This document shows positions 1 to 64,000 of a stretch of 64,000 bases of DNA, piece by piece. Below the pieces are notes generated by a model that was given only the letters and a program-made list of their open reading frames with translations, made no database searches and was not told the DNA's origin. How positions within the stretch are numbered: the first letter of the stretch is position 1; the number at the start of each line of letters is the position of its first letter. Source of the stretch: Candidatus Rifleibacteriota bacterium (lineage in GTDB: Bacteria > Muiribacteriota > Ozemobacteria > Ozemobacterales > Ozemobacteraceae); the NCBI GenBank assembly GCA_012517355.1, contig JAAYVD010000134.1:1-64000 (forward strand), in the 5' to 3' direction. Made by a program: the position numbers and the translations under genes.

Positions 1-96
1 AATCCGGATCTCGACGAACTCCTGGCCAACTCCCTCATGGAAGCACAGGACCCTGCTCCGCATAGGAAGAGGCTCGAGGACGTTTTCGATCTCTGA
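1..96 (+). CDS. C-terminal end of an unidentified protein (5' end outside window)
   Basis: The first reading frame is open from base 1 to a TGA at 94-96 and gives 31 residues, ending in a charged tail (RKRLEDVFDL). There is no start in the window, so this is the last part of a gene that begins upstream. It lies 21 bases from the 3' end of the transposase remnant on the other strand and may itself have been cut or fused when that element inserted or decayed. I do not recognise the family, and the stretch is short enough that it could be a chance open frame. Confidence 0.35.
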   Translation, partial: NPDLDELLANSLMEAQDPAPHRKRLEDVFDL

Positions 97-117
97 ATGA
101 TTGATCATCTCAATGTT

Positions 118-1252
118 TCAAACGTTAACCGAATACAAATGCTTTCTCAGCTTTCCAAGCTTTTTCTGAGCAGTGGTCATCAGGCACCTCCGGTCAAACA
201 GGCGGTAGACATCATCCGCAATCGTGCGGAGGGTGCGCAGAATTGGAAGACCTCGGGAAATCCTGGCCAGGTTCTTCTGATCCTCGGCAGAGAGGTGCCG
301 AGCGACGATCACATGACGATACTTGAAGATGTCGGCAATCTTGTGTTCGAGTCGGCTCTTCTTGCGGGCCGCTTGGCGCCCTTCCTTCCCTTTGGGCCGA
401 CCTCTGGGCATCTTGGGCAGTTCTTTCCCAAGGTCCCGGCGAACCTGAGCCACGGCCTTGAGGATGGCCTTGTTGATTTCCTTCAGAACGTGGAAAACGC
501 AGATCTGATGGGGGACAGGACCGAACACCTGCCGAATGGCCTCCGGATACAGGGGGGAACCATCGGTGGTTACGCCGAGCAGGCGGCACCCACGGTTTTC
601 CATCTCTCGCTTGAACCGCTTGAAGAAGGTGATGATATCAGCCTGTTTCGGGGTATGGTCCAGAATCTCGAACATGATTCGTCGGTGATTGCGGTTGTCG
701 ACCAGGGAGAGAAGGGTGGTGTCTCCGTCATACAGCTCATCGACGGCGATGTACCCGGAGAAGGTCGAGAACACGACGTCGAGATACCCGTTTTGGACCA
801 CAGTCTCCGCTTTTTTTTCCCGAGGCCTCAACCCAGTTCTGAATGGTCCCCCATGGCACGAAGACTCGGTGATCCCGCCACATGTGCCAGGAAGCACTCT
901 CGTATGGCAAGCCATCTTCGACGACCACACGAATGGCCGTCTCGACGACAGGCCGAGTGTAGTGCAGGGCACCCAAGATCCATTCAGGGAATTCCGCATG
1001 GAAGTACTTTTTGCAGGGCAAGCATCGGTGCTGGGAATACCGAAATCGGATATCGACGGGGAGACCGGTCGTGATGTTCCCGATATCATGGACAATGCGT
1101 TCGACGATCCGAAGACGACTGGCTGGTTTGCCACAAACCGGGCAGGGAAGAAAGTCGAAATCCCTAACCTCATCTCTGGTTGTTGGCTTCGAGAGATCGC
1201 AGATTCGCTTCCAGTCCTTCTTCGAAGCAGGCACATACTCGGGGCCAACCAT
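118..1252 (-). pseudogene. Insertion-sequence transposase, frameshifted and C-terminally truncated
   Basis: Two minus-strand frames join into one transposase. The first (from 1252) starts MVGPEYVPASKKDW and carries a zinc-ribbon-like pair, CPVCGKP and HRCLPCKKYF. The second runs to a stop at 118-120 and carries a DDE-type core with YIAVDELYDG and GVTTDGSPLY, the likely first two acidic catalytic residues, then a conserved FGPVPHQICVFHVLKE block. The frames meet at a run of eight A (minus strand, 811-818); one A fewer restores the frame, so this is a +1 shift, transcriptional slippage or an assembly error. The product stops soon after a basic helix, and the third catalytic acid expected further on is absent, so the 3' end is missing. 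I saw no convincing terminal inverted repeats. It sits directly against the 5' end of the giant surface protein and has probably interrupted it. Confidence 0.75.
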
Positions 1253-1331
1253 ATACTCCTCCTCGGGGCGATTCCCCGCTGAGGGTACTGGGGTTGCAAC
1301 CGAAAGTTTTCAAGTTTCATCTGTAGGGTTG

Positions 1332-4300
1332 CTAGAGTGTCTCTGGCGAAAACTGGTCTCGGATTCGGCCTACATCCTGAAAGGAACAGTCACCACTTCC
1401 TCCTTCACCGACAACATCGGGACCGAGGACAACATCGAATACCAGGTTTCGGATGTCGATACCGGCGGGGTGGAATCCCCGCGCTCGGTAGTGGTCATTT
1501 TCAAACGGGCCAGCCTCTCGATCGATTCGGTTGAAACGCCCTATTCGACGGTTACCCGCGGCCAAATGGGCATCAAGGTGTTCGTGACGGTCAGCAACGC
1601 CGGAGTTTCCCCTACCCTTGTCAACGCGGCCAGTCTGACGTTCACCCCCGGTTCCGGAATCTACGAATGGAACTGTGAAACCGCCATGCCCGCCACCATT
1701 CCCCCGGCCAGTTCCACCATCCTGACCTTCAATGTCGACGTACTTTCCTCCAGTTCGCCCGAACTCGACACCATCGACGCCACCGCCAGCGGGGAGTCCC
1801 AGTTGACACACATGCCAATAGGGGACGACCACGCCGAGGTCACCGACTCCTGGCTGATCAGATCTCCAGCCAAGCTCGTCGTGACACAGATTTCCGTCCC
1901 CCCCCTCGTGTATCGCGACCAGTTGAACGTGCCGGTCGACATCGAGGTCCTCAACGACGGCGAAAAGAACTCCGCCGGGTATCTCGATGACGTCGATCTC
2001 ACCTTCGCCATCGGCAGCTATTCCAACATCCGGGCGGTCGCGTCTCTGCCGGTCATCCTGTATTCCGCCATGGCAACCACCGTCCAGTATCTCGTCGATG
2101 TCGATCCCGACTGTGCCACAGGGGTCGACACCATTGACGCCGAGATCACCTTCCGCGACGGCAACATCCTCTACCCCGTGCAAAACCTTGATGGCGCCGC
2201 TGTGCCAGGAAATTGGACCGTGGTAGCGGGTCGTCTGAACACCTACAAGGGCCCCGCCACCTACCCGGCTTACGCCATCCCGTGGGATGCCTTCAACGTC
2301 GGCTCCACCACCGTCTATGCCAAGGCCGAGTTCCTCGAGCCCATCGCCGAGTATCGTGTCTACTGGAGCGGGCCGGGCGGGGTTCCCAGCCATGTTTCCG
2401 AACCCCCGGTCACCAGCGATGACGACGGGGTGCTGGTCGATGAGTTTCCTCTTCCCGTCGGGGCCCCGGTCGGCACCTGGTCCGTCGTCGTGAAGAAGGT
2501 TCAGACCACCAACGCCGTTGCCGAACACGCGTTCCAGGTGCTGAACCCGGCGTCGCTGAGCGTCATCCCATATTTGCCGGCGCAGGTTTCCAGCGGCCAG
2601 GTTTTCCTCGGCGGCATGACCTTTGTGGAAACCCGGGGAGCCCAGATCGATGCCGCGTTTCCGGGGACCATCACCCCAAAGATCGGAAACTCCGGAGGGG
2701 CTCTCAGGCAGACCGATCCCAGCCCACCCTCCATCGATGTCCCCGGGTTGGGGCAGGCGACCGTCACCTGGTATTGGAAAGCGAATGACCCCGGATCGTT
2801 CACCATCGAGGGGAATGGCTACGGCTATGACGGCAATGACAGCACATTCCTGACCGCCGCCACCCAGAGTTCGCGCATGTGCTGGGTCCAGGCTCCCGCC
2901 AATCTTCGCGTCACCGGCCTGGTAGCGACAGAGGCCCCCGTATTCCGCAACCAACAAGGATTGAAGGTGTTTTTGAATGTATCCAACATTGGAGAAGCCG
3001 GCGCCTGGGTGGACGACGCCAGCCTCTCGTTCACCCTGGGAGCTTACCACCAGATCCTGGCTTCACCACCTATCCTCCCCTTTCTCCTTGAAGGCGGGAG
3101 GAGCACCACCTTCCAGTTCGAAGTCCAGGTCGATATCAATTCCGCCACCGGCACCTCGTACATCGTGGGAACCTATACCGGGTATGACGCCAATGATCCA
3201 ACCAAGCAACTCCGGTACGTCTCCTCCGGCACCTACACCGCGGGTTCGTGGGTCATCGGTGGGACCATGGGCAATCGAGGAGTCTTCGGGATCTGTTCGG
3301 CCAACTCTTCACGCTCGCCGGAGCAATACCATTTCACCAGTGGCCCGACCGCCTACAACTACTGCAAGTTCGGCAACCTGATCGGAGCCACGGAATACCG
3401 GATCGTCTATTTCACTCCGGCCGGGGCCGAAGCGAGCATTTCGAAGAACCTCACCCCCGATGCCGCGAACGAACTCCCCTTCCAGCTCCCCCTCCCATCC
3501 ACCAGTCCGACCGGCCGGTGGAGCGTCGGAATCTACGGTCTCCAGGGAGGGGGCAATTACGATCCCGCCAAACTGTACGGCCGGCAGTTTTTTACCGTCA
3601 ACTCGGAGGGCTCCCTGATCGGAACCTTCACCCTGCCACAGACGCCCGTCGAGCCGGGCGCGACGTTCACCGCCACCCTCGGGGTCAAGAACACCAACAC
3701 CGCCGGGGCCACTCTCTACCCTGTCACCGTCAGTGATCCCATCCCCAGCCCTGGCGCGGCGGGGAGCGTGGTTCTCCTGTCGGGCCCCGATCCGGCCTCG
3801 CTCACCATTCCGGGTGGCCAGTGGGCCACCTTCACCTGGACCTATCAGGCCGTCGATCACACCGGTACGACCGGCAGTTTCAGCTTCGTGGCCACTGCCA
3901 CCGGCATCGATGTCAACACCGGCGCGGCCACCAGCACCCGGCCGATCTACTCCAGTCGGCTCCTCATCAGTTTTCGCGACCTCACGGTCAACACTCCGCC
4001 CTTCGATCTCGGAACCGTCCCCTGTTGCCAGGCGGGAACCGCCTCCCTCGAGGTAGAAAACACGGGGGCCGTCAACCTCACCAACATTGTCTGGCAGAAG
4101 AGCCAACCCAAGAAGACGGGCGGCGCCTACATCCCCTATGCCTATTTCTCGTTCAACCCGGCGACCTCCAGCGCCGATGTCGGGCTGACCAGCCCGGCCA
4201 CCCTCTCGTTGACCGTGCCGCCCAACCAGCCGGCGGGCCTGTATCTCGCCTCCATGGCCGCCTACGAGGATATGCTGCCCACCCTGGGCAGCCGCGATTC

Positions 4301-7300
4301 GTCGGACCCGTACAAGGAGTTCCAGGTCAAGGTCACCGTCCCCGACTGCAAGTTCGTCGATGTCGTGCAGGACATCATCGACATCGGCGACTGGAAGCCC
4401 AACTCCACGACCAGTTCCGGGTCGATCACCGCCCTCAACAACGGCAACCTCCAGCTCACCAACCTCACCTTCGTGCTGCTCCCCGGGGGCCCGGCCGGGT
4501 TCACACCTCTCTTTACCCACGACGCCCCAGGCAATGTCCTGGCGACCGACGTCATCCTGCTGGGCAGCGTCTCCGTCGCCATCGGGGCAGTCGCGCCGGG
4601 AACCTACGACATCCCCTGCGCCCTGCAGGAAGGGGCCGCCATCCCCGCCGTGACCAGCGACACCTTCATCGTCCGGGTCGGGGTAGGGAACCAGGATCTC
4701 GTCATCGCCCCCGATGCCGTCGATCTCGGGCACGGCACGCCCACCATGACCATCCCCGATTACGGATTCACCATCCAGAACACCGGCGAACTCGACCTGT
4801 CCAAGCTGAAGGCCTTCCGCCGCCCGTTCGAAAACACCCTCAACCCCACCCTGACCATTGCCCCCGAAAACATCGTCTACACCCTTCCCTCAACCATCGC
4901 CCCGGCTCCCAGCGCCCCCGCGCCGGCCACCCTTTCCCTGTTCATCCCCTCCGGCACCGCTTCGGGCACCTATGTCGCCACCCAGACCCTCTTCGAGGAC
5001 GAGGACGGTGACGGCACCTTCGTGGGCGACGGCAACGAGCCCTACGCCACCCAGACCGTCCAGGTCGTCGTCGACGAGTACGTGTGCCTGCAGGTCATCC
5101 CCGGCACGGTCGACTTCGGGGGCCTCGCCCCCACCGAGAACGCCACCATCACCTTCCTGTGCCGCAACGCCGGCAACGTCGAACTGGGAGGCCTGTCCTG
5201 GCTGGAGGTCGATCTCAAGAACGCCGCTGCCGTCCCGCTGTTCACCACCTGGTATGACCTGTTCAAGGATCCGCCTCTCACCGCGGCTCGCGGCCAGTTC
5301 TTCGAGGGCCACGGGTCGATGACCATCCCGGTCGGCCAGGCCGACGGCAACTACCTCGGCAACACCCCCCAGGGCGACCTCCACAGCGTCACCCCGGCCG
5401 TGGCCTCGGACGTCTTCACGGTCACCTGCCAGGTCGGCCTGAAAAAGCTCGACATCGTCGACACCAAGGTGGTGATCGCCAGCGCCTCGCCGGGGCTGGC
5501 GGCCGGCCCGGCCAACTACTCGGTCAAGAACACGGGCACGATCATCCTCATGTATCCCCGGGCCACCGCCACCGCCGACCTCCAGCACAAGACCATTCCC
5601 GGCGAATCCATTCCCGCCGACGCCTGCAGCTTCTCCCCCAACCCGCTCACCTACCTCAACGTCAACCAGACGCGGGCGGGCGGCTGGTATGTCCAGGTGC
5701 CGCCCGGCCAGGCCGCCGGCAGCTACACGACGACGGTGCGCGTCTGGAACGACGCCAACGGCAACCTGTTCCCCGACCCGCTGGAGGCCAGCGACACCGC
5801 CACCCTGGAGATCTATGTCCTGGAGAAACGGGTCCTCGCGGTCACCCCCAGCACCCTCGACCTGTACGTCGTCCCGCCGGGCAAAGCCGCCACCGGCTCG
5901 ATCCGGATCACCAACACCGGCAACGTGGCCATTCCCGGCGTCGGCGGGGAGACCCTCCGCAGTTTGTCCTACGATTTGTGGCCCGTCTCGCCCGCGCCCT
6001 CGATTCCTGCCGCCAACGTCATCTTCCAGCCGGTTCCTCTCGCCAGCGCCCTGGCCGTCAATCAATCAGTCAACGCCACGGTGACCGTCGTCGTCCCCAT
6101 CAACGCCCTGAGCGTCCCGTTCAACGGCCCCCAGCGCGTGTATGCCGATTACAAGGCCCCGCTATTGAGCTGGGACTCCTCGGAAGAGTCCACCACCTTC
6201 CAGATCAAGCTGCTCGTCGGCACGAAGGGCATCAAGGTCACCCCCGACCCGATCGACCTGGGGGAGGTGAAGCCGGGGGCCAACATCACCGTCAATTTCC
6301 TGGCCCAGAACATGGCCACCCTGCCGCTGTCGAAACTGCGGTTCGCCAAGAGCCCGCTGCTCTCTTCCAGCGGCCAGACCATCCCGGTCAGCCGCTTCAG
6401 CCTCTCGCCCACCACCGTCTTCAGCATCTCCACCGAGGGCTCGAAAACCTGCCAGGCCAGCCTCACCGCCGAGGCCTCGGCCGCCCCGGCGATCTACTCG
6501 GGCGTGCAGACCCTCTACGAGGACGAGGACAGCAGCGGCTCCTGGAATGGAACCGAGGCGTCCGACACCTTCGTCCTGAAGGTCACCATCGCCACCTACG
6601 CCGCCGTCTCGATCAACAGCGTCATCGACATGGGCCCCACCACGTGGGACGAGACCACCGCTACCGCCACCATCATCGTCGAAAACATGGGGAACGCCTC
6701 GCTCACCCGGCTGGTCTATGAGAAAAGTCCGCTGACCGGTCCCGGAACCGACATTCCCCCGGCCAGCTGTTCCTTCCTCCCTGATTCCGCGGCGGCTCCA
6801 CCCCCGTATCTCCCCACGCTCGGCGTCGGCCAGAAGCTGTTCTGGGAGGTCTCGATCGGCCACCTGAGCGTCGAGCAGGAAACCGGCTACTATTCAGGGC
6901 CTCTCAAGATCGTGGCCCAGGACCCGGACATCACGCCCCTCCTCGCCTCCGACGAGGCCCTGTTGTGCTTCACCCTGACCACCGGCGGGCCCAAGGTGGC
7001 CTCGGGAACCCTGTTCCAGGAACTCGCCACCGTCTCCTTCGCCGTGAACCCACCCCCCGACGGCCGGTTCTTCCTGTCGGCGATGGTCAACCCCGGGACC
7101 GGTTCGGCCCGCATCGGGTTCCTGCAGTCCCGCGAGGACGGTTCCCAGGCCAACCTCGACTTCGTCGACGTCAGCGCGGCCGGGGCGATCACCGCGGGCG
7201 GCACCAACCTGCGGTTTTCCGGCCTGCTCGAATCCATCCCGACCGGCTCCACCGCCTCCGGAACCTGGTATCGCATCTTCCTGGCCTTCGACTACGCCTA

Positions 7301-7511
7301 CAATCCAGACCTGGCCAGCCGGACCTACGTGATCCTGCAGAACACCGCGCCCAACACGGCCTCCTACTCGGCCTGGTTCGACGGGGTGAAGTTCGAGGCG
7401 GCCTCCTTCGAGGGGCAGCAACGGCCCACCAGCTTCGGCCGGAACCGCCAGATCGTCTCTCCCAACAACACGCTGGACATACAGGGAAACCGCCGCTACT
7501 ACGAGTGGTGA
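1332..7511 (+). CDS. Giant surface protein of repeated beta-sandwich modules, 5'-truncated
   Basis: About 2,060 residues in one frame ending TGA at 7509-7511. The frame stays open upstream into the transposase remnant, but protein-like sequence begins only near here and has no signal peptide or credible start, so the N-terminus is lost. The first third has three CARDB-like modules, each with a basic or aromatic start and a VSNAG/VLNDG/VSNIG turn. The rest has about eight modules that open with DLG or DFG and a T-(I/V)-x-N-T-G turn (NTGAVNLT, NTGELDLS, NAGNVELG, NTGNVAIP, NMGNASLT). The last 170 residues look like a jelly-roll domain and end at YYEW. This is the architecture of exported adhesins or matrix proteins. 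No catalytic motif or sorting signal was recognised. Composition matches the neighbours. Confidence 0.8.
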   Translation, partial: LECLWRKLVSDSAYILKGTVTTSSFTDNIGTEDNIEYQVSDVDTGGVESPRSVVVIFKRASLSIDSVETPYSTVTRGQMGIKVFVTVSNAGVSPTLVNAASLTFTPGSGIYEWNCETAMPATIPPASSTILTFNVDVLSSSSPELDTIDATASGESQLTHMPIGDDHAEVTDSWLIRSPAKLVVTQISVPPLVYRDQLNVPVDIEVLNDGEKNSAGYLDDVDLTFAIGSYSNIRAVASLPVILYSAMATTVQYLVDVDPDCATGVDTIDAEITFRDGNILYPVQNLDGAAVPGNWTVVAGRLNTYKGPATYPAYAIPWDAFNVGSTTVYAKAEFLEPIAEYRVYWSGPGGVPSHVSEPPVTSDDDGVLVDEFPLPVGAPVGTWSVVVKKVQTTNAVAEHAFQVLNPASLSVIPYLPAQVSSGQVFLGGMTFVETRGAQIDAAFPGTITPKIGNSGGALRQTDPSPPSIDVPGLGQATVTWYWKANDPGSFTIEGNGYGYDGNDSTFLTAATQSSRMCWVQAPANLRVTGLVATEAPVFRNQQGLKVFLNVSNIGEAGAWVDDASLSFTLGAYHQILASPPILPFLLEGGRSTTFQFEVQVDINSATGTSYIVGTYTGYDANDPTKQLRYVSSGTYTAGSWVIGGTMGNRGVFGICSANSSRSPEQYHFTSGPTAYNYCKFGNLIGATEYRIVYFTPAGAEASISKNLTPDAANELPFQLPLPSTSPTGRWSVGIYGLQGGGNYDPAKLYGRQFFTVNSEGSLIGTFTLPQTPVEPGATFTATLGVKNTNTAGATLYPVTVSDPIPSPGAAGSVVLLSGPDPASLTIPGGQWATFTWTYQAVDHTGTTGSFSFVATATGIDVNTGAATSTRPIYSSRLLISFRDLTVNTPPFDLGTVPCCQAGTASLEVENTGAVNLTNIVWQKSQPKKTGGAYIPYAYFSFNPATSSADVGLTSPATLSLTVPPNQPAGLYLASMAAYEDMLPTLGSRDSSDPYKEFQVKVTVPDCKFVDVVQDIIDIGDWKPNSTTSSGSITALNNGNLQLTNLTFVLLPGGPAGFTPLFTHDAPGNVLATDVILLGSVSVAIGAVAPGTYDIPCALQEGAAIPAVTSDTFIVRVGVGNQDLVIAPDAVDLGHGTPTMTIPDYGFTIQNTGELDLSKLKAFRRPFENTLNPTLTIAPENIVYTLPSTIAPAPSAPAPATLSLFIPSGTASGTYVATQTLFEDEDGDGTFVGDGNEPYATQTVQVVVDEYVCLQVIPGTVDFGGLAPTENATITFLCRNAGNVELGGLSWLEVDLKNAAAVPLFTTWYDLFKDPPLTAARGQFFEGHGSMTIPVGQADGNYLGNTPQGDLHSVTPAVASDVFTVTCQVGLKKLDIVDTKVVIASASPGLAAGPANYSVKNTGTIILMYPRATATADLQHKTIPGESIPADACSFSPNPLTYLNVNQTRAGGWYVQVPPGQAAGSYTTTVRVWNDANGNLFPDPLEASDTATLEIYVLEKRVLAVTPSTLDLYVVPPGKAATGSIRITNTGNVAIPGVGGETLRSLSYDLWPVSPAPSIPAANVIFQPVPLASALAVNQSVNATVTVVVPINALSVPFNGPQRVYADYKAPLLSWDSSEESTTFQIKLLVGTKGIKVTPDPIDLGEVKPGANITVNFLAQNMATLPLSKLRFAKSPLLSSSGQTIPVSRFSLSPTTVFSISTEGSKTCQASLTAEASAAPAIYSGVQTLYEDEDSSGSWNGTEASDTFVLKVTIATYAAVSINSVIDMGPTTWDETTATATIIVENMGNASLTRLVYEKSPLTGPGTDIPPASCSFLPDSAAAPPPYLPTLGVGQKLFWEVSIGHLSVEQETGYYSGPLKIVAQDPDITPLLASDEALLCFTLTTGGPKVASGTLFQELATVSFAVNPPPDGRFFLSAMVNPGTGSARIGFLQSREDGSQANLDFVDVSAAGAITAGGTNLRFSGLLESIPTGSTASGTWYRIFLAFDYAYNPDLASRTYVILQNTAPNTASYSAWFDGVKFEAASFEGQQRPTSFGRNRQIVSPNNTLDIQGNRRYYEW

Positions 7512-7597
7512 TCCACCCCCCGGGATGGCTGACCGGAACCAGGAATCGGGGCGCCCATCGTCGGGAAAACGGCTTGACGGCACTACGGCATTGCCGT

Positions 7598-7924
7598 ATG
7601 CCTGGAAAGACCGTGGAATTCGTTGAGACATCGCTTTTCAGCAAGCTCATTCGGGATTACCTTTCGGATGAGGACTACTCCGCGCTGCAATGAGTGCTTG
7701 TTGCCAGGCCGGACGCCGGAGCACTGATCCCGGAGAGCGGAGGCCTTCGGAAGCTCCGTTGGGCCGCTCCCGGGCGCGGGAAATCGGGCGGGTACCGGGT
7801 TATCTATTACTGGCAGGACCACCTCGGGCGGATCTGGTTTTTGACCATTTACGCCAAGAACGAGGCCGAGAACATTCCGGCGCATGTGCTGAGAGCGATC
7901 AGGAGGGAAATCGAACATGGGTAA
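7598..7924 (+). pseudogene. RelE/HigB-type toxin with an in-frame TGA at codon 32
   Basis: From ATG 7598 the frame reads MPGKTVEFVETSLFSKLIRD, reaches TGA at 7691-7693, and continues in the same frame without a shift through GGLRKLRW, GGYRVIYYW and LTIYAKNE to TAA at 7924. Total length of about 108 codons fits a RelE/ParE-superfamily toxin of the HigB type, and the stop falls after SALQ where such toxins commonly have tryptophan, so a TGG to TGA change is the simplest reading. A GTG directly after the stop (7694) could restart translation and give a 76-residue piece. The 3' end overlaps the antitoxin start by 8 bases, the usual toxin-first arrangement. TGA is clearly a stop elsewhere in this window, so readthrough is less likely than inactivation. 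Confidence 0.75.
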
Positions 7925-8204
7925 ACGCGAAATCGGCAAGGAAATCCTCGAGGGCCTGCGGGAAATCAAGGAGGGCGGGGGTCGGCGGTTCAAGATTGAG
8001 GGACTGGCCGAGATCCGGGCCATTCGGGAAAAGATGGGTCTGAGTCAGTCGGCCTTTGCCGGCCTCCTGGGAGTCAGTTTGCGAACCCTTCAGGACTGGG
8101 AGCAGGGGCGACGGCAACCGACCGGCGCGGCGCGGTCGCTGTTGCTGGTGGCCCAAGCCCGACCGGAGGTTCTCCGAGAGGTGTTGGTGACCAAAGCCGC
8201 GTAG
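7917..8204 (+). CDS. HigA-type antitoxin, XRE-family helix-turn-helix
   Basis: 95 residues with ATG at 7917 overlapping the toxin frame. The centre (about residues 35-75) is a Cro/C1-type helix-turn-helix: IRAIREKMGLSQSAFAGLLG then SLRTLQDWEQGRRQPTGAA. The basic N-terminus is the part that usually contacts the toxin. Members of this family bind the toxin and repress their own operon. The gene looks intact although the partner toxin carries a premature stop, so it may persist as a repressor or as protection against related toxins. The toxin-antitoxin assignment is firm at family level; which chromosomal targets it binds cannot be seen. Confidence 0.88.
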   Translation: MGKREIGKEILEGLREIKEGGGRRFKIEGLAEIRAIREKMGLSQSAFAGLLGVSLRTLQDWEQGRRQPTGAARSLLLVAQARPEVLREVLVTKAA

Positions 8205-8205
8205 G

Positions 8206-9321
8206 TCAGTCCCCGGCCATGGGGTCTTGGGCCTGCCTCACCGGCGGCTTGTCGGCCGGAGCCGCGGTGGCCGGTGATTCGAGGGTGGCGGGCGTGTCCT
8301 CCAGGGGGGGAAGGTCGTCGATGGCGGGGATGTCCTCGAAGGAGGCCGCCTCGTTGGCCTGCGCCGCCGCTGCCAGGGCGGCTTGCCCGGTGGAGGGTTG
8401 GCCGGTGGCGGGTTCCCCCTCCTCGGCCTCGGCATCCGGCAGGTCGATGGCCGGCGCGTCGGGATCGGGACCGGACGCCCCCGGGCCCGCCCAGGTCTCG
8501 AGGGCCAGTTGGGCCAGCCGCCCGGCCCCCGGCAGAACGCGCGGGAGCATGGCGGCGACCACGGCCGGGGGCTCGATCCGCCCGGTGCGCACATAGGCGA
8601 CGACGAGGGGCAGGAGAGGGTGGGTCAGCGGCCCCACCTGGGCCAGCAGGTCGGCCACCACGCCGCGCCAGGGATGGCGGGGGTCGGCCAGGGCGCGGCG
8701 CAGTTCCGGCACCAGGGACGGGCGGCGGCTCCACCAGTCGAGCAGGCTTTCGGCGACCGCCAGCCGGACCTGCAGGCTGGGATCGCGCAGGGCTCTGAGG
8801 ACGGTGGGCAGGTGCTTTTCGAAGGGGGCGTCCAGGCGGCCGAGCAGCCGGGCGGCCCGGCCGCGCAGGCCCCCGAGGCGGCGGTCTCCGAGGATCCGCA
8901 CCAGGTCGCGGGCCACCGCCCGGGTCTGCTCGAGATCCTCGCACAGGTCGAGGGCGGCCCGCACCAGGCGCAGGTTGCGGGCTCCGAGCATCGACTGCAC
9001 CGCGGGAACGGCCTTTCCACCCATCTCCTGCAGCTGCCGGAAGGCCTGGCGGGCGGCCGGAGGTTGCAGCAGGCCTTTGACCAGGGTGGCCCAGGAGGAG
9101 CGGGTCCCATTCCGGGCCCCTGAACCGCCCGCCGGTGCGACAGGGGGCGGTCGGGAAGCGGAAGCGGGAACCGCGGCCGACACCCCCACCGAAGCCGGCG
9201 CTGGCTGGGCATGGGCCCGGGAAGGGAAACCCGAAGAGACCGCGGACAGGCCGAGGGAGAATCCGGCGAGCCAAGCCAGCGCCCAACCTGCCGCCCGCTG
9301 CGGCACTCCAGGCCTCGTCAC
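8206..9321 (-). CDS. Exported HEAT-repeat protein
   Basis: 371 residues. A signal peptide covers about residues 1-39 (hydrophobic stretch, then SRAHAQ) and is followed by an Ala/Pro-rich linker. Residues from about 80 to 240 are alpha-helical HEAT-like repeats, for example KAVPAVQSMLGARNLRLVRA and PTVLRALRDPSLQVRLAVAE. The last 100 residues are acidic and low-complexity. HEAT proteins act as binding scaffolds; no enzyme motif is present. It is the last gene of a minus-strand cluster: 13 bases separate it from the propeller-like gene upstream, and that gene is 10 bases from the SH3b/3D gene, so the three are probably co-transcribed. Its stop lies two bases from the stop of the antitoxin on the other strand. 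Confidence 0.8.
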   Translation of the reverse strand: MTRPGVPQRAAGWALAWLAGFSLGLSAVSSGFPSRAHAQPAPASVGVSAAVPASASRPPPVAPAGGSGARNGTRSSWATLVKGLLQPPAARQAFRQLQEMGGKAVPAVQSMLGARNLRLVRAALDLCEDLEQTRAVARDLVRILGDRRLGGLRGRAARLLGRLDAPFEKHLPTVLRALRDPSLQVRLAVAESLLDWWSRRPSLVPELRRALADPRHPWRGVVADLLAQVGPLTHPLLPLVVAYVRTGRIEPPAVVAAMLPRVLPGAGRLAQLALETWAGPGASGPDPDAPAIDLPDAEAEEGEPATGQPSTGQAALAAAAQANEAASFEDIPAIDDLPPLEDTPATLESPATAAPADKPPVRQAQDPMAGD

Positions 9322-9334
9322 GAGAGCGTCCCCC

Positions 9335-10360
9335 TCAGGGGAGGGCCACCTCGGCCAGGGCGATCTCGTCCGGCCGGCGCATCAGGAGCACCAGCAGGCG
9401 GGAGGGGACGGCCCCGGGGGCGGCGACGATCTGCGCCACCCGGCCGGCATCGGCGGGGAACCGCCAGGCGCCGGGCAGCGGCAGCCGGACCGGATCCTTC
9501 CCGATCTCCAGACGGAGCAGGGCGGGCCCCTTCCCGTCGCGCAGGTAGGCGAAGGCGGTGCCGGCGGCGTCGATGTCGAGGATGCGCACCTCGTCGGCTT
9601 CGAGCTGGGCCAACACGTCCGGCTCGGTCGCCGCATCTCCGGCCTGGCGGCGGGTGATCACCCAGTCGGCGTCTCCCTCGCGGTCGGCGACGACCAGGTG
9701 GCCCTCGCAGGCGGCCAGGGATTCGGCGGACAGCGGGAAATCGGCGCCCGGCGCGTCGGCGTCCGGATCGGGGGGGGCATCGCACCGCCGCAGCATCAGG
9801 AGGTGGCGGGCCCGGTCATACAGCCAGAAGGCGGCGGGCCCGGCCGGCCAGAAGCGGGTGATGACCGCGTCCTGGGCATCGGTCAGCAGCCAGGTGGCAT
9901 CGACGGCCCCGTCGGGATCGGCGCGCCGGATGGTGGCGGTCGACTGTTCCAGCAGCCAGGCCTGGGGGCCGGGCGCCTGCAGGTCGGTGAAGAAGCGGGA
10001 CTCGAGCTTGCGGTCGGGGCCGTGGACCAGCGGGGTCACCCGCTGGGGGACGGCCTTCCCGGGGAGGTATTCGACCAGGAAGGGGGTGAATCGGTTGACG
10101 AACTGGAGGCGCCCGTCAACGGCCCAGAAACTCTGCGGGGCGAACCGGTATTCCTTGCCGTCGACCTTGAGAATGGTCGCCTCCCCGTCGGGGAGTTTCC
10201 AGGACAGGAGCGACCGCGGCGCCAGAGCGTTTGAAGAACCGCGGGGGCGGGCGGCGACCGGGGGAACGGCCAGCAGGACCAGCGCCCCCAGCAGAAGGCA
10301 GGCGGCGGCGACCGCCCGCAGGCCCCGGTTCCGGGGGAGGAGGGAGACAGGGGTGGGCAT
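9335..10360 (-). CDS. Exported protein of unknown function, possibly a beta-propeller
   Basis: 341 residues from ATG 10360 (MPTPVSLLPRNRG); the frame is open further upstream but inside the neighbouring gene. A signal peptide spans about residues 14-37 (VAAACLLLGALVLLAVPPVAA). The mature part is rich in short beta strands with recurring W and D/G turns (SFWAVDGRL, AFWLYDRARHLL, ILDIDAAGTAFAYLRDG), which resembles a six- or seven-bladed propeller, but no diagnostic repeat was pinned down. It is the middle gene of a three-gene cluster with an SH3b/3D protein and a HEAT protein, all exported, which points to a role in the envelope. Confidence 0.7.
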   Translation of the reverse strand: MPTPVSLLPRNRGLRAVAAACLLLGALVLLAVPPVAARPRGSSNALAPRSLLSWKLPDGEATILKVDGKEYRFAPQSFWAVDGRLQFVNRFTPFLVEYLPGKAVPQRVTPLVHGPDRKLESRFFTDLQAPGPQAWLLEQSTATIRRADPDGAVDATWLLTDAQDAVITRFWPAGPAAFWLYDRARHLLMLRRCDAPPDPDADAPGADFPLSAESLAACEGHLVVADREGDADWVITRRQAGDAATEPDVLAQLEADEVRILDIDAAGTAFAYLRDGKGPALLRLEIGKDPVRLPLPGAWRFPADAGRVAQIVAAPGAVPSRLLVLLMRRPDEIALAEVALP

Positions 10361-10370
10361 GGCGGTCCTC

Positions 10371-11276
10371 CTAGGTGAGGGTGCGGACGGTGACGCGGGC
10401 GGGCAGGCGGTAGGCATCGGCCTTGGTCTGGCAGCAGATGTCCACGTGCTGGCCCTTGATGCCGCCGCCGACGTCGCAGGCGAGGAACCGGACACCGGGG
10501 AACTGGTCGATGGTGAAATACGTGCCGGTCTTGATGACGCGGGGATCGGTGGCGCAACTGACGTAGGCCTTGGGGTCCTTGGCGTTGTACTGCTGCAGCG
10601 TGCGCAGTTTCTGGCCGCGGCAGTCGTAGGCGCCGCCCTCGAGGCGGGCTTCGGCCTTTGTTTTGTAGCCGCCAGGGGGGGGTGGGTAGTAGCCCGTGGC
10701 CTTGACATTCATGGGAGCGCCCCTCCCCGCCGGGGTGGAACCCGCGGGGACGCCGGAGGTGACCGGAGCCGGCGTCTTGCCCGCTTTGGCGGTGGTCGTG
10801 ACCGCACCCTGGGTGATGTATTTCGCGAAGGCATACCCGACCCGGTTCCCAACCCGGATCCGGTACCAGCTTCCCTGGCGGCCGAGGATCTCGACCCGGT
10901 CGCCACCGTGCAACCGGCTGATGACCGGGCCGTTGGGGGAGGTGCGGAAGTTCAGGTAGTCGCGGACCTGGACGGTACCCGCCTGTCCCGTGGGGAGAGC
11001 CTGGGCTTTGGGGGCAGCCGAACTCTTGAGGGCGGACCGGACCGACCCTTCCATCTTTTCGATCCAGGTGAGGAGCCGGTCGACCCGCTCGGCGGCCGAC
11101 CCGGACAGGGCGACCGCCTTGGTCTCCACCTGCTGGCGCAAGGGGGTGAGGGATTCGTCGGCGAAGGGGCCGGCGGGGAGGGCGGCAGCTGGGGCGGTCC
11201 CTCCGGGCCAGCTGCCGATGAGCAGCAGGACAGCGAACAGATTGGCCGCCAGAAAAATCCTGGAACGGTCATGCAT
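10371..11276 (-). CDS. Exported SH3b plus 3D-domain protein, likely cell-wall associated
   Basis: 301 residues. ATG 11276 was chosen because GGAGG lies 8 bases before it. Signal peptide at about residues 8-33. A bacterial SH3 domain follows at about 95-150 (LNFRTSPNGPVISRLHGGD, GSWYRIRV, GYAFAKYI). The C-terminal 110 residues form a 3D (double-psi beta-barrel) domain: MNVKATGYYP at its start, and RFLACDVGGGIKGQHVDICC carrying the aspartates that name the family. 3D domains occur in MltA-type lytic transglycosylases and Rpf/YabE-type muralytic proteins, while SH3b domains bind peptidoglycan. A peptidoglycan-cleaving or wall-binding role is therefore likely. First gene of the cluster with the propeller-like and HEAT genes. 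Confidence 0.85.
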   Translation of the reverse strand: MHDRSRIFLAANLFAVLLLIGSWPGGTAPAAALPAGPFADESLTPLRQQVETKAVALSGSAAERVDRLLTWIEKMEGSVRSALKSSAAPKAQALPTGQAGTVQVRDYLNFRTSPNGPVISRLHGGDRVEILGRQGSWYRIRVGNRVGYAFAKYITQGAVTTTAKAGKTPAPVTSGVPAGSTPAGRGAPMNVKATGYYPPPPGGYKTKAEARLEGGAYDCRGQKLRTLQQYNAKDPKAYVSCATDPRVIKTGTYFTIDQFPGVRFLACDVGGGIKGQHVDICCQTKADAYRLPARVTVRTLT

Positions 11277-11479
11277 GAAGGTTGCCTCCGGTGAATTGTC
11301 TCCGGGCATGATAGCAGTACCCTCCCTGCCCGCTAAAGAAATTTTTCACGATCCGTGTCCGACCCTCTTGGATAGCGGCTGGACGAGGGCCTCCCGCCGC
11401 CGTTGGACGGCCCTGCGGGCATCCTGGCCGGCCGCCAGGTCGGTGTCGGCGGCTGGAACCCGGGGGCGGGCGCAGCAGG

Positions 11480-12742
11480 TCAGGGGATCAGCAGGGTCAC
11501 GGTGGCCAGGACCGGGCAGTGGTCGGAGACCCGGGGGTCGCGCAGCACCACCGACCGGATTTCCGCGTTCCCGCCTGGGGCGACCAGAGCGATGACGTGG
11601 TCGATCTTCCGCAGGGGATTGCCGTTGGCGGTCCCGGAGAGCAGGTCCTGTTCCTGGTGGAAGCGGCCCTCGTTCAGGTCCACCACGTCGCTCGCGGAAA
11701 GGTTCAGGTCGCCGCCCAGGATGAGAGGCCGGGGGCGACCCCGGCAGGCTTCGAGCAGGCCGGCGAACTGCTGCCGGGTGATGGCCCCCCGCTCGGCCTC
11801 GCCGGAAGCGGCGTAGAGGTGGGTATCGACGACCTCGACCGGCCCCGCGGGGCTGGGCAGGCGCACGCCCAGGCACCCCTTCCCCGCCACCAGCTCGACG
11901 AGGTTGTGGCGGCGGGTACGGTCGAACACGGCCCGCCAGGTGTCGAGCGGGGCTTCCCGCGAGAGGATGACCAGCCCGGTTTCGTTGTACAGGCCGAGCG
12001 GTCCGGTGACGACGTGGTAGTCGGGCAGGTGCTGCCGGAGTCGCAAGATGAAGGAGGGCAACCAGACCTCCTGCAGGAGAGCCACGTCGGGACGGGTTTC
12101 CCGGACCATCGCCGCGAACCGGTCCAGCCGTTCGAGATGGCGGGAGGCGGCCGGGGGCGGCAGCAGCCACAGGTTGGCGGTCATCACGGTCAGGGTGCAG
12201 GGGCCGCTTCCGGGCAGCGCTGTGACAGCGGCGGAAAGGCCGGTCGCCCCCCCCGGACCAGGCGAAGCGCCCGCTTCGTGCCGCCATTCAGGGCGGCCAG
12301 GGGGCCCTTCCGACAGCGGGTAGGCCGGAAGGGGCTGAGGGGGGGCGGCTTCCCAGACGGAGGCGGAAGCCGGGTCCGACAGGTGGCCGGGGAGGCCCGG
12401 CACGGCCTCACGCAGCGGCGTCACCCAGGCGCGCAGCCCGGCGGGCAGGGGGAGGCGGAAGGGAATGAAGCCCCTGGGGGACCGGCGGATGGGGGAAGGG
12501 ACGCCATGCGCCAGCCCCTGCCGGATCTCGGCCAGGCGGAAAAGCGGGAAGACCGTCCAGAAATCGTCGACCTCACCGGAAGGGGAAAGGCCGGCACCAT
12601 CTTCCGCCCGGCCACTGGAGATGGCGGGATGGAGGGCGGCCGAACCACCATCGGCGGGAAGAGGCTGACCGGCCGCCAGGCCTGCGGTCACCAGCCACAG
12701 GAAAGCGAGTATCAGAGGCAGGCGGAGCTGGATTCGGGACAT
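11480..12742 (-). CDS. Exported endonuclease/exonuclease/phosphatase (EEP) family protein
   Basis: 420 residues. Signal peptide at about 1-25 (LPLILAFLWLVTAGLAAGQ), then some 150 residues without a recognised domain. The C-terminal 250 residues carry the EEP metal-dependent hydrolase motifs in order: TVMTANLWLL, VALLQEVWL, VDTHLYAASG, LILGGDLNL, KIDHVIAL and VSDHCPVLATV. The conserved N, E, D, D-N and D-H residues of the DNase I/sphingomyelinase fold are all present, so the enzyme should be active. The substrate could be nucleic acid or a phosphodiester in lipid; because it is exported, either extracellular DNA or phospholipid is possible. It stands alone on the minus strand, about 200 bases upstream of the SH3b/3D gene. 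Confidence 0.88.
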   Translation of the reverse strand: MSRIQLRLPLILAFLWLVTAGLAAGQPLPADGGSAALHPAISSGRAEDGAGLSPSGEVDDFWTVFPLFRLAEIRQGLAHGVPSPIRRSPRGFIPFRLPLPAGLRAWVTPLREAVPGLPGHLSDPASASVWEAAPPQPLPAYPLSEGPPGRPEWRHEAGASPGPGGATGLSAAVTALPGSGPCTLTVMTANLWLLPPPAASRHLERLDRFAAMVRETRPDVALLQEVWLPSFILRLRQHLPDYHVVTGPLGLYNETGLVILSREAPLDTWRAVFDRTRRHNLVELVAGKGCLGVRLPSPAGPVEVVDTHLYAASGEAERGAITRQQFAGLLEACRGRPRPLILGGDLNLSASDVVDLNEGRFHQEQDLLSGTANGNPLRKIDHVIALVAPGGNAEIRSVVLRDPRVSDHCPVLATVTLLIP

Positions 12743-13231
12743 GGAGCCTCCGGGAAATGGATGCCCGGTTCACCGGCGACCTCCGGCGAACCCGGTCGCC
12801 GCCACCATACCATGGGAGGGAGAGGGCCACAAATCCCGGTCACGGCCCGTGCCATTGGGAAACAACAGGCCGGACCTCGATTCCGATGAGGTCGCGGGCG
12901 CGCCGCGGCGGAAATTGGCGAACCTCCGGGCGCCTCTTGGCGGGATGCCGACCGGTTGTCCCGCGCCGCCTTCCGTGGGGACAGCAGAGCTGTCCGCCTT
13001 CGGGTCGGTCGGGTGTCCCGAGATCGAGCGGTCGGCAAGAGCGAAAGCGGGGGTATGAGGACGCGGTGGCTTCGGCAGCAAAGGGAAGGGACGGTGTGGA
13101 TGGGCGCGGCAACCGGTGGCCGCTTCTGCATTTCCACTGGGGAGAAACCAGCCCTGGAAATGTAACTTCCGCTCCCAGGATGGTAAGATGGTTCAGGAGA
13201 ATCTGATACTGGGGACACTGGAGGAACGACG
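12743..13231. other. Intergenic region between divergent genes, with a hairpin
   Basis: About 490 bases between the divergently transcribed EEP gene and the NlpC/P60-like gene. Several shadow frames are open but show no protein-like features. A perfect 7-bp hairpin, GGACAGC-AGA-GCTGTCC, lies at 12979-12995. Just before the plus-strand gene, TAAGAT near 13179-13184 could be a -10 box, and GGAGG at about 13219 is its ribosome binding site. Nothing else is recognised. Confidence 0.4.
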
Positions 13232-14170
13232 ATGCGAACGAATCCTGTCCGACCGGGAATGCTGCTGATGCTGGCCTTGGCCCTGACCCTTGGCGGGTTG
13301 GTCTGGGCCCAGGAAGACCTGCAAGGGGTGCTGGACACCCACGAACCCAAGGTGGCGGCGCCGGCCATCGAGCGCCAGGACACCCCCGCCCAGACGGCCG
13401 CCGCGCCGGCCGCCACCGACCCCTGGGCGGCGGTCCGGGCACGCCTGCAGGCCATCATCGACCGGCTGCAGAAGATCCTCGACCTGCTGCGCGGCGGTTC
13501 CACCGCCGTGGTCGAGGATCCCGGCAAGGACAAGGGCAAGGAACAAGACAAGCCCAAGACCGACGACCAGGAAAAGTCGGCCTATCAGCCCAAGGGGACG
13601 CTGAAACCCGAATCCTTCGGCTACGGCTCCCGCTACCAGGCGGTCTACGACATCGTCGAGAAATACTGCGCCGTCAACCAGAAATACGTGCTGAGCGCGG
13701 GCCACACCTGGAAGGGCTACACCGGCCAGACCGACTGCTCGGGGTTCACCGGCCATTTCTACCAGATGCTGTGCTCGATCGCCGGGGTGCCGCCGGTGTT
13801 CTCGCAGAAAGGCTGGTTCCCCTCGAGCCAGGTGTACAAGACGCAATACACCAAGAAGATCACCAGTGCCTGGCCGCCGCCCAAGCCCCGTGACCTGATC
13901 AAGCCGGGCGACATCTTCGTGCTGGACAAGGACGGCCGTTCCTACGGGCACATCGGGGTGTTCATGGGCTACGACAAGTCGGGCAACCCGCTGATCGCCC
14001 ATTCGACCACGACCACCATCAGCACCAAGGCGGTCCGGGGAAACAAGGGGCATACCGGGGTCCGCATCGAGCCCATGCCCTCGTACTACCGTGAGCGCTG
14101 GTCGGGCATCTACCGCATCAACGGCACCGACCAGGCCCTCGACAAGCTCGTCAAGCAGGGAGCCAAGTGA
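13232..14170 (+). CDS. Exported NlpC/P60-like cysteine peptidase/amidase
   Basis: 312 residues from ATG 13232, with GGAGG upstream. Signal peptide at about 1-26 ending VWAQ. Residues 30-130 are a low-complexity linker with a short helix (RLQAIIDRLQKILDLL) and a Lys/Asp-rich stretch. The C-terminal half has the papain-like layout of NlpC/P60 enzymes: TDCSGF with candidate catalytic Cys169, YGHIGVFMGYD with His240, and IAHST downstream. These enzymes cut peptide bonds in peptidoglycan stem peptides. The order Cys-His is as expected, but the spacing is wider than in compact P60 domains, so a related amidase (CHAP-like) is possible. The stop overlaps the next gene's start (TGATG), so the two are coupled. 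Confidence 0.8.
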   Translation: MRTNPVRPGMLLMLALALTLGGLVWAQEDLQGVLDTHEPKVAAPAIERQDTPAQTAAAPAATDPWAAVRARLQAIIDRLQKILDLLRGGSTAVVEDPGKDKGKEQDKPKTDDQEKSAYQPKGTLKPESFGYGSRYQAVYDIVEKYCAVNQKYVLSAGHTWKGYTGQTDCSGFTGHFYQMLCSIAGVPPVFSQKGWFPSSQVYKTQYTKKITSAWPPPKPRDLIKPGDIFVLDKDGRSYGHIGVFMGYDKSGNPLIAHSTTTTISTKAVRGNKGHTGVRIEPMPSYYRERWSGIYRINGTDQALDKLVKQGAK

Positions 14171-15192
14171 TGGACGCCATCCGCCCCACGACCAGCACCT
14201 CACCTTCCCTCCGCATCGTCGGGTTCGCCCGGAGGGCGACCCTCGGCCTCCTCCTGGCCGCTTCCCTGGCCGCTTCCCTGGCCGGGCCGGCCCCGGTGGC
14301 AGCCGGCCAGGGGCCGTTGCCGACCTTCGCCAATGGCAGTGCCCCCGGCCAGGTCGCCATGCTGACCGAGGATGGCCTGCTGCACACCGGCCCCCTGACC
14401 GGGCCGGCCGCCTTCCTGACCGCCCCCGACGGGCGGTTGTTCGTCGCCGACACGCTCAACCAGAGGATATTGCTGGTCGATCAAGCCGGACAGACCAGCC
14501 AGATCGTCGACCTGAGCGGGCTGGAGCGCCGGGCCGGCCTGGACCAGGCCCCCATGGTGTGTGACCTGGCCCTGGCGGGCCAGTCCCACCTCTATCTGGC
14601 CGACGCGGCGAACCTGACCGTGCTGGTGGTGGATCTCGCCACCGGCTACCAGCGCCGGTTCGGCCGGGGCGGCACCCGTCCGGGGGAATTCCTGCAGATC
14701 AACCGCATCCGGGCGGATGCCGAAGGGAACGCCTTCGTCGAGGATGCGGCCACCCAGAAGACGCTGGTCTTCCGGCGCGACGGGGTTTTGCTGGCCGAGA
14801 TCCCCGGGGTGACCAACGCGGCGGTCGACCGTGACGGGCGGCTCCACCAGCCGGTGTTCGAGGGGAACCCGCGGGAGCGGGCCATCGAGGTCTTCGACCG
14901 CACCGGCCGCAGCCATGGCATCCTGGGCCGGATCACCGACCCGCTGGAGATCTCCCTGGTCACCTGCCTGGGCTTCGACGCGGCAGGCAACCTGCATGTA
15001 GCCTATTCGACCGACCTGGGCCGGAACTACGCGGTCATGGGCCCGGACGGGCGGGTCCGCCAGACCCGGCGGCACCCGGCGTTCGACATCGGGCTGGACG
15101 TGACCACCCCGGAGTGGGTGGCCCCCGACGGCCGGATCCTGACCATCAAGGCCTCGAGCCAGCAGCTCGCCATCCGGGAACTGTCGTTCTAG
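14170..15192 (+). CDS. Exported NHL-type beta-propeller protein
   Basis: 340 residues from ATG 14170; a GTG one codon earlier is also possible. Signal peptide at about 20-45 (TLGLLLAASLAASLAGPAPVAA). The mature protein repeats the NHL blade pattern: FLTAPDGRLFVADTLNQRIL, HLYLADAANLTVLVVDLATG, FLQINRIRADAEGNAFVEDA, LGFDAAGNLHVAYSTDLG. Such propellers bind proteins, sugars or nucleic acid and rarely have catalysis. Translational coupling to the NlpC/P60-like gene suggests they work together, the propeller perhaps as a targeting subunit. The same pairing of a wall-active protein and a propeller-like protein occurs on the minus strand at 9.3-11.3 kb. Confidence 0.8.
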   Translation: MDAIRPTTSTSPSLRIVGFARRATLGLLLAASLAASLAGPAPVAAGQGPLPTFANGSAPGQVAMLTEDGLLHTGPLTGPAAFLTAPDGRLFVADTLNQRILLVDQAGQTSQIVDLSGLERRAGLDQAPMVCDLALAGQSHLYLADAANLTVLVVDLATGYQRRFGRGGTRPGEFLQINRIRADAEGNAFVEDAATQKTLVFRRDGVLLAEIPGVTNAAVDRDGRLHQPVFEGNPRERAIEVFDRTGRSHGILGRITDPLEISLVTCLGFDAAGNLHVAYSTDLGRNYAVMGPDGRVRQTRRHPAFDIGLDVTTPEWVAPDGRILTIKASSQQLAIRELSF

Positions 15193-15514
15193 CCGGCAAA
15201 CCGGGACCGGCGCGGCGGCCGGGCATCCCGGGCGAGGAATCTGGCGAGGAGCCCAGCGGGGAACCAAGCGGGGAACCAGGCGGGGAACCGCCGGTGCCAG
15301 GAAAGGGCACGTTCGCCGGGTGGGGGTGGTAGGCTTCCCCTCCTTAGGCCAGGAAGGGGCGGTTCCCCTGGGGATGGGGGGAACCGGCGGCTTCACGCCG
15401 ACCCCGGTGCAGGCAGGGGGAAGTTTCCGGCATCGTCCCGGTGGGGCAGGGGAAACCCTGCCCCGTCCGCTTTCCTGGGGATGCCGCAGGGGATGCCGAC
15501 TTGGCCCTTGCGCC

Positions 15515-15539
15515 ACCTACTTACTGATCGGTAGGTAAG
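15515..15539. promoter_or_regulatory. Imperfect palindrome resembling a TetR-family operator
   Basis: ACCTACTTACTGATCGGTAGGTAAG has dyad symmetry around GATC (about 7 of 10 paired positions in its central 20 bases) and resembles operators of TetR/AcrR regulators. No TetR gene lies nearby and no gene starts within 300 bases downstream on the plus strand, so the function is uncertain. Confidence 0.25.
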
Positions 15540-15589
15540 CGCTACACCCCCCCAAGAAAAGAAACAATGATCCGCATAAAGGCTTGCCG

Positions 15590-15632
15590 AAGGGGCTTTG
15601 CCCCTTCACCCCACCAGGGCCGATGGCCCTGG
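15590..15632. repeat. Two adjacent G+C-rich hairpins in a 650-base gene-free stretch
   Basis: AAGGGGCTTTGCCCCTT (15590-15606) and CCAGGGCCGATGGCCCTGG (15614-15632) are near-perfect stems side by side. They lie between the end of the NHL gene (15192) and the convergent TPR-ankyrin gene (stop at 15843) and could stop transcription from both sides, although no U-run follows. The rest of 15193-15842 shows open shadow frames but no gene that I can support. Confidence 0.4.
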
Positions 15633-15842
15633 ACCCTTTCTGCTGGCGAGGGGAACGCCGACACCTTCCCCTCGCGGAAGTTCCGCTTCGCGGCCCGTCA
15701 GCCCTGGAACGGACGGCAGGAAAATGACACGGGCGGCGCGGAGGCGGGGCGGCCGAGGCGGCGACCGCGGCGTGGCGGGGCGCCGCCGACGGAAGTCAGG
15801 GCGACCCGCCTGGGGAGGACGTCGGTCTCGGGCGGGGAGGCG

Positions 15843-16991
15843 TCAGTTCTGGGTGGCGCCCGGGGGGAACTTTTCGGCCCCGTGCTTTTCGAGCAGGGCG
15901 GCGACCTCGGGGTGGTTCTCCTTGAGGGCCCAGAACAGGGCCGAACGGCGGAAGAGGCCGTCCCGGACGTTGGTCAGGGCGTTGACCTGGGCGCCGGCCT
16001 TGATCAGGATCTCGGCGGTCTCGAGGGCCCCGCTCTGGGCGGCGATGATCAGCGGGGTGGACTCGGACGGCCCGTCGGCGGGCGAATCGAAGCCGGGAAC
16101 GTCGACGGCGGCGCCGGCCTCGAGGAGCAGGCGGGCGGATTCGGGGTCGTTCTCCCATGCCGCGACGTGGAGGGGGGCCCGGTTGAGGGCATCGCGGGAG
16201 TCGAGGGCGGCACGGGCCTGGATGAGGAGGGAGACGACAGGGGCCGCCTTGGCCTTGATGGCGAGGTGGAGGGCGGGGGTGCCCTTGCCGTCCTTCTGGT
16301 TGGGATCGGCGCCCTCCTGGAGGAGGCGGGAAACGGCCTCCTGGTCGCCCGCCTGGACGGCCCCGAGCAGGTCGTTCGCAGGGGCGGCCGGAGGCGCGGC
16401 CCCTTCGGCATTCCGGTACTGGTCGTACAGGTTGTCGGCGCGACCCTGGTCGAGGGCGGCCAGCACGTGATACTGGTCTTCCGCCTCGTCCTTGCGGCCG
16501 CACTGCAGGAGCATCCAGGCCAGCCCGAACTGGGCCTCGACGTTGCCGGGCTTGGCCTGGGCGGCCTGCCGGTAGGCATCCGCAGCCGCCTCGAACTTCC
16601 CCTGCGACTGGTGGACGCCGGCGAGGTTGATCCAGGCGGCATCGTTTTCGGGAGCGATTTCGGTGGCCCGCTGCAGGGCGGCGGCCGCCTCGTCGGGCCG
16701 TTTGAGGTCGCGCAGCACGAGACCGAGATTGTAGTGGGCGGGGCCCATCTCCGGATCCCGTTCCGTGGCCATGGTCAGGAACTCGGCGGCCTCCTCGAGC
16801 CGCCGTGCCTGGATCAGCATGGTGCCGAGGTTGTAGGCTGACCGGGCATCGTCAGGATTGGCCTCGACCTGCTCCTTCAGCCTCTCGATCTGCGCGCTGT
16901 TCTGGGCCGACCCCGGTCTCGGGCAAACCAGGAGCAGGCATCCCAGCAGGAGGGCAGACAGGAACCGGGTCAGGCGGGCAGAGGTCGGCAT
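15843..16991 (-). CDS. Exported TPR plus ankyrin-repeat protein
   Basis: 382 residues from ATG 16991, preceded by AAGGAG at good distance; the frame is open 25 codons further but without a ribosome site. Signal peptide at about 1-30 (LTRFLSALLLGCLLLVC). Residues 35-185 hold four to five TPR units (SAYNLGTMLIQARRLEEAAE, AHYNLGLVLRDLKRPDEAAA, AWINLAGVHQSQGKFEAAAD, AQFGLAWMLLQCGRKDEAED). Residues 205-375 hold about five ankyrin units (DLLGAVQAGDQEAVSRLLQE, TPALHLAIKAKAAPVVSLL, TPLIIAAQSGALETAEILI). Both repeat types bind protein partners; there is no catalytic motif. The fusion in an exported protein suggests an envelope scaffold or effector. It is a single gene. Confidence 0.88.
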   Translation of the reverse strand: MPTSARLTRFLSALLLGCLLLVCPRPGSAQNSAQIERLKEQVEANPDDARSAYNLGTMLIQARRLEEAAEFLTMATERDPEMGPAHYNLGLVLRDLKRPDEAAAALQRATEIAPENDAAWINLAGVHQSQGKFEAAADAYRQAAQAKPGNVEAQFGLAWMLLQCGRKDEAEDQYHVLAALDQGRADNLYDQYRNAEGAAPPAAPANDLLGAVQAGDQEAVSRLLQEGADPNQKDGKGTPALHLAIKAKAAPVVSLLIQARAALDSRDALNRAPLHVAAWENDPESARLLLEAGAAVDVPGFDSPADGPSESTPLIIAAQSGALETAEILIKAGAQVNALTNVRDGLFRRSALFWALKENHPEVAALLEKHGAEKFPPGATQN

Positions 16992-17273
16992 GGCAACTTC
17001 TCCTTCCAAGGTGACCGTCATGGCCGCCAGGCGACGCAACGGCAGAGGAACCGGCGCCTGGCCCATTCATCCGGAGCTCTCGGGACAAGACCATTCTATC
17101 ACAGGGTGACTTTTCCCCCGTCTTCACCACACCCAGGCGGACACACCCCCCAGAAACCGCCATCACCGCGGGAGGAGCTTCGCACCTCCCGGCCACCCCA
17201 CCAGGGGCCACAGGCCGCTGGAACCCTTGGAGCCACCTGTGTTCACCGGGAATCCGGGGCCCGGGAATGGGGT

Positions 17274-17302
17274 TTGCCCCGAAGTTCGCCATCTGCTAGG
17301 AT
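17274..17302 (+). promoter_or_regulatory. Candidate sigma-70-type promoter for the transketolase operon
   Basis: TTGCCC (17274-17279) and TAGGAT (17297-17302) are 17 bases apart. Transcription would start near 17309, leaving a leader of about 60 bases before ATG 17369. The -35 match is weak, so this is a candidate only. The remainder of 17067-17368 shows nothing else. Confidence 0.35.
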
Positions 17303-17368
17303 GCCCCTTCCAGGCGGGAACCGGCCGTCGGGCGGTCGTGCCTGCCATTCTTGACGAGAGGTCCTGCC

Positions 17369-19438
17369 ATGACGACGTCACCTTGTTTTCTCGTTCCCGA
17401 GCCCGTGTTGGAGGGGGCCCGGGCCGCCCACCGACCCGGCACCCCGGAGGCGCCCCGAGCCCTGGAGCGGTTGGCGGTGCTGCACCGGATCGACACGCTC
17501 GCGGCCCTGCGGGCGGCCAACCACGGGTGGTTGGGGGCGTCGTTCTCGGCGATGGACCTGATGACCACCCTGTATCACACCTGCCTGCCCGATCCGCGGC
17601 TGCCGGTCACGGAGCGGTCGGCCCTGATCCTGTCGAAGGGGCATGCGGTGGCGGCCCAGTATGCCATCCTGGGAGCGCTGGGGGCCTTTCCGCGGGAGCG
17701 GCTGCTCACCTACAAGGCGCTCGACGGGCTGCCGGCGCACTGCGACCGCGAGGTGCCCGGCATCGATGCCGACAGCGGCTCGCTCGGTCAGGGCCTGTCG
17801 AAGGGCATCGGCCTGGCGCTGGCGCACCGGGCGGCGGGACGGCCGCACCGGGTGTTCGTCATCCTCGGCGACGGCGAACTCCAGGAGGGGCAGGTCTTCG
17901 AATCGCTGCTGACCCTGCGCCGCCTCGGGCTCCGGGCCTGCCTGCCGATCATCGACCGCAACTTCCTGCAGTCGGACAGCCAGACCGCCGAGATCAAGGA
18001 TGCCGAGGACTGGGCGTCGGTCCTGCGGGGGCTCGGCTACCTGCCCGTCACCATCGACGGCCACGACCCCGCCGCGCTGCTGGCGCTCCTGCGTGGGGAA
18101 AACCGGGGACCGCGGCCCCTGGCCGTGATCGCCCAGACCCGTAAAGGTTTCGGCACCCGGCTGACGACCATGGCCGCCGACACCCCCCGCCGGGAGGGGG
18201 TCTGGCACGGCCGCATTCCCGCCGACGACGAATATTCCGGGATGCTGGCCGAGCTGGTGGAACGCTTCGACGACCCCGACCTGACCACTGCGTTCACCGC
18301 CTTCCGGCAGGGGGCGTCGTGGCAGGGAACCATCCCCGGCCCCACGGCAAGCACCGGGCCTGCCCCAACCAGCGGTCCGCCCCATCCCACCCCCCCAAGC
18401 TCGGGGGCTGCTCTCCACAGCCTCCCTCCCGGTGCCGGCCCCGCCTCGGCCACGGCACCGGACACCGTCTCCGAGCGGACCCTGTCCACGGGAGAGGGGT
18501 TCGGGCAGGCGCTGGTCGGGCTGGCGCCGCGGTTCCCCTCATTCCACGTGCTGGATGCCGACCTCGAAAAGGCCTGCCGGCTCACCCCGTTCGCCCGGGC
18601 CTTCCCCGAGCGGTTCATCGAGATGGGCATCAGCGAGCAGGACATGGTCTCGGTGGGGGCCGGCCTCGGCCTGGGCGGCCGGGTCGCGGTCGTCAACACC
18701 TACGCCTCCTTCTTCAAGCGGGCCCTCGACCAGATGTTCACGGCGGCGACCGAAGGCCTGCCGGTCATCTTCGCCGGGCATTACGCCGGTCTCGACTATT
18801 TCACCGACGGCAAGTCGCACCAGTCGGTCCAGGACATCGGGCTGGTCCGGGCCCTCGGCGGGATCGATGTGTTCGAGCCCCTGACCCCGCCGGAGGCGGG
18901 GCAGGTCCTGGATCACCTGCTGGCGCGGATGACACGGGAGGTGGACGCCGGGAGCCGGTCCCGGCCCGCCTACGTCCGGTTGCACCGGACGCCGGTGGCC
19001 GGGCTGCCGGCGCCGGCCGGGCCCTTCGTGCCGGGCTCCCCCACCCTCTTCCCGGCCGCCGGGCGTGCGGAGGTCACGGTCTTCGCGGCCAGCCCCTGGT
19101 TCGTGCGGGCCGCCCTCGCCGTGCAGCAGCAGCTGGCGGGGGAAGGCCTGCCCATCGAGGTGGTCGGGGTCAGCCAGTATGCGGAAGGCCCCGGCCGGCT
19201 GGCCGACCTGGCGGCGGCGGCGGCCCGGCCGGTCAGCCTGGAGAGCCACCGGCCGACCGGCGGGCTGGCCGACCTGCTCGCCCCGTGGTGCCGGGCCCCC
19301 CTGCACCGCCTGGGCCCGACCCGCTGGACGGGCTCGGCCCGGCGGCTGGAAGACCTGCTGGCCGTCCACGGCCTCACGGAGGAGGGCCTGGCTGCCACGC
19401 TCCGCGAGATTGCCCGGGGAAGGGCGGCGGCAGGATGA
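17369..19438 (+). CDS. Transketolase, single-chain
   Basis: 689 residues; ATG 17369 follows GAGAGG. The N-terminal half binds thiamine diphosphate: LSKGHAVAAQYAILGALGAF, DSGSLGQGLSKGIGLAL, and the GDG motif ILGDGELQEGQVFE at about residue 165. A Pro/Ala-rich linker occupies about 315-365. The C-terminal half has the pyrimidine-binding part, with the activating glutamate in EMGISEQDMVSVGAG and the loop DGKSHQSVQDIGLV. In many organisms of this type these halves are separate genes; here they are one chain. The enzyme transfers two-carbon ketol units. Its stop overlaps the start of an amidinotransferase (ATGA), and no other pentose-phosphate gene is near, so it may supply a precursor for a guanidino compound rather than central metabolism. 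Substrate not determinable. Confidence 0.88.
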   Translation: MTTSPCFLVPEPVLEGARAAHRPGTPEAPRALERLAVLHRIDTLAALRAANHGWLGASFSAMDLMTTLYHTCLPDPRLPVTERSALILSKGHAVAAQYAILGALGAFPRERLLTYKALDGLPAHCDREVPGIDADSGSLGQGLSKGIGLALAHRAAGRPHRVFVILGDGELQEGQVFESLLTLRRLGLRACLPIIDRNFLQSDSQTAEIKDAEDWASVLRGLGYLPVTIDGHDPAALLALLRGENRGPRPLAVIAQTRKGFGTRLTTMAADTPRREGVWHGRIPADDEYSGMLAELVERFDDPDLTTAFTAFRQGASWQGTIPGPTASTGPAPTSGPPHPTPPSSGAALHSLPPGAGPASATAPDTVSERTLSTGEGFGQALVGLAPRFPSFHVLDADLEKACRLTPFARAFPERFIEMGISEQDMVSVGAGLGLGGRVAVVNTYASFFKRALDQMFTAATEGLPVIFAGHYAGLDYFTDGKSHQSVQDIGLVRALGGIDVFEPLTPPEAGQVLDHLLARMTREVDAGSRSRPAYVRLHRTPVAGLPAPAGPFVPGSPTLFPAAGRAEVTVFAASPWFVRAALAVQQQLAGEGLPIEVVGVSQYAEGPGRLADLAAAAARPVSLESHRPTGGLADLLAPWCRAPLHRLGPTRWTGSARRLEDLLAVHGLTEEGLAATLREIARGRAAAG

Positions 19439-20547
19439 CCCCGGTCTCCGCGGCCGGCCGGGGGCCGGTCTGGTCGTGGAACGAATGGGACCCGCTCGAG
19501 GAAGTGGTGGTCGGGCGGGTGGAAAACAGCGTCCATCCCCCCTTCGCCCGCTACATCCTGGGCGGGGTCCCAGACATCTTGTACAAACTGATGTTTTTTG
19601 TCGGCGGGCGGCGGAAGTGGCCGGCGGCCCTGTTCATCGAGCAGGCCCGGCGAGAGTTGGAGAACCTGGTCCGGGTGCTCGAGGAGGAAGGGGTGCGGGT
19701 CAGGCGTCCTGACGGAATCGACCACGCGGCATCGTTCGGCAGCCCGTGGTGGACCTCGCGGGGCCACACCACCGCCTGTCCCCGCGACTGCTTTTTGGTG
19801 ATCGGCGACGAGATCATCGAGGCCCCGATGTCCTGGCGCAGCCGGACCTACGAGCGGCAGGCCTATTACCGGCTGTTCAAGGAGTACTTCGACGCCGGAG
19901 CACGCTGGACGAGCCCGCCCCGCCCACCCCTGTGGGACGGCCTGTTCGACCCCGCCTACCCCCGGCCGCAGGGGGGGGCGGATGCCCCGGGCCGGTTCCT
20001 GACCAACGAAACCGAGGTGGTGTTCGATGCCGCCGATTTCGTGCGGTGTGGCCGCGACCTGTTCGTCATCCGCAGCAACACCACCAACCGCTCGGGCATC
20101 GCCTGGGTGCGGCGTCACCTGGGCCCGGGCTTCCGGGTCCACGAGCTGGTGTCGACCAGCCCGCGGCCCATGCATATCGACACCACCTTCCTGCCGCTGG
20201 CGCCGGGGAAGGCCCTGATCAACCCGCACCGCCTCGACCGGTCTCGCCTTCCCCCCGCCCTGGCCTCGTGGGACCTGCTGCCCGCGCCCGACCCGGTGAC
20301 CACCGCCCGTTCCCCGATGGCCCGGCTGGCCCTCATGTGCAGTCCCTGGGTCAGCATGAACGTGCTGATGCTCGACGAGAAGCGCGTGCTCGTGGAGCGG
20401 ACCCAGGGACCGATGATCCGGGCGTTGCGGGAATGGGGATTCCAGCCCATTCCCGTCCCCTTCCTGCATCTCAACTCGTTCGGCGGCGGTCTCCACTGCG
20501 CCACCCTCGACATCCGGCGACGAGGGGACCTGCGGTCCTGCACCTGA
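19435..20547 (+). CDS. Glycine amidinotransferase-like enzyme (AGAT/StrB1 family)
   Basis: 370 residues from ATG 19435, overlapping the transketolase stop by 4 bases. Starts SWNEWDPLEEVVVGRVE, the usual family opening. By alignment from memory with human AGAT, the catalytic triad is conserved: Asp198 in FDAADFVRCGRDLF, His247 in PMHIDTTF, and nucleophile Cys355 in GGGLHCATLDIRRRG. VSMNVLMLDEKRV is nearly identical to the mammalian enzyme. Family members move the amidino group of arginine to an amine such as glycine, inosamine or a polyketide precursor. No creatine, streptomycin or toxin gene is nearby, so the acceptor is unknown. Length is normal (AGAT mature enzyme about 385). Expression is probably coupled to the transketolase. 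Confidence 0.92.
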   Translation: MTPVSAAGRGPVWSWNEWDPLEEVVVGRVENSVHPPFARYILGGVPDILYKLMFFVGGRRKWPAALFIEQARRELENLVRVLEEEGVRVRRPDGIDHAASFGSPWWTSRGHTTACPRDCFLVIGDEIIEAPMSWRSRTYERQAYYRLFKEYFDAGARWTSPPRPPLWDGLFDPAYPRPQGGADAPGRFLTNETEVVFDAADFVRCGRDLFVIRSNTTNRSGIAWVRRHLGPGFRVHELVSTSPRPMHIDTTFLPLAPGKALINPHRLDRSRLPPALASWDLLPAPDPVTTARSPMARLALMCSPWVSMNVLMLDEKRVLVERTQGPMIRALREWGFQPIPVPFLHLNSFGGGLHCATLDIRRRGDLRSCT

Positions 20548-20742
20548 CGGAAGACCCTCCCGCCTCGCCCGGAGCCGGAAAGTCCCCCGCAGGGAGGGTT
20601 GGCCGGCGACCATCCGGAGGTTCTCCGATCCGCGATGGCTCTGGGGAAGCCGGAACGCCGCATCCCGGCCGGGCGGGCACGGGTGTCTGAGCATTCACCG
20701 GCTGCGGGGAGGCGCGGAGTGGCGCGCCGGCCTGGAATCAGA

Positions 20743-20748
20743 TACAAT
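20743..20748 (+). promoter_or_regulatory. Candidate -10 box upstream of msrBA
   Basis: TACAAT (5 of 6 to consensus) inside GATACAATGG, 66 bases before the start of the MsrB-MsrA gene. The hexamer 17 bases upstream (TGGCGC) is a poor -35, so this may be an activated or weak promoter. Confidence 0.3.
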
Positions 20749-20813
20749 GGGGGCCAGTACCGGAGCCGGTTTCCCGCCCTGACCCCGGCCCAGAGAGGAA
20801 GCTCGCCGCACCC

Positions 20814-21956
20814 ATGTCCTTCCGTCGTCAAGTCCTGGCCCTGGTCATGGTCTGGCTGCTGACCATCCTCACCGTCGTTTCAGGAGAAGACCCCGTGAAG
20901 CTGAACCCCCTGTCCCCGGAAGAAGCCCACGTCATCCTGGAGAAAGGGACCGAACGGCCCTTTTCCGGGCGGTTCTCCACGCACCGCGAGCCCGGCACCT
21001 ACCTCTGCCGCCAATGCGACGCCCCCCTCTACCGGTCGGCGGACAAGTTCGACGCCGGCTGCGGTTGGCCGAGTTTCGACGACGAGATCCCGGGCGCGGT
21101 CAAGCGCCAGACCGACGCCGACGGCCGACGCACCGAGATCCTGTGCGCCCGCTGCGGCGGGCACCTCGGCCACGTCTTCCTGGGCGAGGGGCTGACCCCG
21201 AAGAACACCCGGCACTGCGTGAACTCGCTGTCCCTCGGATTCCAGGCGGCCGCCGACCCCGCTCCCCGAACGGTCGCCGGGCCCGCGCCCCAGCTTGCTG
21301 CCAGCCCTGGTCCCCGGCCACCCGCCAACAACGCTCCCCAAACACCCGCCAGCCCCCCGGCCAGTCCAAGCGTTCAGGACACCGCCCGGACCGCCCCGGC
21401 CGGGTCAACGGCCAGCGCGGCGGTGCCCCCCGCCACCCCGGCATCCGGCACCGCCGGGACCGCCGCCCTTCCCGCCACCGAGCGGGCCTACTTTGCGGGA
21501 GGCTGTTTCTGGGGAGTCGAGCACCTGATGCAACAGGTCAAAGGGGTGCAGACGGTGACATCCGGCTTCATGGGAGGAACGGTGGAGAACCCCACCTACC
21601 GGCAGGTCTGCAACCACGACACCGGCCATGCCGAGGCGGTCGAGGTGGTGTTCGACCCCCGCCAGACCACCTTCGAGGAACTGGCCCGGCTGTTCTTCGA
21701 GATCCACGATCCGACCCAGGTCGATGGTCAGGGTCCGGATCTCGGTGATCAGTACCGGTCGGAGGTCTTCTTCACCAGCGAGGCCCAGAAGGCGACGGCC
21801 GAGAAGTTGATCGGCATTCTGCGCAGCAAGGGGTTGAACGTGGTGACGCGGGTGACCCCCGCCGCCACCTTCTGGAAGGCCGAGGAGTACCACCAGGACT
21901 ACTATCGCAAGAGCGGGGGCACCCCCTACTGCCACCGACGGGTGAAGAGGTTCTGA
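20814..21956 (+). CDS. msrBA: Exported methionine sulfoxide reductase, MsrB-MsrA fusion
   Basis: 380 residues. Signal peptide at about 1-24 (LALVMVWLLTILTVVSG), so it acts outside the cytoplasm. MsrB at about 30-145: zinc pairs CRQC and CARC, the core SADKFDAGCGWPSF, and catalytic Cys in NTRHCVNSLSLGF; reduces R-sulfoxides. A linker of about 75 residues rich in Ala, Pro and Thr follows. MsrA at about 220-380: catalytic Cys in YFAGGCFWGVEH, then GHAEAVEVVFDP, GDQYRSEVFF and a C-terminal YCHRRVKRF; reduces S-sulfoxides. The order B then A is the reverse of Neisseria PilB and many fusions. It would repair oxidised envelope proteins. No thioredoxin-type partner is fused or adjacent. Single gene. 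Confidence 0.94.
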   Translation: MSFRRQVLALVMVWLLTILTVVSGEDPVKLNPLSPEEAHVILEKGTERPFSGRFSTHREPGTYLCRQCDAPLYRSADKFDAGCGWPSFDDEIPGAVKRQTDADGRRTEILCARCGGHLGHVFLGEGLTPKNTRHCVNSLSLGFQAAADPAPRTVAGPAPQLAASPGPRPPANNAPQTPASPPASPSVQDTARTAPAGSTASAAVPPATPASGTAGTAALPATERAYFAGGCFWGVEHLMQQVKGVQTVTSGFMGGTVENPTYRQVCNHDTGHAEAVEVVFDPRQTTFEELARLFFEIHDPTQVDGQGPDLGDQYRSEVFFTSEAQKATAEKLIGILRSKGLNVVTRVTPAATFWKAEEYHQDYYRKSGGTPYCHRRVKRF

Positions 21957-21967
21957 GCAGCGCGCGG

Positions 21968-22017
21968 AACTGACGTTTCGCGCCGCCGCCCATGGCGGCG
22001 AAGTGGTAGGGCCGACC
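21968..22017 (-). repeat. Degenerate copy of the three-hairpin repeat
   Basis: Contains GACGTTTCGCGCCGCCGCCCATGGCGGCG followed by GGGCCGACC, the minus-strand order of the inner hairpins and the remnant of the head seen in better copies (22.9, 56.0 and 62.7 kb). Outer arms are eroded. Confidence 0.55.
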
Positions 22018-22147
22018 CTGTGGCGGTCAGCCCCGAGGCGAACCTCGACCTGACGGGCGGGGTTGCGGAGAACCGGCAGCCGCCGCCGAAAAACCGACAG
22101 TTTTCCCGGAGGAGGCGCGTTGCCCCCGGTTCCAGGCGGCTATTTCC

Positions 22148-22164
22148 CTGGCACGCATATTGCT
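22148..22164 (+). promoter_or_regulatory. Sigma-54 (RpoN) promoter
   Basis: CTGGCACG-CATA-TTGCT matches the -24/-12 consensus YTGGCACG-N4-TTGCW at every defined position, with GG (22150-22151) and GC (22162-22163) separated by exactly 10 bases. Transcription would start near 22175, 55 bases before ATG 22230. No enhancer-binding regulator gene is in the window, so the activator must be encoded elsewhere. Confidence 0.85.
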
Positions 22165-22229
22165 AATCCAGTCATTTCTCGTTCATCAGGGAATCCCGAA
22201 AGGGAGAGCGTCATCCTCAGGAGTTGAGC

Positions 22230-22532
22230 ATGGAAGAGAGGATCTGCAGCGCCCGGGAGTTCATCGCCCCGGAGCTTTCGGCGGAGGCCTACCAGCAGTT
22301 GTCCGGACACGCCCTTCTCGCGGTGGCCCACTGGCGGAAGCGGCACCCCGGGTTCTATTTCGCCCTTCTCGAGAGCGGCGCCCTGATCGAACGGGCCAAC
22401 GCCGTCGCCGCAAAGGCCGAGGCCGCCATGCGCGACCTGACCACCCAGGGGCTGACCCGCGAGGAGGCCTGGGCGATCACCGGCCGGGAATGGATCTTCG
22501 GGGCGCCCGGCCAGCCGGAGGCGGCGTCATGA
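22230..22532 (+). CDS. Small soluble protein of unknown function, sigma-54 controlled
   Basis: 100 residues from ATG 22230, preceded by CAGGAG; a TTG two codons earlier is less likely. Predicted mostly helical, with no signal peptide or membrane segment. The stretch GREWIFGAPGQPEAAS ends the protein. The middle reads ALIERANAVAAKAEAAMRDLT, a helix that could form a coiled coil. I do not recognise a family. It is the first gene behind a near-perfect sigma-54 promoter and overlaps the following membrane protein gene by 4 bases (ATGA), so the two are expressed together and probably act together. Confidence 0.75.
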   Translation: MEERICSAREFIAPELSAEAYQQLSGHALLAVAHWRKRHPGFYFALLESGALIERANAVAAKAEAAMRDLTTQGLTREEAWAITGREWIFGAPGQPEAAS

Positions 22533-22897
22533 ACCATCCCTTCCATCACCTGCTCCAGAAAGCCCGCCAGAACCGGTCGAGCCCCTGGCACCGTTCCTCG
22601 CTGTCGTCGGGGACGGAACCCCGGGAAAGGCCCGTCCAGCAGTCCTTTTGGGGCTCCCTGCTGTTCAGCCTGGTATTCAGCCTGGTGTTCACCGGGGTGA
22701 TCCTGGCCTTGGCCTGGGCCTGGAACCCGGTCGATCTCTTCCACTCGGCGTCCGGCGTGGTCTGGACGGAAGTCCTGGCGTTGGGCGGAGTGCTGTTCGG
22801 GCTGGCGTTTCTGATCAGCCTTCCCCTGGCCATGCTGTTCCAGTTGCGCCAGGTCCTGCCCGACGACGAGGCCGGCCTTCCCACGTCCGAAGCCTGA
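22529..22897 (+). CDS. Small two-helix membrane protein, second gene of the sigma-54 operon
   Basis: 122 residues from ATG 22529, overlapping the preceding stop. The N-terminal 45 residues are basic and polar. Two hydrophobic helices follow at about 48-70 (SLLFSLVFSLVFTGVILALAW) and 80-107 (VWTEVLALGGVLFGLAFLI), then a short acidic tail. No family recognised. Gene order, overlap and the shared sigma-54 promoter suggest that this is a membrane anchor or partner for the 100-residue protein. Sigma-54 control is typical of nitrogen, motility, pilus or envelope-stress functions, but the sequence does not say which. Two copies of the dispersed repeat begin just after the stop. Confidence 0.75.
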   Translation: MNHPFHHLLQKARQNRSSPWHRSSLSSGTEPRERPVQQSFWGSLLFSLVFSLVFTGVILALAWAWNPVDLFHSASGVVWTEVLALGGVLFGLAFLISLPLAMLFQLRQVLPDDEAGLPTSEA

Positions 22898-22901
22898 TCC
22901 G

Positions 22902-22980
22902 ACCGACACGAGGTCGGAAGTGCCCCCTTGCCGCCACGGATGGCGGCGCGAAACGCCCGTTTCGCGCATCGCAAGGGGGC
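22902..22980 (+). repeat. Three-hairpin repeat, best copy (first of a pair)
   Basis: Head hairpin CCGAC-ACGAG-GTCGG at 22903-22917. Then an outer stem, CCCCCTTGC (22923-22931) pairing with GCAAGGGGG (22971-22979), encloses two inner hairpins: GCCGCCACGGATGGCGGC (22930-22947) and GCGCGAAACGCCCGTTTCGCGC (22946-22967). The folded form would be a cruciform. Confidence 0.9.
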
Positions 22981-22981
22981 C

Positions 22982-23061
22982 GACCGACACGATGTCGGCC
23001 ATACCCCTTTGCCGCCACGGATGGCGGCGCGAAACATCCGTTTCGCGCATCGCAAGGGGGC
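22982..23061 (+). repeat. Three-hairpin repeat, second of a tandem pair
   Basis: Same order as the copy just before it: head CCGACACGATGTCGG (22984-22998), outer arms ACCCCTTTGC and GCAAGGGGG, inner hairpins GCCGCCACGGATGGCGGC and GCGAAACATCCGTTTCGC. Differences fall mostly in loops, so the stems look conserved. Confidence 0.9.
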
Positions 23062-23517
23062 CGGCCGCCCTCTCCCGGCCGGTGACCGGCAACGACCGCC
23101 AGGTGACCGGTCGGGAACTCCTGTTGGCGCCCTTCCGGAAGGCATCCCCGGGATATGGTCATCCGTCACCAGTCAGGGGCGGGGCGACGAGGGAAACCTG
23201 AGACGCGAATGTCCTGACCCTTCAGCATTTCGACTGACGCATCAATCCACCTTCTTCATCCACCCATCGAGGCTGATGGCGCAGATCGTGCTGGCGAATC
23301 CCTTCGCCATTCCCCTTGTTCTCCCTTTCACCTGCCGCCCTCGAGGTTTCTGTCGAAATGCGGAAGTCTCCATGTCCTCGGGCGGGCGGGAAGTCGTCCG
23401 CCCCCAAAGGGCCTTCCTGCCCCATCCCCCGCGGTGCCTGGGGCGGCCACCGGAGTGGCCGGGGAAATTCGGAGTTGTGTCCCATGGGCCATTTGGGCTA
23501 GTACTGATGGTTGCGTC
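23062..23517 (+). other. Gene-free stretch upstream of the cyclase pair
   Basis: About 450 bases between the repeat pair and the first cyclase. It is less G+C-rich near 23220-23350 than its surroundings. No gene is supported. TTGTGT and TAGTAC about 18 bases apart just before 23510 could be a weak promoter for the cyclases. Confidence 0.3.
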
Positions 23518-26439
23518 ATGGACCGCACCCGGGAAAACTTCTGGCAACTGACCTTCCTGCTGCTGCTGTCGCTCCTGCCCTTCGGCATCATCTGGGGGGA
23601 CGGGCGGCTGCGGCAGGAGTTTGCGCTGGAGCAGAAACGCCTCGATTGGGAACAGGAGGCGGAGCGTCTGATCGAAGAGATCCGGGCCAACCTGACCCTG
23701 GAGAGCCAGCTGGCCCGGATGGGCCTCCGGCTGGCCCGGCAGTTCGGCCGGATCACCGATCCCTCGTGGCGCCTGACCGCCCCGGAACTTGTGGCCCGGT
23801 TCCGAGCCTGCTTCCCGGCCGCGCACCGGCCGGCTGGGGTCCGGCTGTACGGGTTCGGCCGGGATGCCCGCGGAGGGCTGACCCTGCTATCGGGGCCGGG
23901 CCTGGAGAACAACCTCGGGCAGATGGTGAAGACGGTCTTCACCTGGGTTCTGGCCCCGCCGGCCACCCGGGGCCCGGTCACCGCTTCGCTGACCAAGAAG
24001 TTCCAGGCCATGTTCGGGGACTACGTGCCGCTCGACCTGGTGACCAACCACCGGCGCGGCCAGGCCACTCCCGTCTTCGCCGGGCGGGAGGACGCGCTCC
24101 TGCTGTGGGACCACGTCGAGACCCAGCGCGGGAAGGCGGGCGGCTACCTGGCCATCTTCCCCTTGATGCTGCGGGGTTCCGACATTCCCGCCGCCCATGC
24201 GCTGCGGGAGGCGCGACAGCGGCACCGCGGAATGCTGCCCGTGTTGCTGCCGATGGAGGGGGAACCGGCCAGCCGGGCGGTCATCCTTCCCGACGGCTAC
24301 CGGCCGTCGCGCCGGGCCGCCAGACTGCTGCGGCGGCTGCGCCCGCTCGGGAAGCAGGACCGGGACCGGCTGGCGGAGCCGGGGAACGTCTTCACCATCG
24401 CGGGGAACCACTGGGCCATGCGGCAGTTCCTGGCGCCGGACGTCCCGTTCGAAATCTGGGTCTTTTCGCCCATTCCCCGCACCTGGTGGGAAGGCACCAC
24501 CGCTTCGCTGCTCCTGTGGGGCATGGTCGCGGGAGGGTTCTGGGCCTTTCTCGGAGTGCGGCTGACGGGCTCCGGCGGAGGGTTCTCCCTGTCGATGCGG
24601 CAGTGGGTGATGATCTGCATGGTCTTTTTGGCGGCCCTGGCCCTGGCCATCCTGCGGTTCTCGGCCCTCTACTACGTCGAGACGGCCACCGCCCGGCAGG
24701 TCCATGACCGGGTGGCCAACGCCCTGGCCCGCCTGGAGGGGGTCGACACGGGCGTCACCGCGGTCTTCGACCAGTATGAGCAGGCCTGTGCCCGCCTGGC
24801 CTTCGACCGCCGGTGGGTGATGGACCTCCTGGGAGACGATGCCGCCGTCGCCTCGCGGGCAGCCGCCCTGGCCGAGGCCTTCCTGGCCCGGCAGCGCCCT
24901 CCCATCAGCCTGCGATACGTGGTGCGGTTCCAGGCCCGACAGAACCTGGCCGGCCGCACCTTTCCCCAGGGGGCTGCGGATCCGGTGCAGGGGGCGTCCC
25001 TGCAGTTGTTCTTGCAGCCATTCATGGAAGCGGGGGCCCAGATGGCGGGGTTCCTGCCCCAGGCTTCGGGGGCTGAGAGGAAGGGAAGGGAGGTCATCGA
25101 GCGGATGTTCACCGACCTCATCCGGTTCAGCATGAACGAAGGGGCGTTCCGGATGTTCCTGAACTTCCGGCAACGCGCCGACCTCATGCAGAACGGCGAG
25201 GGGACGTTGCTCCAGTATTACGATTTCCTGGCCCGGGCCGGCCGCCTCCTGGGCGGGGTGGTGTTCCTGGCCGATGCCCCCCAGGCCTACGAGCAGTATC
25301 TGCGGCTGGCGATCCCCCGGATGAGCGCCAGCGACCCCTCCTGGTTCGTCATCGGCCGGCGGCTGCCCACCGGTTGCCAGGTGATCCACCCGCCGGCAGG
25401 TTCCCTGCTCAACAGCCGCGACGGCCAGTTGCTGGAGGAACTGATGCACCTGTCGGCGCTGTCGAACGCCGCCCAGGAGGAGCGGGGGGACGGGGTGGCC
25501 AGGGTGGCGCACACCTGCCGGTTCGCCGACGGCTTCGTCCTGGGGGCCCTGGTTCCCCTGCACGACATCCAGGCCTGGCGGGACCGGCAGTTGCGGCTCC
25601 TGGAGGCGGCCATCGTGGGGTTCCTGGGCCTGGTCTTCCTGCTGAGCCGGGCGACCGCCAACCACCTGCTCGACCCGCTCGGGAAGGTCGAGGAGGGGCT
25701 GCGGCGGGTGGCCGGGGGCGACCTCGACCTGCGGCTCGACCTGCAGCGCCAGGACGAGCTGGGCGACCTGTCGGCAACCTTCGACGGGATGCTGCAGGGG
25801 TTGCGGGAGCGGCGCGACCTCGGCCGGTTCGTGTCGGGAGAGGTGGACGCCCTGGTGGCCCGGGCGGACCTGGGCACCGTGCTGGCCCCGCAGCGGCGGC
25901 TGGGCACGGTGCTGGTTTCGGACCTGCGACAGTTCACCACCCTTTCCGAGACGCACCCCGCCGCCAAGATCGTCGCCATGCTCAACCGCCACCACCAGGA
26001 GATGGTGGAGGCCATCCGCGCCGAAGGCGGGTCGATCGAGCTGTTCATCGGGGACGCGGTGGTGGCGGCCTTCTACGACCACGAGGAAGGGGACGCCCCG
26101 CGCCGGGCGGTCGCCGCGGCCCTGGAGATGCGGCGCCGGCATGCCGGCATCCTGGCCGAGCGGCGGGAGGCGGGACGGTTCGTCTACCAGATGGGCGTGG
26201 GCATCGACCGGGGCGAGGTTCTGGCCGGCACCTTCGGCGAGGCGGGCCGGCTGGAGCACACGCTGCTGGGTCCGCCCCGTCAGCGTGCCGAGCGGCTGGA
26301 GGCGATGTCGAAGAAGGGAAGCCACACCCTGATCGTGGTTTCCCCGGCGGTGGCCCGGCTGTGCCCGGCGACCCCGTTCGCGCCCCTGTCCTCGGAAGCC
26401 CTGGAGGTCGTCGGCCCTGACCCGGAGGTCCGTTCGTGA
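23518..26439 (+). CDS. Membrane class III nucleotide cyclase, C1-like subunit
   Basis: 973 residues from ATG 23518. Membrane helices lie near residues 10-27, 325-345, 362-382 and 695-715; two large extracytoplasmic regions between them look like sensors. A HAMP linker follows the last helix (LDPLGKVEEGLRRVAGGDLD, DELGDLSATF), then a cyclase homology domain at about 790-960. Both metal aspartates are present: Asp802 (VLVSDLRQFT) and Asp846 (FIGDAVVAAF). The base-contacting lysine is replaced by Leu842 and the transition-state asparagine by Gln922 (RQRAERLE), while Thr915 and Arg926 remain. A homodimer should therefore be crippled. The gene overlaps the next cyclase by 4 bases (GTGA), and that protein carries exactly the missing residues. 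Poor ribosome site at this start. Confidence 0.92.
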   Translation: MDRTRENFWQLTFLLLLSLLPFGIIWGDGRLRQEFALEQKRLDWEQEAERLIEEIRANLTLESQLARMGLRLARQFGRITDPSWRLTAPELVARFRACFPAAHRPAGVRLYGFGRDARGGLTLLSGPGLENNLGQMVKTVFTWVLAPPATRGPVTASLTKKFQAMFGDYVPLDLVTNHRRGQATPVFAGREDALLLWDHVETQRGKAGGYLAIFPLMLRGSDIPAAHALREARQRHRGMLPVLLPMEGEPASRAVILPDGYRPSRRAARLLRRLRPLGKQDRDRLAEPGNVFTIAGNHWAMRQFLAPDVPFEIWVFSPIPRTWWEGTTASLLLWGMVAGGFWAFLGVRLTGSGGGFSLSMRQWVMICMVFLAALALAILRFSALYYVETATARQVHDRVANALARLEGVDTGVTAVFDQYEQACARLAFDRRWVMDLLGDDAAVASRAAALAEAFLARQRPPISLRYVVRFQARQNLAGRTFPQGAADPVQGASLQLFLQPFMEAGAQMAGFLPQASGAERKGREVIERMFTDLIRFSMNEGAFRMFLNFRQRADLMQNGEGTLLQYYDFLARAGRLLGGVVFLADAPQAYEQYLRLAIPRMSASDPSWFVIGRRLPTGCQVIHPPAGSLLNSRDGQLLEELMHLSALSNAAQEERGDGVARVAHTCRFADGFVLGALVPLHDIQAWRDRQLRLLEAAIVGFLGLVFLLSRATANHLLDPLGKVEEGLRRVAGGDLDLRLDLQRQDELGDLSATFDGMLQGLRERRDLGRFVSGEVDALVARADLGTVLAPQRRLGTVLVSDLRQFTTLSETHPAAKIVAMLNRHHQEMVEAIRAEGGSIELFIGDAVVAAFYDHEEGDAPRRAVAAALEMRRRHAGILAERREAGRFVYQMGVGIDRGEVLAGTFGEAGRLEHTLLGPPRQRAERLEAMSKKGSHTLIVVSPAVARLCPATPFAPLSSEALEVVGPDPEVRS

Positions 26440-29420
26440 ACGCCGCCTCCTGGTCGAACCGGCTCCTGGCCGCCTTGTTCCTGCTCCTGCCTTTCGGACT
26501 GGGGTTTTCCAACGACCGCCTCGCGCTGGAACTGGCCCGTCGGAAGGCGGAGGGACGGGCCCTGGAAACCGCCCGGCAGATCGCCGACGCCCAGTTCCAC
26601 TCGCAGACGGCGGCCATTCAGGTCAGCCAGGCTCTCGAGCAGTTCCAAGAGCGGGTGCGGCGGATCCTGGACACCTGCCTCGACCGCGACGCCCGTCCCC
26701 GCATCCGGGCCCTCCACCGCCGTCTCCTGCGGCAACGCCTGCCCCGTCACGATCTCGTCGTCTGCCGGTATGACGGCTTCCGGCGTCGGGTGGTGCCCGT
26801 CTTCGGCTATTCCGCCGGCCTCGGGTTGTCCGAATCCCTGGCCGCCCGGTTCCTGACGGGCTGCCTCGAACAGTATCTTCCCCCCCGGGACCTCTGGGAG
26901 GTCCTGGGTCCCCTCCAGAAGATCCTGCACTTCCCGCTGGCCCCGGACATCCGGGACTTCGGAATGCAGGGGCGCGCGGTGGTCATGAACGTCCTCGAGG
27001 GCCGTCGGGGCTTCTACTGGGACCTCACGCCAAGGATCACCTCTGAGCACGACCGTCTCGTCGGCCTGACCGCCTGCGTGCTCGACCTCGAACGGCTGCC
27101 CCGCGACTATCCCCTGCGCCTGCAGATCTCGAACTGGCAGTCGGAGGAATGCGGACTGGGGTTCCTGCGGATCGGCCACCGGGAGGTCGGTCTGTCCAAG
27201 TTCTTTCGCCGGTTCCCGGGCCTGGGGCGGCGATCGCTGTCGGCCCTGGCGGCCCGGCCCGAGCAGGAGGTCACCACCGTCATCGACGGGGTATTGATCC
27301 ATTCCCCGGCCCCAGCGCCCGGCCGGGGCCTTCGCTTCCTGGTGGGGGTCCAGGTGGTCGACCCGGGGCGGGGGTTCCTGGTGACGCAGTATCCCTGGAC
27401 CACTCTCCAGGGGATGATCCTGGCCGGTTTGGCCTTGCTCGTCCTCGTACGGACCCGGGTTTTCGGGGAAACCCTCCGCCTGCCGGTATGGGTCATCCTG
27501 GCCATGGCTTTCCTGCTGGTGGTGTTGGGGCCGGGGGCGGGCGTGCTGGGAGTGGGCCAGACCGCCGCCGCGGAAAAGGAGGACCGGGACCGGCAGGAAA
27601 CCGCCCGGCGCCTGCATTCCCGTCTCATCACCCTCGACCACGTCTTTCTGGGCTTCCAGGCCAGGACCGTCCAGGGGATGAGGCGGGTGGTCAGCCATCC
27701 CCTGGCCCTGGCCTATCTCCAAGCAGATGCCCGCACGCCCGAATCCAACCGGGGGGTCGCCTCCCTTTCCCAGTTGCTGATTACCCTGGCCCCGCACCTG
27801 AAATCCCGCGAAGAGAGGCATCCCTACAGCGGGGTGATCATCTCGGTGGGCTCGGCCGGATTCTGCCGGAGTTGGAACTACGCCGAGATCCTCAGGGAAG
27901 GCGACCCCGCCCAGGGGAACCTGGCCCGCCTGGTGATGCCGTTCGCCCGCAAGGCCTGGGAGAACCTGGAGCGACGGCGCGGGATAGCACAGGCCCCTTC
28001 GGCGGGGGACGAGCGGCTGCAGCTCGGGGCCGTCCGGGACGAGATGATGTTCGACGAACTGCGGCGCATGATGGGCAGCATGTTCGGCAGCGACCTCTAC
28101 ACCCGGCTCCTGTTCTCACCCGAGCAGCAGGTGGAAATGCGGATGAACCTGGGCCGGATGTTCGTCCTCAACACCATCGTCGCGGAAGGCTCCCTGCCCC
28201 GGTTCCTGGTCACCTGGGTCTACGACGAGTTCCTCACCCGCAACGCCTTCATCGAGGGATACATCCGGACGCTGAACCAGGGAGGCGGGGAAGCGGTGTT
28301 CCTCACCAATCTGACCTCCATGGCCGGCACCAGCGTGCCGCCGGGCATCGAAAAGATCCCCCACCTGCATGCCCTGGTGGAACGGTCCCGTTCCGGTCTC
28401 CAGGCCCGGCAGGCCGTCCGGCAGACCCCCGACGGCGACGTTCTCTACGAGACGATGCCGAGCCAGCGCGTCAGCTACACCCTCTTTTCCGGAACCCTGG
28501 CGGCAGGGAACCTGGCCCGCCGGGTCCGACGCCTGTTCCAGGGGGCGGTGGCGGGGGGCTTCGCCGCGGCGGCCGGCCTGGCCCTGGCGGCGGCCCTGTT
28601 CTTCCTGGCCCCCCTCCGACGCATGCTCGAAGCCCTGCAGCGGTTCCGGCCGGGCCAGCCGGCCGAGCCGCTGGCCGACGCCCGCCGGGCCGACGAATTC
28701 GGCACGCTGGCGACGGCCTTCAACTCGATGGTCGAAGGGCTGCGGCAGAAGGATCTGCTGGGACGGTTCGTGTCAGGGACGGTCCGCCGGCTGGTGGCGG
28801 ACGGGGAGTTCCGCGAACGGGCGAAAGCCGGGGAGACCCGGGAGGTCACCATCCTGTTCTCGGGTCTGGCGGGCCTGGAGGAGGAGCAGGGCGGGGCCGA
28901 TCCCGACACGGTGTTCCATTGGCTGGAGCGGCACTGGGCGGTATTGCACCAGGTGGTCGAGGAGGTCGGCGGCGAGATCAACAAGGTCATGGGAGACAAG
29001 ATCCTGGTCGTCTTCGACCACCAGCTTCTGGGCGGGGCCGGACCGGCCGCCACCGCCGCCCTGGAGGTGGCCGGTTCCCTGCATGCCCGGCTGGTGGAGG
29101 GCGGGCTGCCCGCACCCGAGATCGGGATCAACGCCGGGACGGTCATCGCCGGGCTGATGGGCTCCCCCAACTTCCGGCTCGATTACACCGTGATCGGCGA
29201 CACGGTCAACCTGGCCGCCCGGCTGGCCACGCTCGCCCATGCCGCGGGAGGAAGCCGCATCGTGCTGGCGGGCTCGCTGGTGCCGCACCTGCCCCCGGGC
29301 CTGCGGGTGACCCGCCTGCCGTTCACGCGGGTGAAAGGGAAGACCCAGGAGGTCGAGGCCTACCGGCTGGAACTGGACGTCGGCGGGCCGACGGTCGGGG
29401 AGGCCGGCGGCAACAGGTAG
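26436..29420 (+). CDS. Membrane class III nucleotide cyclase, C2-like subunit
   Basis: 994 residues from GTG 26436, with GGAGG upstream and the start overlapping the previous stop. Layout mirrors its neighbour: helix at about 9-25, two more near 325-380, a long extracytoplasmic sensor region, a helix near 705-725, HAMP (LEALQRFRPGQPAEPLADAR) and a C-terminal cyclase domain at about 800-975. The first metal aspartate is replaced by Gly810 (ILFSGLAGLEE); the second, Asp854, is kept (KVMGDKILVVF). Lys850, Thr918, Asn925 and Arg929 (YTVIGDTVNLAARL) are all intact. Lys with Thr is the ATP-type pair of bacterial class IIIb enzymes. Paired with the upstream protein this gives one complete active site and one dead site, as in mammalian adenylyl cyclase. 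The last 61 bases overlap the convergent Sel1 gene. Confidence 0.92.
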   Translation: MNAASWSNRLLAALFLLLPFGLGFSNDRLALELARRKAEGRALETARQIADAQFHSQTAAIQVSQALEQFQERVRRILDTCLDRDARPRIRALHRRLLRQRLPRHDLVVCRYDGFRRRVVPVFGYSAGLGLSESLAARFLTGCLEQYLPPRDLWEVLGPLQKILHFPLAPDIRDFGMQGRAVVMNVLEGRRGFYWDLTPRITSEHDRLVGLTACVLDLERLPRDYPLRLQISNWQSEECGLGFLRIGHREVGLSKFFRRFPGLGRRSLSALAARPEQEVTTVIDGVLIHSPAPAPGRGLRFLVGVQVVDPGRGFLVTQYPWTTLQGMILAGLALLVLVRTRVFGETLRLPVWVILAMAFLLVVLGPGAGVLGVGQTAAAEKEDRDRQETARRLHSRLITLDHVFLGFQARTVQGMRRVVSHPLALAYLQADARTPESNRGVASLSQLLITLAPHLKSREERHPYSGVIISVGSAGFCRSWNYAEILREGDPAQGNLARLVMPFARKAWENLERRRGIAQAPSAGDERLQLGAVRDEMMFDELRRMMGSMFGSDLYTRLLFSPEQQVEMRMNLGRMFVLNTIVAEGSLPRFLVTWVYDEFLTRNAFIEGYIRTLNQGGGEAVFLTNLTSMAGTSVPPGIEKIPHLHALVERSRSGLQARQAVRQTPDGDVLYETMPSQRVSYTLFSGTLAAGNLARRVRRLFQGAVAGGFAAAAGLALAAALFFLAPLRRMLEALQRFRPGQPAEPLADARRADEFGTLATAFNSMVEGLRQKDLLGRFVSGTVRRLVADGEFRERAKAGETREVTILFSGLAGLEEEQGGADPDTVFHWLERHWAVLHQVVEEVGGEINKVMGDKILVVFDHQLLGGAGPAATAALEVAGSLHARLVEGGLPAPEIGINAGTVIAGLMGSPNFRLDYTVIGDTVNLAARLATLAHAAGGSRIVLAGSLVPHLPPGLRVTRLPFTRVKGKTQEVEAYRLELDVGGPTVGEAGGNR

Positions 29421-30751
29421 GCGGGGGTGTTCTCAGGGGCCATCCCGGGGAGGGGCCGCCAGGAGGGAACCTGGGCGGCCACGGCCGCCCGCGTGGGCGG
29501 AGGGCGGCGCAACCAGGAGGGCAGGATGGCCATCGCGGGCCAGTTCCAGTCCCACGGGGGGAGACCCTCCCGGCGACGAAGCAGGGAAGCCCGGCGGCGG
29601 GCTTCCCGGGCGAGGGGGAGACCCTCGCTGCCGCTGGCGACCAGGGCCCGGACCGCCCCCTCGTAGGCCTGGATGGCCGCGCGGACCGCGCCCGCCTCCT
29701 CGGCCAGGCTGGCCAGGGCCCCCCAGGCCCGGCCGCTTCCCCCTGCCGCCGCGGTGCGATAGAAGGCGATGGCGGCCTTCCGGTCGGGGGGGTGGATCCA
29801 GCCCTTTTCCTCGTACAGGCCGAGGTAATACCACCCGTCGGGGTCCCCGCCGCGGGCGGCCTCGGTGAACAGGAGGCGGGCCCAGTGGTAGTCGGGAACC
29901 GGCTCGTTCGCCCGGATCAATAGATTTTCCCCCAAAGCGATCAGGGCGGGATCATTCCCGCGGGTGATGGCCTTGAAAAACCAGTGTCGGGCGGCCTCGA
30001 AGCCGGCGGCTTTGCCTTCCCCGCCCTGAATGTGACGGCCCCAGCAGACCTGGGCGCGCGGGTCACCGGCTTCGGCGGCCATTTTCAGCCACCGGATCCC
30101 CTCGGTCGCCTCGGCGGCCTCGCGGGACCCCCCGATCCCTTCGGTGATGCAGAGGGCATACCGGAAGATGGACTCGGGATCGCCCTGTTCGGCGGCCGCG
30201 CGGTACCATTGGCGGGCGGCGGGCAGGTCGACGGGCAGCCCCTCCGCCCCTACCGACAGGAGGTAAGCCAACCGGCACTGGGCGGAGGCCACCCCCTGGC
30301 GGGCGGCTTCCTCGCAGGCCCGGACATCGGTCTCCCAGGCGGGGGGGGCGGGCACGGGGGCGACGCTCGGGGCGGTGACGGAAGCGGGGAACGAGGCTGG
30401 GATCGACCGGGCAGCGGGAGTGGCGGGCACGGGGGCGGCAAGCGTGGGGGCGGCGGGCCCACCCGTCGCCGTGGTGGGCGAAGCGGGGAAGGAAGTGGTG
30501 GTGGGCGAGGGGCCGGCGGAAGTCGTGGTGGCGGGGAGGTTGGCGGTCCTGCTCACGGTGGGGGTGTCGGTGGCACTCCCGGCCGGAGCGGCGGACAAAG
30601 CCGCCCACGCGGCCAGGAGAAGGATGGCCAGCCAGGACGACGGGGTCCCCGAAGGGCGGAAGGAAGGGTCTGGCACGGGGCGGGGAGGCCGCCGCCCTGC
30701 CCGGGACAGGTCAGGGGTCGATCCCCGGGGCTCCACAGGCAGTCCGCTCAT
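29360..30751 (-). CDS. Sel1-repeat (TPR-like) exported or anchored protein
   Basis: 463 residues from ATG 30751; the frame is open 20 codons further. A hydrophobic segment at about residues 37-60 (SSWLAILLLAAWAALSAAP) is a signal or anchor. A Thr/Pro/Ala-rich stretch reaches about 130. Residues 140-390 hold five or six Sel1 units: ACEEAARQGVASAQCRLAYL, ARQWYRAAAEQGDPESIFRY, GIRWLKMAAEAGDPRAQVCW, ARLLFTEAARGGDPDGWYYL, AIAFYRTAAAGGSGRAWGAL. These bind protein partners, often in envelope signalling. It converges on and overlaps the C2-like cyclase by 61 bases. Confidence 0.85.
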   Translation of the reverse strand: MSGLPVEPRGSTPDLSRAGRRPPRPVPDPSFRPSGTPSSWLAILLLAAWAALSAAPAGSATDTPTVSRTANLPATTTSAGPSPTTTSFPASPTTATGGPAAPTLAAPVPATPAARSIPASFPASVTAPSVAPVPAPPAWETDVRACEEAARQGVASAQCRLAYLLSVGAEGLPVDLPAARQWYRAAAEQGDPESIFRYALCITEGIGGSREAAEATEGIRWLKMAAEAGDPRAQVCWGRHIQGGEGKAAGFEAARHWFFKAITRGNDPALIALGENLLIRANEPVPDYHWARLLFTEAARGGDPDGWYYLGLYEEKGWIHPPDRKAAIAFYRTAAAGGSGRAWGALASLAEEAGAVRAAIQAYEGAVRALVASGSEGLPLAREARRRASLLRRREGLPPWDWNWPAMAILPSWLRRPPPTRAAVAAQVPSWRPLPGMAPENTPAYLLPPASPTVGPPTSSSSR

Positions 30752-30965
30752 CTCCACGGGTCCTCTCCCGAACCGCCGGCGCCCGCCGGCACCGGACGGC
30801 GGTTCCCCCACCCCACGAATCTCCGCATGGCGGCTGTAGCGGGCCTCCAGGCTGCGTTGTCCTGACTTGTTGATGGGGTCAAGGCCTCCCGGAATCCCTG
30901 TTCATCAGAAAATCTCCGGATCGCTGAGCGGGAATCCCCGGGTCCGCGCTCACCCGGGAACGTTT

Positions 30966-30989
30966 TGTACAAATATATAGTTTGGTACA
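30966..30989. promoter_or_regulatory. A+T-rich inverted repeat, possible operator or promoter of the Sel1 gene
   Basis: TGTAC-AAATATATAGTTTG-GTACA stands out in G+C-rich DNA. It lies between the LysE-type gene (stop 31090) and the Sel1 gene (start 30751), both on the minus strand, about 215 bases upstream of the latter. The A+T-rich core could hold a minus-strand -10 box. No clear -35 was found. Confidence 0.3.
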
Positions 30990-31089
30990 TTTCTCTTCCT
31001 CTTCTTCCTGGCCAGGACTCCGGGGCCCGACCGCGGATCCGACCGTCCGCCCGGCCATCGTCCCCCAGGCGGGCCGCCCGGCCAGGCGG

Positions 31090-31977
31090 TCAGGCGAGCA
31101 GCCGGCCGAGTTCGCCGGCGGTCACCCACAGGCCCAGCCCCACCAGGAGGAGACCGGAGCCCAGGTCCAGCCACCGCTGTCCCCGGACCAGCACGGCATC
31201 CCGCCAGCGCAAGGCCACGGCCAGGAGCGGCACGAACCAGAGCAGGGTCCCCACCTCGACGAAGGTCAGCACCAGCAGGTGGTGGTCGCGGACGAAGGCG
31301 GCCCCGAGGGCCCGCTCGGCGCTGGCCACGACTCCGGCGAAGACGATGAGGACGGCGGGGTTCGACACGGTGACCAGGAACACCTCGCCGAAGACCCGGC
31401 CGATGGGCTGGGGCGAGGGCGCCGGCGGGTCTCCTGGGGAAGGCGGGGCCTCGGGGACAGGAGCGGCAGGGTCCGCTCTTGCCGCGACCAGGCTGATCGG
31501 GCCGGCTGACACGAGGGCGCCGGGACCGGCGCCGGTGGGGAGAGGGGCGGTGCCAGACACGGGGGAGGCAGCGGCGGAGGTTGGAACGGCGACGGGGGCT
31601 GGAGCAGAGGCAGGGACGGCAGCAAAGTCGGAGGCTGGCGCGCCGGCGGCGAGGGTGGCGACCGGGGTAAGGGCTGGAGCGGCGGTTGTCGGGAAACGGC
31701 TGCCCAGGATCGCCTTCCCGCCCAGGCCGACCATGAGGAGGCCCCCGGCCAGGAAGAAGGGATACCGCACCCACGGCACCTCGAACAGCCAGCCGCTCAA
31801 GCCGAAGCTGAACAGCAGGATGTAGCCCAGTTCCCCGGCGATCAGGGCCCAGACCGCTGCCACTCCGGCGGCGAACCCGCTGCGCATGCCGTGGGCGAGG
31901 ATCAGCACGCCGACCGGCCCCATGGGGATCGAGATGGCGATCCCCGCCACGGTCGAATACAGGATGAGACTGCCCAT
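31090..31977 (-). CDS. LysE/RhtB-type exporter with a long cytoplasmic or periplasmic insert
   Basis: 295 residues from ATG 31977 (MGSLILYSTVAGIAISIPMG). The IPMGPVGVLILAHGMRSGF block near the N-terminus is the hallmark of LysE-family amino-acid exporters. Helices 1-3 occupy about residues 1-90, and helices 4-6 about 200-293 (GEVFLVTVSNPAVLIVFAGV, LLVLTFVEVGTLLWFVPLLA, LLLVGLGLWV). Between them is an insert of about 105 residues, almost only Ala, Pro, Ser, Val and Gly; usual family members are about 205 residues with a short loop here. The exported substrate cannot be told. It is divergent from the M14 peptidase gene, with 135 bases between the starts. Confidence 0.82.
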   Translation of the reverse strand: MGSLILYSTVAGIAISIPMGPVGVLILAHGMRSGFAAGVAAVWALIAGELGYILLFSFGLSGWLFEVPWVRYPFFLAGGLLMVGLGGKAILGSRFPTTAAPALTPVATLAAGAPASDFAAVPASAPAPVAVPTSAAASPVSGTAPLPTGAGPGALVSAGPISLVAARADPAAPVPEAPPSPGDPPAPSPQPIGRVFGEVFLVTVSNPAVLIVFAGVVASAERALGAAFVRDHHLLVLTFVEVGTLLWFVPLLAVALRWRDAVLVRGQRWLDLGSGLLLVGLGLWVTAGELGRLLA

Positions 31978-32112
31978 GCCCCATGCTACCGGACCGGACC
32001 CCCGCCGGCAACCCCCTCCCGGACCCAAAGGATCAGCCCTTGCGGCCGGCCCCGGAACCGTGTACCCTGGAGCGAGCGGTGGGGAGAACCCCGACCGCCG
32101 GAGAGGTGTAGC

Positions 32113-33597
32113 ATGAAACGAATGGCCCTCGCGGTTTGCCTGTTTTCCCTCGTCGCCGGCCTGGCCTGGGCGTCCAGCACGAAGGCGCTGGTCCGCCTTT
32201 CCAACCTTTCCGACAAAGAGATGAAACTCTTCCTGGGGAGCGACTTCGACCTGGTCCGCACCGGGCCCGACTTCATCGAGCTGGTGATGTCCCGCGAGGA
32301 ACTCGCCGTCATGAAGAAGGCCGGGAAGAAGATCCGCGAGATCGTTTCCGACCTCGACTGGTACGTGGCCCACCGGCTCGCGGAGCAGACCCCGCAAGCC
32401 AGCTACCTGACCTACGACACGATGACCGCCCGGCTGCGCGAACTGGCCGCCGCCCACCCCGACATCGTCCGCCTCGAATCGGTCGGGAAGAGCATCGAAG
32501 GGCGCGACCTCTGGGCGGCGAAGGTCAGCGACCATCCGGACCTCGACGAGAAGGAACCGGCCTGCCTGCTGGCCGGCGCGCACCATGCGCGCGAGTGGAC
32601 TTCGGTGATGGTGCCGATGGCCGTCCTCGAGGCCCTGGTCGCCGGCTACGGCTCCGACCCGCGGCTGACCCGCCTGGTCGACGAGCGGGAAACCTGGATC
32701 GTCCCCATGGTCAACCCCGACGGCGTGACCTGGTCGCAGACCAAGGCCAAATACTGGCGCAAGAACCGCCGCCCGGTGGGCGGCAGCTTCGGCATCGACC
32801 TCAACCGCAACTACGGCTACCACTGGGGCCCGACCGGCTCCAGCGACCAGCCCTACAGCGACACCTACCACGGCACGGGGCCGTTCTCCGAGCCCGAGAC
32901 CAGCGCCATCAAGGCCCTGGCCGAACGGGAGCATTTCCAGACCAGCATCCATTTCCACAGCTATTCCGAGCTGATCCTGTTCCCCTTCGCCTACGCCTAC
33001 GACGTGCCCAATCCCGACGAACCGCTCTACCGATCGGTCGGCGCCGAAATGGCCGCCTTCAACACATACACCGTCCAGAACTGCACCGAATTGTACCCGG
33101 CCGCCGGCATCAGCGACGACTGGCTGTACGGGGAAGGGAAGACGATCGCCTTCACCTTCGAGATGGGCCGCGAGTTCATCCCGCCGCCCACCGAGATCGC
33201 CAAACAGTGCGCCCTGAACGTCCCCGCCGTGCTGCACCTCCTCGACCGGGCGGGCGCCATCGCGGTCAACAGCCCCTCCGGTTCGGAAGAGATCGTCGGG
33301 GCTCTCGACCTGCCCGATGCCCTGGCCGCCCTGACCATGGGACAGGCCCTGCTGCCCCGCCATGCCGGCGACACCCGCGAGCGGGTGGCGGGCCGCCTGC
33401 AGGCCGCCGCCCGCCGGGCCGCCGACCTGGTTGCCGCCCGCCTGGCCGAGGGCGATCCCGGCCCCTGGCGCCAGGCGCAGAAGGATCCCGCCTGCCGGCC
33501 CGTCCTGCCGCTCGCCCGCACCCGGGCCCTGTTCGAGCACTGCCACGGCCATCCGCTGTCCGACGTCCTCCTGGCCGAAATCCAGAAAGCCCGCTGA
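32113..33597 (+). CDS. Exported zinc carboxypeptidase, family M14
   Basis: 494 residues from ATG 32113. Signal peptide at about 1-20 (LAVCLFSLVAGLAWAS), then a propeptide-like region to about 90. The catalytic domain has zinc ligands His158 and Glu161 (GAHHAREW) and His282 (HFHSYSEL), the substrate-binding DLNRNYGYHWG, and catalytic Glu350 (FTFEMGRE). This is the carboxypeptidase A/T pattern, all residues present, so it should cleave C-terminal residues from peptides outside the cell. A C-terminal extension of about 110 residues is helical and unassigned. It begins a plus-strand run of exported peptidases (HExxH protein, clostripain-like protein). Confidence 0.93.
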   Translation: MKRMALAVCLFSLVAGLAWASSTKALVRLSNLSDKEMKLFLGSDFDLVRTGPDFIELVMSREELAVMKKAGKKIREIVSDLDWYVAHRLAEQTPQASYLTYDTMTARLRELAAAHPDIVRLESVGKSIEGRDLWAAKVSDHPDLDEKEPACLLAGAHHAREWTSVMVPMAVLEALVAGYGSDPRLTRLVDERETWIVPMVNPDGVTWSQTKAKYWRKNRRPVGGSFGIDLNRNYGYHWGPTGSSDQPYSDTYHGTGPFSEPETSAIKALAEREHFQTSIHFHSYSELILFPFAYAYDVPNPDEPLYRSVGAEMAAFNTYTVQNCTELYPAAGISDDWLYGEGKTIAFTFEMGREFIPPPTEIAKQCALNVPAVLHLLDRAGAIAVNSPSGSEEIVGALDLPDALAALTMGQALLPRHAGDTRERVAGRLQAAARRAADLVAARLAEGDPGPWRQAQKDPACRPVLPLARTRALFEHCHGHPLSDVLLAEIQKAR

Positions 33598-33836
33598 CCG
33601 AAACCCCGGGCGGGCGGCGGGGGGTCCACGAACCGCGCCCTCCCCCGGGCACCGTCCGGGGTGCCGACGCGTTCCTGGCGCCAGGCATCGGCGACGTCGT
33701 GAGAGTCAGACTGCCGCATTCCACTTCCGCCGAGACGGTTGGCGGATCGGCCGGAAAGCCGCCCCCGTACGGACAGAAGAGAGTTCCAGCAACCACGGAG
33801 AGTTGTGGTTTGGGGGAAAGATCGGGTAGACTGAAG

Positions 33837-34316
33837 ATGATACCATCAGCAGCGGCGGCCCCCCCCAAGTCGGTGCGGTTCCGCTTCAAGAACCCCCGTT
33901 ACGACCGGATCGTCCGGCTGAATACCGAGTCGATCGCGCGCACCATGGGCTTCGACGAAGACCAGGTCTTCGACATCACCCTGGCGGTCGAGGAAGCCTA
34001 CGCCAATGCGTTGGAGCACAGCACCGAGTCCGGCACCGACGCCGACCTGGAATTGGAGATCCTCTACCACCTCTATCCCGACCGGCTCGAGGTGACCATC
34101 CAGGATTCCGGGTGCGGGTTCCTGGCCCCCGAATCGGAAATGGCCGCCGTCTCCCTGGAGGAGGAGGTCATGACGGTGCGCGGGCGCGGGCTGGGTTTGA
34201 TCCGCACGCTCTCCGACCGGGCCGAGATCCTGTCGTCGCCAGGCCTGGGCACGCTCATCCGCATCGTGAAGTTCCTCACCGTGGAGCGCCCCCCCGCCCG
34301 CAAGAAGAAGGGCTGA
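33837..34316 (+). CDS. RsbW/SpoIIAB-type ATP-binding regulatory kinase (anti-sigma factor-like)
   Basis: 159 residues from ATG 33837; no strong ribosome site. A GHKL ATP-binding fold is clear: N box in LAVEEAYANALEHS, G1 box in IQDSGCGF, G2 box in RGRGLGLIRTL. The small size without a receiver or dimerisation domain is typical of RsbW anti-sigma kinases, which bind a sigma factor or phosphorylate an anti-sigma antagonist. No sigma factor, STAS-domain antagonist or PP2C phosphatase is adjacent, so partners lie elsewhere. It is cytoplasmic and sits between two exported peptidase genes. Confidence 0.88.
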   Translation: MIPSAAAAPPKSVRFRFKNPRYDRIVRLNTESIARTMGFDEDQVFDITLAVEEAYANALEHSTESGTDADLELEILYHLYPDRLEVTIQDSGCGFLAPESEMAAVSLEEEVMTVRGRGLGLIRTLSDRAEILSSPGLGTLIRIVKFLTVERPPARKKKG

Positions 34317-34523
34317 CTTCCCCCCCGATCGGGTCCCGAACCGCCCCTGGGACGGAGGATGGCCCCCACCGGTGCTTCCACCTGGCAGCCCGTGCCCATC
34401 GACGCGGCATCCCTCCTCGCCCCGTCAACGCGGAACGCCACCGGGGGCGGGCCCGCCCGGATGCCCTTTGACTTTCCCGCCCGGGACTCGTACCCTGGAG
34501 GAAATGCCCTGGAGGGATGCCGC

Positions 34524-36107
34524 ATGAACCGGTTCGTCCGCCTCCTCGCGGGAGTGGTCCTGGGCCTGGTGCTCCTCACCGGCGCCGGGCAGGCCTGGGC
34601 GGAGGTCGCCTTCGTGTTCGTGGCGCCGACCACCCCGGCCGGCGACCTGGGCGCCATCGTTCCGTCGAATGTCCGGGGGGGGAAGGCCCTCCCCTTCCGC
34701 CAGCTCGGGCCCGGCCAGGATCCCCGGGCCGACACGGTGGCGCGCGCCTTGTCCGCCAGCCCCGCCTGCCGGCAGGTGCTCACCTGGTGGGAACAGGCCC
34801 GCCGCCTTGCCCCGACCCCCTGCCAGAAATGGATCGGTGCCGAGGGCCCCATTCCCGTCTGGGTAAAGCCAGGCGGGGCGGGCCGCCACGGGCCGGGCAT
34901 GGTCTCCCTGATCCCCATCCAGGTCGAAAACCCGGGCGGCGGCCGGCACGAGGCCTCGCAACTGCTGGTGCTCGAAGACCTGGCCCTGCCCGACGGCACC
35001 CTGGTGACGGTCGAAGAGATGACCGGCGCCGGGCTGCTGGTGCCGATGGTCTGCCACGAGGCCTGCCACGGGCTGATGGCCGACCTCTACCGCGAGCGGT
35101 TCCTGGCCTTCTCGGTCATCGGCACCTCCCTGGGCGGGGCCCACGATTCGCCGGTCGAGACCGACCCGCACCTGGCCTTCCGCGAAGGGTTCGCCGAGGC
35201 GGGCGAGCTGGTCCTGGCGCGGCGCTTCCCGCGGGAGTTCTACGTGACCCCGGGAGCGGGCGTCCGGCCGGCCGTGCAGGCTTTCGCCCGCACCATGGCC
35301 AGGCACCGGGTGGCGCTGGCGGGGCGGAACCGGTTCATCTTCACGGCGAACGGCCGGGTCAAGGACGGGCAGTTGAAGGCCGGAGCCACCGACCACGCCA
35401 CGGAAGGCGTGATCGCCGCCCTGCTGGAGACGCTGGTCAACCATGCCAACTGGCCGGGCCGCGGCGAGGACCATTTCCCCGTCCTGTTCCGGGCCATGGC
35501 GCGACAGGCCCCGCTCACCTTCTTCGCGCTGGTCAACGCGCTGCTGGCTGAGGCGCCGGCGCAGGCCGAGACCATCCGCCGCATCCTGGTCGAGTATACC
35601 TGCTACACGATCCGGTCCCCCGAAGCCGCCCGGCAGTATGAGCGGTACTACCTGTCGCGGAAGGCGTTCGTGCAGGGGAAGCTGGGGCGCGACGAGTTCG
35701 CCAAGGCCCGGGCCGCATGGCAGGCCTGGAAGGAAGGACAGCGCCGCCGGATCGAGGCGGGGGCCCCCGTCTGGGAGGCCGCGCCCGAGCCCTTCGTGGT
35801 CGCCGCCCGCAACGGGTTCGCCCTCGACCTCAACGACACCGACCCCGAGCGGCTGGCCTGGCACCTCGAGGCCTTCCTGCCCGCCGCGCCACCCGACCAG
35901 CTCCGGGACCGGGCCGCGAAGCTGGCCGCGGCCGTCGTCGCCCGGCGCCAGGAGATCGGGGTGTTCACCAGCCTCGATCCCCTGCGGGGGGTGGTCCCCG
36001 CCCGGCTCTTCTCCTCGCTGGAGGCCGGCCGCCGCCGCCAGGAGCTGCGTCTGCAGGAACAGATCGACGACCTGGTGGCCAGGCGCCGGCAGGCGGGGCG
36101 GCCATGA
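34524..36107 (+). CDS. Exported putative HExxH metallopeptidase of unassigned family
   Basis: 527 residues from ATG 34524, with GGAGG 9 bases upstream. Signal peptide at about 1-27 (LLAGVVLGLVLLTGAGQAWA). Residues 178-182 are HEACH within VCHEACHGLMADLY, fitting HExxH. Glu221, or Glu225, in FREGFAEAGEL is a plausible third zinc ligand, as in gluzincins. The C-terminal half is helical and rich in Arg and Ala. I do not recognise the family and the zinc assignment rests on these two motifs alone. Neighbours are an RsbW-like kinase and the clostripain-like peptidase, with which it forms part of a secreted peptidase group. A repeat copy follows its stop. Confidence 0.72.
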   Translation: MNRFVRLLAGVVLGLVLLTGAGQAWAEVAFVFVAPTTPAGDLGAIVPSNVRGGKALPFRQLGPGQDPRADTVARALSASPACRQVLTWWEQARRLAPTPCQKWIGAEGPIPVWVKPGGAGRHGPGMVSLIPIQVENPGGGRHEASQLLVLEDLALPDGTLVTVEEMTGAGLLVPMVCHEACHGLMADLYRERFLAFSVIGTSLGGAHDSPVETDPHLAFREGFAEAGELVLARRFPREFYVTPGAGVRPAVQAFARTMARHRVALAGRNRFIFTANGRVKDGQLKAGATDHATEGVIAALLETLVNHANWPGRGEDHFPVLFRAMARQAPLTFFALVNALLAEAPAQAETIRRILVEYTCYTIRSPEAARQYERYYLSRKAFVQGKLGRDEFAKARAAWQAWKEGQRRRIEAGAPVWEAAPEPFVVAARNGFALDLNDTDPERLAWHLEAFLPAAPPDQLRDRAAKLAAAVVARRQEIGVFTSLDPLRGVVPARLFSSLEAGRRRQELRLQEQIDDLVARRRQAGRP

Positions 36108-36133
36108 CCCGACCGGCACGCGTTCGGCCCCGC

Positions 36134-36210
36134 CCGACACGATGTCGGAAGTGCCCCTTTGCCGCCACGGATGGCGAGCGCCCGGCCCATTCCGCGCGAG
36201 AGCGAAGGGC
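36134..36210 (+). repeat. Three-hairpin repeat, partly degenerate single copy
   Basis: Head CCGACACGATGTCGG (36134-36148) and GCCGCCACGGATGGC are kept, with CCCCTTTGC before them. The second inner hairpin and the closing arm (GCGAAGGGC) are altered. It lies between two plus-strand genes. Confidence 0.75.
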
Positions 36211-36303
36211 CATCATCCCTGTTCCGACCAAGGATTCCCGGGGCGGCCCCGGCTTTGCCACCGCCCGCTCCCTGCCCTGAAGACCAATTCTGGAGGTGTT
36301 TCG

Positions 36304-37542
36304 ATGACCCGTCGCCTGCTTCCCCTGCTGTTGTTGTCCCTGGCCCTGCTGGCGCCCCTTCCGGGTTTCGCCCTCAACGAGTGGACGGTGCTCGTCTACA
36401 TGGTGAACGACGACGACGAGTCGGCCCTCGAGGACGCCAACCTGCGCAACCTGGCCGAGATGGCCCGCATCGGCGCCGGGGCCGGCAGCGAGATCCTGCT
36501 GCAGATCGATGGGCGGCCGGGCGCCCGGTTCGGAGGCTTTCTCAGCGGCCTGTTCGGCGGCGGCAACAGCGACCTGAAGTACAGCGGCGGCAGCCGATGG
36601 GTGCTGCAGGGCTCGGCGTTCGCGCGCGAGGAGAAGCTCGACGAGGTCAACATGGGTTCGCCGATGGTGTTGTGGGAAGCCCTGAAATGGGCGGCCCAGA
36701 AGCACCCGGCCCGCCACTATTACCTGGTCGTCAACAGCCACGGCAGCGGCGTCTTCTCCTGGCGCGGCGTGGGCGGCACCAGTTCGGCGTATCCCGGCGC
36801 GGTCGAGTTCGATCCCGGCCGGTTCGTGGCTTACGATGACACCGACAAGGACTGCCTGACCGTGTTCGAGCTGGAGGCCGTCCTGCGCGCCTTCGCCGAG
36901 CGGCTCAACAACGGCCGCCCGCTCGACGTGGTCGGGTTCGACGCCTGCCTGCCCGCCTCGATCGAGGTGCTGTACCAGCTGCGCGATTCGTTCGCCTTCA
37001 TGGTCGGCAGCGCCGACACCACCCCGATCAACGGGTTCAACTACCCGGCGATCGCCCAGCGCCTGAAGCAGGAACCGGCCGTCAAGCCGGAGACCCTGGC
37101 CGTGTTCTCGGCGAAGAGCAACAATCAACGCACCATGGGCGCCTGGCGCATGGACAAGGCCGCCCCGCTCACCTTCGCCTTCAACAACCTCGCCATGGAG
37201 ATCGCCAAGGCCCAGGACGAGAAGGGGCAGAAGTTCACGGCGTCCGGCATGACCGCCTACGGCGGCAAGGACCGCTACTGGAACCTCCTCACCCTCTGCG
37301 AGTCGGTTCGCGCCGGCCGCACCAACCTGACCGGGGCCGGGAACGCCCAGTTCATCAGGCAGATGGCGGAAGAGGTGATCGAGGGGCTGAAGGCCATCCA
37401 GATGAGCGAGACCGGCGCCCTGACCGTTGCCTGGCCGACCTCCGCGGAATACTGGCAGTTCCACCGATTCTACAAGGCCCTGGCCTTCGCCCGCGACACC
37501 AAGTGGGACGAGGTGCTCGACCGGCGCGAGGTGGGTCGGTAG
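36304..37542 (+). CDS. Exported clostripain-family (C11) cysteine peptidase
   Basis: 412 residues from ATG 36304, with GGAGG 8 bases upstream. Signal peptide at about 1-23 (LLPLLLLSLALLAPLPGFA). Family motifs in order: WTVLVYMVNDDDESALEDAN near the N-terminus, His146 in LVVNSHGSGVFSW, Cys215 in VVGFDACLPASIEVLYQL, and the SADTTPINGFNYP segment. His and Cys form the dyad of caspase-like clostripain enzymes, which cut after Arg or Lys and are often self-activated. Both residues are present. Length is typical of short members without added domains. The gene stands 61 bases before a FecR-like gene and may share its transcript. Confidence 0.92.
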   Translation: MTRRLLPLLLLSLALLAPLPGFALNEWTVLVYMVNDDDESALEDANLRNLAEMARIGAGAGSEILLQIDGRPGARFGGFLSGLFGGGNSDLKYSGGSRWVLQGSAFAREEKLDEVNMGSPMVLWEALKWAAQKHPARHYYLVVNSHGSGVFSWRGVGGTSSAYPGAVEFDPGRFVAYDDTDKDCLTVFELEAVLRAFAERLNNGRPLDVVGFDACLPASIEVLYQLRDSFAFMVGSADTTPINGFNYPAIAQRLKQEPAVKPETLAVFSAKSNNQRTMGAWRMDKAAPLTFAFNNLAMEIAKAQDEKGQKFTASGMTAYGGKDRYWNLLTLCESVRAGRTNLTGAGNAQFIRQMAEEVIEGLKAIQMSETGALTVAWPTSAEYWQFHRFYKALAFARDTKWDEVLDRREVGR

Positions 37543-37603
37543 GGCCGGGCGCCTCACCGACGACGGCAGCGGTAAACCGCGGTTCACAGGAAAGGGAACA
37601 GCC

Positions 37604-38464
37604 ATGCACCACCATCACCGACCGGCCTCGTGGCTGCTCGGAGCTGCCCTCGGAGTGGCCCTGACCGCGGGTCTGACCACCGCCCAGACACGGCCCGGGC
37701 ACCCCGCCGGGGCCGCCACCCCGACCGCCAAGGCCCCGGCGACGCCGAAATCTGCGGCCAGCCCCCGGTTCGGCGACCTCTACGTCTACGGCATGATCGT
37801 CCTGATGCCGGGCGGCGGCACGATCACCTATGCCGGGTCCCGGCCGCCGGTCACCCGCCCGGTGCGGGAGACGCCCGCCCCGCCGGGAGCCGTCGTCACC
37901 ACCGGCCCCGACGAGACCGCCCGGCTGCGGTTCGAGTGCGGGTCCTTCGTCGATCTGGGCCCGGGTTCGCGGGTCCGCATCCGGGCCTGGAGCCTGGAAC
38001 TGCAGCAGGGGGCCTGCCTGGTCCGCCACGTCGGCTCGCCGTTTCCGCTGAAACTGGGCGGGGTGGCCACCCTGACGATGCGGCAGGACTCCGTGCTGGA
38101 AGCCGCCCGCGACGGGGAGGTCGTGAAGGTCCGGGTGCAGGCAGGCCGGGTCCGGGCCCCCGGCCTGCCCGCCGAGGCGGTTGCCGGCACCTGCCTGGAA
38201 GCCTCCGGGGAGACGACGAAAGTCTCGCTCGCCGGCCCCCCCCTGATCACCTGGCGGTCCCCCGTCCCCGGGGCCGCCCCGGCCGCCGAGCCTGTCGCCG
38301 ACGGGACTGGGACCCCGGACCCCTTCGACCCGAGTGACGGGTTGTCCGGGGATCCCACCCCGACCGCGACGGTCGCCCCACCTGACGCGGACGATGCGGG
38401 CTCCCCCCTCGACATGCAGAACACCCTCGAAGGGAAGCAGCTCGACCCCGGCGACGAGGATTGA
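37604..38464 (+). CDS. Exported FecR-like protein
   Basis: 286 residues from ATG 37604. Starts MHHHHRP, then a signal peptide (about 9-28, LLGAALGVALTAGLTTAQ). Residues 95-195 have the FecR-domain pattern: DETARLRFECGSFVDLGPGS, a WSLELQQGACLVRHV strand, and VQAGRVRAP. In this role the domain is found in many envelope proteins and is not limited to iron signalling. The last 80 residues are an acidic, Pro-rich tail. It is followed 10 bases later by a TPR protein gene, an arrangement that suggests one operon. No membrane helix typical of anti-sigma FecR proteins is seen apart from the signal. Confidence 0.75.
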   Translation: MHHHHRPASWLLGAALGVALTAGLTTAQTRPGHPAGAATPTAKAPATPKSAASPRFGDLYVYGMIVLMPGGGTITYAGSRPPVTRPVRETPAPPGAVVTTGPDETARLRFECGSFVDLGPGSRVRIRAWSLELQQGACLVRHVGSPFPLKLGGVATLTMRQDSVLEAARDGEVVKVRVQAGRVRAPGLPAEAVAGTCLEASGETTKVSLAGPPLITWRSPVPGAAPAAEPVADGTGTPDPFDPSDGLSGDPTPTATVAPPDADDAGSPLDMQNTLEGKQLDPGDED

Positions 38465-38474
38465 GGAGGTCAGG

Positions 38475-40073
38475 ATGCTGACATCTGCACCGATGCCCCT
38501 CTGTCCGGTCGGCCCCTGGGCGATGGGCGGAACGGGCGGTGCGCGCCGCCCTCGGTGGCGGCCATGGGAACCTGCCGGCGCCGGGGGCGGGCAGGCAACC
38601 CGGCGCGCCCGGGACCGCCACCTGGCGATGGTCGTCCTGCTGGGCCTGGGGCTGCTGTTGCTGGCGGCCCCGGCCGTTCACGGAGAAAGCCCCGAGGGCC
38701 CGTATCTCCAGGCCTTGCGGCTGCTGGCCAAGGGCGATTTCGTGGCCGGGGTCAAGCTGTATTACAAGGTCATGATCCTGACCGAGCCCCTGTTGTCGGT
38801 GGCGGTACGCAAACATGACCTGGCCGCCGCCCGCGCCTCGTTCGCCGCACAGGTCAAGGCACAGCCCGCCGACCGGCAGACCGCCCTCCTGCTGGCCCTG
38901 ACCGACCGCCTGACCGAGGACTGGCCGGCCGCCGACGCCCAGTTGGGGGCCCTGCGGAAGACGTTCCCCGGCTCCTTCCTGCTGGCCTTCATGCACGGCG
39001 AGCTGGCTCTGAACCTCCCCGACGAGAAGCGGGCCACTGACCTGTTCGGGCTGTTGGCAGCCAACCCGAAGGCCAGGAAACTCCTGGCCCTGGCCGAAAA
39101 GGTCCTCGCCCGCCACCGCCTGACCAGGAAGGACAAGATCCAGGCGGAGGATCCGGCCGCCCGCCGGAAGGTCCTGCTGGAAAAGGCCTTCCGGCACCTC
39201 GACCTGTTGGAACGCGACCAGGCGCGCGCCGCGTTCGAGAAGATCTACGCCGGGTTCCCCGATGATCCGGTGGCCCCCACCGCCCTGATCGACCTGTTCC
39301 TCGAAACCAGTCAGCCCGCCAAGGCGGAAAAGGTCCTGGCGACCTGGCTGGCGGCCGGCCACCCGCCGCTCCTCATCCCCCTGAAGGAGGGGCGACTCCG
39401 CTATCTGCAGGGGCGGTATGCCGAGGCCATCGCGCCGCTCGAGAAGGTGCTGCGCGAAGACCCCGCCAACGAGTACGCGCGGTTTTTGCTCGCCGAGAGC
39501 TGCTTTCTGGCCGGGCGGTTCGACGCCGCCGCCCCGCATTTCCAGCAGATCTGGAACGCCGACCCGTCGAACCCCGGGATGCTGCAACGCTACGCGGCGT
39601 GTCTCGAGCAGGGCGGCAAGCCGGCCGAGGCGGCCGGCCTCTACGAGAGCGCCCTCTCCCGCACGCCCGGCGACCCGTTCCTGCTCAACGAACTGGCCGC
39701 GCTCTGCATGCGGAACCGTTGGTACTCCCGGGCCGAGATCCATTACGCCACCCTGGCCGACGCCTCGCCCGACAACCGTTTGGCGGCCGAGGAAGCCCTC
39801 GCCGCGATCCGCGAGGCGAAGAACGTCGCCGCCCTGGCCGGCTCCATCGAGGCGATCACCGCCTCCGCCACGGCGGCCGCCATCGCGGCGGCCGCGGGCA
39901 ACCCCGGGTCACCCGGTGCCCCCGGGACGTCGGGGGATCCGGCGACACCGGGCGGCGATCAACCCGCCAGCGTGGACACCCCTCCCGATTCCCCCCCGCC
40001 ACCGCCCCCCGCCGACCCCGCCGAGGCCGCCGAGGCCGAAGCCCTCCGGCGGTTGTCCCGCATGTACGAATAG
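38475..40073 (+). CDS. TPR-repeat exported or membrane-anchored protein
   Basis: 532 residues from ATG 38475, preceded by GAGGAGGT. A hydrophobic segment at about 52-72 (HLAMVVLLGLGLLLLAAPAV) follows a long polar N-terminus. Residues 80-460 are TPR-like helices: RYAEAIAPLEKVLREDPANE, ARFLLAESCFLAGRFDAAAP, MLQRYAACLEQGGKPAEAAG, FLLNELAALCMRNRWYSRAE. The C-terminal 60 residues are Ala/Pro/Gly-rich and end in a short helix. TPR arrays serve as protein-binding scaffolds. It is the second gene after the FecR-like gene, 10 bases apart, and converges on the PsiE-like gene. Confidence 0.82.
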   Translation: MLTSAPMPLCPVGPWAMGGTGGARRPRWRPWEPAGAGGGQATRRARDRHLAMVVLLGLGLLLLAAPAVHGESPEGPYLQALRLLAKGDFVAGVKLYYKVMILTEPLLSVAVRKHDLAAARASFAAQVKAQPADRQTALLLALTDRLTEDWPAADAQLGALRKTFPGSFLLAFMHGELALNLPDEKRATDLFGLLAANPKARKLLALAEKVLARHRLTRKDKIQAEDPAARRKVLLEKAFRHLDLLERDQARAAFEKIYAGFPDDPVAPTALIDLFLETSQPAKAEKVLATWLAAGHPPLLIPLKEGRLRYLQGRYAEAIAPLEKVLREDPANEYARFLLAESCFLAGRFDAAAPHFQQIWNADPSNPGMLQRYAACLEQGGKPAEAAGLYESALSRTPGDPFLLNELAALCMRNRWYSRAEIHYATLADASPDNRLAAEEALAAIREAKNVAALAGSIEAITASATAAAIAAAAGNPGSPGAPGTSGDPATPGGDQPASVDTPPDSPPPPPPADPAEAAEAEALRRLSRMYE

Positions 40074-40153
40074 GGGCGCGCCCCCGTGGAGGTCGGAAGT
40101 TCGCCGGACCGGCCAGAGGCCCGTCCGGCCGAGACCTCGTCCCCAGCGGGGAT

Positions 40154-40576
40154 TCAGGTTGCGGCGGGGGATTCCTTCGGAGCCGGGGGTGGCTCGGTCG
40201 GCGCGGGAGCGGGAAGGAACAGGTACCGCCGGCACACCAGCAGGATGGCAAAGGCCACGACGCTCAGGAAGATGTCGTAGACCGACAGGTCGGGCTTGAG
40301 GGTCTTGCGGGCCACGACGAAGGCCAGGAGTTCGAGGACCGACTGCAGATCGTGGGTCATCAGGGTGCGGATCAGTTCGAGGGCGATGACGGCCAGCAGC
40401 ACGCGATAGATCAGCTCGTAGATCGACTCGGTCTGGGACCAGTCCATGGCCCGGAACGCCCACACCGACTGGATCGTGAAGATCACCACCCCCAGGAAGA
40501 TGCAGACGGCCAGGAAGCGCTCGAACCATTCCGTTGCCCGGTGCAGGAGCCGGGTGACTCCATCAAGACGGCCCAT
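40154..40576 (-). CDS. PsiE-like four-helix membrane protein
   Basis: 140 residues from ATG 40576. Four membrane helices at about 18-40 (FLAVCIFLGVVIFTIQSVWA), 52-72, 78-90 and 97-118 (IFLSVVAFAILLVCRRYLFL). The segments YELIYRVLLAVIALELIRTL and RKTLKPDLSVYDIFLSVVAF resemble the phosphate-starvation-inducible E (PsiE) family, whose biochemical role is unknown. The tail is Pro-rich. It is a single gene, convergent with the TPR gene. Confidence 0.72.
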   Translation of the reverse strand: MGRLDGVTRLLHRATEWFERFLAVCIFLGVVIFTIQSVWAFRAMDWSQTESIYELIYRVLLAVIALELIRTLMTHDLQSVLELLAFVVARKTLKPDLSVYDIFLSVVAFAILLVCRRYLFLPAPAPTEPPPAPKESPAAT

Positions 40577-41050
40577 GGATGGAAGTATACCCTATCCTGA
40601 CGGCTCGGCCCATTCCCACTCCACCTCCGGGTGATCCGGCAGGGGGATCACAGGATGAGGTCCCGGGTGGCCTCGGCCCAACCACCCGGTCCGCTGGAAG
40701 TGTCCCGGGAATCATCTGGGGAAGCGATTGCTGCCGACCTCCCCAACGGCACGGGGAGGCTCCGGTGGATCCAGGCATCCTTCCCGACGTCCCCATCGCA
40801 CCGGCTCACCGCCAGGCCCTGCCGCCGGTCCGGACAGGTTCAGGGGCCGGCGCCGCCCCCCTGGTCCCGCCGGACCAGCCAGGGTCTGGGATTCCGAAGG
40901 GGAGGGGTCCCCAGGGCGACCGACCGGACCCGGAAAACCCCTGCCTGGCGCGAAGGGGAGGTTGCGGGCCGCCTTCCGGGGGCCTGGGGGCTCTCCACCC
41001 CTGGCCGCGGGCCGCGCGGGCCAGAAGTAGCTTTTAGTAGCACTAGAATG
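40577..41050. other. Intergenic region without a supported gene
   Basis: About 470 G+C-rich bases between the PsiE-like gene and the promoter of the lipoprotein operon. Several short overlapping frames are open on both strands, but none has a credible start, motif or codon pattern. A short inverted repeat, GTGATCCGGCAGGGGGATCAC, lies near 40631. Confidence 0.35.
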
Positions 41051-41099
41051 CAATGAATCATTCTTTTCATTGACTTTTTCAATCTCCTTCACCTACCTT
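41051..41099 (+). promoter_or_regulatory. Promoter and possible operator of the lipoprotein/TonB-receptor operon
   Basis: TTGACT (41070-41075) and TACCTT (41094-41099) are separated by 18 bases in the only clearly A+T-rich stretch of this area. Directly upstream, AATGA-A-TCATT (41052-41062) is a perfect palindrome apart from its centre and is followed by another TCATTGA. An overlapping palindrome in front of a TonB-receptor operon is where a Fur-type or other metal-responsive repressor would bind, but it does not fit the Fur consensus well. Confidence 0.5.
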
Positions 41100-41140
41100 G
41101 AACGTCAGATCACCGTAAACCCGATTGGAGGAATCAAACG

Positions 41141-41785
41141 ATGCGTTGTGTCCGGTTCCTGCTCCTGGGGGTGCTGATGGCCGCCGCCGTTCCCCTCACC
41201 ATTGGCTGCGAAGGAGGCTCGCGCGATCCCGTGGCGACCTGCCCGGCCCTGGGGGTGGTGCAGGTGAGCGTGACCACCACCGCCCATGCGGGGATGGTCT
41301 TTCCTGCCACCGGATCGTATGAATTGCAACTTTCCAATACCGGGGATGGCACCTTCGCCAGGACCCGGACCGTGACCGCGGCGGGGAACGTCCTGACCGC
41401 CTCCCTGACCCTGGGCGACGTGGCTCCCGGCCAGTTTCTGATCAACGTCTTCGCCGCGGGCGACGCGACCGGCTCGCCGACCGCCTCGCTGTCGGCGTTC
41501 CTGTTCAGGACCACCTTCGTGCAGACTTTCGGCCAGGGGGAACTGGTCTCCGTGCCCGTGGCGATCGGGGCCACCGACACCGCGAGATCCTTCGCCTACA
41601 GCTTCTGGCCCAGCGCGGCGGCAAAGACCATCGACCTGTTCGCCCCCGACGCGGCGAGCCTGTCGGCCCTGGTGGCGACCATGACCGCGCACCTGAAGAA
41701 GTCGTCCGGGAAGGTGTCCAACACCTTCAAATGGAACCCTGGCATCGCCACGATGGCCAGTGAACTGGGAAAGGCCACGCCATGA
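41141..41785 (+). CDS. Putative lipoprotein encoded with the TonB-dependent receptor
   Basis: 214 residues from ATG 41141, with GGAGG 12 bases upstream. Signal sequence MRCVRFLLLGVLMAAAVPLT runs to a Cys at position 23 (TIGCEGGS), a likely lipid-attachment site, although the residue at -3 is not ideal. The mature part is mainly beta strands (VVQVSVTTTAHAGMVFPA, YELQLSNTGDGTFARTRTV) with a helical C-terminus. No family recognised. The stop overlaps the start of the TonB-dependent receptor (ATGA), so this is probably a surface or periplasmic partner that captures the substrate before uptake. Confidence 0.78.
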   Translation: MRCVRFLLLGVLMAAAVPLTIGCEGGSRDPVATCPALGVVQVSVTTTAHAGMVFPATGSYELQLSNTGDGTFARTRTVTAAGNVLTASLTLGDVAPGQFLINVFAAGDATGSPTASLSAFLFRTTFVQTFGQGELVSVPVAIGATDTARSFAYSFWPSAAAKTIDLFAPDAASLSALVATMTAHLKKSSGKVSNTFKWNPGIATMASELGKATP

Positions 41786-43992
41786 GCCCGATCACCCCAA
41801 CCGCGGCCGCCCCCCGCCCCACCCTGCCCCGTCCCCCGGCTTTCCCCCGCCACCCCGGCTTCCCCTGGACGGTCCTGCTGACCGTTGGCCTGTGGCTGGG
41901 GGCCTCCCTGTATGCCCCCGTCGGGGCCGAAACCCTGACGCCCCCCTGTGCGGCGGACGACCCCGCCACCAACGGGGCCACCACGCTGCCCCCCATCTCG
42001 GTCACCAGCGAGCGGCCCTGCGAACCCCTCGAAGACCCCCTGGTGACCCCGGCCAACGACGAACCCTTCACCGCGCGCCTGGGCCGCGAGGAATTAACCC
42101 GCCGCCTGCCGGCCGATGCCGGCGAGGCGATGCGGTATGTCAGCCCGAACCTCATCTTCATCCGACAGAACCGCAAGTATCGTCACCTCTTCACCTTCCG
42201 GGGTGACCGGACCTCGCTGGTCCTCGACGGCACCCCCATCCAGGACGGCAACTCCAACAGTTCGATGCGTGGCGACGACCGGATCCTCGACTTCATGGGC
42301 ACCGACCAGATCGAAACCATCGAACTGATCAAGGACTCCAGCGCCATGATCTACGGCACCCTCCGCGGCGGCCTCATGCACATCCGCACCCGCCAGCCGG
42401 GGCCTGGCGAGCACGGCTGGCTGTCCCTCGGCTACGGCACCTACGGCACCAAGGATTTCAAGCTCACCTTCTCCAACCGCTGGACCGACCGCTCCGCCTT
42501 CATCCTGTCCGCCGGCGCCTTCGCCACCCTCGGCCCCGAAGGGAAGAACGCCGACGAGGAACACCAGAGCCTGGCCGTGAAAGTGCTCCACGACCTCTCC
42601 CCCCGGGACAAACTCGAGGTGAACCTCCGGCGCGATGCCGGCGCTTTCGGCATTCCCATCGACGAGAACGAGCGGGGCCAGGTGCCCGACCGGTTCTTCT
42701 CCCAGACCGTCTCAATCGTGTCGGACGAGAAGAACGGCTGGCGGTACGAGGATTGGATCAACACCCTGTTCGACCTGAAATACCAGCATGGCTGGACCGA
42801 CACGCAGAAGACCGACCTGCAGTATTCCCGGCTGCACGTGACCAACGACTTCTTCAACCCCCGAGGCAGATGGCCGAGCTACCTGGGCGTCGGGCCCGGC
42901 AGCCCCCACCACGTGATCGAGACCACCACCTCCTACGCCATCCGGCACACGTCGAAGTGGGCCAACGACGTCATCACCCGCTTCGGCTACCTGTACGACC
43001 ACTGGCACAACCCCACCGGGAAGCTGTACTGGGAGGACCGGGACAACGAGGACGAAAAGCACTCGTATTACCTGCAGGGCGAGGTGCCGTTCGGCGACGA
43101 CCATTGGGTGTTCGACGCCGGGTACCGGCGCGACCACCGCTACATGATCACCGAGGACCGGTTCCGATACACCGTGAACGCCGCCAATCCGAACAACACC
43201 TCGCGGGTGCTGCGCAACCAGTGGGAGGACCCGCGCGACAACTTCTCGACCGGCCTGACCTGGAAGCCCTCGAACCGCGACACGGTTGCCCTCCGCTACG
43301 GCTCGATCGAGGTCTCCCCCGTCGACCGCTTTGCGACCGCCTCGGGCACCGCCCTCACCGACGAAAAGGACAAGCTGGTCAACCTCGCCTACGAGCACAC
43401 CTTCACCCAGTGGCGGAACACCAGCCTCAGCCTGAACTTCTTCACCAACGACAAGCAGGATGCGCTGACCGATGCCGGTACCGTGGCCGATGCTGTGGCC
43501 ACCACGACCTTCATCCGGATCTTCAAGAACCAGTCCACCAAGGTCAAGGGCTCGGAGATCACGGTGAAGGCCGGTCTCGGCGGGCACCTCGACCTGCGGG
43601 TGGGCATGGGGCAGATGGACTACACCCCCGACGACAAGACCCAGCCCGAGATCAACTACCACTTCTCGCTGCTCTACAGGGGCCCGCGCGACCTGACCGC
43701 CGAACTCTACGGGATCACCATGGGCGAGACCCAGACCACGACCACCCTGACCACCGGCACCAACGCCAAGGGCGCAGCTGTCAACACGGTCTTCCCCTAC
43801 CAGAACGGCGGCTACACCGACCTGAACCTGGCCCTGCGCAAACGCTCCGTCAATGCCCGTGGCCAGGGGCGCACCTGGAGCCTGGTGGTGAAGAACCTGC
43901 TCGACGACCGCTACGAGACGACCTCGGCCGCGAACCTCTTCGCGCCAGCCTTCGGCCGGACCGTCATGGTGAACTTCGACTGCGATTTCTGA
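41782..43992 (+). CDS. TonB-dependent outer-membrane receptor
   Basis: 736 residues from ATG 41782. Signal-like helix at about 30-48 (VLLTVGLWLGASLYAPVGA). A TonB-box-like stretch (TTLPPISVTSER) precedes the plug domain at about 95-210 (EELTRRLPADAGEAMRYVSP, FTFRGDRTSLVLDGTPIQDG, DQIETIELIKDSSAMIYG). The rest is a 22-strand barrel ending with the aromatic MVNFDCDF. Such receptors import siderophores, corrinoids, nickel or sugars using the proton motive force via TonB. No TonB-dependent-receptor subtype was recognisable. Its likely energiser (TonB, ExbD, ExbB) is encoded at 48.6-51.0 kb on the other strand. A metal or metal-chelate substrate fits the neighbourhood. Confidence 0.92.
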   Translation: MSPITPTAAAPRPTLPRPPAFPRHPGFPWTVLLTVGLWLGASLYAPVGAETLTPPCAADDPATNGATTLPPISVTSERPCEPLEDPLVTPANDEPFTARLGREELTRRLPADAGEAMRYVSPNLIFIRQNRKYRHLFTFRGDRTSLVLDGTPIQDGNSNSSMRGDDRILDFMGTDQIETIELIKDSSAMIYGTLRGGLMHIRTRQPGPGEHGWLSLGYGTYGTKDFKLTFSNRWTDRSAFILSAGAFATLGPEGKNADEEHQSLAVKVLHDLSPRDKLEVNLRRDAGAFGIPIDENERGQVPDRFFSQTVSIVSDEKNGWRYEDWINTLFDLKYQHGWTDTQKTDLQYSRLHVTNDFFNPRGRWPSYLGVGPGSPHHVIETTTSYAIRHTSKWANDVITRFGYLYDHWHNPTGKLYWEDRDNEDEKHSYYLQGEVPFGDDHWVFDAGYRRDHRYMITEDRFRYTVNAANPNNTSRVLRNQWEDPRDNFSTGLTWKPSNRDTVALRYGSIEVSPVDRFATASGTALTDEKDKLVNLAYEHTFTQWRNTSLSLNFFTNDKQDALTDAGTVADAVATTTFIRIFKNQSTKVKGSEITVKAGLGGHLDLRVGMGQMDYTPDDKTQPEINYHFSLLYRGPRDLTAELYGITMGETQTTTTLTTGTNAKGAAVNTVFPYQNGGYTDLNLALRKRSVNARGQGRTWSLVVKNLLDDRYETTSAANLFAPAFGRTVMVNFDCDF

Positions 43993-44383
43993 GCCCAAGC
44001 CAGGAGCCAGGGAAGGCCGGGACCCGCCAGGAAACCTCCATCCCCCGGCGGCGGTCCCGTCCCTTCCCCGGCAGGTCATGGCCTTGCCGTCTCAGGGCGG
44101 GCGCAGTCGTTCAAACCGCGCCTGGCCGTGGTGGGTCCGGCCTCTCGGGAATCTGGCCAACCCCTGGGCATTCCCCGAGATCGACATGAGAACCCTCCCC
44201 GTGCAGGAGCCTCTGGTTTTGCCCAGTCTGCCATGCGGGAAAACTCATGCGCCTGCCCTGCCTGCGTTTCGGGAACCGGATGCCGGCCCCTCCGGTCTGG
44301 TATCATGCCAACGGGCATCCGTTTCCGGTGGTGACGGTGATCCCAAGCGGGCCCCCTGCAGCCAGTGTTCCGGACGACCACCA
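43993..44383 (+). other. Gene-free stretch upstream of the ABC ATPase fragment
   Basis: About 390 bases after the receptor gene. Long frames are open but carry no recognisable protein sequence. If the ABC ATPase was once complete, its N-terminal half with the Walker A loop should lie here; no trace of it was found in any plus-strand frame. Confidence 0.35.
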
Positions 44384-44788
44384 ATGGGCCAGGCCACCGG
44401 CGTCGGCCAGACGATCAGCCGCTGCTTCGCCTGCGCCAACGAGTTGGTCGGCGAGAAGTTCTCCCCGGACACCAAGGAGACCCAGCTCAGCGGAGGCCAG
44501 TCGCGCGCGCTGATGATCGCCGACACCGCTCACCTGAGCCTGTCCCCGGTCGTGCTGATCGACGAGATCGAGAACGCCGGGATCGACCGCCGACAGGCCA
44601 TCCGAATCCTCGCCCAGCGCGAGAAGATCGTCTTCATCTCCACCCACGACCCGCTGCTCGCTCTGAGCGCGGACAAACGGGTCGTCATCCAAAACGGCGG
44701 GGTCAGCGGGATCCTCACCACCTCTCCCGAGGAAAAGGCCTGTGATCCTCCTTCGGGATGGGAAATCCAGGCTGGCGGGGAGGTCTGA
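44384..44788 (+). pseudogene. C-terminal fragment of an ABC-type ATPase
   Basis: The open frame shows about 110 residues of an ABC ATPase: VGEKFSPDTKETQLSGGQSR contains the signature motif, VVLIDEIENAGIDR the Walker B and D-loop, and VFISTHDPLLALS the switch histidine. The Walker A loop and the whole N-terminal half are missing, and the sequence before residue 25 looks unrelated. ATG 44384 is the nearest in-frame start but has no ribosome site. A complete ATPase of this kind would be around 240 residues or more. This is best read as a decayed gene whose 5' part was lost by deletion. Confidence 0.75.
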
Positions 44789-44805
44789 CCGGATCTCGCT
44801 TCAGG

Positions 44806-45582
44806 TCAACGGGTTTTCACCACATCGAAGGCATCAACCCAGCCGTGCGCCCCTTCGACGATCCAGTGCAGATCTTCGTTCCGCACCAGCTTCACGGTGG
44901 CTGGCACCATCAGCTCCGGATATTTTCCGGCCACGAGCGGATTGGGGGGTTCGCCCCGCTGGCCGGGAAGGCACAACCAGTCGGTGTAGACCTTTCCGGT
45001 ATGAAGCCGGTCCAGGACATTCGCCAGCCAGGTGCCGCAGGTCTTGCTACCGGCCCAGTTGCGGGACCAGACCACGGGGACCTCGATCCCATGGGCGAGC
45101 AGGATCTGCGACACGAGGAATTCGTTTTCGCACAGGCAATGGATCAGGGTCCGGATCCGGTCCGAGCCCCAGACGCGGAGACGGTATTCGAAGCATCTCC
45201 CGCTGAAGGGGAAGGTCTCGTAGATGCGGTTCGTGGCCTCGAGCGCGGGCAATTCCCGGAACCCCACCACCTCGCAGGCTCCATGCAGGCCACATTCGAC
45301 CGGCGACAGATCCTTCCCCGCGGCGAATTCCTGGTAGAAGTTGATGTCGGAGTGAAGGAACAGGTCCGGGTCGGAAGCGGGATCGGGGGCGGAGGCCGAG
45401 GTGGAGGCAACGACAGGATCGGGGTTTTCGCCGACGGGAGGCTGTCCCGCGATCCGTTCCCCCCAGGGCCGGCGGCCCGACCCGAAGAAATCCAGGTCGC
45501 TCAGGTCCGTTCCGGCGGAGGGGTAGTAGCAGATACTCCGATACCTTTTCAGCTCTTGTACAAGATAAGCAGCACCCGTCAT
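44806..45582 (-). CDS. Unidentified protein of 258 residues
   Basis: ATG 45582 gives MTGAAYLVQELKRYRSICYY. The YYPSAGTDLSDLDFFGSG segment near residues 19-36 recalls an N-terminal motif of several uncharacterised bacterial proteins. Then come a low-complexity stretch (Ser/Ala/Pro/Asp), and a compact part with many conserved-looking Trp and Cys residues (VWSRNWAGSKTCGTWLANVL, YTDWLCLPG). The C-terminus reads LVRNEDLHWIVEGAHGWVDA. No signal peptide. No family assigned. It is followed downstream by the ABC fragment on the opposite strand and preceded by a repeat copy. Confidence 0.65.
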   Translation of the reverse strand: MTGAAYLVQELKRYRSICYYPSAGTDLSDLDFFGSGRRPWGERIAGQPPVGENPDPVVASTSASAPDPASDPDLFLHSDINFYQEFAAGKDLSPVECGLHGACEVVGFRELPALEATNRIYETFPFSGRCFEYRLRVWGSDRIRTLIHCLCENEFLVSQILLAHGIEVPVVWSRNWAGSKTCGTWLANVLDRLHTGKVYTDWLCLPGQRGEPPNPLVAGKYPELMVPATVKLVRNEDLHWIVEGAHGWVDAFDVVKTR

Positions 45583-45745
45583 CGACCCGTTCCTCCCGTG
45601 TCACCGGGCCCCGGCCAGACCGCTCTCCCCGACCCGAACCTTCTTTTCGGGACTCTCCGGATCCGCCCTCCCCGTCTTCCTCTTTCCGGCTTTCCATGGC
45701 TCTGGGCCTCTGTGATGCCGAGGGAAGCGGCATCTGCCGTACCAC

Positions 45746-45826
45746 CCGACACGTCGTCGGAAGGGCTTCCCCTGTGCCGCCACGGATGGCCGCGCCAAAC
45801 GCCAGTTTCTCGCTCCGCACAGGGGC
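45746..45826 (+). repeat. Three-hairpin repeat
   Basis: Head CCGACACGTCGTCGG at 45746-45760, outer arms CCCCTGTGC and GCACAGGGG, inner GCCGCCACGGATGGCCGC and a degenerate second hairpin. A partial extra unit follows (CTGCCGCCACGGACGGGGGGGCGAA, to about 45875). Paired changes in the outer arms (CTTTG to CCTGTG with CACAGG opposite) suggest that the stem is maintained. Confidence 0.8.
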
Positions 45827-45976
45827 CCTCCTGCCGCCACGGACGGGGGGGCGAACCGCCCGCTGCGCGGTTGGTTTCGGGGTTGACCGGCGCGAGGGGG
45901 AAAGGTCTTCCGGGCCGCGACAGACGGCCGCGGGCCCCGAAGGTTCCGCGAGATGCCAGGGGGACCATCGGGGGGG

Positions 45977-46237
45977 CTATTGGCCGGACTCCTTGCGGAT
46001 CCAGGCTTCCACCTTCTCCGCGATGACCGGCTTGCCCATGGAATAGACCTTCCGGTTGATGATCACCACCGGCGTCGTGAGGACCCCGAAGGCCTGCGCC
46101 TCGGGCGTGCCGCTGGTGAGCAGGTCGACCTTGATTTCCACCCCGGGGAACTTGTGGGCGGCCTCCCCGACGATGCGCCCGGTTTCCTCGCAGGAATTGC
46201 ACCCCGTGGGGCTCTTGATCACCGTGATGTGTATCAT
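45977..46237 (-). CDS. Small thioredoxin-fold redox protein
   Basis: 86 residues from ATG 46237. Starts MIHITVIKSPTGCNSCEETG, with a CxxC site (Cys13, Cys16) directly after the first strand. The cis-proline motif is VLTTPVVIINRKVYS, as in thioredoxin/glutaredoxin folds. The C-terminal helix is AEKVEAWIRK. The length and lack of the WCGPC signature match the glutaredoxin-like or redox-active disulfide family rather than classical thioredoxin. It would exchange disulfides in the cytoplasm. It lies 21 bases downstream of the ankyrin gene on the same strand, close enough to share the transcript with the MoeA-like gene. Confidence 0.82.
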   Translation of the reverse strand: MIHITVIKSPTGCNSCEETGRIVGEAAHKFPGVEIKVDLLTSGTPEAQAFGVLTTPVVIINRKVYSMGKPVIAEKVEAWIRKESGQ

Positions 46238-46258
46238 GTTGTGCCTCCCGGCAGCGTT

Positions 46259-46969
46259 TCAGGAATCCGACCGACACGAGGTCGGAAGTGAGCCGCGGGC
46301 GCCAGGACGGCGCATCCTCCGCGGACCCGCCCGGCCCCCGTCCGAGGCAGGGGGTGGAACGGCCGCCGTCGGGCGGCCTGGCAGCAGGGCCACGACGTCA
46401 CTGTACCCGCGGCCGGCGGCCAGGTCAACCGCCAGCCGACCGTCAGGATCGGGCCGGGCGGGGTCAGCGCCGCGCTCCAGCAGACACCGCACGGCCGCGA
46501 CATGTCCCTGCTGGGCCGCGAGGTGGAGGGGGGCCCAGCCGTCCTTGTCGGGCTGGTTCACGGCGGCCCCGGCGTCGAGGAACAGGGCCACCAACTCCGC
46601 GGCTCCCCGGTAGGCCGCCCAGTGCAGGGGGGTCCAGCCATCGCGTTCGACGACATGCACCGAGGCGCCGGCGGCCAGAAACAGGCGCGCCATCTCGATT
46701 TTCTGCCGGGCCGCGGCCCAATGCAGAGGGGTTACCTGGTCGGCATTCGCCTTCCCCACCTGTGCGCCCGCCGCCAACAGCCGGCGGGCGATCCCCTCAT
46801 GGGTCGTCTTGGCCACGACCAGCAGGGGCGTCAGCAGGCCGGCCGCGTCAGTCCCGTTGGGGTCGGTCCCGGCGGCCAGCAGGTCGGCCACCTCCTGCTC
46901 GCGGCCGGCGGTCACCGCGGCCAGCAGTCGGTCGATGGGGGTGCCAGAGGTCGGGGTCGGGGTGGTCAT
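46259..46969 (-). CDS. Ankyrin-repeat protein
   Basis: 236 residues from ATG 46969, with AAGGAG at proper spacing and the start overlapping the MoeA-like stop by 4 bases. Five ankyrin units: DRLLAAVTAGREQEVADLLA, TPLLVVAKTTHEGIARRLLA, TPLHWAAARQKIEMARLFLA, TPLHWAAYRGAAELVALFLD, APLHLAAQQGHVAAVRCLLE. Ankyrin repeats bind proteins; there is no signal peptide, so it is cytoplasmic. The last 40 residues are not ankyrin-like, and the final ten (SLPTSCRSDS) are encoded by the head of a three-hairpin repeat, which also sits beside the stop. Confidence 0.87.
   Translation of the reverse strand: MTTPTPTSGTPIDRLLAAVTAGREQEVADLLAAGTDPNGTDAAGLLTPLLVVAKTTHEGIARRLLAAGAQVGKANADQVTPLHWAAARQKIEMARLFLAAGASVHVVERDGWTPLHWAAYRGAAELVALFLDAGAAVNQPDKDGWAPLHLAAQQGHVAAVRCLLERGADPARPDPDGRLAVDLAAGRGYSDVVALLPGRPTAAVPPPASDGGRAGPRRMRRPGARGSLPTSCRSDS
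46271..46285 (+). repeat. Head of a three-hairpin repeat inside the ankyrin gene
   Basis: CCGACACGAGGTCGG followed by GAAGTGAGCCGCGGGCGCC. Only the head is well kept; the remainder is degenerate and part of the ankyrin coding frame on the minus strand. Confidence 0.65.
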
Positions 46970-48255
46970 GGGTGTCTCCTTCCGTCGTTCCCTTCGCGGG
47001 GAGGTGGGGAGGCTTCCCCGGGGAGGGCCGGCGAAGCGGGTTCCCCCTCGGGCCTGATGAACTCCTCGCCGCAGAGGAGTTCCACGTCGAGGACATCGCC
47101 TTTCCGGTGGTCCCCTTGGCCCACCTCGGAAACGAACTGCCCGTTCGCATTCAGCCAGAGGCCGATCCTGACGCTCCGGAACGGGAGAGGATGGGCGATC
47201 AGGGTGCCGTCCGGCGCCCGGGTCACCTGGAGCCGGCACAGGAAGCAGATCCGCTTCGGGCAGGGCATGTCCTCGGCCAACACAGCCCGGACCTGGGGGC
47301 GCCGGAGCATGGGCAGGCCGAGGTAGCGGCTGACGACGGCCCTGATGCACCAGTCCAGCCCATGGAACGCGGCCACGACCGGCCCCGGCAGGTTGATGAC
47401 CGGCTTATCCCCGATCATCGAGAGACACATGGGCCGGCCCGGACCGGCGGCGATGCCATGCACCAGCACCTCGCCCCGCCGGCCGAGCATGGTGGCCGTC
47501 ACGTCCTCGCCCCCCTTGGAGGAGCCGCCGTTCAGGACGACGATGTCTGCCTGCGGCAACGCCTGGTCCAAAGCGGATTCCAGGTCTTCGATCCGGTCCT
47601 TCACGATGGGCAGGGACAGGGGCACGGCCCCCATCTCCAGAAGGAGGTGTCGGGCCATGAGGCTGTTGCAATCGACGTTCTGCCCGCGCTGCGGGGTGGT
47701 GCCGGCAGGCACCAGTTCGCTTCCCGTCGGGATGAATGCCACCACCGGCCGACGGCGGACGGGGACCTCGGTGATGCCGCCAATGGCGAGGGCCGCCAGG
47801 TCGCAGGGGCGGATCGGCAGACCGGCGACGAGAAGAGGGTCACCCGGCTGGATCAAGCTGCCGGAGGGCCGGACGCAGGCGCCCGGGGCGACCGCGACCT
47901 CGTCGTCCAGGCGGAGCCCGCCCGACGGGAGGAAGGTCACCTCCTCGATCGGGATCACCGCGTCGAACCGGTCGTCGAAATCGTCGCCGGTATCGGCCCG
48001 CACGAAATCCTTCCCCTCGACCCAGCGGGAGGTGTCGGGAAGGCCGCCCCGGAAACGCTCCGAGACCACCGCGATCCCGTCCATCATCGAGGCGCGGACG
48101 ACCGGCAGGGTGTTGCGGGAATGAAGGTCCTGGGCCGGCACCCGGCCGATCGCCTCGGCGATGGGAACCATCTCGACCGGGGGCCGGGGAGCCCAGCGGT
48201 CAAACAGGGCCAGCAAGGCTTCCGTCTTGCTCCTGGCATGGTCAAGATCAAGCAT
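46966..48255 (-). CDS. MoeA-like molybdopterin molybdenumtransferase
   Basis: 429 residues from ATG 48255. Family features: PIAEAIGRVPAQDLHSRNTL near the N-terminus, PVVRASMMDGIAV (the PxxxxSxxDG motif), FIPTGSELVPAGTTPQRGQN (the GdEl-like loop, here TGSEL), VVLNGGSSKGGEDVT and INLPGPVVAAFHGLDWC. MoeA inserts molybdate or tungstate into adenylylated molybdopterin. Length fits (about 400-430). Cys-rich LAEDMPCPKRICFLCRLQV in the C-terminal domain is unusual. It is coupled to the ankyrin gene downstream, and an FmdE-like fragment lies 160 bases upstream on the same strand, supporting a link to molybdoenzyme or metal-cofactor biology. Confidence 0.87.
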   Translation of the reverse strand: MLDLDHARSKTEALLALFDRWAPRPPVEMVPIAEAIGRVPAQDLHSRNTLPVVRASMMDGIAVVSERFRGGLPDTSRWVEGKDFVRADTGDDFDDRFDAVIPIEEVTFLPSGGLRLDDEVAVAPGACVRPSGSLIQPGDPLLVAGLPIRPCDLAALAIGGITEVPVRRRPVVAFIPTGSELVPAGTTPQRGQNVDCNSLMARHLLLEMGAVPLSLPIVKDRIEDLESALDQALPQADIVVLNGGSSKGGEDVTATMLGRRGEVLVHGIAAGPGRPMCLSMIGDKPVINLPGPVVAAFHGLDWCIRAVVSRYLGLPMLRRPQVRAVLAEDMPCPKRICFLCRLQVTRAPDGTLIAHPLPFRSVRIGLWLNANGQFVSEVGQGDHRKGDVLDVELLCGEEFIRPEGEPASPALPGEASPPPREGNDGRRHP

Positions 48256-48413
48256 GTAGACACCTCACCCTGTCATTGGTCATTCCGTCACGCCGCCGTC
48301 GCACGGATGACGGGAATGTCCCTACGATACCATGTCCCAAGGGTCAGATTCGTCGATTTCCCACCGGAAAAAGGCCTGAGGGAAGAGGCCGCGGGATCGG
48401 CCAGGAGGGCTGG

Positions 48414-48536
48414 TCATAGGTCTTCACCCCGAAAAAACATCCCGGGGCACAGGTGGCCGTGGAAGCCCTCGGCTTTGAGCAGGCCCTCCCGGTAGCCATC
48501 GACGGACAGGACCAGGTCGTGGCGGATGTTCAGCAT
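48414..48536 (-). pseudogene. FmdE-like N-terminal fragment
   Basis: ATG 48536, with GGAGG about 11 bases upstream, gives 40 residues with the FmdE hallmark GFHGHLCPGMF. FmdE proteins continue for 130 or more residues; here the frame ends at TGA 48414 just after a run of six T (minus strand). Reading one base differently after the run extends the frame with GMFFGVKTYDQ, so a frameshift is likely, but the sequence beyond shows no further FmdE features. FmdE-type proteins bind metal through the His/Cys motif and often travel with molybdopterin genes, here the MoeA-like gene downstream. The rest of 48256-48590 shows nothing. Confidence 0.6.
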
Positions 48537-48590
48537 GGGTAGCGGGTCCTCCTTGGCGGGGAAATGAACTGGTCCGTTTGTGGATTTCTC

Positions 48591-49460
48591 TCATCGCAGG
48601 GAGAAGTCGATGGGCAGGCGGATGGGGGAATCCGGGTTCCACTCTGCGGGGGGCGGGGGACAACGACGGCCTTCCAGCAGGGCGAGGGCGGCGCGGGACA
48701 GGGGGGCGGGGGCCCCGCTCTCGACCCTGGGGCGGTTCACCCTGCCGGCGGGGTCGATGGTGAAGACCACGATCACGCGCCCTTCCAGGCGGCGCACGCG
48801 GGCCTCTTCGGGATACCGCTTGTCGCGTTCGATGGCGCGGCGGACGCGCGCCAGCCAGGCAACGACCCCGGACGGGTTTCCGCCCCGGACCTGACCGGGG
48901 GGGCCGGCCGGAGCTGGGTCAGGGCGGGCGGGGCCCCGGAGGTTGGCGACCGGAGCGGGGAAGGAGCGCACCCGCCGGATGGCCGTCTGCCAAGCCGCGA
49001 AGGATGTTTCCGCCGGCAGGGGCGGGGACGGAGGGGGCGGGAGCAGCTCGGGCGCGGGCGGGGAGGGGGTCGGCGTCGGGGGCGGGAGCGGCACCCTCTT
49101 TGGACGCGCCTTGCGGACGGGCGGGGGAGGAGGAGGGGGAGGTGGCGGCGGCTCCTCGGGAGGTGGAGGCTCTGGAGGGGGCGGCGGTTCGGGAGGGGGG
49201 GCCGGTTCGGCGGGTGGCGGGGGAGCCGGCTCGGAGGGTGGAGGGGCAGGCGGTTCCGGCTGGGCGGCAGGTCTGGCGGGGGGAGCGGGCGGGGCCGGCG
49301 CAGCCAGGACCAGCATCACCACCGGAGGAATGGTCTCGGGAACGCGCCCGGCGCAAACCGTGGCCAGCATGGCCCCCAGGGCCACCTGGCCCAGGACGGC
49401 CAGGATCACGCAGAGGCCGAACGTCCAGCCCGACTCCTCGACCGCTGGAAGGACCTTCAT
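48591..49460 (-). CDS. tonB: TonB energy-transducing protein
   Basis: 289 residues from ATG 49460, with GAGGCGG directly upstream and the start overlapping the ExbD stop by 4 bases. One membrane helix at about 12-36 (TFGLCVILAVLGQVALGAML). Residues 50-150 are a periplasmic spacer made largely of Pro, Glu and Ala with long proline runs, the typical TonB stalk. The C-terminal domain from about 205 (YPEEARVRRLEGRVIVVFTI, AGRVNRPRVESG) is the receptor-contacting TonB domain. It links the proton-driven ExbB/ExbD motor to an outer-membrane receptor, most likely the one at 41.8 kb. Confidence 0.9.
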   Translation of the reverse strand: MKVLPAVEESGWTFGLCVILAVLGQVALGAMLATVCAGRVPETIPPVVMLVLAAPAPPAPPARPAAQPEPPAPPPSEPAPPPPAEPAPPPEPPPPPEPPPPEEPPPPPPPPPPPVRKARPKRVPLPPPTPTPSPPAPELLPPPPSPPLPAETSFAAWQTAIRRVRSFPAPVANLRGPARPDPAPAGPPGQVRGGNPSGVVAWLARVRRAIERDKRYPEEARVRRLEGRVIVVFTIDPAGRVNRPRVESGAPAPLSRAALALLEGRRCPPPPAEWNPDSPIRLPIDFSLR

Positions 49461-50332
49461 CCGCCTCCTCCCGGAGCTGGAACCCCGGCGGCCGGGGCCG
49501 GACCCCGCGCGGGGGTCGGCGAAAGCGCCGGACCGGGCGCAGGGGGCGGTGCGGGGGGCGGCGTGGAAGTGGGCGCGGCAAGCGGAGCGGGGGCGGGGGG
49601 CGGGGAAGGCTCGGGACCCGCGGGAGCTGTCGGTCCCGGAGCGGGCGTCAGCGAAGGGGCTGGGCCCGCAGGCGCAACGAACCCAACTGCTGGGGAGGGG
49701 GCTGGCGCGGGACCGGCGGACCCCGCCGGCGCCGCCGCTGACGTGGGGACCGGCGGGGGAACGGGCTGGCCGCCGGGCCCAGGGGCGAGGGAAGGGGGAG
49801 GCGCCGCGTCCGTCGGAGCCTTTGCCTCCGGCGAAGAAGGCAGCGGTGGCCCCGACTGGCCGGAAACCCAAGCCGGAGCAAGAGGGGAACCAGAATGGCG
49901 GGTTCCCCCTTCAGACATTGGCACCCGCGATTCAGCCGTCCGGGGCTGGCCGCCGAAGGCGACCTGCCGCACGCCGCCTGCCCGCAACCGGTCGAGGAGC
50001 TCGACGACGACCCCGGCGGGAGCCCGGGCGTGGGTGTTCACCACCACGGGCGCCTCCGAGGCCATGGTCCGGAGGCGCACGGCGACCGCCGGTTCCCACT
50101 CGGCGGGGAGGGGGATGCCGTCCCAGACGATGGTTCCCGTGGCCAGGATCTCGATCTTCCGGGCCTGGGCCGACAGCTCCTCGCCCGGGGTCAGGCGCGG
50201 CAACTGCAGGGGGGTCTGGGTCAGGAAGTTTTGCGTCAGGATGTAGAACAGGAGCAGGGTGAAGATGATGTCCGAGCAGGTGGTCAAATCGAGGAACCCC
50301 CCTTCCTGGACCGGACGGCGGCGCAGGCTCAT
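49457..50332 (-). CDS. exbD: ExbD-type proton-channel subunit with a long Pro/Ala tail
   Basis: 291 residues from ATG 50332. The first 135 residues are a normal ExbD: membrane helix LTTCSDIIFTLLLFYILTQN with the proton-relay aspartate (Asp20), then the small periplasmic domain (IEILATGTIVWDG, VVVNTHARAPAGVVVELLDR). About 150 further residues are almost entirely Pro, Ala, Gly and Ser and have no counterpart in usual ExbD proteins (about 140 residues). The tail would lie in the periplasm next to the TonB stalk. Start and stop overlap ExbB and TonB, so the three are made together. Confidence 0.87.
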   Translation of the reverse strand: MSLRRRPVQEGGFLDLTTCSDIIFTLLLFYILTQNFLTQTPLQLPRLTPGEELSAQARKIEILATGTIVWDGIPLPAEWEPAVAVRLRTMASEAPVVVNTHARAPAGVVVELLDRLRAGGVRQVAFGGQPRTAESRVPMSEGGTRHSGSPLAPAWVSGQSGPPLPSSPEAKAPTDAAPPPSLAPGPGGQPVPPPVPTSAAAPAGSAGPAPAPSPAVGFVAPAGPAPSLTPAPGPTAPAGPEPSPPPAPAPLAAPTSTPPPAPPPAPGPALSPTPARGPAPAAGVPAPGGGG

Positions 50333-50991
50333 GCGGGACCCGCCGTGGAGGGGGTGGCCGCGCCTTGGGCCGTGGCGACGGCGTGGGCGAGCTTGGTGGA
50401 GGGAGACTCGGCGGCTGGCGCGGCGGCTGGCAGGGCGGCCGGCTCGTCGTCGAGGTGGTCGATGAGGGTCAGTTCGAGCCGGCGCAGGTGGCCCCGCGCC
50501 AGGGTCTCGATGACGTGGGAGAGGCCCCAGGCGATCAGGGCCAGGACCAGCCCATAGACGGTGGTGAACAGGGCCTCGTAGATCCCTTCGGCCAGGTCCG
50601 CGGGCGAAGCGGCCCCTCGCTGGGCGACGGTGTTGAACACCCGCACCATGCCGGTGACCGTCCCCAAAAACCCCAGCAGGGTGCTGATCTGGGCCAGGAA
50701 CCGCAAGGTCGGCACCCGGCGCGTGAGGCAGTCCTCCATGCGGGCCAGGCACAGCTCGATCGACTCGAGCAGGGACAACCCGGCCAGACCGGTGCGGTTC
50801 CGGGCCATCTCCTGGGCCTTGCGGGCCCAGCGTGGCGCGCCGGCACAGGCATACCGTTCCGACCCGAAACTCCAGATGGCCAGCCAGACCACCTGGTACA
50901 AGCCGAGCGTCAGGATGACCACCCCGATGAGCGTGAGCGGCAGCATCACCGGGCCCCCGATCCGCAGGAAGTCACAGAATTGATCGGTCAT
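50329..50991 (-). CDS. exbB: ExbB/TolQ-type proton-channel subunit
   Basis: 220 residues from ATG 50991, chosen over a start 9 codons earlier because GAGAGGA lies just upstream. Three membrane helices at about 12-40 (PVMLPLTLIGVVILTLGLYQ), 105-125 and 140-165. The conserved core is FLAQISTLLGFLGTVTGMVRVF followed by EGIYEALFTTVYGLVLALIAW, as in ExbB/TolQ/MotA. The C-terminal 30 residues are Ala/Pro/Thr-rich. It forms the pentameric motor with ExbD that drives TonB. First gene of exbB-exbD-tonB, with 4-base overlaps throughout. Only 72 bases separate it from the ECF ATPase gene upstream. Confidence 0.92.
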   Translation of the reverse strand: MTDQFCDFLRIGGPVMLPLTLIGVVILTLGLYQVVWLAIWSFGSERYACAGAPRWARKAQEMARNRTGLAGLSLLESIELCLARMEDCLTRRVPTLRFLAQISTLLGFLGTVTGMVRVFNTVAQRGAASPADLAEGIYEALFTTVYGLVLALIAWGLSHVIETLARGHLRRLELTLIDHLDDEPAALPAAAPAAESPSTKLAHAVATAQGAATPSTAGPA

Positions 50992-51063
50992 CGTCCTCTC
51001 CCAACCGCGCGCCACCAACCCTACCCTGGCGGCGAATCCCCATGAAACGCCTCGACCACCCGG

Positions 51064-52665
51064 TCAGCATGCCTCCTTCTCCTCGTGACCGGCCTCCCGC
51101 CATCCGGCCGACACCTGTTCGGAAGCTTCCCCGTGCCGGTTCTGAGGACGGCTCGGAACACCCTTCCCGCGCGAGGCCAGGGGGTTGACCGCCACGAGTT
51201 CGGAAGGGCCCTCCCGTCGCCACGAGGAACCGAGCGAAACATCCACTCCGCCCGACGCCAGGGGATGGACCCGTTCACCGTCCTGCCCTTCGGTAACGCA
51301 ACCCTCCGGCACCGCGGTCGCCCCGTCGACGGCATGTTCTCCCGTCCCGGCCGGATCAGCGGGGGGTTCCGTCCAGGTGGACCCGTCGGCGGTGGCAGCG
51401 GGATCAAGATGCAACCGGGCCGGCCGGAAGGAGGCGAAGGCCTCCGGCTCGTGGGTGGCGACCAGGGCCAGCCCGCCCTCCCGCAGGAAGGCCCCCAGCA
51501 GGGCGAGCAGGCGGGCGCGGTTGCGGCGGTCGAGACCGGACAGGGGTTCGTCGAGCAACAGGCAGGGGGTGCGGCGCACAAGGCCTCCGATCAGGGAGAT
51601 CCGCTTCTTCTGCCCGTAGCTGAGCCGCAGGGGGGAACGGGGCAGGCAGTCGGCCACCCCGAAAAACGCAGCCAGGGCGCGGGCGTCGGCCTCGCTGCCC
51701 CGAGCGCCGGTCATGATCTCCCCCAGTGAATCGGCGGCAAAGACCTCCTGGTCGGGGTTCTGCGGGACGTAGCCCACTTCCCCGGGCACCTCCACCCGTC
51801 CGGCCGGAAAGGCGGACAACCCCGCCAGGTGCTGCAACAGCCTGGTCTTGCCTGCCCCGTTGGGGCCGGTGACCACCACCAGCCCGCCCGGCCGGGCGGA
51901 GAACCCCACCCCCGCGCCGCCCTCCCAGCCAGGCCAGGTCAGGCCCGCCGCCACCAGGTCCCGGGACGGGGCGTCCACCCCGAAGGCCGGAACGGGCCCG
52001 ACAGGCTCCTCGCCGACGGGATGCAGGTCGATGGTCCGTTCCCCGGGCAGGTGAGCGGTGTCGGTCAGCAGGACGGCCGTGCCGGTGGCGGCGATCCGGT
52101 CGATGGTCGCCCGCATACCGGCCTGCCGGCGGGCATCGAGGCCGACGAAGGGCTCGTCGAGCAGCAGCACGGACGCGGGATACTGCCACAACCCCGCCAG
52201 GCCGAGCAGGCGCGCCTGGCCGAACGACAACAGGCTGGTCTCGCGAGGCGCCAGGTCGGCCAGCCCGAAGTCGCGCAGAGTGCCGAGGGCCACCGCGACA
52301 GCCCGTTCGGGGGTCTCCTCACGGTATTCCGGCCCCAGCAACAGCTCGTCGATGACCGTGGCACAGGCGATCTGCAGGAGCGGGTCCTGGGCGGAACGGC
52401 GGGCCTCGGCGGTGGGGAAGCCCCCAAGGTCGGCCGCGAGAACGGCGCGGGAACCGGGCGCCGGCAGCTGGCCTCCCAGCACGGCCAGGAGCGTGCTTTT
52501 CCCGCATCCGGACGGTCCGCATACCTGGTGGACCCGGCCCGGTTCGACGGGGAAGTCCAGATCGCGCAGCACCGGTTCCTCTTCCGGGGCGAACCGGAAC
52601 TCCCTGATGCGGACCCGCCAGGGGCCGCCGGGGGATCCGGCGCCGGCAGGGCAGTCCACGTTCAT
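51064..52665 (-). CDS. ECF-type transporter ATPase, two nucleotide-binding domains in one chain
   Basis: 533 residues from ATG 52665. Domain 1 (about 15-235): Walker A GPSGCGKST, signature LLSFGQAR, Walker B VLLLDEPFVGLD, but the switch histidine is replaced (LLTDTAHL, Thr at the His position). Domain 2 (about 245-435): Walker A GPNGAGKTR, YVPQNPDQEVFA (Q-loop region typical of CbiO/EcfA), signature LSYGQKKR, Walker B CLLLDEPLSGLD, and an intact switch His in VATHEPEA. This is a fused EcfA1-EcfA2 pair powering vitamin or metal uptake. The last 100 residues are not ATPase-like; part is encoded by two three-hairpin repeats. It is separated by 151 bases from the methyltransferase gene upstream. 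Confidence 0.88.
   Translation of the reverse strand: MNVDCPAGAGSPGGPWRVRIREFRFAPEEEPVLRDLDFPVEPGRVHQVCGPSGCGKSTLLAVLGGQLPAPGSRAVLAADLGGFPTAEARRSAQDPLLQIACATVIDELLLGPEYREETPERAVAVALGTLRDFGLADLAPRETSLLSFGQARLLGLAGLWQYPASVLLLDEPFVGLDARRQAGMRATIDRIAATGTAVLLTDTAHLPGERTIDLHPVGEEPVGPVPAFGVDAPSRDLVAAGLTWPGWEGGAGVGFSARPGGLVVVTGPNGAGKTRLLQHLAGLSAFPAGRVEVPGEVGYVPQNPDQEVFAADSLGEIMTGARGSEADARALAAFFGVADCLPRSPLRLSYGQKKRISLIGGLVRRTPCLLLDEPLSGLDRRNRARLLALLGAFLREGGLALVATHEPEAFASFRPARLHLDPAATADGSTWTEPPADPAGTGEHAVDGATAVPEGCVTEGQDGERVHPLASGGVDVSLGSSWRREGPSELVAVNPLASRGKGVPSRPQNRHGEASEQVSAGWREAGHEEKEAC
51108..51184 (+). repeat. Three-hairpin repeat, first of a degenerate pair inside the ECF ATPase gene
   Basis: Head CCGACACCTGTTCGG, then CTTCCCCGTGCCGG, a changed inner part and closing GCGAGGCCAGGGGG. 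It encodes, on the minus strand, part of the C-terminal tail of the ATPase. Confidence 0.6.
51187..51264 (+). repeat. Three-hairpin repeat, second of a degenerate pair
   Basis: Head-like GACCGCCACGAGTTCGGAAG, CCCTCCCGTCGCCACGAGG, GAGCGAAACATCCACTC and closing GCCAGGGG. Also part of the ATPase coding frame. Confidence 0.55.
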
Positions 52666-52816
52666 GGCCAGAGCCTCAGCCTGGGATTGATCGCCGGCGT
52701 GGCCCCGCGACGAACCCGGACCCCGCCTCCAGCCGCCGGCCTGGACCCCAGCCGGTCTGGCGCCACCCGGGTCCGGAGCGCTTTGGCCCAGGCCCGGCCG
52801 GGAGCCGTCATCTTCG

Positions 52817-53539
52817 TCATTCCCGATTCCCGTCGGCGGGGCGGTGGGGAAACCATTGCACCCAGAACCCGCCGTCCCCCTGCACCAGGCGGGCCCGGCC
52901 GCCCAGGCTCCGGGCGGCGGCCAGCAGTTCGGCCTTGTCGAGCTGGGGCATGGGGCTGCCCCCCCTCATCTGCGCCATGCGGGCCTCCTTTTCCCGGAGG
53001 ATGGAGTCCCGCAGGGCCGGCGGGGTGCTCAGCCCAAACCCCCCGCCGACATAGGCCAGGCCGTCGGGGCGCAGCACGCGCCGGATGCCCGCCAGGGCGG
53101 CCGGAATGTCGGGCCAGAACTGGATCGACCCGCGGCTGAAGACCAGGTCGTAGGATCCGGCCGCGAACGGCAGGGCCCCCGCTTCGCCCAGGACCGGCCG
53201 GAACCGGCCGGCCAGGCCGGGGTGTCCCGCCAGCCGGGCGCCGGCGCGGTCCAGCATCGCGGCACTGATGTCCAGGTCGTCGAGCCGGGCGACGCCGGCC
53301 CGCAGCATCTCGAGGGCCATGTTCCCCACCCCGCCCCCGATCTCGAGGACGACCAACCCGGCGAGGGGCCGGCCGAGAACGGCGGCGACATCTTGTACAA
53401 GAAAGGGATACATGGGAGCGAACACCTCGTCGGCCACCCGGCCGAACGAGTCGGCGTGATCGGCGTCCCAGTCGGCAAGCGGGTCGGCGGCCGGAGGCTG
53501 GACGAGCGGGCGCGGGGCCTGGGCGGGGCCGGGCTTCAC
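52817..53539 (-). CDS. SAM-dependent methyltransferase
   Basis: 240 residues from GTG 53539, which overlaps the stop of the DUF364-type gene by 4 bases. Class I methyltransferase fold: motif I VVLEIGGGVGNMALEML (about residue 66), motif II acidic LDDLDISAAML, LPFAAGSYDLVFSRGSIQFW with the post-motif aspartate, and LRPDGLAYVGGGFGL. The overall pattern is that of the UbiE/Methyltransf_11 group, which act on small molecules. The position within an ECF transporter and DUF364 operon suggests modification of an imported cofactor or metal chelate, but nothing in the sequence fixes the substrate. Confidence 0.87.
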   Translation of the reverse strand: MKPGPAQAPRPLVQPPAADPLADWDADHADSFGRVADEVFAPMYPFLVQDVAAVLGRPLAGLVVLEIGGGVGNMALEMLRAGVARLDDLDISAAMLDRAGARLAGHPGLAGRFRPVLGEAGALPFAAGSYDLVFSRGSIQFWPDIPAALAGIRRVLRPDGLAYVGGGFGLSTPPALRDSILREKEARMAQMRGGSPMPQLDKAELLAAARSLGGRARLVQGDGGFWVQWFPHRPADGNRE

Positions 53540-54333
53540 GGCCGCCCCTCCCGCGGCGGGGTGATGGCGGGGCAGCCCGCCAGCAGGCGGGCATCTTGGG
53601 CGGCCAGCACGTTGCGGGAGCCCTTCAGCAGGCGGGAGGTGGCACCCTGGGCGAGCATGGGCAGGGCGGCAGCCTCGTCCTCCACCCAGGCGCCGGCGAT
53701 GATATCGGCCCCGGCCTCGAACAGCACCGTGCTCATCGGCACGGTCGGCCCGAGGATGATGCAGACGGCACCGGGGCGCTTGAGGGCGAGCAGGCCTTCC
53801 ACCGTGTCGTTCAGGCAGGTGACCCCGGTCATGGTGATGACATCGGCCTGTGGCACGACACGTGACGCCTCTTCGGCGGGCAGATCGCCGGGCAGGGGCC
53901 TCTTCTCGAGGATGAGCATCTGGCGGGCGACGGTCTTGATCCGGTCGAGGTGCGGGAAATGCCCGACCACCACGACGTTCTTTCCCTTTCCCAGGCGGGC
54001 GGTGAGGTCGAGCGCGTTGCCCTCGTGGAAATGGAGGCCTTCGTACGTCAGGCAGGAGTTGAGGGCGGCCATGCCGATCGACCGTTCGATCGGCTGATCG
54101 GAGGAGGTCCAGCCGACGAGTTCGGCCAGGGGCTGTTCTTCGATGTGCCCCATGTGGCGGACCGGCACATGATTCGCCTTGGGAAAGATGGCGTCGTCGG
54201 TGAGGGTCATGCTCAGCCCCAGACGGTAGGAACGGACCGCGGTGAAGAAGGCATAGGCGGCCACGAGGGTGACCTTCCGGTCGAGGCGGGCGGCGGGGAT
54301 CGCGCGGATCACCTGGTCGATCAACTGGGACAT
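53536..54333 (-). CDS. DUF364/DUF4213-type protein, putative metal-chelate handling
   Basis: 265 residues from ATG 54333, overlapping the EcfT-like gene by 13 bases. Segments typical of the family: YRLGLSMTLTDD near the N-terminus; AELVGWTSSDQPIERSIGMA; VVVVGHFPHLDRIKTVARQM opening a Rossmann-like half; QADVITMTGVTCLNDTVEGL; and LGPTVPMSTVLFEAGADIIA. The family has been proposed to chelate heavy metals or bind metal-carrying cofactors and is often found with ABC transporters and molybdo/corrinoid genes. No enzyme activity is established. Tight coupling to transporter and methyltransferase genes fits handling of the imported substrate. Confidence 0.82.
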   Translation of the reverse strand: MSQLIDQVIRAIPAARLDRKVTLVAAYAFFTAVRSYRLGLSMTLTDDAIFPKANHVPVRHMGHIEEQPLAELVGWTSSDQPIERSIGMAALNSCLTYEGLHFHEGNALDLTARLGKGKNVVVVGHFPHLDRIKTVARQMLILEKRPLPGDLPAEEASRVVPQADVITMTGVTCLNDTVEGLLALKRPGAVCIILGPTVPMSTVLFEAGADIIAGAWVEDEAAALPMLAQGATSRLLKGSRNVLAAQDARLLAGCPAITPPREGRP

Positions 54334-55337
54334 CGTCGTTCACTCCTCAGGATGGAAAGAATCTGCCGGACGGCCTCCGGGGAAACCATGGCCCGGGGGC
54401 GGGTGGGATCGACCCCACGCGCCCGCAAGGCAAACGTGACCCGGTCGGCCATGCCGAACAGCCGGGCAAAGAAGGGGAAGAGAAGGGCGTGCAGGCGGGA
54501 GGCGAAGGGGCCACGGGAAAATGCCCCCCGGCAACGCTGGATCATCAGGACCTCCGCGCCTTCCCGAGCCAACAGGGGAAGGAATCGCAGGGCCACTTCA
54601 AGGCTCACCAGGAAGGGGGCAGGCAGCCAGCCCTGCAAAGCGTGCATGCCCTCGCGGGGATACAGACAACGAGAGAAGGTGGTGGCAGGCGACAGAAACA
54701 GGAAGATCCGGAAGAAGGTGCGCACCCCCAGAGTGACGACGTCCGCCTGGCCGGCGGGCACGGCCAGCAGCACCACCAACAGGGCGAACCCGGCCGCGCC
54801 ACGGATCTCCCGGCCGAGGCCTTCCAGGCCATGGCAGCAAAGGTGGCGGAACAGGACGCCCCCGGCGGCTCCGGCCAGCAGAAGGGGGAAATCTTCCGCC
54901 CAGACCGAAAGGAGGAGAAGGCCGGTCATCGCGACCACGCGGGGAAGGAAGGGGAGGGTCGGCGGAGCCACGAACCAGGTCGCGGTGGGGCCTGTGGGGC
55001 AGATCCCCTGGCCTTGTGCCGAAGGCGCGGGTGCCCTTTCGGTCCAGGACGGCCCGTGGGCAGGTTTTTCATCGGGTCGGGGAGCCCTCTCGCCTTGCGC
55101 ACCATTGGGGTCTCTGGCTCCCGCCGGTGATGGAAGGGGAACCGTGCCTCCGGCAGGTCGGCCGCCCTCTTCGCCTGGCGCGACCCTGGCGTTTTCCGCT
55201 GGGGTCGGAGACCGCATGGGGGCGATTCCGACGGCAAGGCGGTCGTCCCCCTCGCCAACCACGACACCGGGTTCCTTCCCAGCCATCGGTAGCCGGGAGG
55301 CCCTTCCGACCACGGGTGGATCTGCGTCGGGACGCAT
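54321..55337 (-). CDS. ECF transporter T component-like membrane protein
   Basis: 338 residues from ATG 55337, three bases after the upstream stop. The first 110 residues are a low-complexity cytoplasmic region (Pro, Gly, Ala, Arg). About five helices follow: FVAPPTLPFLPRVVAMTGLL, FPLLLAGAAGGVLF, AGFALLVVLLAVPAGQ, FFRIFLFLSPATTF, SLEVALRFLPLLAREG. The C-terminal EVLMIQRCRGAF and FALRARGVDPTR carry the two Ala-Arg-Gly-type coupling motifs of EcfT/CbiQ (here RCRG and RARG). EcfT joins the substrate-binding S protein to the ATPases. The long N-terminal region is unusual; a later start is possible. Confidence 0.8.
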   Translation of the reverse strand: MRPDADPPVVGRASRLPMAGKEPGVVVGEGDDRLAVGIAPMRSPTPAENARVAPGEEGGRPAGGTVPLPSPAGARDPNGAQGERAPRPDEKPAHGPSWTERAPAPSAQGQGICPTGPTATWFVAPPTLPFLPRVVAMTGLLLLSVWAEDFPLLLAGAAGGVLFRHLCCHGLEGLGREIRGAAGFALLVVLLAVPAGQADVVTLGVRTFFRIFLFLSPATTFSRCLYPREGMHALQGWLPAPFLVSLEVALRFLPLLAREGAEVLMIQRCRGAFSRGPFASRLHALLFPFFARLFGMADRVTFALRARGVDPTRPRAMVSPEAVRQILSILRSERRCPS

Positions 55338-55339
55338 GG

Positions 55340-55894
55340 TCAGACCGTCCGCTCGGGCAGGGCGGCCAGGACGCGGCTGCCGATCACGCCGCCCACGAAT
55401 CGCAGGAGCCCGTGGAACCCGACGAACAGCGCAAGAAAGAAAGGCAGACCCTGGGCCAGCAGAAACTGGTCGCGGCCGACGAACAGAGCCAGGACACCCA
55501 CCTGCAGCGCCGTCTTGACCGTCCCGCAGGCCGCGCAGAGCAGGCCGCTCCACACCCGCGCCGTCGCCAGGTCGGCGGGCCACCGGCGGTGGATGAGGTC
55601 GAGCAGGAAGCCGTCCACCACCATCAACGGCAGCAGGAAGGGATTGTGGGCCGTGGGGGGCCCCCCAGGGAGAAAAAAGATCACCAGCTGTTGCACCATG
55701 CAGGTGAGCCCGCCGGCCAGCGGATGCCGGACCCTGGCCCGGGCGATGACCAGACAGGCGGTGGCCAGCGGCATGAACACCACGGCCCCGAAGCCGGGCA
55801 GCGGGATCAGAGCGTGGACGAAATTGGTCGTCAGGATCCCCACCCCCCCGGCCGCGCCGAGCAATCCAATCAGCACCCAGTCTTTTAAAGTCAT
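55340..55894 (-). CDS. ECF transporter S component-like membrane protein
   Basis: 184 residues from ATG 55894 (MTLKDWVLIGLLG). The frame is open 15 codons further, but a good promoter at 55911-55939 would start RNA near 55904, which leaves 55894 as the first usable ATG and an almost leaderless message. Five to six helices: VLIGLLGAAGGVGILTTNFV, GFGAVVFMPLATACLVIARA, GGLTCMVQQLVIFFLPGG, TVKTALQVGVLALFVG, GLPFFLALFVGFHGLLRFVG. The size and the operon with T and double ATPase components identify it as the likely substrate-binding subunit. The ligand is unknown; context suggests a metal chelate or cofactor. Confidence 0.78.
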   Translation of the reverse strand: MTLKDWVLIGLLGAAGGVGILTTNFVHALIPLPGFGAVVFMPLATACLVIARARVRHPLAGGLTCMVQQLVIFFLPGGPPTAHNPFLLPLMVVDGFLLDLIHRRWPADLATARVWSGLLCAACGTVKTALQVGVLALFVGRDQFLLAQGLPFFLALFVGFHGLLRFVGGVIGSRVLAALPERTV

Positions 55895-55910
55895 ACTTGG
55901 TTGCATATAT

Positions 55911-55939
55911 ATCATACATGCGCATGCGGTTTTCCTCAA
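55911..55939 (-). promoter_or_regulatory. Promoter of the ECF transporter operon
   Basis: On the minus strand, TTGAGG (55939-55934) and TATGAT (55916-55911) are 17 bases apart in an A+T-rich stretch. This is one of the best sigma-70-type matches in the window and fixes the likely start of the S component. Confidence 0.55.
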
Positions 55940-55993
55940 CGAAAAAGTCTTTTACGGCGTTCCCGTCCGGCCGGGCCGGCAGCCCCCGGGACG

Positions 55994-56077
55994 GCCCCTT
56001 TGCGATGCGCGAAACGGGCGTTTCGCGCCGCCATCCTTGGCGGCAAAGAGGGGCCCTTCCGACGTCGTGTCGGTCGG
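55994..56077 (-). repeat. Three-hairpin repeat, first of a pair
   Basis: Full-length in minus orientation: CCCCTTTGC arm, GCGCGAAACGGGCGTTTCGCGC, GCCGCCATCCTTGGCGGC, GCAAAGAGGGG arm and head CCGACGTCGTGTCGG. All three hairpins are intact. Confidence 0.88.
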
Positions 56078-56158
56078 CCCGTCGGCGCTGCGCCACAATC
56101 ACCCTTGGCGCCGCCATCCGTGGCCGCAAAGGGGCCCAGGCGACATCGCGTCGGTCGG
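56078..56158 (-). repeat. Three-hairpin repeat, second of a pair
   Basis: Minus orientation: degenerate second hairpin, GCCGCCATCCGTGGCCGC, GCAAAGGGG arm and head CGACATCGCGTCGG. It lies between the divergent ECF operon and the plus-strand gene at 56441, about 300 bases before that gene. Confidence 0.75.
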
Positions 56159-56440
56159 GTTCCTTCGTCGGCGGGGGCAGATCGACACCCGGGCGCCCTC
56201 CCGGGCCGCCGCGGAAGGCCCCGCCAGGGCAGGTTCGCAACTTGCCGGGCAAGCGCCTGGCGGCGGGTGTTTCCCGTGGTGGACCGCCCCACCCCTTGCC
56301 CACCTCTGTTACAAACGTCGGTCCGGGCGGACCAGCCGGGCATTCCAGAGGGCGGGGGATTCCGGAACGGAAGGGGAAACCGAGGGGCCTGGCGGATGGT
56401 ATAGTTGAAGGAGAACCCCTGTGAACGGAGGACCGCCCCG

Positions 56441-57769
56441 ATGGCTTTCCCCCTGCGCCGACTCGCCTGCCTGACCGTGCTGCTGGCTCTGACCGGCCTT
56501 TCCGTGGCAGCCGGCCCCTTCGCCGACGACCCGGTGTCGGTGGCGGGCTCCTCGTCGTTCGCCTCTGATTCCTCCCCAGGGGAACCGGAGGGCAAGCCCA
56601 GCCTCTGGTCCCGCTTCACCGGCGCGGTCAGGAATGGCTGGTCCCGCGTCACGACCCGTCTGGGAAAGGCCATCCCCGACCTGAAGGTGCCCACTTCCGT
56701 CACGAACTCCGCGCGGATTCCCGGACACGACGGCCCCGAGTTCGTCTGCCAGGGCATCTGCCATTTGCCGGAAGCCGTCCTTCCCCCCGGCCCCATCGCC
56801 CGGCCAACCGGCCCGGCGCGGTATGTCCTGCTGTCCTACTATCCGGTTCCCGAACATACCGACGAGCCGTCGCAACTGGTCGTGGTCGAGGCGGCCACCG
56901 GCAAGGCGGTCCGGCGGTTCGGGCTCTACGAAGGCCCCGGCCGCCCCTACACCGGCCATGCCGGCGGGGTGGCGGTGGCCGGCCGGTACGTGTGGGTGGC
57001 CTCGGGCTGGAAGCTCTACGGCTTCGGGCTCGAGGAGGTCCTCGACGGGCTCGCCGACGCCGGGGCCCGACCGGCCGCCGCCGGCCGGAAGCTGCCGGCC
57101 AGCCTGCGGCCGGTTCCCGCCCTCGACCTGGTCGCCGACCGGATCGTCGAGGTCGACAGCAAGGCGAGTTTCGTCAGTTTTGACGGCACGTTCCTGTGGG
57201 TGGGCGATTTCGTGAAGGCCTCGAGCGGTTCGTTCGCGCCAGTGGCCCACCACGCCCGCAACCCCTTCGGCTGGAAGACCTGGATCGCCGGGTACCGGGT
57301 CGATGCGGACGGCCTGCCGACCACGACCCGGACCTACACCTTCGATGACGCCGGCCAGGCCCGCACCGGCCGCCGGCCCGACCGGCTGCTCTATTGCCGC
57401 GAATCCGTGCAGGGCATGGCCGTCTGCGGGTCGTACGTGGCCCTCAGCATCTCCTACGGGGCGATGAATTCGAAGCTGGCCTTCTACCGCAACCCCTTCG
57501 GCAAAGCCGGCCGACAGGTGACCTGCCAACCCGCGGGCCAGGAGACCACTTTCAAGGTCGAGGCCTGGACGCTGGCCGAGGGGGTCAATTGGCTGGAGAC
57601 CGTGAAGCTGCCCGCGGGCGCGGAGGACCTCGAATACGACGGCCGCTCCCTCTACGTGACCTTCGAGGGCGGCTCGCCGAACTACCGCCAGAAATGGCTC
57701 TCGATCAACCCGACGGTCAGCATCACCGACTGCTTCTATGTGCTCGACCCGGCCAAAGAACTCCGCTGA
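56441..57769 (+). CDS. Exported protein of unknown function, probably a beta-propeller
   Basis: 442 residues from ATG 56441, with GGAGG 9 bases upstream. Signal peptide at about 1-25 (LTVLLALTGLSVAAGPFA). Strand-turn-strand elements recur in the mature part: RYVLLSYYPVPEHTDEPSQL, GGVAVAGRYVWVASGWKLYG, KASFVSFDGTFLWVGDFVKA, GMAVCGSYVALSISYGAMNS, LEYDGRSLYVTFEGGSPNYR. This spacing fits a seven-bladed propeller. Two Cys in FVCQGICHLPEA may form a disulfide. No catalytic residue set is recognised. It is a single gene. Confidence 0.75.
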   Translation: MAFPLRRLACLTVLLALTGLSVAAGPFADDPVSVAGSSSFASDSSPGEPEGKPSLWSRFTGAVRNGWSRVTTRLGKAIPDLKVPTSVTNSARIPGHDGPEFVCQGICHLPEAVLPPGPIARPTGPARYVLLSYYPVPEHTDEPSQLVVVEAATGKAVRRFGLYEGPGRPYTGHAGGVAVAGRYVWVASGWKLYGFGLEEVLDGLADAGARPAAAGRKLPASLRPVPALDLVADRIVEVDSKASFVSFDGTFLWVGDFVKASSGSFAPVAHHARNPFGWKTWIAGYRVDADGLPTTTRTYTFDDAGQARTGRRPDRLLYCRESVQGMAVCGSYVALSISYGAMNSKLAFYRNPFGKAGRQVTCQPAGQETTFKVEAWTLAEGVNWLETVKLPAGAEDLEYDGRSLYVTFEGGSPNYRQKWLSINPTVSITDCFYVLDPAKELR

Positions 57770-58120
57770 CCAGGGGCCCCTTTCGAAAGGAGGCTTTCGA
57801 GACTCTGGCCGGTGACTGGCACCTCACGGGTGCTGGGGAAACGGGGAAGGGACGGAAGGAGACCGAACATCCTGGCGCGGCAGGGATGTTCGAGGTTCTC
57901 CCAACCCGCCACCGGGGGCTCCAAGATCCACGATGGTTCCGGGAAATCCGGTCAGCCGCATCCCGGCAGAGGGCGGCCCCGCAGGAAGCACCTGGTGGCG
58001 GGAAGCCGTCCCGAGGCACGTTCGTCCGGCTTCATCGCTTGTCCGGGAGCGGGAACGGACCATGCAGATGTACGCAGAATCGTGTAGAATCGGAGAAACT
58101 TCTCCAGGGGGTTCTCACCG
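57770..58120 (+). other. Intergenic region with a palindrome in front of the helix-turn-helix gene
   Basis: 350 bases without a supported gene. Near its end, TAGAAT (58085-58090) could be a -10 box, and the perfect palindrome GGAGAA-AC-TTCTCC (58092-58105) lies directly after it, where a repressor would block transcription. It is 15 bases before ATG 58121, so self-regulation by the encoded DNA-binding protein is possible. Confidence 0.4.
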
Positions 58121-58723
58121 ATGTCCGAACCACGCCGCCTGCTGACCGTCCAGGAAACCGCCGCCATCCTCCACATGAACCCCGAGGTGGTGCGACGCTG
58201 GCTGCGCAACGGCACCCTCAAGGGAACCAAGGTCGGTTCCGATTGGCGGGTGGCCGAAGCCACCATCGAAGCGTTCTTGAACAAAGCCGAACCGGTCGCC
58301 GTCGACCCGGCCACGCAGGGGCCGAAGATGTGCGTCAAATTTCCCAAGTGGCTGGAATTCTCGGGGTTGCCGGAAAAGCTGAACGACCTGCTGGGCCCCT
58401 CGGGTTGGCCGATCTTCAAGAAGCTGGTGGAACTCGATTTCGAGCACGAGGAGGCCACCGCCCCGAAGATCCCCATCGACCTGCCCTCGCTCTGCCGGCG
58501 GGTCGGGTATCCCGAAGCCCTCGTCCTCAAGACCATCGCCGGCCTGGGAAAGCACGGCTACCTCACCCTGGACCCGCGACGGCCGCATCCCGCCTGGGTG
58601 AAGATCCCCACCCCGGTCAAGACGCCCGTCAGCATCCTCGACATCCCCTTCGCCGAAGGGGGCATCAAGGGCGCCCCGGAAAAGGCCTGCGAGAGCCGCT
58701 GCCTGCGCCGCTACCTGCTGTAG
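58121..58723 (+). CDS. Excisionase/MerR-type helix-turn-helix DNA-binding protein
   Basis: 200 residues from ATG 58121. Residues 5-55 are an excisionase-family winged helix: LLTVQETAAILHMNPEVVRR, WLRNGTLKGTKVGSDWRVAE, ATIEAFL. Such domains are found alone in phage excisionases and at the N-terminus of regulators. The remaining 145 residues are unassigned; LCRRVGYPEALVLKTIAGLG may be a second helix-turn-helix (winged) region, followed by basic PHPAWVKIPTPVKTP. No recombinase or phage gene is near, so it is more likely a transcription regulator than an excisionase. Confidence 0.82.
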   Translation: MSEPRRLLTVQETAAILHMNPEVVRRWLRNGTLKGTKVGSDWRVAEATIEAFLNKAEPVAVDPATQGPKMCVKFPKWLEFSGLPEKLNDLLGPSGWPIFKKLVELDFEHEEATAPKIPIDLPSLCRRVGYPEALVLKTIAGLGKHGYLTLDPRRPHPAWVKIPTPVKTPVSILDIPFAEGGIKGAPEKACESRCLRRYLL

Positions 58724-58947
58724 ACGGCCGGGAAGGGGGTGCTTTCTCATGACCACCAGTCACGGTGGATTCCCACAACACAAGGCTTCCCCCTCAGAGC
58801 CCAGTCGCCTTTTTTCCCGCCGGCCCGACCCGCGGAAATCTGCTTCCAGCCACGGCTGGCCTGCTCTCTCCCTGCGCCTTTTCTGACCCACCCCACCTGG
58901 GGCCAGCCATCAGGCCGGGAACCAGACCGCAGCAGCCGGGTCCCGTA

Positions 58948-59736
58948 CTACCGCACCGGCCCCGTGACCCGCAGGTAGCTCTCGGGCAGCGGCCGGCCGT
59001 TCGTCACGATCCGAAGGCGCTGCCCGCGCTTGATGGCGAACCGGTAGGACAGGTCGGCCGACGGCGAAAAGTCGCCGGGCTTGTTCTCGTAGACCGAGGC
59101 GGAGTCCGCCTTTCCCTCGAAGAACACCGGGGCGAAGGCCTTGTCGTCGAGCCGCACCCAGCTCAACAGCGGCCGTCCCCCGAACAGCACCTCCTCGCCG
59201 GTCGCCTCGAACAGGTGCACCTCCATCCCCGCCGGCTCACGGGTGGGCATGAAGATCTCGAGGGTTACCGGCCCGTCGGCCTCGGCCACCCCGTCCTTCG
59301 TCCCCACGCCCGTCACCTCCAGCCCCTCACCGACCGCATCGCCGCCCGTCCCGCCGGCCACCACCTGGTCCAGCGTCCCCCCGGGCGGCCGCCCCGAACG
59401 GCGTTCTCCGGCCGGTTGGAGCAGGTGCGTCCAGACGCGCCGGACCTTCTCATGAAGCGATACCCCCGCCGGCACGGGGCCGGGGTTCTGCCCCGGCATC
59501 GGGGTCGGGGCCACGGCGGACGGCTGGAACCCGCCTTCGCCCGGCGCCAGGTTGGGCGTCTCGATCCGCTCGTGCACGGGCTGATCTTCGGGGCCGACGG
59601 TCACTTCGGCCGCCCGGCCCGGGGCGGCAGCGACGGCCAGGACAGCCGGGATGAGCAGGCACGCCATCTGGTGACGCAAGGTAGGCCACGACCTCGGGGA
59701 TCCGGGATTCCACTCATGGTTGGATGTCGAAGACAA
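58948..59736 (-). CDS. Exported protein with a C-terminal beta-sandwich domain, end of the prepilin operon
   Basis: 262 residues from TTG 59736, which has AGGAGG 8 bases upstream inside the previous gene; the first ATG (59667) has no ribosome site. Signal peptide near residues 24-43 (MACLLIPAVLAVAAAPGRAA). The C-terminal 110 residues form a beta domain (VTLEIFMPTREPAGMEVHLF, RPLLSWVRLDD, YENKPGDFSPSADLSYRFAI). The same LSW...KPGDFSP pattern closes the protein at 62.9-63.9 kb. It overlaps the prepilin-like gene by 23 bases and is the last gene of that operon. Confidence 0.75.
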   Translation of the reverse strand: MSSTSNHEWNPGSPRSWPTLRHQMACLLIPAVLAVAAAPGRAAEVTVGPEDQPVHERIETPNLAPGEGGFQPSAVAPTPMPGQNPGPVPAGVSLHEKVRRVWTHLLQPAGERRSGRPPGGTLDQVVAGGTGGDAVGEGLEVTGVGTKDGVAEADGPVTLEIFMPTREPAGMEVHLFEATGEEVLFGGRPLLSWVRLDDKAFAPVFFEGKADSASVYENKPGDFSPSADLSYRFAIKRGQRLRIVTNGRPLPESYLRVTGPVR

Positions 59737-60133
59737 AGCGTTTTCCTCCTGTCAGTCCGGTGAAATCGTAGACGGTGGTCCGCCCGGGCGCGGCCCGGGT
59801 GATGACCGCCCCGCCTTCCCCGGAAACCCGCCAGGAGATGTCCTCCTGGCCGGGAAGTCCCTGTTCGCGGTCGTGCCAGACGGTCACCACCCAGGTGTCG
59901 GTGGCAGGGCGGGCCAGGGACCTGGCGGCGCGCAGATCGGTCCGCAACGCGGCCGACAACCGGGCCAGACGGTTGGCCAGCTCTTGTTCGCGGGCGGTGA
60001 TCTGGCTGGCCGACCCGGCGGAGTGTTGCCAGAACAGCAAGCCGGCCAGGCCGCCGATCAACAGGCCGGCCACCACCAGGATCTCGACCAGGGTCACCCC
60101 GATCGCTCCTGGGCCACGCACCTCAATGGACAA
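59714..60133 (-). CDS. Prepilin-type protein (minor pseudopilin, GspJ/PilW-like)
   Basis: 139 residues from ATG 60133. The leader ends AIG and is followed by VTLVEILVVAGLLIGGLAGL, the prepilin peptidase site with Glu at +5 of the mature chain and the usual helix. The position +1 residue is Val rather than Phe. The mature domain has a long helix (QELANRLARLSAALRTDLRA) and strands consistent with a type II secretion or type IV pilus minor subunit. It overlaps the large GspK/PilX-like gene by 11 bases and the exported protein downstream. Confidence 0.85.
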   Translation of the reverse strand: MSIEVRGPGAIGVTLVEILVVAGLLIGGLAGLLFWQHSAGSASQITAREQELANRLARLSAALRTDLRAARSLARPATDTWVVTVWHDREQGLPGQEDISWRVSGEGGAVITRAAPGRTTVYDFTGLTGGKRFVFDIQP

Positions 60134-62141
60134 GGAAGACCTCCTCTCCCACGCCCTGCAGGCGGTAGGCGCGCTGCCGGGTGGCGGCGGTGGTGGGATC
60201 GTAACGGTCGTCGTATTCGATCTGCCGGCCGGTGGGCGGATCGGCCACCGCGAGGCCGAGTTCGCGGGCGGCGACCAGGCCTTTGACCGAGACCTCGCGC
60301 GGCAGGGTGACCCGGCCGGCGAGGGCGATCAGGGCAGCCCCGAGGGGGGCGGCGGTTTCGACCTCGATGTCGCCACCCAGGCTGACGAGGGACAGGGGTT
60401 CCCCCCCGCCGGCCACCCCGACCTCACCCTGGAGACGGATGGTTCCATCGACCAGCACGAGACCCCCGTTGGCGAACCGCAGGGGTTCCTCGATGGTCAC
60501 CGGCCCGCCGACCAGCACCGCCCCGGGCAGCAGCAGGTCCCCCGCCTCGTCGCGGGGCAGGCCCCGGCGCAGGCCGGCCAGGTCGGGGAAGGCGAGGGTC
60601 ACACGCCGTCGCAGGAAGGACAGGTCGCCGAGAGCGCCGAGGTCGCCGCCCGAGAACCATTCCCGCCCTTCGTCGTCGAGGAGGGTGTAGGCGCTGCCGT
60701 AGGCCATCCCGCCCGGCAGGGCCGGCTGGCCATCGATCCGCAGACGTTGCGAGGCGGCCAGAGAGGTCAGGCCAGGGGGCAGGGCCGCCGGATCGATGAC
60801 CACGACGCGGGCGAACGGGTCGCCCGGGAAGTCCATCAACGGGAACAGGCCCGCGTTGTAGGGTTCCTCGGCGACGTCGGACATGCGGCGTTCGTAGGCA
60901 TCGTAGCTGCCGCCGAAGTTGTCCCTGAGGTCGGTGATGGTGCGACCCTGGCTCACTCCCGGCCAGGCATCCCCGGCAAAGAGGGTCCGGGACAACCAGG
61001 GCAGGTGGGCGGATTTTCCCGAACTCGGATGCAGCAGGCCCTGGATCAGGGCCCATTGCCGGCTGACGTTGCCCACCACCAGGGTCGGGGCGGGGTCGGC
61101 GGCGGTGCCGTTCAGGTTGAGGATCGAGGAGCGCTCGACCCGCCCGGGGAATGCCGCCAGGGCGAACTTGCCGGCCGCTTCGCGCCACTGCCGGCCCAGG
61201 GGGCGCGTTTCGACGTACCAGACGAAGTCGCCCTTCCGGCTCAGGGGTTCGGACGGGTCCAGCGGCCAGGAGAACCAGGAGTCATGCATCATAGCGTCGG
61301 CAAACCGCGGCTCGCCCCCGCCTGACGACAACCCCAACGCCCAGCGGGCGCCGCCGCCGAGGAAGACCCACCCCCGCCGGTCGAGGGCGTCCCGGACGGC
61401 GGCGGGGGGCCGAGGACCCGGCCCGATGGCCGCGCCCCCGCGGACGACCAGCGGGGCGTCGTGCAGGTCGGCGAGGTCGGAGGAATCGGCCAGCCGGTTG
61501 GCATCCAGGGCGCCCGGCTCGCGGATGAACAGGGCGAACTTGCCCACGACGGGGGGCAGGATATTGATAAGTTTTGTTGATCTGTACCAGCAAAGTCGGC
61601 AGGTGGCATCCCCCACCCGCGCGGTGGCGTGGACGAACAGGTGATACTGCCGCTCCCGCGGGTCGGGACGCAGGCCAGGCCCTGGCGGGGCGGTGAAGAG
61701 GGGCCCGGCCGGGCGCAGTTCGAACTCCACCTGCGGCGGGGCGGCCTCGGGTTGTCCGGCGGCCAGGTCGGCCAGGAGCGGGTCTTCCCAGGCAAAGCGG
61801 ACCCCCTCCTCCGGCGGCAGTCCCGACCCGTCGAGCAGGCTGGTACAGACCGCCTTCAGGTCGGCCGGCACGCGGTCGCGCTTGGGAAAGGTGCCGGGAT
61901 CTCCGCTGTTGAACCAGGCCTCCAGGCGCCGCCACTGGTCGCGGCCGGCCAGGAGGGCCCCGTTGGCGGCGTGGTAGGCCCGCTCGTAGTCGGCCAGGTG
62001 GGCGGCCATGTTCAGGTGCTCGCGCGAGAAGAAGTGCCGGGTCGCCGCCAGCAGGACGATCAGGCACAGCACGAGCAGGACCGCGGGCAGCAGAAAACCC
62101 CGCCGCGGCTGGCGGCTGGCGCGGGAAGCGGGCGGTTTCAT
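60123..62141 (-). CDS. Large GspK/PilX-like pilus-assembly-associated protein
   Basis: 672 residues from ATG 62141, overlapping the upstream prepilin stop by 4 bases. N-terminus RRGFLLPAVLLVLCLIVLLA is pilin-like but lacks Glu at +5, a feature also of GspK and PilX tip proteins. The following helix (SREHLNMAAHLADYERAYHA) is PilX-like. The rest is mainly beta structure, with a long right-handed-helix-like stretch near the end (GAVLVGGPVTIEEPLRFANG, SLVSLGGDIEVETAAPLGAA). GspK is usually about 300 residues, so this is twice as long. It is flanked by two prepilin-type genes and probably forms part of a pseudopilus tip. Confidence 0.78.
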   Translation of the reverse strand: MKPPASRASRQPRRGFLLPAVLLVLCLIVLLAATRHFFSREHLNMAAHLADYERAYHAANGALLAGRDQWRRLEAWFNSGDPGTFPKRDRVPADLKAVCTSLLDGSGLPPEEGVRFAWEDPLLADLAAGQPEAAPPQVEFELRPAGPLFTAPPGPGLRPDPRERQYHLFVHATARVGDATCRLCWYRSTKLINILPPVVGKFALFIREPGALDANRLADSSDLADLHDAPLVVRGGAAIGPGPRPPAAVRDALDRRGWVFLGGGARWALGLSSGGGEPRFADAMMHDSWFSWPLDPSEPLSRKGDFVWYVETRPLGRQWREAAGKFALAAFPGRVERSSILNLNGTAADPAPTLVVGNVSRQWALIQGLLHPSSGKSAHLPWLSRTLFAGDAWPGVSQGRTITDLRDNFGGSYDAYERRMSDVAEEPYNAGLFPLMDFPGDPFARVVVIDPAALPPGLTSLAASQRLRIDGQPALPGGMAYGSAYTLLDDEGREWFSGGDLGALGDLSFLRRRVTLAFPDLAGLRRGLPRDEAGDLLLPGAVLVGGPVTIEEPLRFANGGLVLVDGTIRLQGEVGVAGGGEPLSLVSLGGDIEVETAAPLGAALIALAGRVTLPREVSVKGLVAARELGLAVADPPTGRQIEYDDRYDPTTAATRQRAYRLQGVGEEVFLVH

Positions 62142-62641
62142 GGCGCGGGGGGCCGGCCCTGGACGATGCCCACCGCCTGGTAGGTCAACGTCTGGTCGTG
62201 CCGCGGGGTCACCCAGTCGATCCGCAGGTCGGCGCGGAACATCGGTTCCCGCGCCGATCCCCACCCTGCCAGGCGTCGCAGGGCCAGGCGTCGGGTGTAT
62301 CCCGTCGGGGCCGGTCCCACGCCCAGGCTCGACAGGGCCAGGCCGCCGGGCAGCTCGGAATCGACGGTCGGGGCCAGTTCGCACAGGACGCCCGGCGCGG
62401 CGTTCTTCAGGCCGGCCAGCAGGGAACTGGACAGGCTGGCGGCCAGCGACAGCTCGCGCGCCGCCCGGACCGCCCGCCGGCTCCCGGAAAAGACCGACCA
62501 GACCGGCCCCAGCACGGCCAGCAGGATGACGATGGCGACCAGGATCTCGACCAGCGAAAACCCGCCGGCCACCCCCGGCCCGAGGTCGGAAGCGGCCCTC
62601 GGCCGCCAGAGATGACGGCGCGCCCTCTCCCTGGCGGGCAC
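62138..62641 (-). CDS. Prepilin-type protein (minor pseudopilin, GspI/PilV-like)
   Basis: 167 residues if GTG 62641 is used; the frame is open further into repeat DNA with no better start. The leader ends VAGG and is followed by FSLVEILVAIVILLAVLGPV, an exact prepilin peptidase site with Phe +1 and Glu +5. The mature part is short and mixed (AARELSLAASLSSSLLAGLK, RADLRIDWVTPRHDQTLTYQ). The size and place at the head of the operon fit GspI or PilV. The 27-residue leader is longer than usual. A repeat pair begins 10 bases upstream of the start, so the promoter must lie in or beyond it. Confidence 0.82.
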   Translation of the reverse strand: MPARERARRHLWRPRAASDLGPGVAGGFSLVEILVAIVILLAVLGPVWSVFSGSRRAVRAARELSLAASLSSSLLAGLKNAAPGVLCELAPTVDSELPGGLALSSLGVGPAPTGYTRRLALRRLAGWGSAREPMFRADLRIDWVTPRHDQTLTYQAVGIVQGRPPAP

Positions 62642-62650
62642 CGTAGAGGG

Positions 62651-62735
62651 ACCGACCGGGACGAAGTTGGAAGGGCTTCCCCATTGCCGCCACGGAAGGG
62701 GGAGCAAAGTCCCCGTTTCACGCACCGCAAGAGGG
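62651..62735 (+). repeat. Three-hairpin repeat, first of a pair
   Basis: Head GACCGGGACGAAGTTGG (degenerate), GGCTTCCCCATTGCCGCCACGG, GTCCCCGTTTCACGC and closing CCGCAAGAGGG. Stems are weaker than in the 22.9-kb copies. Confidence 0.65.
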
Positions 62736-62736
62736 C

Positions 62737-62822
62737 TGACCGACGCGACGTCAAAAGGGCTTCCCCCTGACCGCCACGGAGCGCGGCGCGAAACGCGGGT
62801 TTCGCGCATCATGGAGAGAGGG
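62737..62822 (+). repeat. Three-hairpin repeat, second of a pair
   Basis: Head GACCGACGCGACGTC, CTTCCCCCTGACCGCCACGG, intact second hairpin GGCGCGAAACGCGGGTTTCGCGC and closing GAGAGAGGGCC. It lies between the prepilin operon and the gene at 62874. Confidence 0.75.
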
Positions 62823-62873
62823 CCGCCACGGAAGCTGGGATCAGCCCTTCGGCCGCGGATCGCGATGCCCAGG

Positions 62874-63854
62874 TCAGTCCTCCTGGAAGGCGTACCGCAG
62901 CAAGGGGGTGCCGTCGCCGAAATCCCCGTCCAGCCGGAAGGTCACGGTCTCGCCCGCCTGCAGACGCGTCTCCACCGTGGTCTCCCGCGGGGAGAAATCG
63001 CCGGGTTTGGGTTCGAAGATCGAGTCGGGAGCGGGCTTGCCATCCACGGACAACGGGGAGGGATCGACCCCGCCGGTCCGCGACCAGGACAGCCAGGTCC
63101 GTTGTTTGCCGCCGCCCGCGATGCCGACTTCCAGGGTGGCCGGGCCGTAGGTGGACAACTTCGCCGTCACGCGCAGGGTTCCCGGCTTCGGTGCCGTAAA
63201 GGTCTTCGTGCCAGGGTCAGACGCATCCATCGTCCCGGCCGGCCCACCTGCTGCGGTCCGGCCACCGCCGAGGACGTCATCCAGAGTGGCATCGCTGTCG
63301 GACGGCCGGCCCTTCCCGCTGCCGCCCCCCGTCAGGGAACCGCCCTTCAGCAGCCGCACCGTTCCCGCGAAGCCCGGACAGGACAGCCGGCCGATGGTGC
63401 CGGTCCGCGCGATGCGCAGCGCGAAATCGCCGGCTCCCTTCCCGTCGAGGGTGACCTTGCACCGCTTCGCCTGGGGATCATAGGCGATCCGCAGGCAATG
63501 CCGGCCCTCGTAGTTGTCGACGATGGCGTAGTGGTCCTTCTCCCCGTTGGGGTTCCGGATCCGGCCGTCGGTGGCGCTCACGAAATAGACGCTGCCGCGC
63601 GACAACCGGATGCACCCGTTCTCGAAGAGGTCGAGAGAGGTGTTGTTCCCGCCATCGTAGACGTAGCGCTTCGCCGTCCATCGTCCCAGTTTGACCGCAT
63701 CGAACTCGCCGTCGAACTCGAGCGTCCAGGCCGCCCCCAGGGAGGCCCCGACGTTGACGGTCCCCCCACGCTGCACCGTCAGCTCCTGGCCCGCAGCCGC
63801 CAGGGTCAGTCCGACAAAGGCCACCAGGCCCAGCAGCATCCATCCACGTTTCAT
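62874..63854 (-). CDS. Exported two-domain beta-sandwich protein
   Basis: 326 residues from ATG 63854, with AAGGAG 8 bases upstream. Signal peptide at about 1-22 (MLLGLVAFVGLTLAAAGQ). The N-terminal 150 residues are beta-rich (AWTLEFDGEFDAVKLGRWTA, CIRLSRGSVYFVSATDGRIR), followed by a Gly-rich linker near 165-195. The C-terminal 120 residues (GTLRVTAKLSTYGPATLEVG, RTWLSWSRTGG, FEPKPGDFSPRETTVETRLQ) match the C-terminal domain of the protein at 58.9-59.7 kb in the LSW and KPGDFSP segments. That shared domain may bind the pseudopilus or a surface polymer. Bases 63855-64000 show no further gene. Confidence 0.78.
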   Translation of the reverse strand: MKRGWMLLGLVAFVGLTLAAAGQELTVQRGGTVNVGASLGAAWTLEFDGEFDAVKLGRWTAKRYVYDGGNNTSLDLFENGCIRLSRGSVYFVSATDGRIRNPNGEKDHYAIVDNYEGRHCLRIAYDPQAKRCKVTLDGKGAGDFALRIARTGTIGRLSCPGFAGTVRLLKGGSLTGGGSGKGRPSDSDATLDDVLGGGRTAAGGPAGTMDASDPGTKTFTAPKPGTLRVTAKLSTYGPATLEVGIAGGGKQRTWLSWSRTGGVDPSPLSVDGKPAPDSIFEPKPGDFSPRETTVETRLQAGETVTFRLDGDFGDGTPLLRYAFQED

Positions 63855-64000
63855 CGTCGCTCTCCTTCTCTCATTCACATCGTTCGGAAGACCTCCCTGG
63901 CCGCGGGAACCACCGCCCGCTCCAGTTACCCCATCTTCCCATAATTCCCCTCAGGAGGGCCACCAGAAATTGCCAGTGGCCGGCCCCTGCTCGTGGCATC

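Follow-up and report, generated by a model that had tools for sequence, protein, structure and literature searches.

REP-like repeats are common, but the mechanism of their movement is still open and their insertion is rarely caught. The 64,000 nucleotides of Candidatus Rifleibacteriota DNA analysed here (hereafter the window) raise this question at 22.9 kb, where two copies of a palindromic unit lie head-to-tail. What is this unit, how did it spread, and how do such arrays arise? From the sequence comparisons set out below, the element is mobile, REP-like and found across genera.

Structure of the repeat unit

The long form of the element is an 81-nt unit. From 5' to 3', it consists of a foot CCGA, a 5-bp head hairpin, a linker AAGTG and a three-way junction, closed by a 9-bp stem, from which two hairpins branch. 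Its consensus, CCGACCGACACGATGTCGGAAGTGCCCCTTTGCCGCCACGGATGGCGGCGCGAAACGCCCGTTTCGCGCATCGCAAAGGGG (one leading C included), was drawn from 57 copies of the window's genome, G000; this alignment (A2) holds 57 of the 60 full-length copies extracted, the three omitted (L010:1583, L010:1421 and L020:1586) being truncated or diverged. A second alignment, A6, comprises all 61 matches of the short-form model R2 in four genomes (G000, G002, G004 and G010). The foot CCGA is present in most rows of both alignments.

Both units of the pair at 22.9 kb are of the long form and lie on the plus strand, unit 1 at 22899..22979 (109.8 bits with R1, the covariance model of the long form) and unit 2, with a variant linker CCATA, at 22980..23060 (103.8 bits). 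In unit 1, the unpaired foot CCGA (22899..22902), which is kept in A6 while the adjoining stem changes, stands 5' of the head hairpin CCGAC-ACGAG-GTCGG (22903..22917), a helix in which A6 has both sides changed in 4 of 5 pairs. The linker AAGTG (22918..22922, defined from A2 and A6) leads to the outer stem, whose 5' strand (22923..22931, from the fold and the pair counts) pairs with its 3' strand (22971..22979, from the fold). This stem encloses inner hairpin 1, CGCCA-CGGA-TGGCG (22932..22945), and inner hairpin 2, GCGCGAAAC-GCCC-GTTTCGCGC (22946..22967), both placed by the fold. An antisense cross-match at 22933-23001 was discarded as a palindrome effect.

A second form, of 60 nt, has a single apical hairpin, lacks inner hairpin 2 and differs in its stem letters. 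It occurs in the window at 46267-46326, at other sites of G000 and in other genera, and it predominates in G002, a genome of the same genus as G000. A 56-nt form, in which the outer stem and hairpin 1 are fused, was also seen (L115).

As single-stranded DNA, the two units at 22.9 kb fold with z = -5.4 and -5.8, and six of the seven units tested fold better than shuffles; for the inserted unit at locus L212, shuffles give folds about as good (z -0.36). The first-pass annotation had described the shape as cruciform and tRNA-like. The tRNA likeness is not supported: tRNA gene calling returned no call at any copy, and the fold is that of a head hairpin followed by a three-way junction. Open reading frames are no more frequent in the units than in dinucleotide shuffles of the same composition (six open frames, P 0.22 for the long form and 0.36 for the short form). 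Openness in six frames was thus rejected as evidence that selection favours in-frame insertion. Among 70 long units, 67 have a length divisible by three, but this mostly reflects one inherited length and was likewise rejected as evidence.

Copies in the window

We searched the window with R1, taking matches at E <= 0.01, and in parallel with an nhmmer profile. About a dozen copies had been named beforehand: nhmmer recovered 12 out of 12 and R1 11 out of 12, the copy at 51187 being found by nhmmer only. These copies are real, but three of them (21.97, 55.99 and 56.08 kb) are on the minus strand, and the one at 46.27 kb is the 60-nt form with one apical hairpin. Five more copies were found, namely unit one of a triple (62572) and four degenerate copies on the minus strand, at 12249..12327 (R1 47.6 bits), 12932..13011 (28.6 bits, weak), 15363..15444 (29.6 bits, weak) and 38512..38587 (38.9 bits). 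The head pattern, with at most one mismatch, matches 26 times in the window, versus 10.0 times expected from shuffles.

The four head-to-tail pairs first described are all correct, but the one at 62.65/62.74 kb belongs to a triple on the plus strand, with unit one at 62572..62652 (R1 40.3 bits), unit two, of 84 nt, at 62653..62736 (52.2 bits) and unit three at 62737..62823 (45.7 bits). Besides the pair at 22.9 kb, a plus-strand pair consists of 51105..51185 (R1 36.4 bits) and 51187..51264 (nhmmer 29.2 bits, under the R1 cut), and a minus-strand pair of an upstream unit at 56077..56157 (R1 52.6 bits) and a downstream unit at 55994..56076 (98.9 bits). Other copies lie at 21949..22029 (minus strand, R1 47.1 bits), at 36131..36211 (plus strand, 58.2 bits; 3' half diverged, 23 nt past a predicted stop codon) and at 45743..45826 (plus strand, 77.2 bits; an 84-nt copy with the linker AAGGGCTT). 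The 60-nt copy at 46267..46326 (plus strand, R2 72.0 bits) forms the end of a predicted ankyrin-repeat gene, whose C-terminal codons it provides.

Two further observations concern the gene calls of the window. A predicted ABC-transporter ORF (51064-52665, minus strand) ends in 50 or so codons that are the degenerate tandem pair at 51105 read antisense. At 21388-21485 (minus strand), ARAGORN places a tRNA-like gene whose anticodon has four bases inside a coding region, a call that is probably spurious.

Copy number and distribution among genomes

G000 comprises 7,114,650 bases in 184 contigs. R1 has at least 150 matches in it, all at E <= 3.3e-12, and the head pattern with at most one mismatch is found 317 times (reversed control, 0). 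Within 464 kb, made of the window and stretches of three large contigs chosen as known copy carriers, we counted 56 units in 43 arrays (31 single units, 11 pairs and 1 triple; reversed control, 0). Extrapolation from the 41 units in the 400 kb outside the window, on contigs thus chosen, gives about 730 units per genome, and the window, with 15 units by the same count, is richer than average. The genome-wide count, which the first-pass annotation had proposed as a check, is therefore in the hundreds and is not limited to the few copies of the window.

With at most 150 candidates scored per genome, R2 matched in 5 of 24 genomes of the family: at least 106 times in G000, 40 in G002, 9 in G004, 5 in G010 and 6 in G016. 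No R2 match and no intact copy was found in G001, a 97% complete genome of the same genus. R1 had no match in eleven genomes from other families of the phylum, and pattern scans of viral and genome contigs gave 0 matches. The R2 matches of G016 are weak (34.8 bits) and lie inside a larger imperfect palindrome. This genome contains a repeat of about 350 bp (L142, L147, L152, L157, L162 and L166) whose terminal inverted repeats, CCGAAAAATAGCG...CGCTATTTTTCGG, are long and imperfect; at its apex it is similar to the 60-nt form, and several copies are at contig ends.

Covariation of the stems

Across species, the stems covary very strongly. Base pairing is kept in 92.4% of the cells of A6 and both sides have changed in 17 of 19 pairs, with 104 both-side-changed cells versus 27 in shuffles and a covariation score of 0.303 versus 0.097 (reached by 0 of 500 shuffles; slid controls <= 0.083); A6 was fitted to the model, with several long-form units forced on it, so these absolute figures lean towards structure, while the nearly gapless head stem is little affected. 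This head stem alternates between CCGAC, CCCCC, CCCGC and CCAGC, each with the matching partner, while the foot CCGA, the loop A-N-G-A and GAAGTG stay mostly constant in G000, G002, G004 and G010. Within G000 alone the covariation is weak, as 4 of 28 pairs are changed on both sides versus a shuffled mean of 3.4 (14 such cells versus 5.8). The earlier impression that the stems are selected is thus borne out by the comparison between species.

G-T is not clearly in excess over A-C, with 46 versus 31 in A6 and 35 versus 38 in A2. This argues for a structure that source copies require as DNA when they transpose, with decay of the copies afterwards, and against a conserved RNA at every site.

Position of the copies relative to genes

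Although gene calls cover 87% of the sequence, 31 of the 43 arrays lie mainly outside predicted genes (binomial p 1e-18). These 31 arrays are distributed as 17, 8 and 6 in tandem, convergent and divergent gaps, close to what gap length predicts (31.3, 12.3 and 16.4 kb, respectively). The orientation of neighbouring genes is about even both upstream and downstream, and there is no strand bias relative to genes. Gene avoidance with even orientation fits a purging of copies from genes, not a terminator or leader role.

These data bear on the explanation that the copies are functional host elements (terminator, mRNA stabiliser or nucleoid site), each under selection. The location between genes agrees with it, and the long form folds strongly as RNA on either strand. 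However, the copies prefer neither gene 3' ends nor the sense strand, G-U is not in excess over A-C, Rfam at gathering score has 0 matches in the window, and the copies decay, to the point that the sister species G001 has no intact one. We consider this explanation quite improbable, and the precise empty sites described below refute it as an account of how the element spread; a secondary use of some copies as host elements is possible.

Some copies lie within genes. In G000, a three-unit array is inserted in frame between the two domains (Pfam FAD_binding_2 and Succ_DH_flav_C) of a gene that we take to be nadB-like, and its orthologues in G001 and G002 (77-78% identity) are devoid of the array. 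A predicted 2246-aa kinase/AAA/GAF/histidine-kinase protein (L098:1112-7852) contains three copies, all antisense, with a stop-free frame.

Empty sites

We compared G002 with its sister species G001, whose DNA is about 82-87% identical at the first two loci compared, by measuring the spacing between conserved landmarks on both sides of each site. Three sites occupied in G002 and empty in G001 differ by exactly one unit, of 81 nt (L118/L202) or 60 nt (L206/L227 and L212/L230). The insertion is therefore precise and, as was found at 3 out of 3 resolved sites, occurs without target duplication. At L206, the cut can only be placed within the CCG of GATCCG|...CCGGTC, and L212 permits the same place if one substitution is granted. 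L206 and L212 were the 2 clean cases among 11 further comparisons; the nine others (L205, L207, L209, L211, L216, L218, L219, L220 and L222) aligned poorly across the unit and were not counted either way.

The pair L124/L200 was not counted as an empty site, as parts of the unit persist in G001. At L200 (counterpart of L124:18499), CCGACC and the 3' stem strand are kept and the middle is missing; this is probably the relic of a unit, in a genome where no copy is intact. No nested insertion within a unit was found in the sequence examined.

A classical MITE, with a DDE transposase as its mover, would share the small size, the high copy number and the intergenic location of the element. The unit ends, however, carry no terminal inverted repeats, and the three empty sites without target duplication contradict such a transposition, to which we give almost no credence.

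Boundaries of the units and formation of arrays

The 5' ends of isolated units (n = 55) show a weak G-A-Y followed by a nearly invariant CCGACC. Their 3' ends (n = 51) show CC-N-(T 30, A 10)-CC, with random letters beyond. At tandem junctions, which read CCGACC, an A occupies the diagnostic position in 41 of 42 cases. In the two cases where the empty site is best resolved, the empty allele already contains the letters found 3' of the unit; CCN(T/A)CC can thus be read as the target, and the CCGACC of the unit itself as its mimic. The CCGACC of the tandem junctions suggests, at the sequence level, that units insert beside existing units. By this mimicry, new units could land directly upstream of old ones, which would explain the exact head-to-tail arrays, mixed forms included.

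Arrays combine different forms and subtypes with exact junctions. Neighbouring units are slightly more alike than others (mean identity 0.933 versus 0.899; 13 versus 1583 pairs). Along contigs, strand shows no coherence, 67 of 138 array pairs being on the same strand. Replication slippage, template switching or recombination between copies might have built the arrays, and perhaps dispersed the units, with no dedicated enzyme. The greater likeness of adjacent units suggests that local duplication contributes to arrays, but the mixed forms and subtypes with exact junctions argue against this as the general process, and unit-length insertion into unrelated genes and spacers would be left unexplained; we find it very improbable. 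Judging from the array sequences, insertion beside a copy and local duplication likely both contribute.

The boundaries also bear on a site-specific recombinase (tyrosine, serine or IS110-type) exchanging at a CC core common to unit and target, with a one-unit circle inserting an exact unit without duplication. Such an exchange would account for the insertion of an exact unit with core letters on both sides, for a target conserved on both flanks and for arrays that are exactly head-to-tail. On the other side, a double-stranded circle of 60 bp is sterically unlikely, and covarying hairpins would serve no purpose in such an exchange, except on a single-stranded substrate as with integron attC sites, whose motifs were not noticed in the unit. 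A recombinase therefore seems unlikely to us.

Search for a partner enzyme

As first stated, no transposase is encoded in the window: the only Y1_Tnp match of G000 sits on contig C109 (4387-4713), and the nearest copies of the element are about 6.6 kb away, at 11353. Among the element-bearing genomes, G000 and G002 have one Y1_Tnp match each and G004, G010 and G016 have none; G001 has neither the element nor a Y1_Tnp match. The first-pass annotation had suggested looking for a RAYT-like gene flanked by copies, but the repeats on either side of the only RAYT-like gene are of another kind. The Y1_Tnp proteins of G000 and G002 contain NHVH...WQ...YVE(R/L)NP (YVERNP/YVELNP), which is not the class 3 motif (see below), and the named record closest to that of G000 is from a Candidatus Ozemobacteraceae MAG (65%), a likeness by which the window probably belongs to Ozemobacteraceae (Riflebacteria). 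Both genes are flanked by GGGGACATGATAC-type repeats, unlike the element. A RAYT was rejected as the likely mover, given these flanking repeats of its own, whose G000 motifs are absent from the 464 kb checked. Loci L031 (G000:C109) and L236 (G002:C123) each contain one such RAYT-like Y1 gene with GTTCCGGGGACATGATAC-type inverted repeats alongside. In this they resemble the tyrosine transposases with flanking TIRs described in PMC3733652.

We also looked for an autonomous relative with the same ends. None was found among 18 exact heads, chosen by eye as missing from the full matches listed: 17 run into a second hairpin, mostly degenerate, and one (L196) is truncated. No Y1 motif was found in these 18 head loci. 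A DNA pattern for the class 3 motif, used without a positive control and on fragmented assemblies, matched in 0 of 29 genomes. Assemblies break at these repeats, with copies at contig ends.

A proposed single-strand route

We lean towards reading the element as REP-like and non-autonomous, with a Y1/HUH-type enzyme that moves it in the form of single-stranded DNA. The unit, with two unlike hairpins in fixed order (foot CCGA and short head hairpin, then linker AAGTG and long irregular hairpin), would be the minimal left-end and right-end substrate of a single-strand transposase of the Y1/HUH class (IS200/IS605/TnpA-REP-type) acting in trans. It would fold as single-stranded DNA and be cut at the CC(G) present at each of its boundaries; the excised unit would be a single-stranded circle of 60-81 nt, joined into a GAY-CC-N-(T/A)-CC target without target duplication. 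Since the unit starts with CCGACC, a settled copy would be a good target for the next one, giving precise head-to-tail arrays.

The empty sites, the covariation, the single-stranded DNA folds, the boundary profile, the lack of nesting and of a G-T excess, the avoidance of genes and the likeness of CCGA to CnGA all support this proposal. Four points count against it: no partner enzyme was found in the searches described above, strand is not coherent along contigs, the L212 unit folds no better than shuffles, and the target letters are 3', versus 5' in IS200/IS605. Perhaps the opposite strand is the active one, but the CCGA foot would then be on the wrong strand.

More tentatively, the element might be a self-sufficient minimal transposable unit, in which two unlike hairpins fused in 60-81 nt of DNA would move as a single-stranded circle and carry their own CCGACC landing site, leading to ordered head-to-tail arrays and some 700 copies, with an enzyme that would be outside the known RAYT/IS200 groups or gone from the genome. 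This version is possible but rather doubtful.

Comparison with known systems

No paper on this repeat was found in the literature searched, including with the terms Riflebacteria and palindromic. The likeness to REP/BIME elements suggested at first reading holds for the dispersal, the hundreds of copies, the covarying stems and, with the three empty sites, for mobility, but the element is not a canonical REP. It shares with GTAG REPs, BIMEs and REPINs (PMC3116915, PMC8266576) the hundreds of copies, the intergenic location, the imperfect palindromes, a tetranucleotide 5' of the hairpin and a probable single-stranded DNA substrate, but unlike them its unit consists of two unlike hairpins in direct order. 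The foot of GTAG REPs is GTAG or GTGG, whereas it is CCGA here, and GTAG REPs/REPINs replicate as inverted head-to-head doublets, whereas the element forms head-to-tail arrays and was inserted as one direct unit at three empty sites. CGTC-tagged REPs, including RPE-4 and RPE-6, are likewise high-copy palindromes without a dedicated transposase, some of them in genes and translated, but each of them is one hairpin of 8-9 bp that bears a CGTC tag and a CCA tail, and they occur mainly as inverted dimers, in contrast to the two hairpins, CCGA foot and head-to-tail order found here (Di Nocera et al. 2013, PMC3733652). Here, CGTC is confined to the variable 3' flank, which the empty allele also contains at the two best-resolved sites.

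With the IS200/IS605 family (IS608, ISDra2) and its derivatives, the element shares two hairpins, a short unpaired guide-like foot, the absence of target duplication and conserved target letters. It differs in having no gene between the hairpins, no longer same-ended relative among the inspected heads and no strand coherence. IS200/IS605 elements favour the lagging strand, for which the element has no bias (67/138, as above), and their targets are 5' of the insertion, whereas the best-conserved target letters of the element are 3' on the strand shown. Rickettsia palindromic elements are palindromic repeats that also occur in frame within a housekeeping gene; the element resembles them in its in-frame housekeeping-gene copy and differs in phylum, sequence and size.

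Class 3 TnpA-Y1 genes, with the motifs NHVH, W[TA] and YV[VI]xEQ, adjoin atypical secondary structures with a 5' foot CnGA, present in about 600 copies in Solibacter; the phyla named for these structures in the available text do not include Riflebacteria (Quentin et al. 2018, PMC6006769). The CCGA foot fits CnGA and the copy number is comparable, a likeness judged from the published description (PMC6006769). By analogy, the element may work like a class 3 TnpA-Y1 system, of which it is at most a candidate member. The sister species pair yields exact empty sites, the unit length and the target letters, and in related genera the stems are rewired while the letters of foot and loop stay fixed. 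How a non-GTAG system, perhaps of a class-3-like kind, recognises its substrate is thus directly testable.

Follow-up and report, generated by a model that had tools for sequence, protein, structure and literature searches.

Two overlapping genes in a 64,000-nucleotide stretch of DNA from a Candidatus Rifleibacteriota bacterium (the window) each encode a membrane receptor joined to a class III cyclase domain, and each of the two domains has lost residues of the catalytic site. The question that this locus raises is whether the two proteins share one working active site or are cyclases in decay. Class III active sites form between two domains, and the sequence-only reading of the pair had proposed an obligate heterodimer in which one site works and the other is dead. 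Our comparison with related pairs indicates that the locus very probably encodes a heterodimeric receptor adenylyl cyclase with one live site, which would have arisen by whole-gene duplication and complementary loss.

The features of the pair are collected in Table 1. A GGAGG motif lies a few nucleotides upstream of the GTG start of the second gene. The C1-type protein is ordered as a transmembrane (TM) segment, an ectodomain, two TM segments, a second ectodomain, a TM segment, HAMP and the class III cyclase domain; either half contains some four hydrophobic segments, a HAMP domain and two regions outside the cytoplasm. Pfam found HAMP and cyclase domains only, and the AAA ATPase of the ADCY10-type layout was absent. 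The PF00211 (Guanylate_cyc) profile matched both proteins (C1, E 3e-10; C2, E 2e-10), with 40.4 and 40.9 bits against a curated cut-off of 21.9. Among PDB sequence matches, the nearest solved structures were those of bacterial class III cyclases, such as the photoactivated cyclase beta subunit and CyaB, and ADCY10 ranked lower.

Table 1. Features of the tandem cyclase genes (positions in the window).
Feature	Position	Strand	Details
C1-type subunit gene, 973 aa	23518..26439	+	start ATG; HAMP + class III cyclase
C1 HAMP domain, residues 713-764	25654..25809	+	PF00672 E 5.7e-12
C1-type cyclase domain	25891..26397	+	hexad D-L-D-T-Q-R: D802, L842, D846, T915, Q922, R926
4-nt gene overlap GTGA: C2 start over C1 stop	26436..26439	+	
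C2-type subunit gene, 994 aa	26436..29420	+	start GTG; architecture as C1 gene
C2 HAMP domain, residues 722-771	28599..28748	+	PF00672 E 1.8e-8
C2-type cyclase domain	28830..29369	+	hexad G-K-D-T-N-R: G810, K850, D854, T918, N925, R929

The residue calls and numbering of the sequence-only reading were all correct in both proteins. C1 has both metal-binding aspartates (D802 and D846), and its base-contacting lysine and transition-state asparagine are replaced by L842 and Q922. C2 has G810 in place of the first metal aspartate and carries K850, T918, N925 and R929. The clean division of residues that had also been claimed stood only in part: the two proteins are complementary, but C1 still retains T915 and R926, and C2 retains the second metal aspartate, D854. 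The full hexad is found only in the C1 plus C2 composite, and neither homodimer is complete. T918 of C2 places a threonine at the base-contacting aspartate position of the predicted working site, as in class IIIb. A pair from the same genus (L232, DLDTQA/EKDTNR) has the unusual leucine in common with the window C1 and, judged by these residues, is probably the orthologue of the window pair.

The complementarity was then followed across related tandem pairs, using a profile built from the cyclase domains of the window genome (G000) and reading six positions (first metal Asp, Lys, second metal Asp, Thr/Asp, Asn and Arg). Seventy pairs were scored: 27 from the window genome, 18 from G012, 10 from G007, 6 from G009, 4 from G025, 1 each from G028 and G029, and 3 from loci L065 and L100. 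The composite of the C1 metal ligands with the C2 Lys, Thr, Asn and Arg was complete in 70/70 pairs, and the reciprocal composite in 0/70; live-site residues were kept at 420/420 positions and dead-site residues at about 117/420. Because C1 or C2 status was assigned by the first metal Asp and by Asn/Arg, the independent evidence within these counts is the second metal Asp in C1 and the Lys and Thr in C2, each present in 70/70 pairs. Domains of the C1 type keep both metal aspartates and have lost Asn, Arg or both, and their Lys is often replaced by Arg, Gln or other residues; Asn was kept in 5 of the 70 and Lys in 33. In C2-type domains, the first metal Asp has become Gly, Ala, Ser, His or another residue and the second is often Glu, while Lys, Thr, Asn and Arg are kept. 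A search of the relatives for pairs with all six residues in both members, a finding that would have spoken against the sequence-only reading, returned 0/70. With the Thr position left out, one C1 and no C2 could form a complete homodimer. The C1 of L171 keeps Lys, Asn and Arg and has Ser for Thr, and the C2 of L168 keeps the first metal Asp. Before filtering there were 84 adjacent domain pairs, and those that did not conform were inter-unit neighbours, pieces of one and the same domain, the two canonical neighbours at L216, and L187, L193 and L061.

The same pattern was found out of sample, in 24 tandem pairs from four previously unused genomes (G001, G006, G011 and G032). All 24 conformed, with both metal aspartates and loss of Asn or Arg in C1, and with Lys, Asn and Arg in C2; one Thr was replaced by Ser. 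Lone cyclases, inside and outside the phylum, almost all have all six residues. Chance and alignment artefact were ruled out by the out-of-sample set together with these lone-cyclase controls. Comparison thus strongly supports the earlier claim of a heterodimer in which one site is live and the other dead, with 70/70 scored and 24/24 out-of-sample pairs complementary.

The window genome is a 7.1-Mb assembly (completeness 96%, contamination 1.9%), and its named relatives belong to Candidatus Riflebacteria. It encodes 87 PF00211 domains, 57 of which have a same-strand neighbour of this type no more than 5 kb away; in ten genomes from other phyla, 84 domains included 2 adjacent pairs. More than 50 of its domains are of the C1 or C2 type and about 30 are canonical. 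Matched C1/C2 pairs number about 27 in this genome and about 94 across 13 related genomes. They occur in 7/7 genomes examined from the family to which the window belongs, and in two of a second family, and were not found in the sampled genomes of three other families. Seventy-five non-Riflebacteria loci that best match C2 are, with rare exceptions, single cyclases, nearly all with the full hexad. In a 2022 review, the class III isozymes of a bacterial strain are put at up to 30 (PMC9552081).

Several loci depart from the simple tandem layout. Arrays are ordered C1-C1-C2 in L031 (G000:C20) and C2-C1-C2-C1 in L100, and tandem fused pairs are present at L166, L171 and L210. An orphan C2-type domain (L059/L178, G000:C112:24846; GKDTNR) lies in an 809-aa ORF with no C1 within the fetched 15 kb. 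Candidatus Magnetocorallium paracelense, outside the Riflebacteria, has overlapping HAMP-cyclase genes with the hexads DKDTKY/DKTTNR (L220, G065:C73:195500-202500). L186, from Riflebacteria genome G029, is a double-cyclase protein with C1/C2-like split residues, and L219, from candidate division WOR-3, is sAC-like, with two CHDs and AAA_16 (DHDLNA/NKYTNR). From their residues, these three and L181, from another Riflebacteria family, seem to be independent cases of the same solution.

As for the origin of the two halves, hhalign detected homology between the C1 and C2 receptor portions along 729 columns (E 6e-53, identity 15%), and the best match lay within the module's own type for 122/122 receptor modules. 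Homology of the full-length receptors, together with own-type best matches, indicates that the duplication took in the whole receptor cyclase and preceded the radiation of the family. The C1 domains are monophyletic, with FastTree support of 0.936 (71 sequences) and, for a reduced set analyzed in IQ-TREE, an SH-aLRT of 84 and an aBayes of 0.983. The clade of C1 plus C2 is supported at 0.937 (90.6/0.98 in the reduced set) and also includes three canonical domains. Monophyly of C2 is weak, with a FastTree support of 0.27, and IQ-TREE placed C2 as paraphyletic. Adjoining the C1 clade is L217, a 1,011-aa canonical cyclase of the same genome with all six residues, the same receptor module and HAMP; its sequence suggests a cyclase of the ancestral, homodimeric type.

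The distances among C1 domains and among their C2 partners are correlated (Mantel r of 0.66 in the window genome, 0.86 in G012 and 0.73 overall, with 0/5000 permutations as high in each), and therefore the pairs evolve as units. In 26 of the 70 pairs the two halves are fused in one ORF, mostly of about 2,000 to 2,700 aa and always with C1 first; L068 is a fused relative of 1,188 aa. Parsimony placed about 5 changes between the fused and split states on the tree, versus 21 with shuffled labels. Split pairs are found in both orders, C1-C2 in 29 and C2-C1 in 15, and in 40 of these 44 the second frame is open before the stop of the first is reached. Nearly all pairs retain the full-length receptor, HAMP and linker in both halves, and both ectodomains diverge fast, in C1 and C2 halves alike. 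The suggestion that the pair is made as a unit with a receptor on each subunit is strongly supported by the comparison of related pairs.

Only the site built from the C1 metal ligands and the C2 Lys, Thr, Asn and Arg is complete, and for this reason the simplest reading is that C1 and C2 form a heterodimer in which a single site is live. The HAMP-linked cyclase domains of C1 and C2 would pair head to tail, C1 giving the two metal-binding aspartates and C2 the Lys/Thr base reader along with the transition-state Asn and Arg. One complete active site converting ATP to cAMP would result, along with one dead pseudo-site. As each subunit has its own 4-TM receptor, the ligand state of either half could shift the HAMP and cyclase interface. 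Such a system could have arisen when a homodimeric receptor cyclase was duplicated whole and the copies underwent complementary loss; in other family members, the two genes would later have fused, in C1-C2 order, into a single chain. The residues, the tandem pairing, the complementarity, the homology between halves and the fusions can be read from the sequences themselves; physical heterodimerization, catalysis, cAMP as the product and control by ligands are all predictions drawn from the genes. Cognate pairing of each C1 with its C2 is likewise suggested by adjacency, coevolution and fusion. The Lys and Thr pair is the base reader of class IIIb adenylyl cyclases, and guanylyl cyclases typically have Glu and Cys at these positions; the presence of Lys and Thr in C2 therefore predicts ATP as the substrate.

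The missing residues of the individual domains, along with low PF00211 scores, could also be read as decay, with one or both members drifting as pseudoenzymes or serving only as nucleotide-binding receptors. We regard this as highly improbable, as drift would not spare the six composite-site residues in 70/70 scored and 24/24 out-of-sample pairs and let the six reciprocal positions vary freely; the pseudogene reading was rejected on this invariance. It is also quite unlikely that the functional unit is something other than the tandem pair and that its members form asymmetric dimers, homodimers, or dimers with canonical cyclases or members of other pairs. Cross-talk is possible, given the more than 50 C1- or C2-type domains of the genome and its roughly 30 canonical cyclase domains, and the Lys kept by C1 in 33/70 pairs, the C1-C1-C2 array of L031 and the lone C2-type L059 (contig C112) fit such partners. 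However, homodimers would be without Asn/Arg or without a metal ligand, and the fusion of 26/70 pairs, the overlap of most split pairs and the covariation of C1 and C2 distances all argue for partners encoded side by side.

Within the heterodimer reading, the product could be cGMP or another cyclic nucleotide, and its identity cannot be proved from sequence; yet the class IIIb Lys/Thr base-reading pair, present in C2 in 70/70 cases, makes this quite unlikely. The signaling logic is a different matter. A true heterodimer that is not an AND-gate, in which one half is constitutive or serves as a tether, or in which the receptors act additively or antagonistically, is rather probable: gate logic is not readable from the genes, and the ectodomains of both halves diverge fast. 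Against this, both halves keep the full receptor, HAMP and linker in nearly all pairs, so that neither looks vestigial. Two receptors acting on one active site would fit several logics, of which the AND-gate of the sequence-only reading is one possibility; obligate pairing is likewise possible.

The heterodimeric cyclase proposed here resembles several known systems, and its arrangement is otherwise familiar chiefly from animal cyclases. Duplication and fusion of the tmAC has been placed in an early eukaryote, and bacterial class III adenylyl cyclases have been described as homodimers (PMC9552081). Like the bacterial pair, mammalian ADCY1-9 have two homologous membrane and cyclase halves, metal aspartates in C1 and Lys, Asn and Arg in C2, and one live and one dead site, and the fused bacterial members share their C1-C2 order. 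They differ in having a 6-TM cassette per half, whereas the bacterial halves have about 4 TM segments, two ectodomains and HAMP each, and in having Asp where the bacterial pair has the class IIIb Thr; the window pair is moreover encoded by split genes. Of the tmAC-type features, the residue split with one degenerate site and the origin of the halves from a whole receptor-cyclase duplication are found, while the single polypeptide (two overlapping genes here) and the 6-TM cassette are lacking in the window pair. ADCY10 and bacterial sAC-like double-CHD proteins share the C1/C2 residue split and the class IIIb Thr, but have no membrane receptor or HAMP, their CHDs are directly adjacent, and an AAA ATPase lies downstream.

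The sGC alpha/beta pair is alike in its separate genes, its heterodimer and its lack of a complete homodimer, and its homodimers are inactive because key residues are distributed between the subunits (PMC3591389); it differs in its GTP specificity, its haem/NO sensor and its occurrence in animals. In chytrid NeoR/RGC, two different receptors likewise combine into one enzyme (PMC8815786), but the cyclase domains of RGC1 and RGC2 keep all catalytic residues, so that a different cause must underlie their obligate pairing. The homodimeric receptor cyclases of bacteria, among them Rv1625c/Cya and canonical HAMP cyclases, share the fold, the class III residues and the receptor-cyclase logic, but they carry the six residues in one chain and form two equivalent sites.

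We found no report of bacterial C1/C2-type receptor cyclases or of Riflebacteria cyclases in the open-access literature. Eukaryotes have class III pseudoheterodimers (tmAC, sAC and sGC), and the bacterial receptor version, hugely expanded and with its intermediates preserved, appears to be new. Its catalytic division is the same as in eukaryotes, but on comparison of the sequences it appears to have an independent bacterial origin, different receptors and a very large expansion. It is likely that we are looking at an independent bacterial tmAC design, with dozens of C1/C2 pairs per cell that would each join two extracellular inputs at one site, and with homodimer, split and fused stages in one genome. 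The putative ancestor type, the split pairs and the fused pairs, side by side, make it possible to probe directly what favors complementary decay towards a single live site, and the system allows one to ask whether a dead site turns regulatory and whether two receptors compute a joint signal.

On the input side, the ectodomains matched no named family in Pfam or NCBIfam. The AlphaFold model of the C1 receptor module is of low confidence (mean pLDDT of 56.6), and Foldseek searches with it gave a single PDB match that reached significance, a weak one to a chemoreceptor model, and weak dCache matches. On the output side, the window genome has 24 cyclic-nucleotide-binding domains. Those at L145-L156 are fused, among other partners, to a MinD/ParA-like ATPase with TPR, to GGDEF, to MCP signaling domains, to an MscS-like channel and to a PilB/T2SSE ATPase. 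The number and variety of these domains provide a broad set of possible readers, and, given these fusions, chemotaxis, pili, c-di-GMP and cell organization may be under cAMP control.

Upstream of the pair, at positions 22899-23060 of the window, a palindromic element of 81 nt, with the stem GCGCGAAACG..CGTTTCGCGC, occurs twice in tandem. Its 24-nt core has 257 matches in the genome (with 2 or fewer mismatches) versus 0 for the reversed control, and some of the matches are spaced exactly 81 nt apart. Eleven copies lie inside open cyclase frames of the window genome (L032, L033, L037, L043, L044, L045, L049, L050, L051 and L054), in both orientations and several frames, without introducing stops, and in fused proteins some of them fall in the stretch that separates C1 from the second cyclase domain. 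The element, which we take to be reminiscent of the Rickettsia palindromic elements, may have lengthened the cyclase genes.
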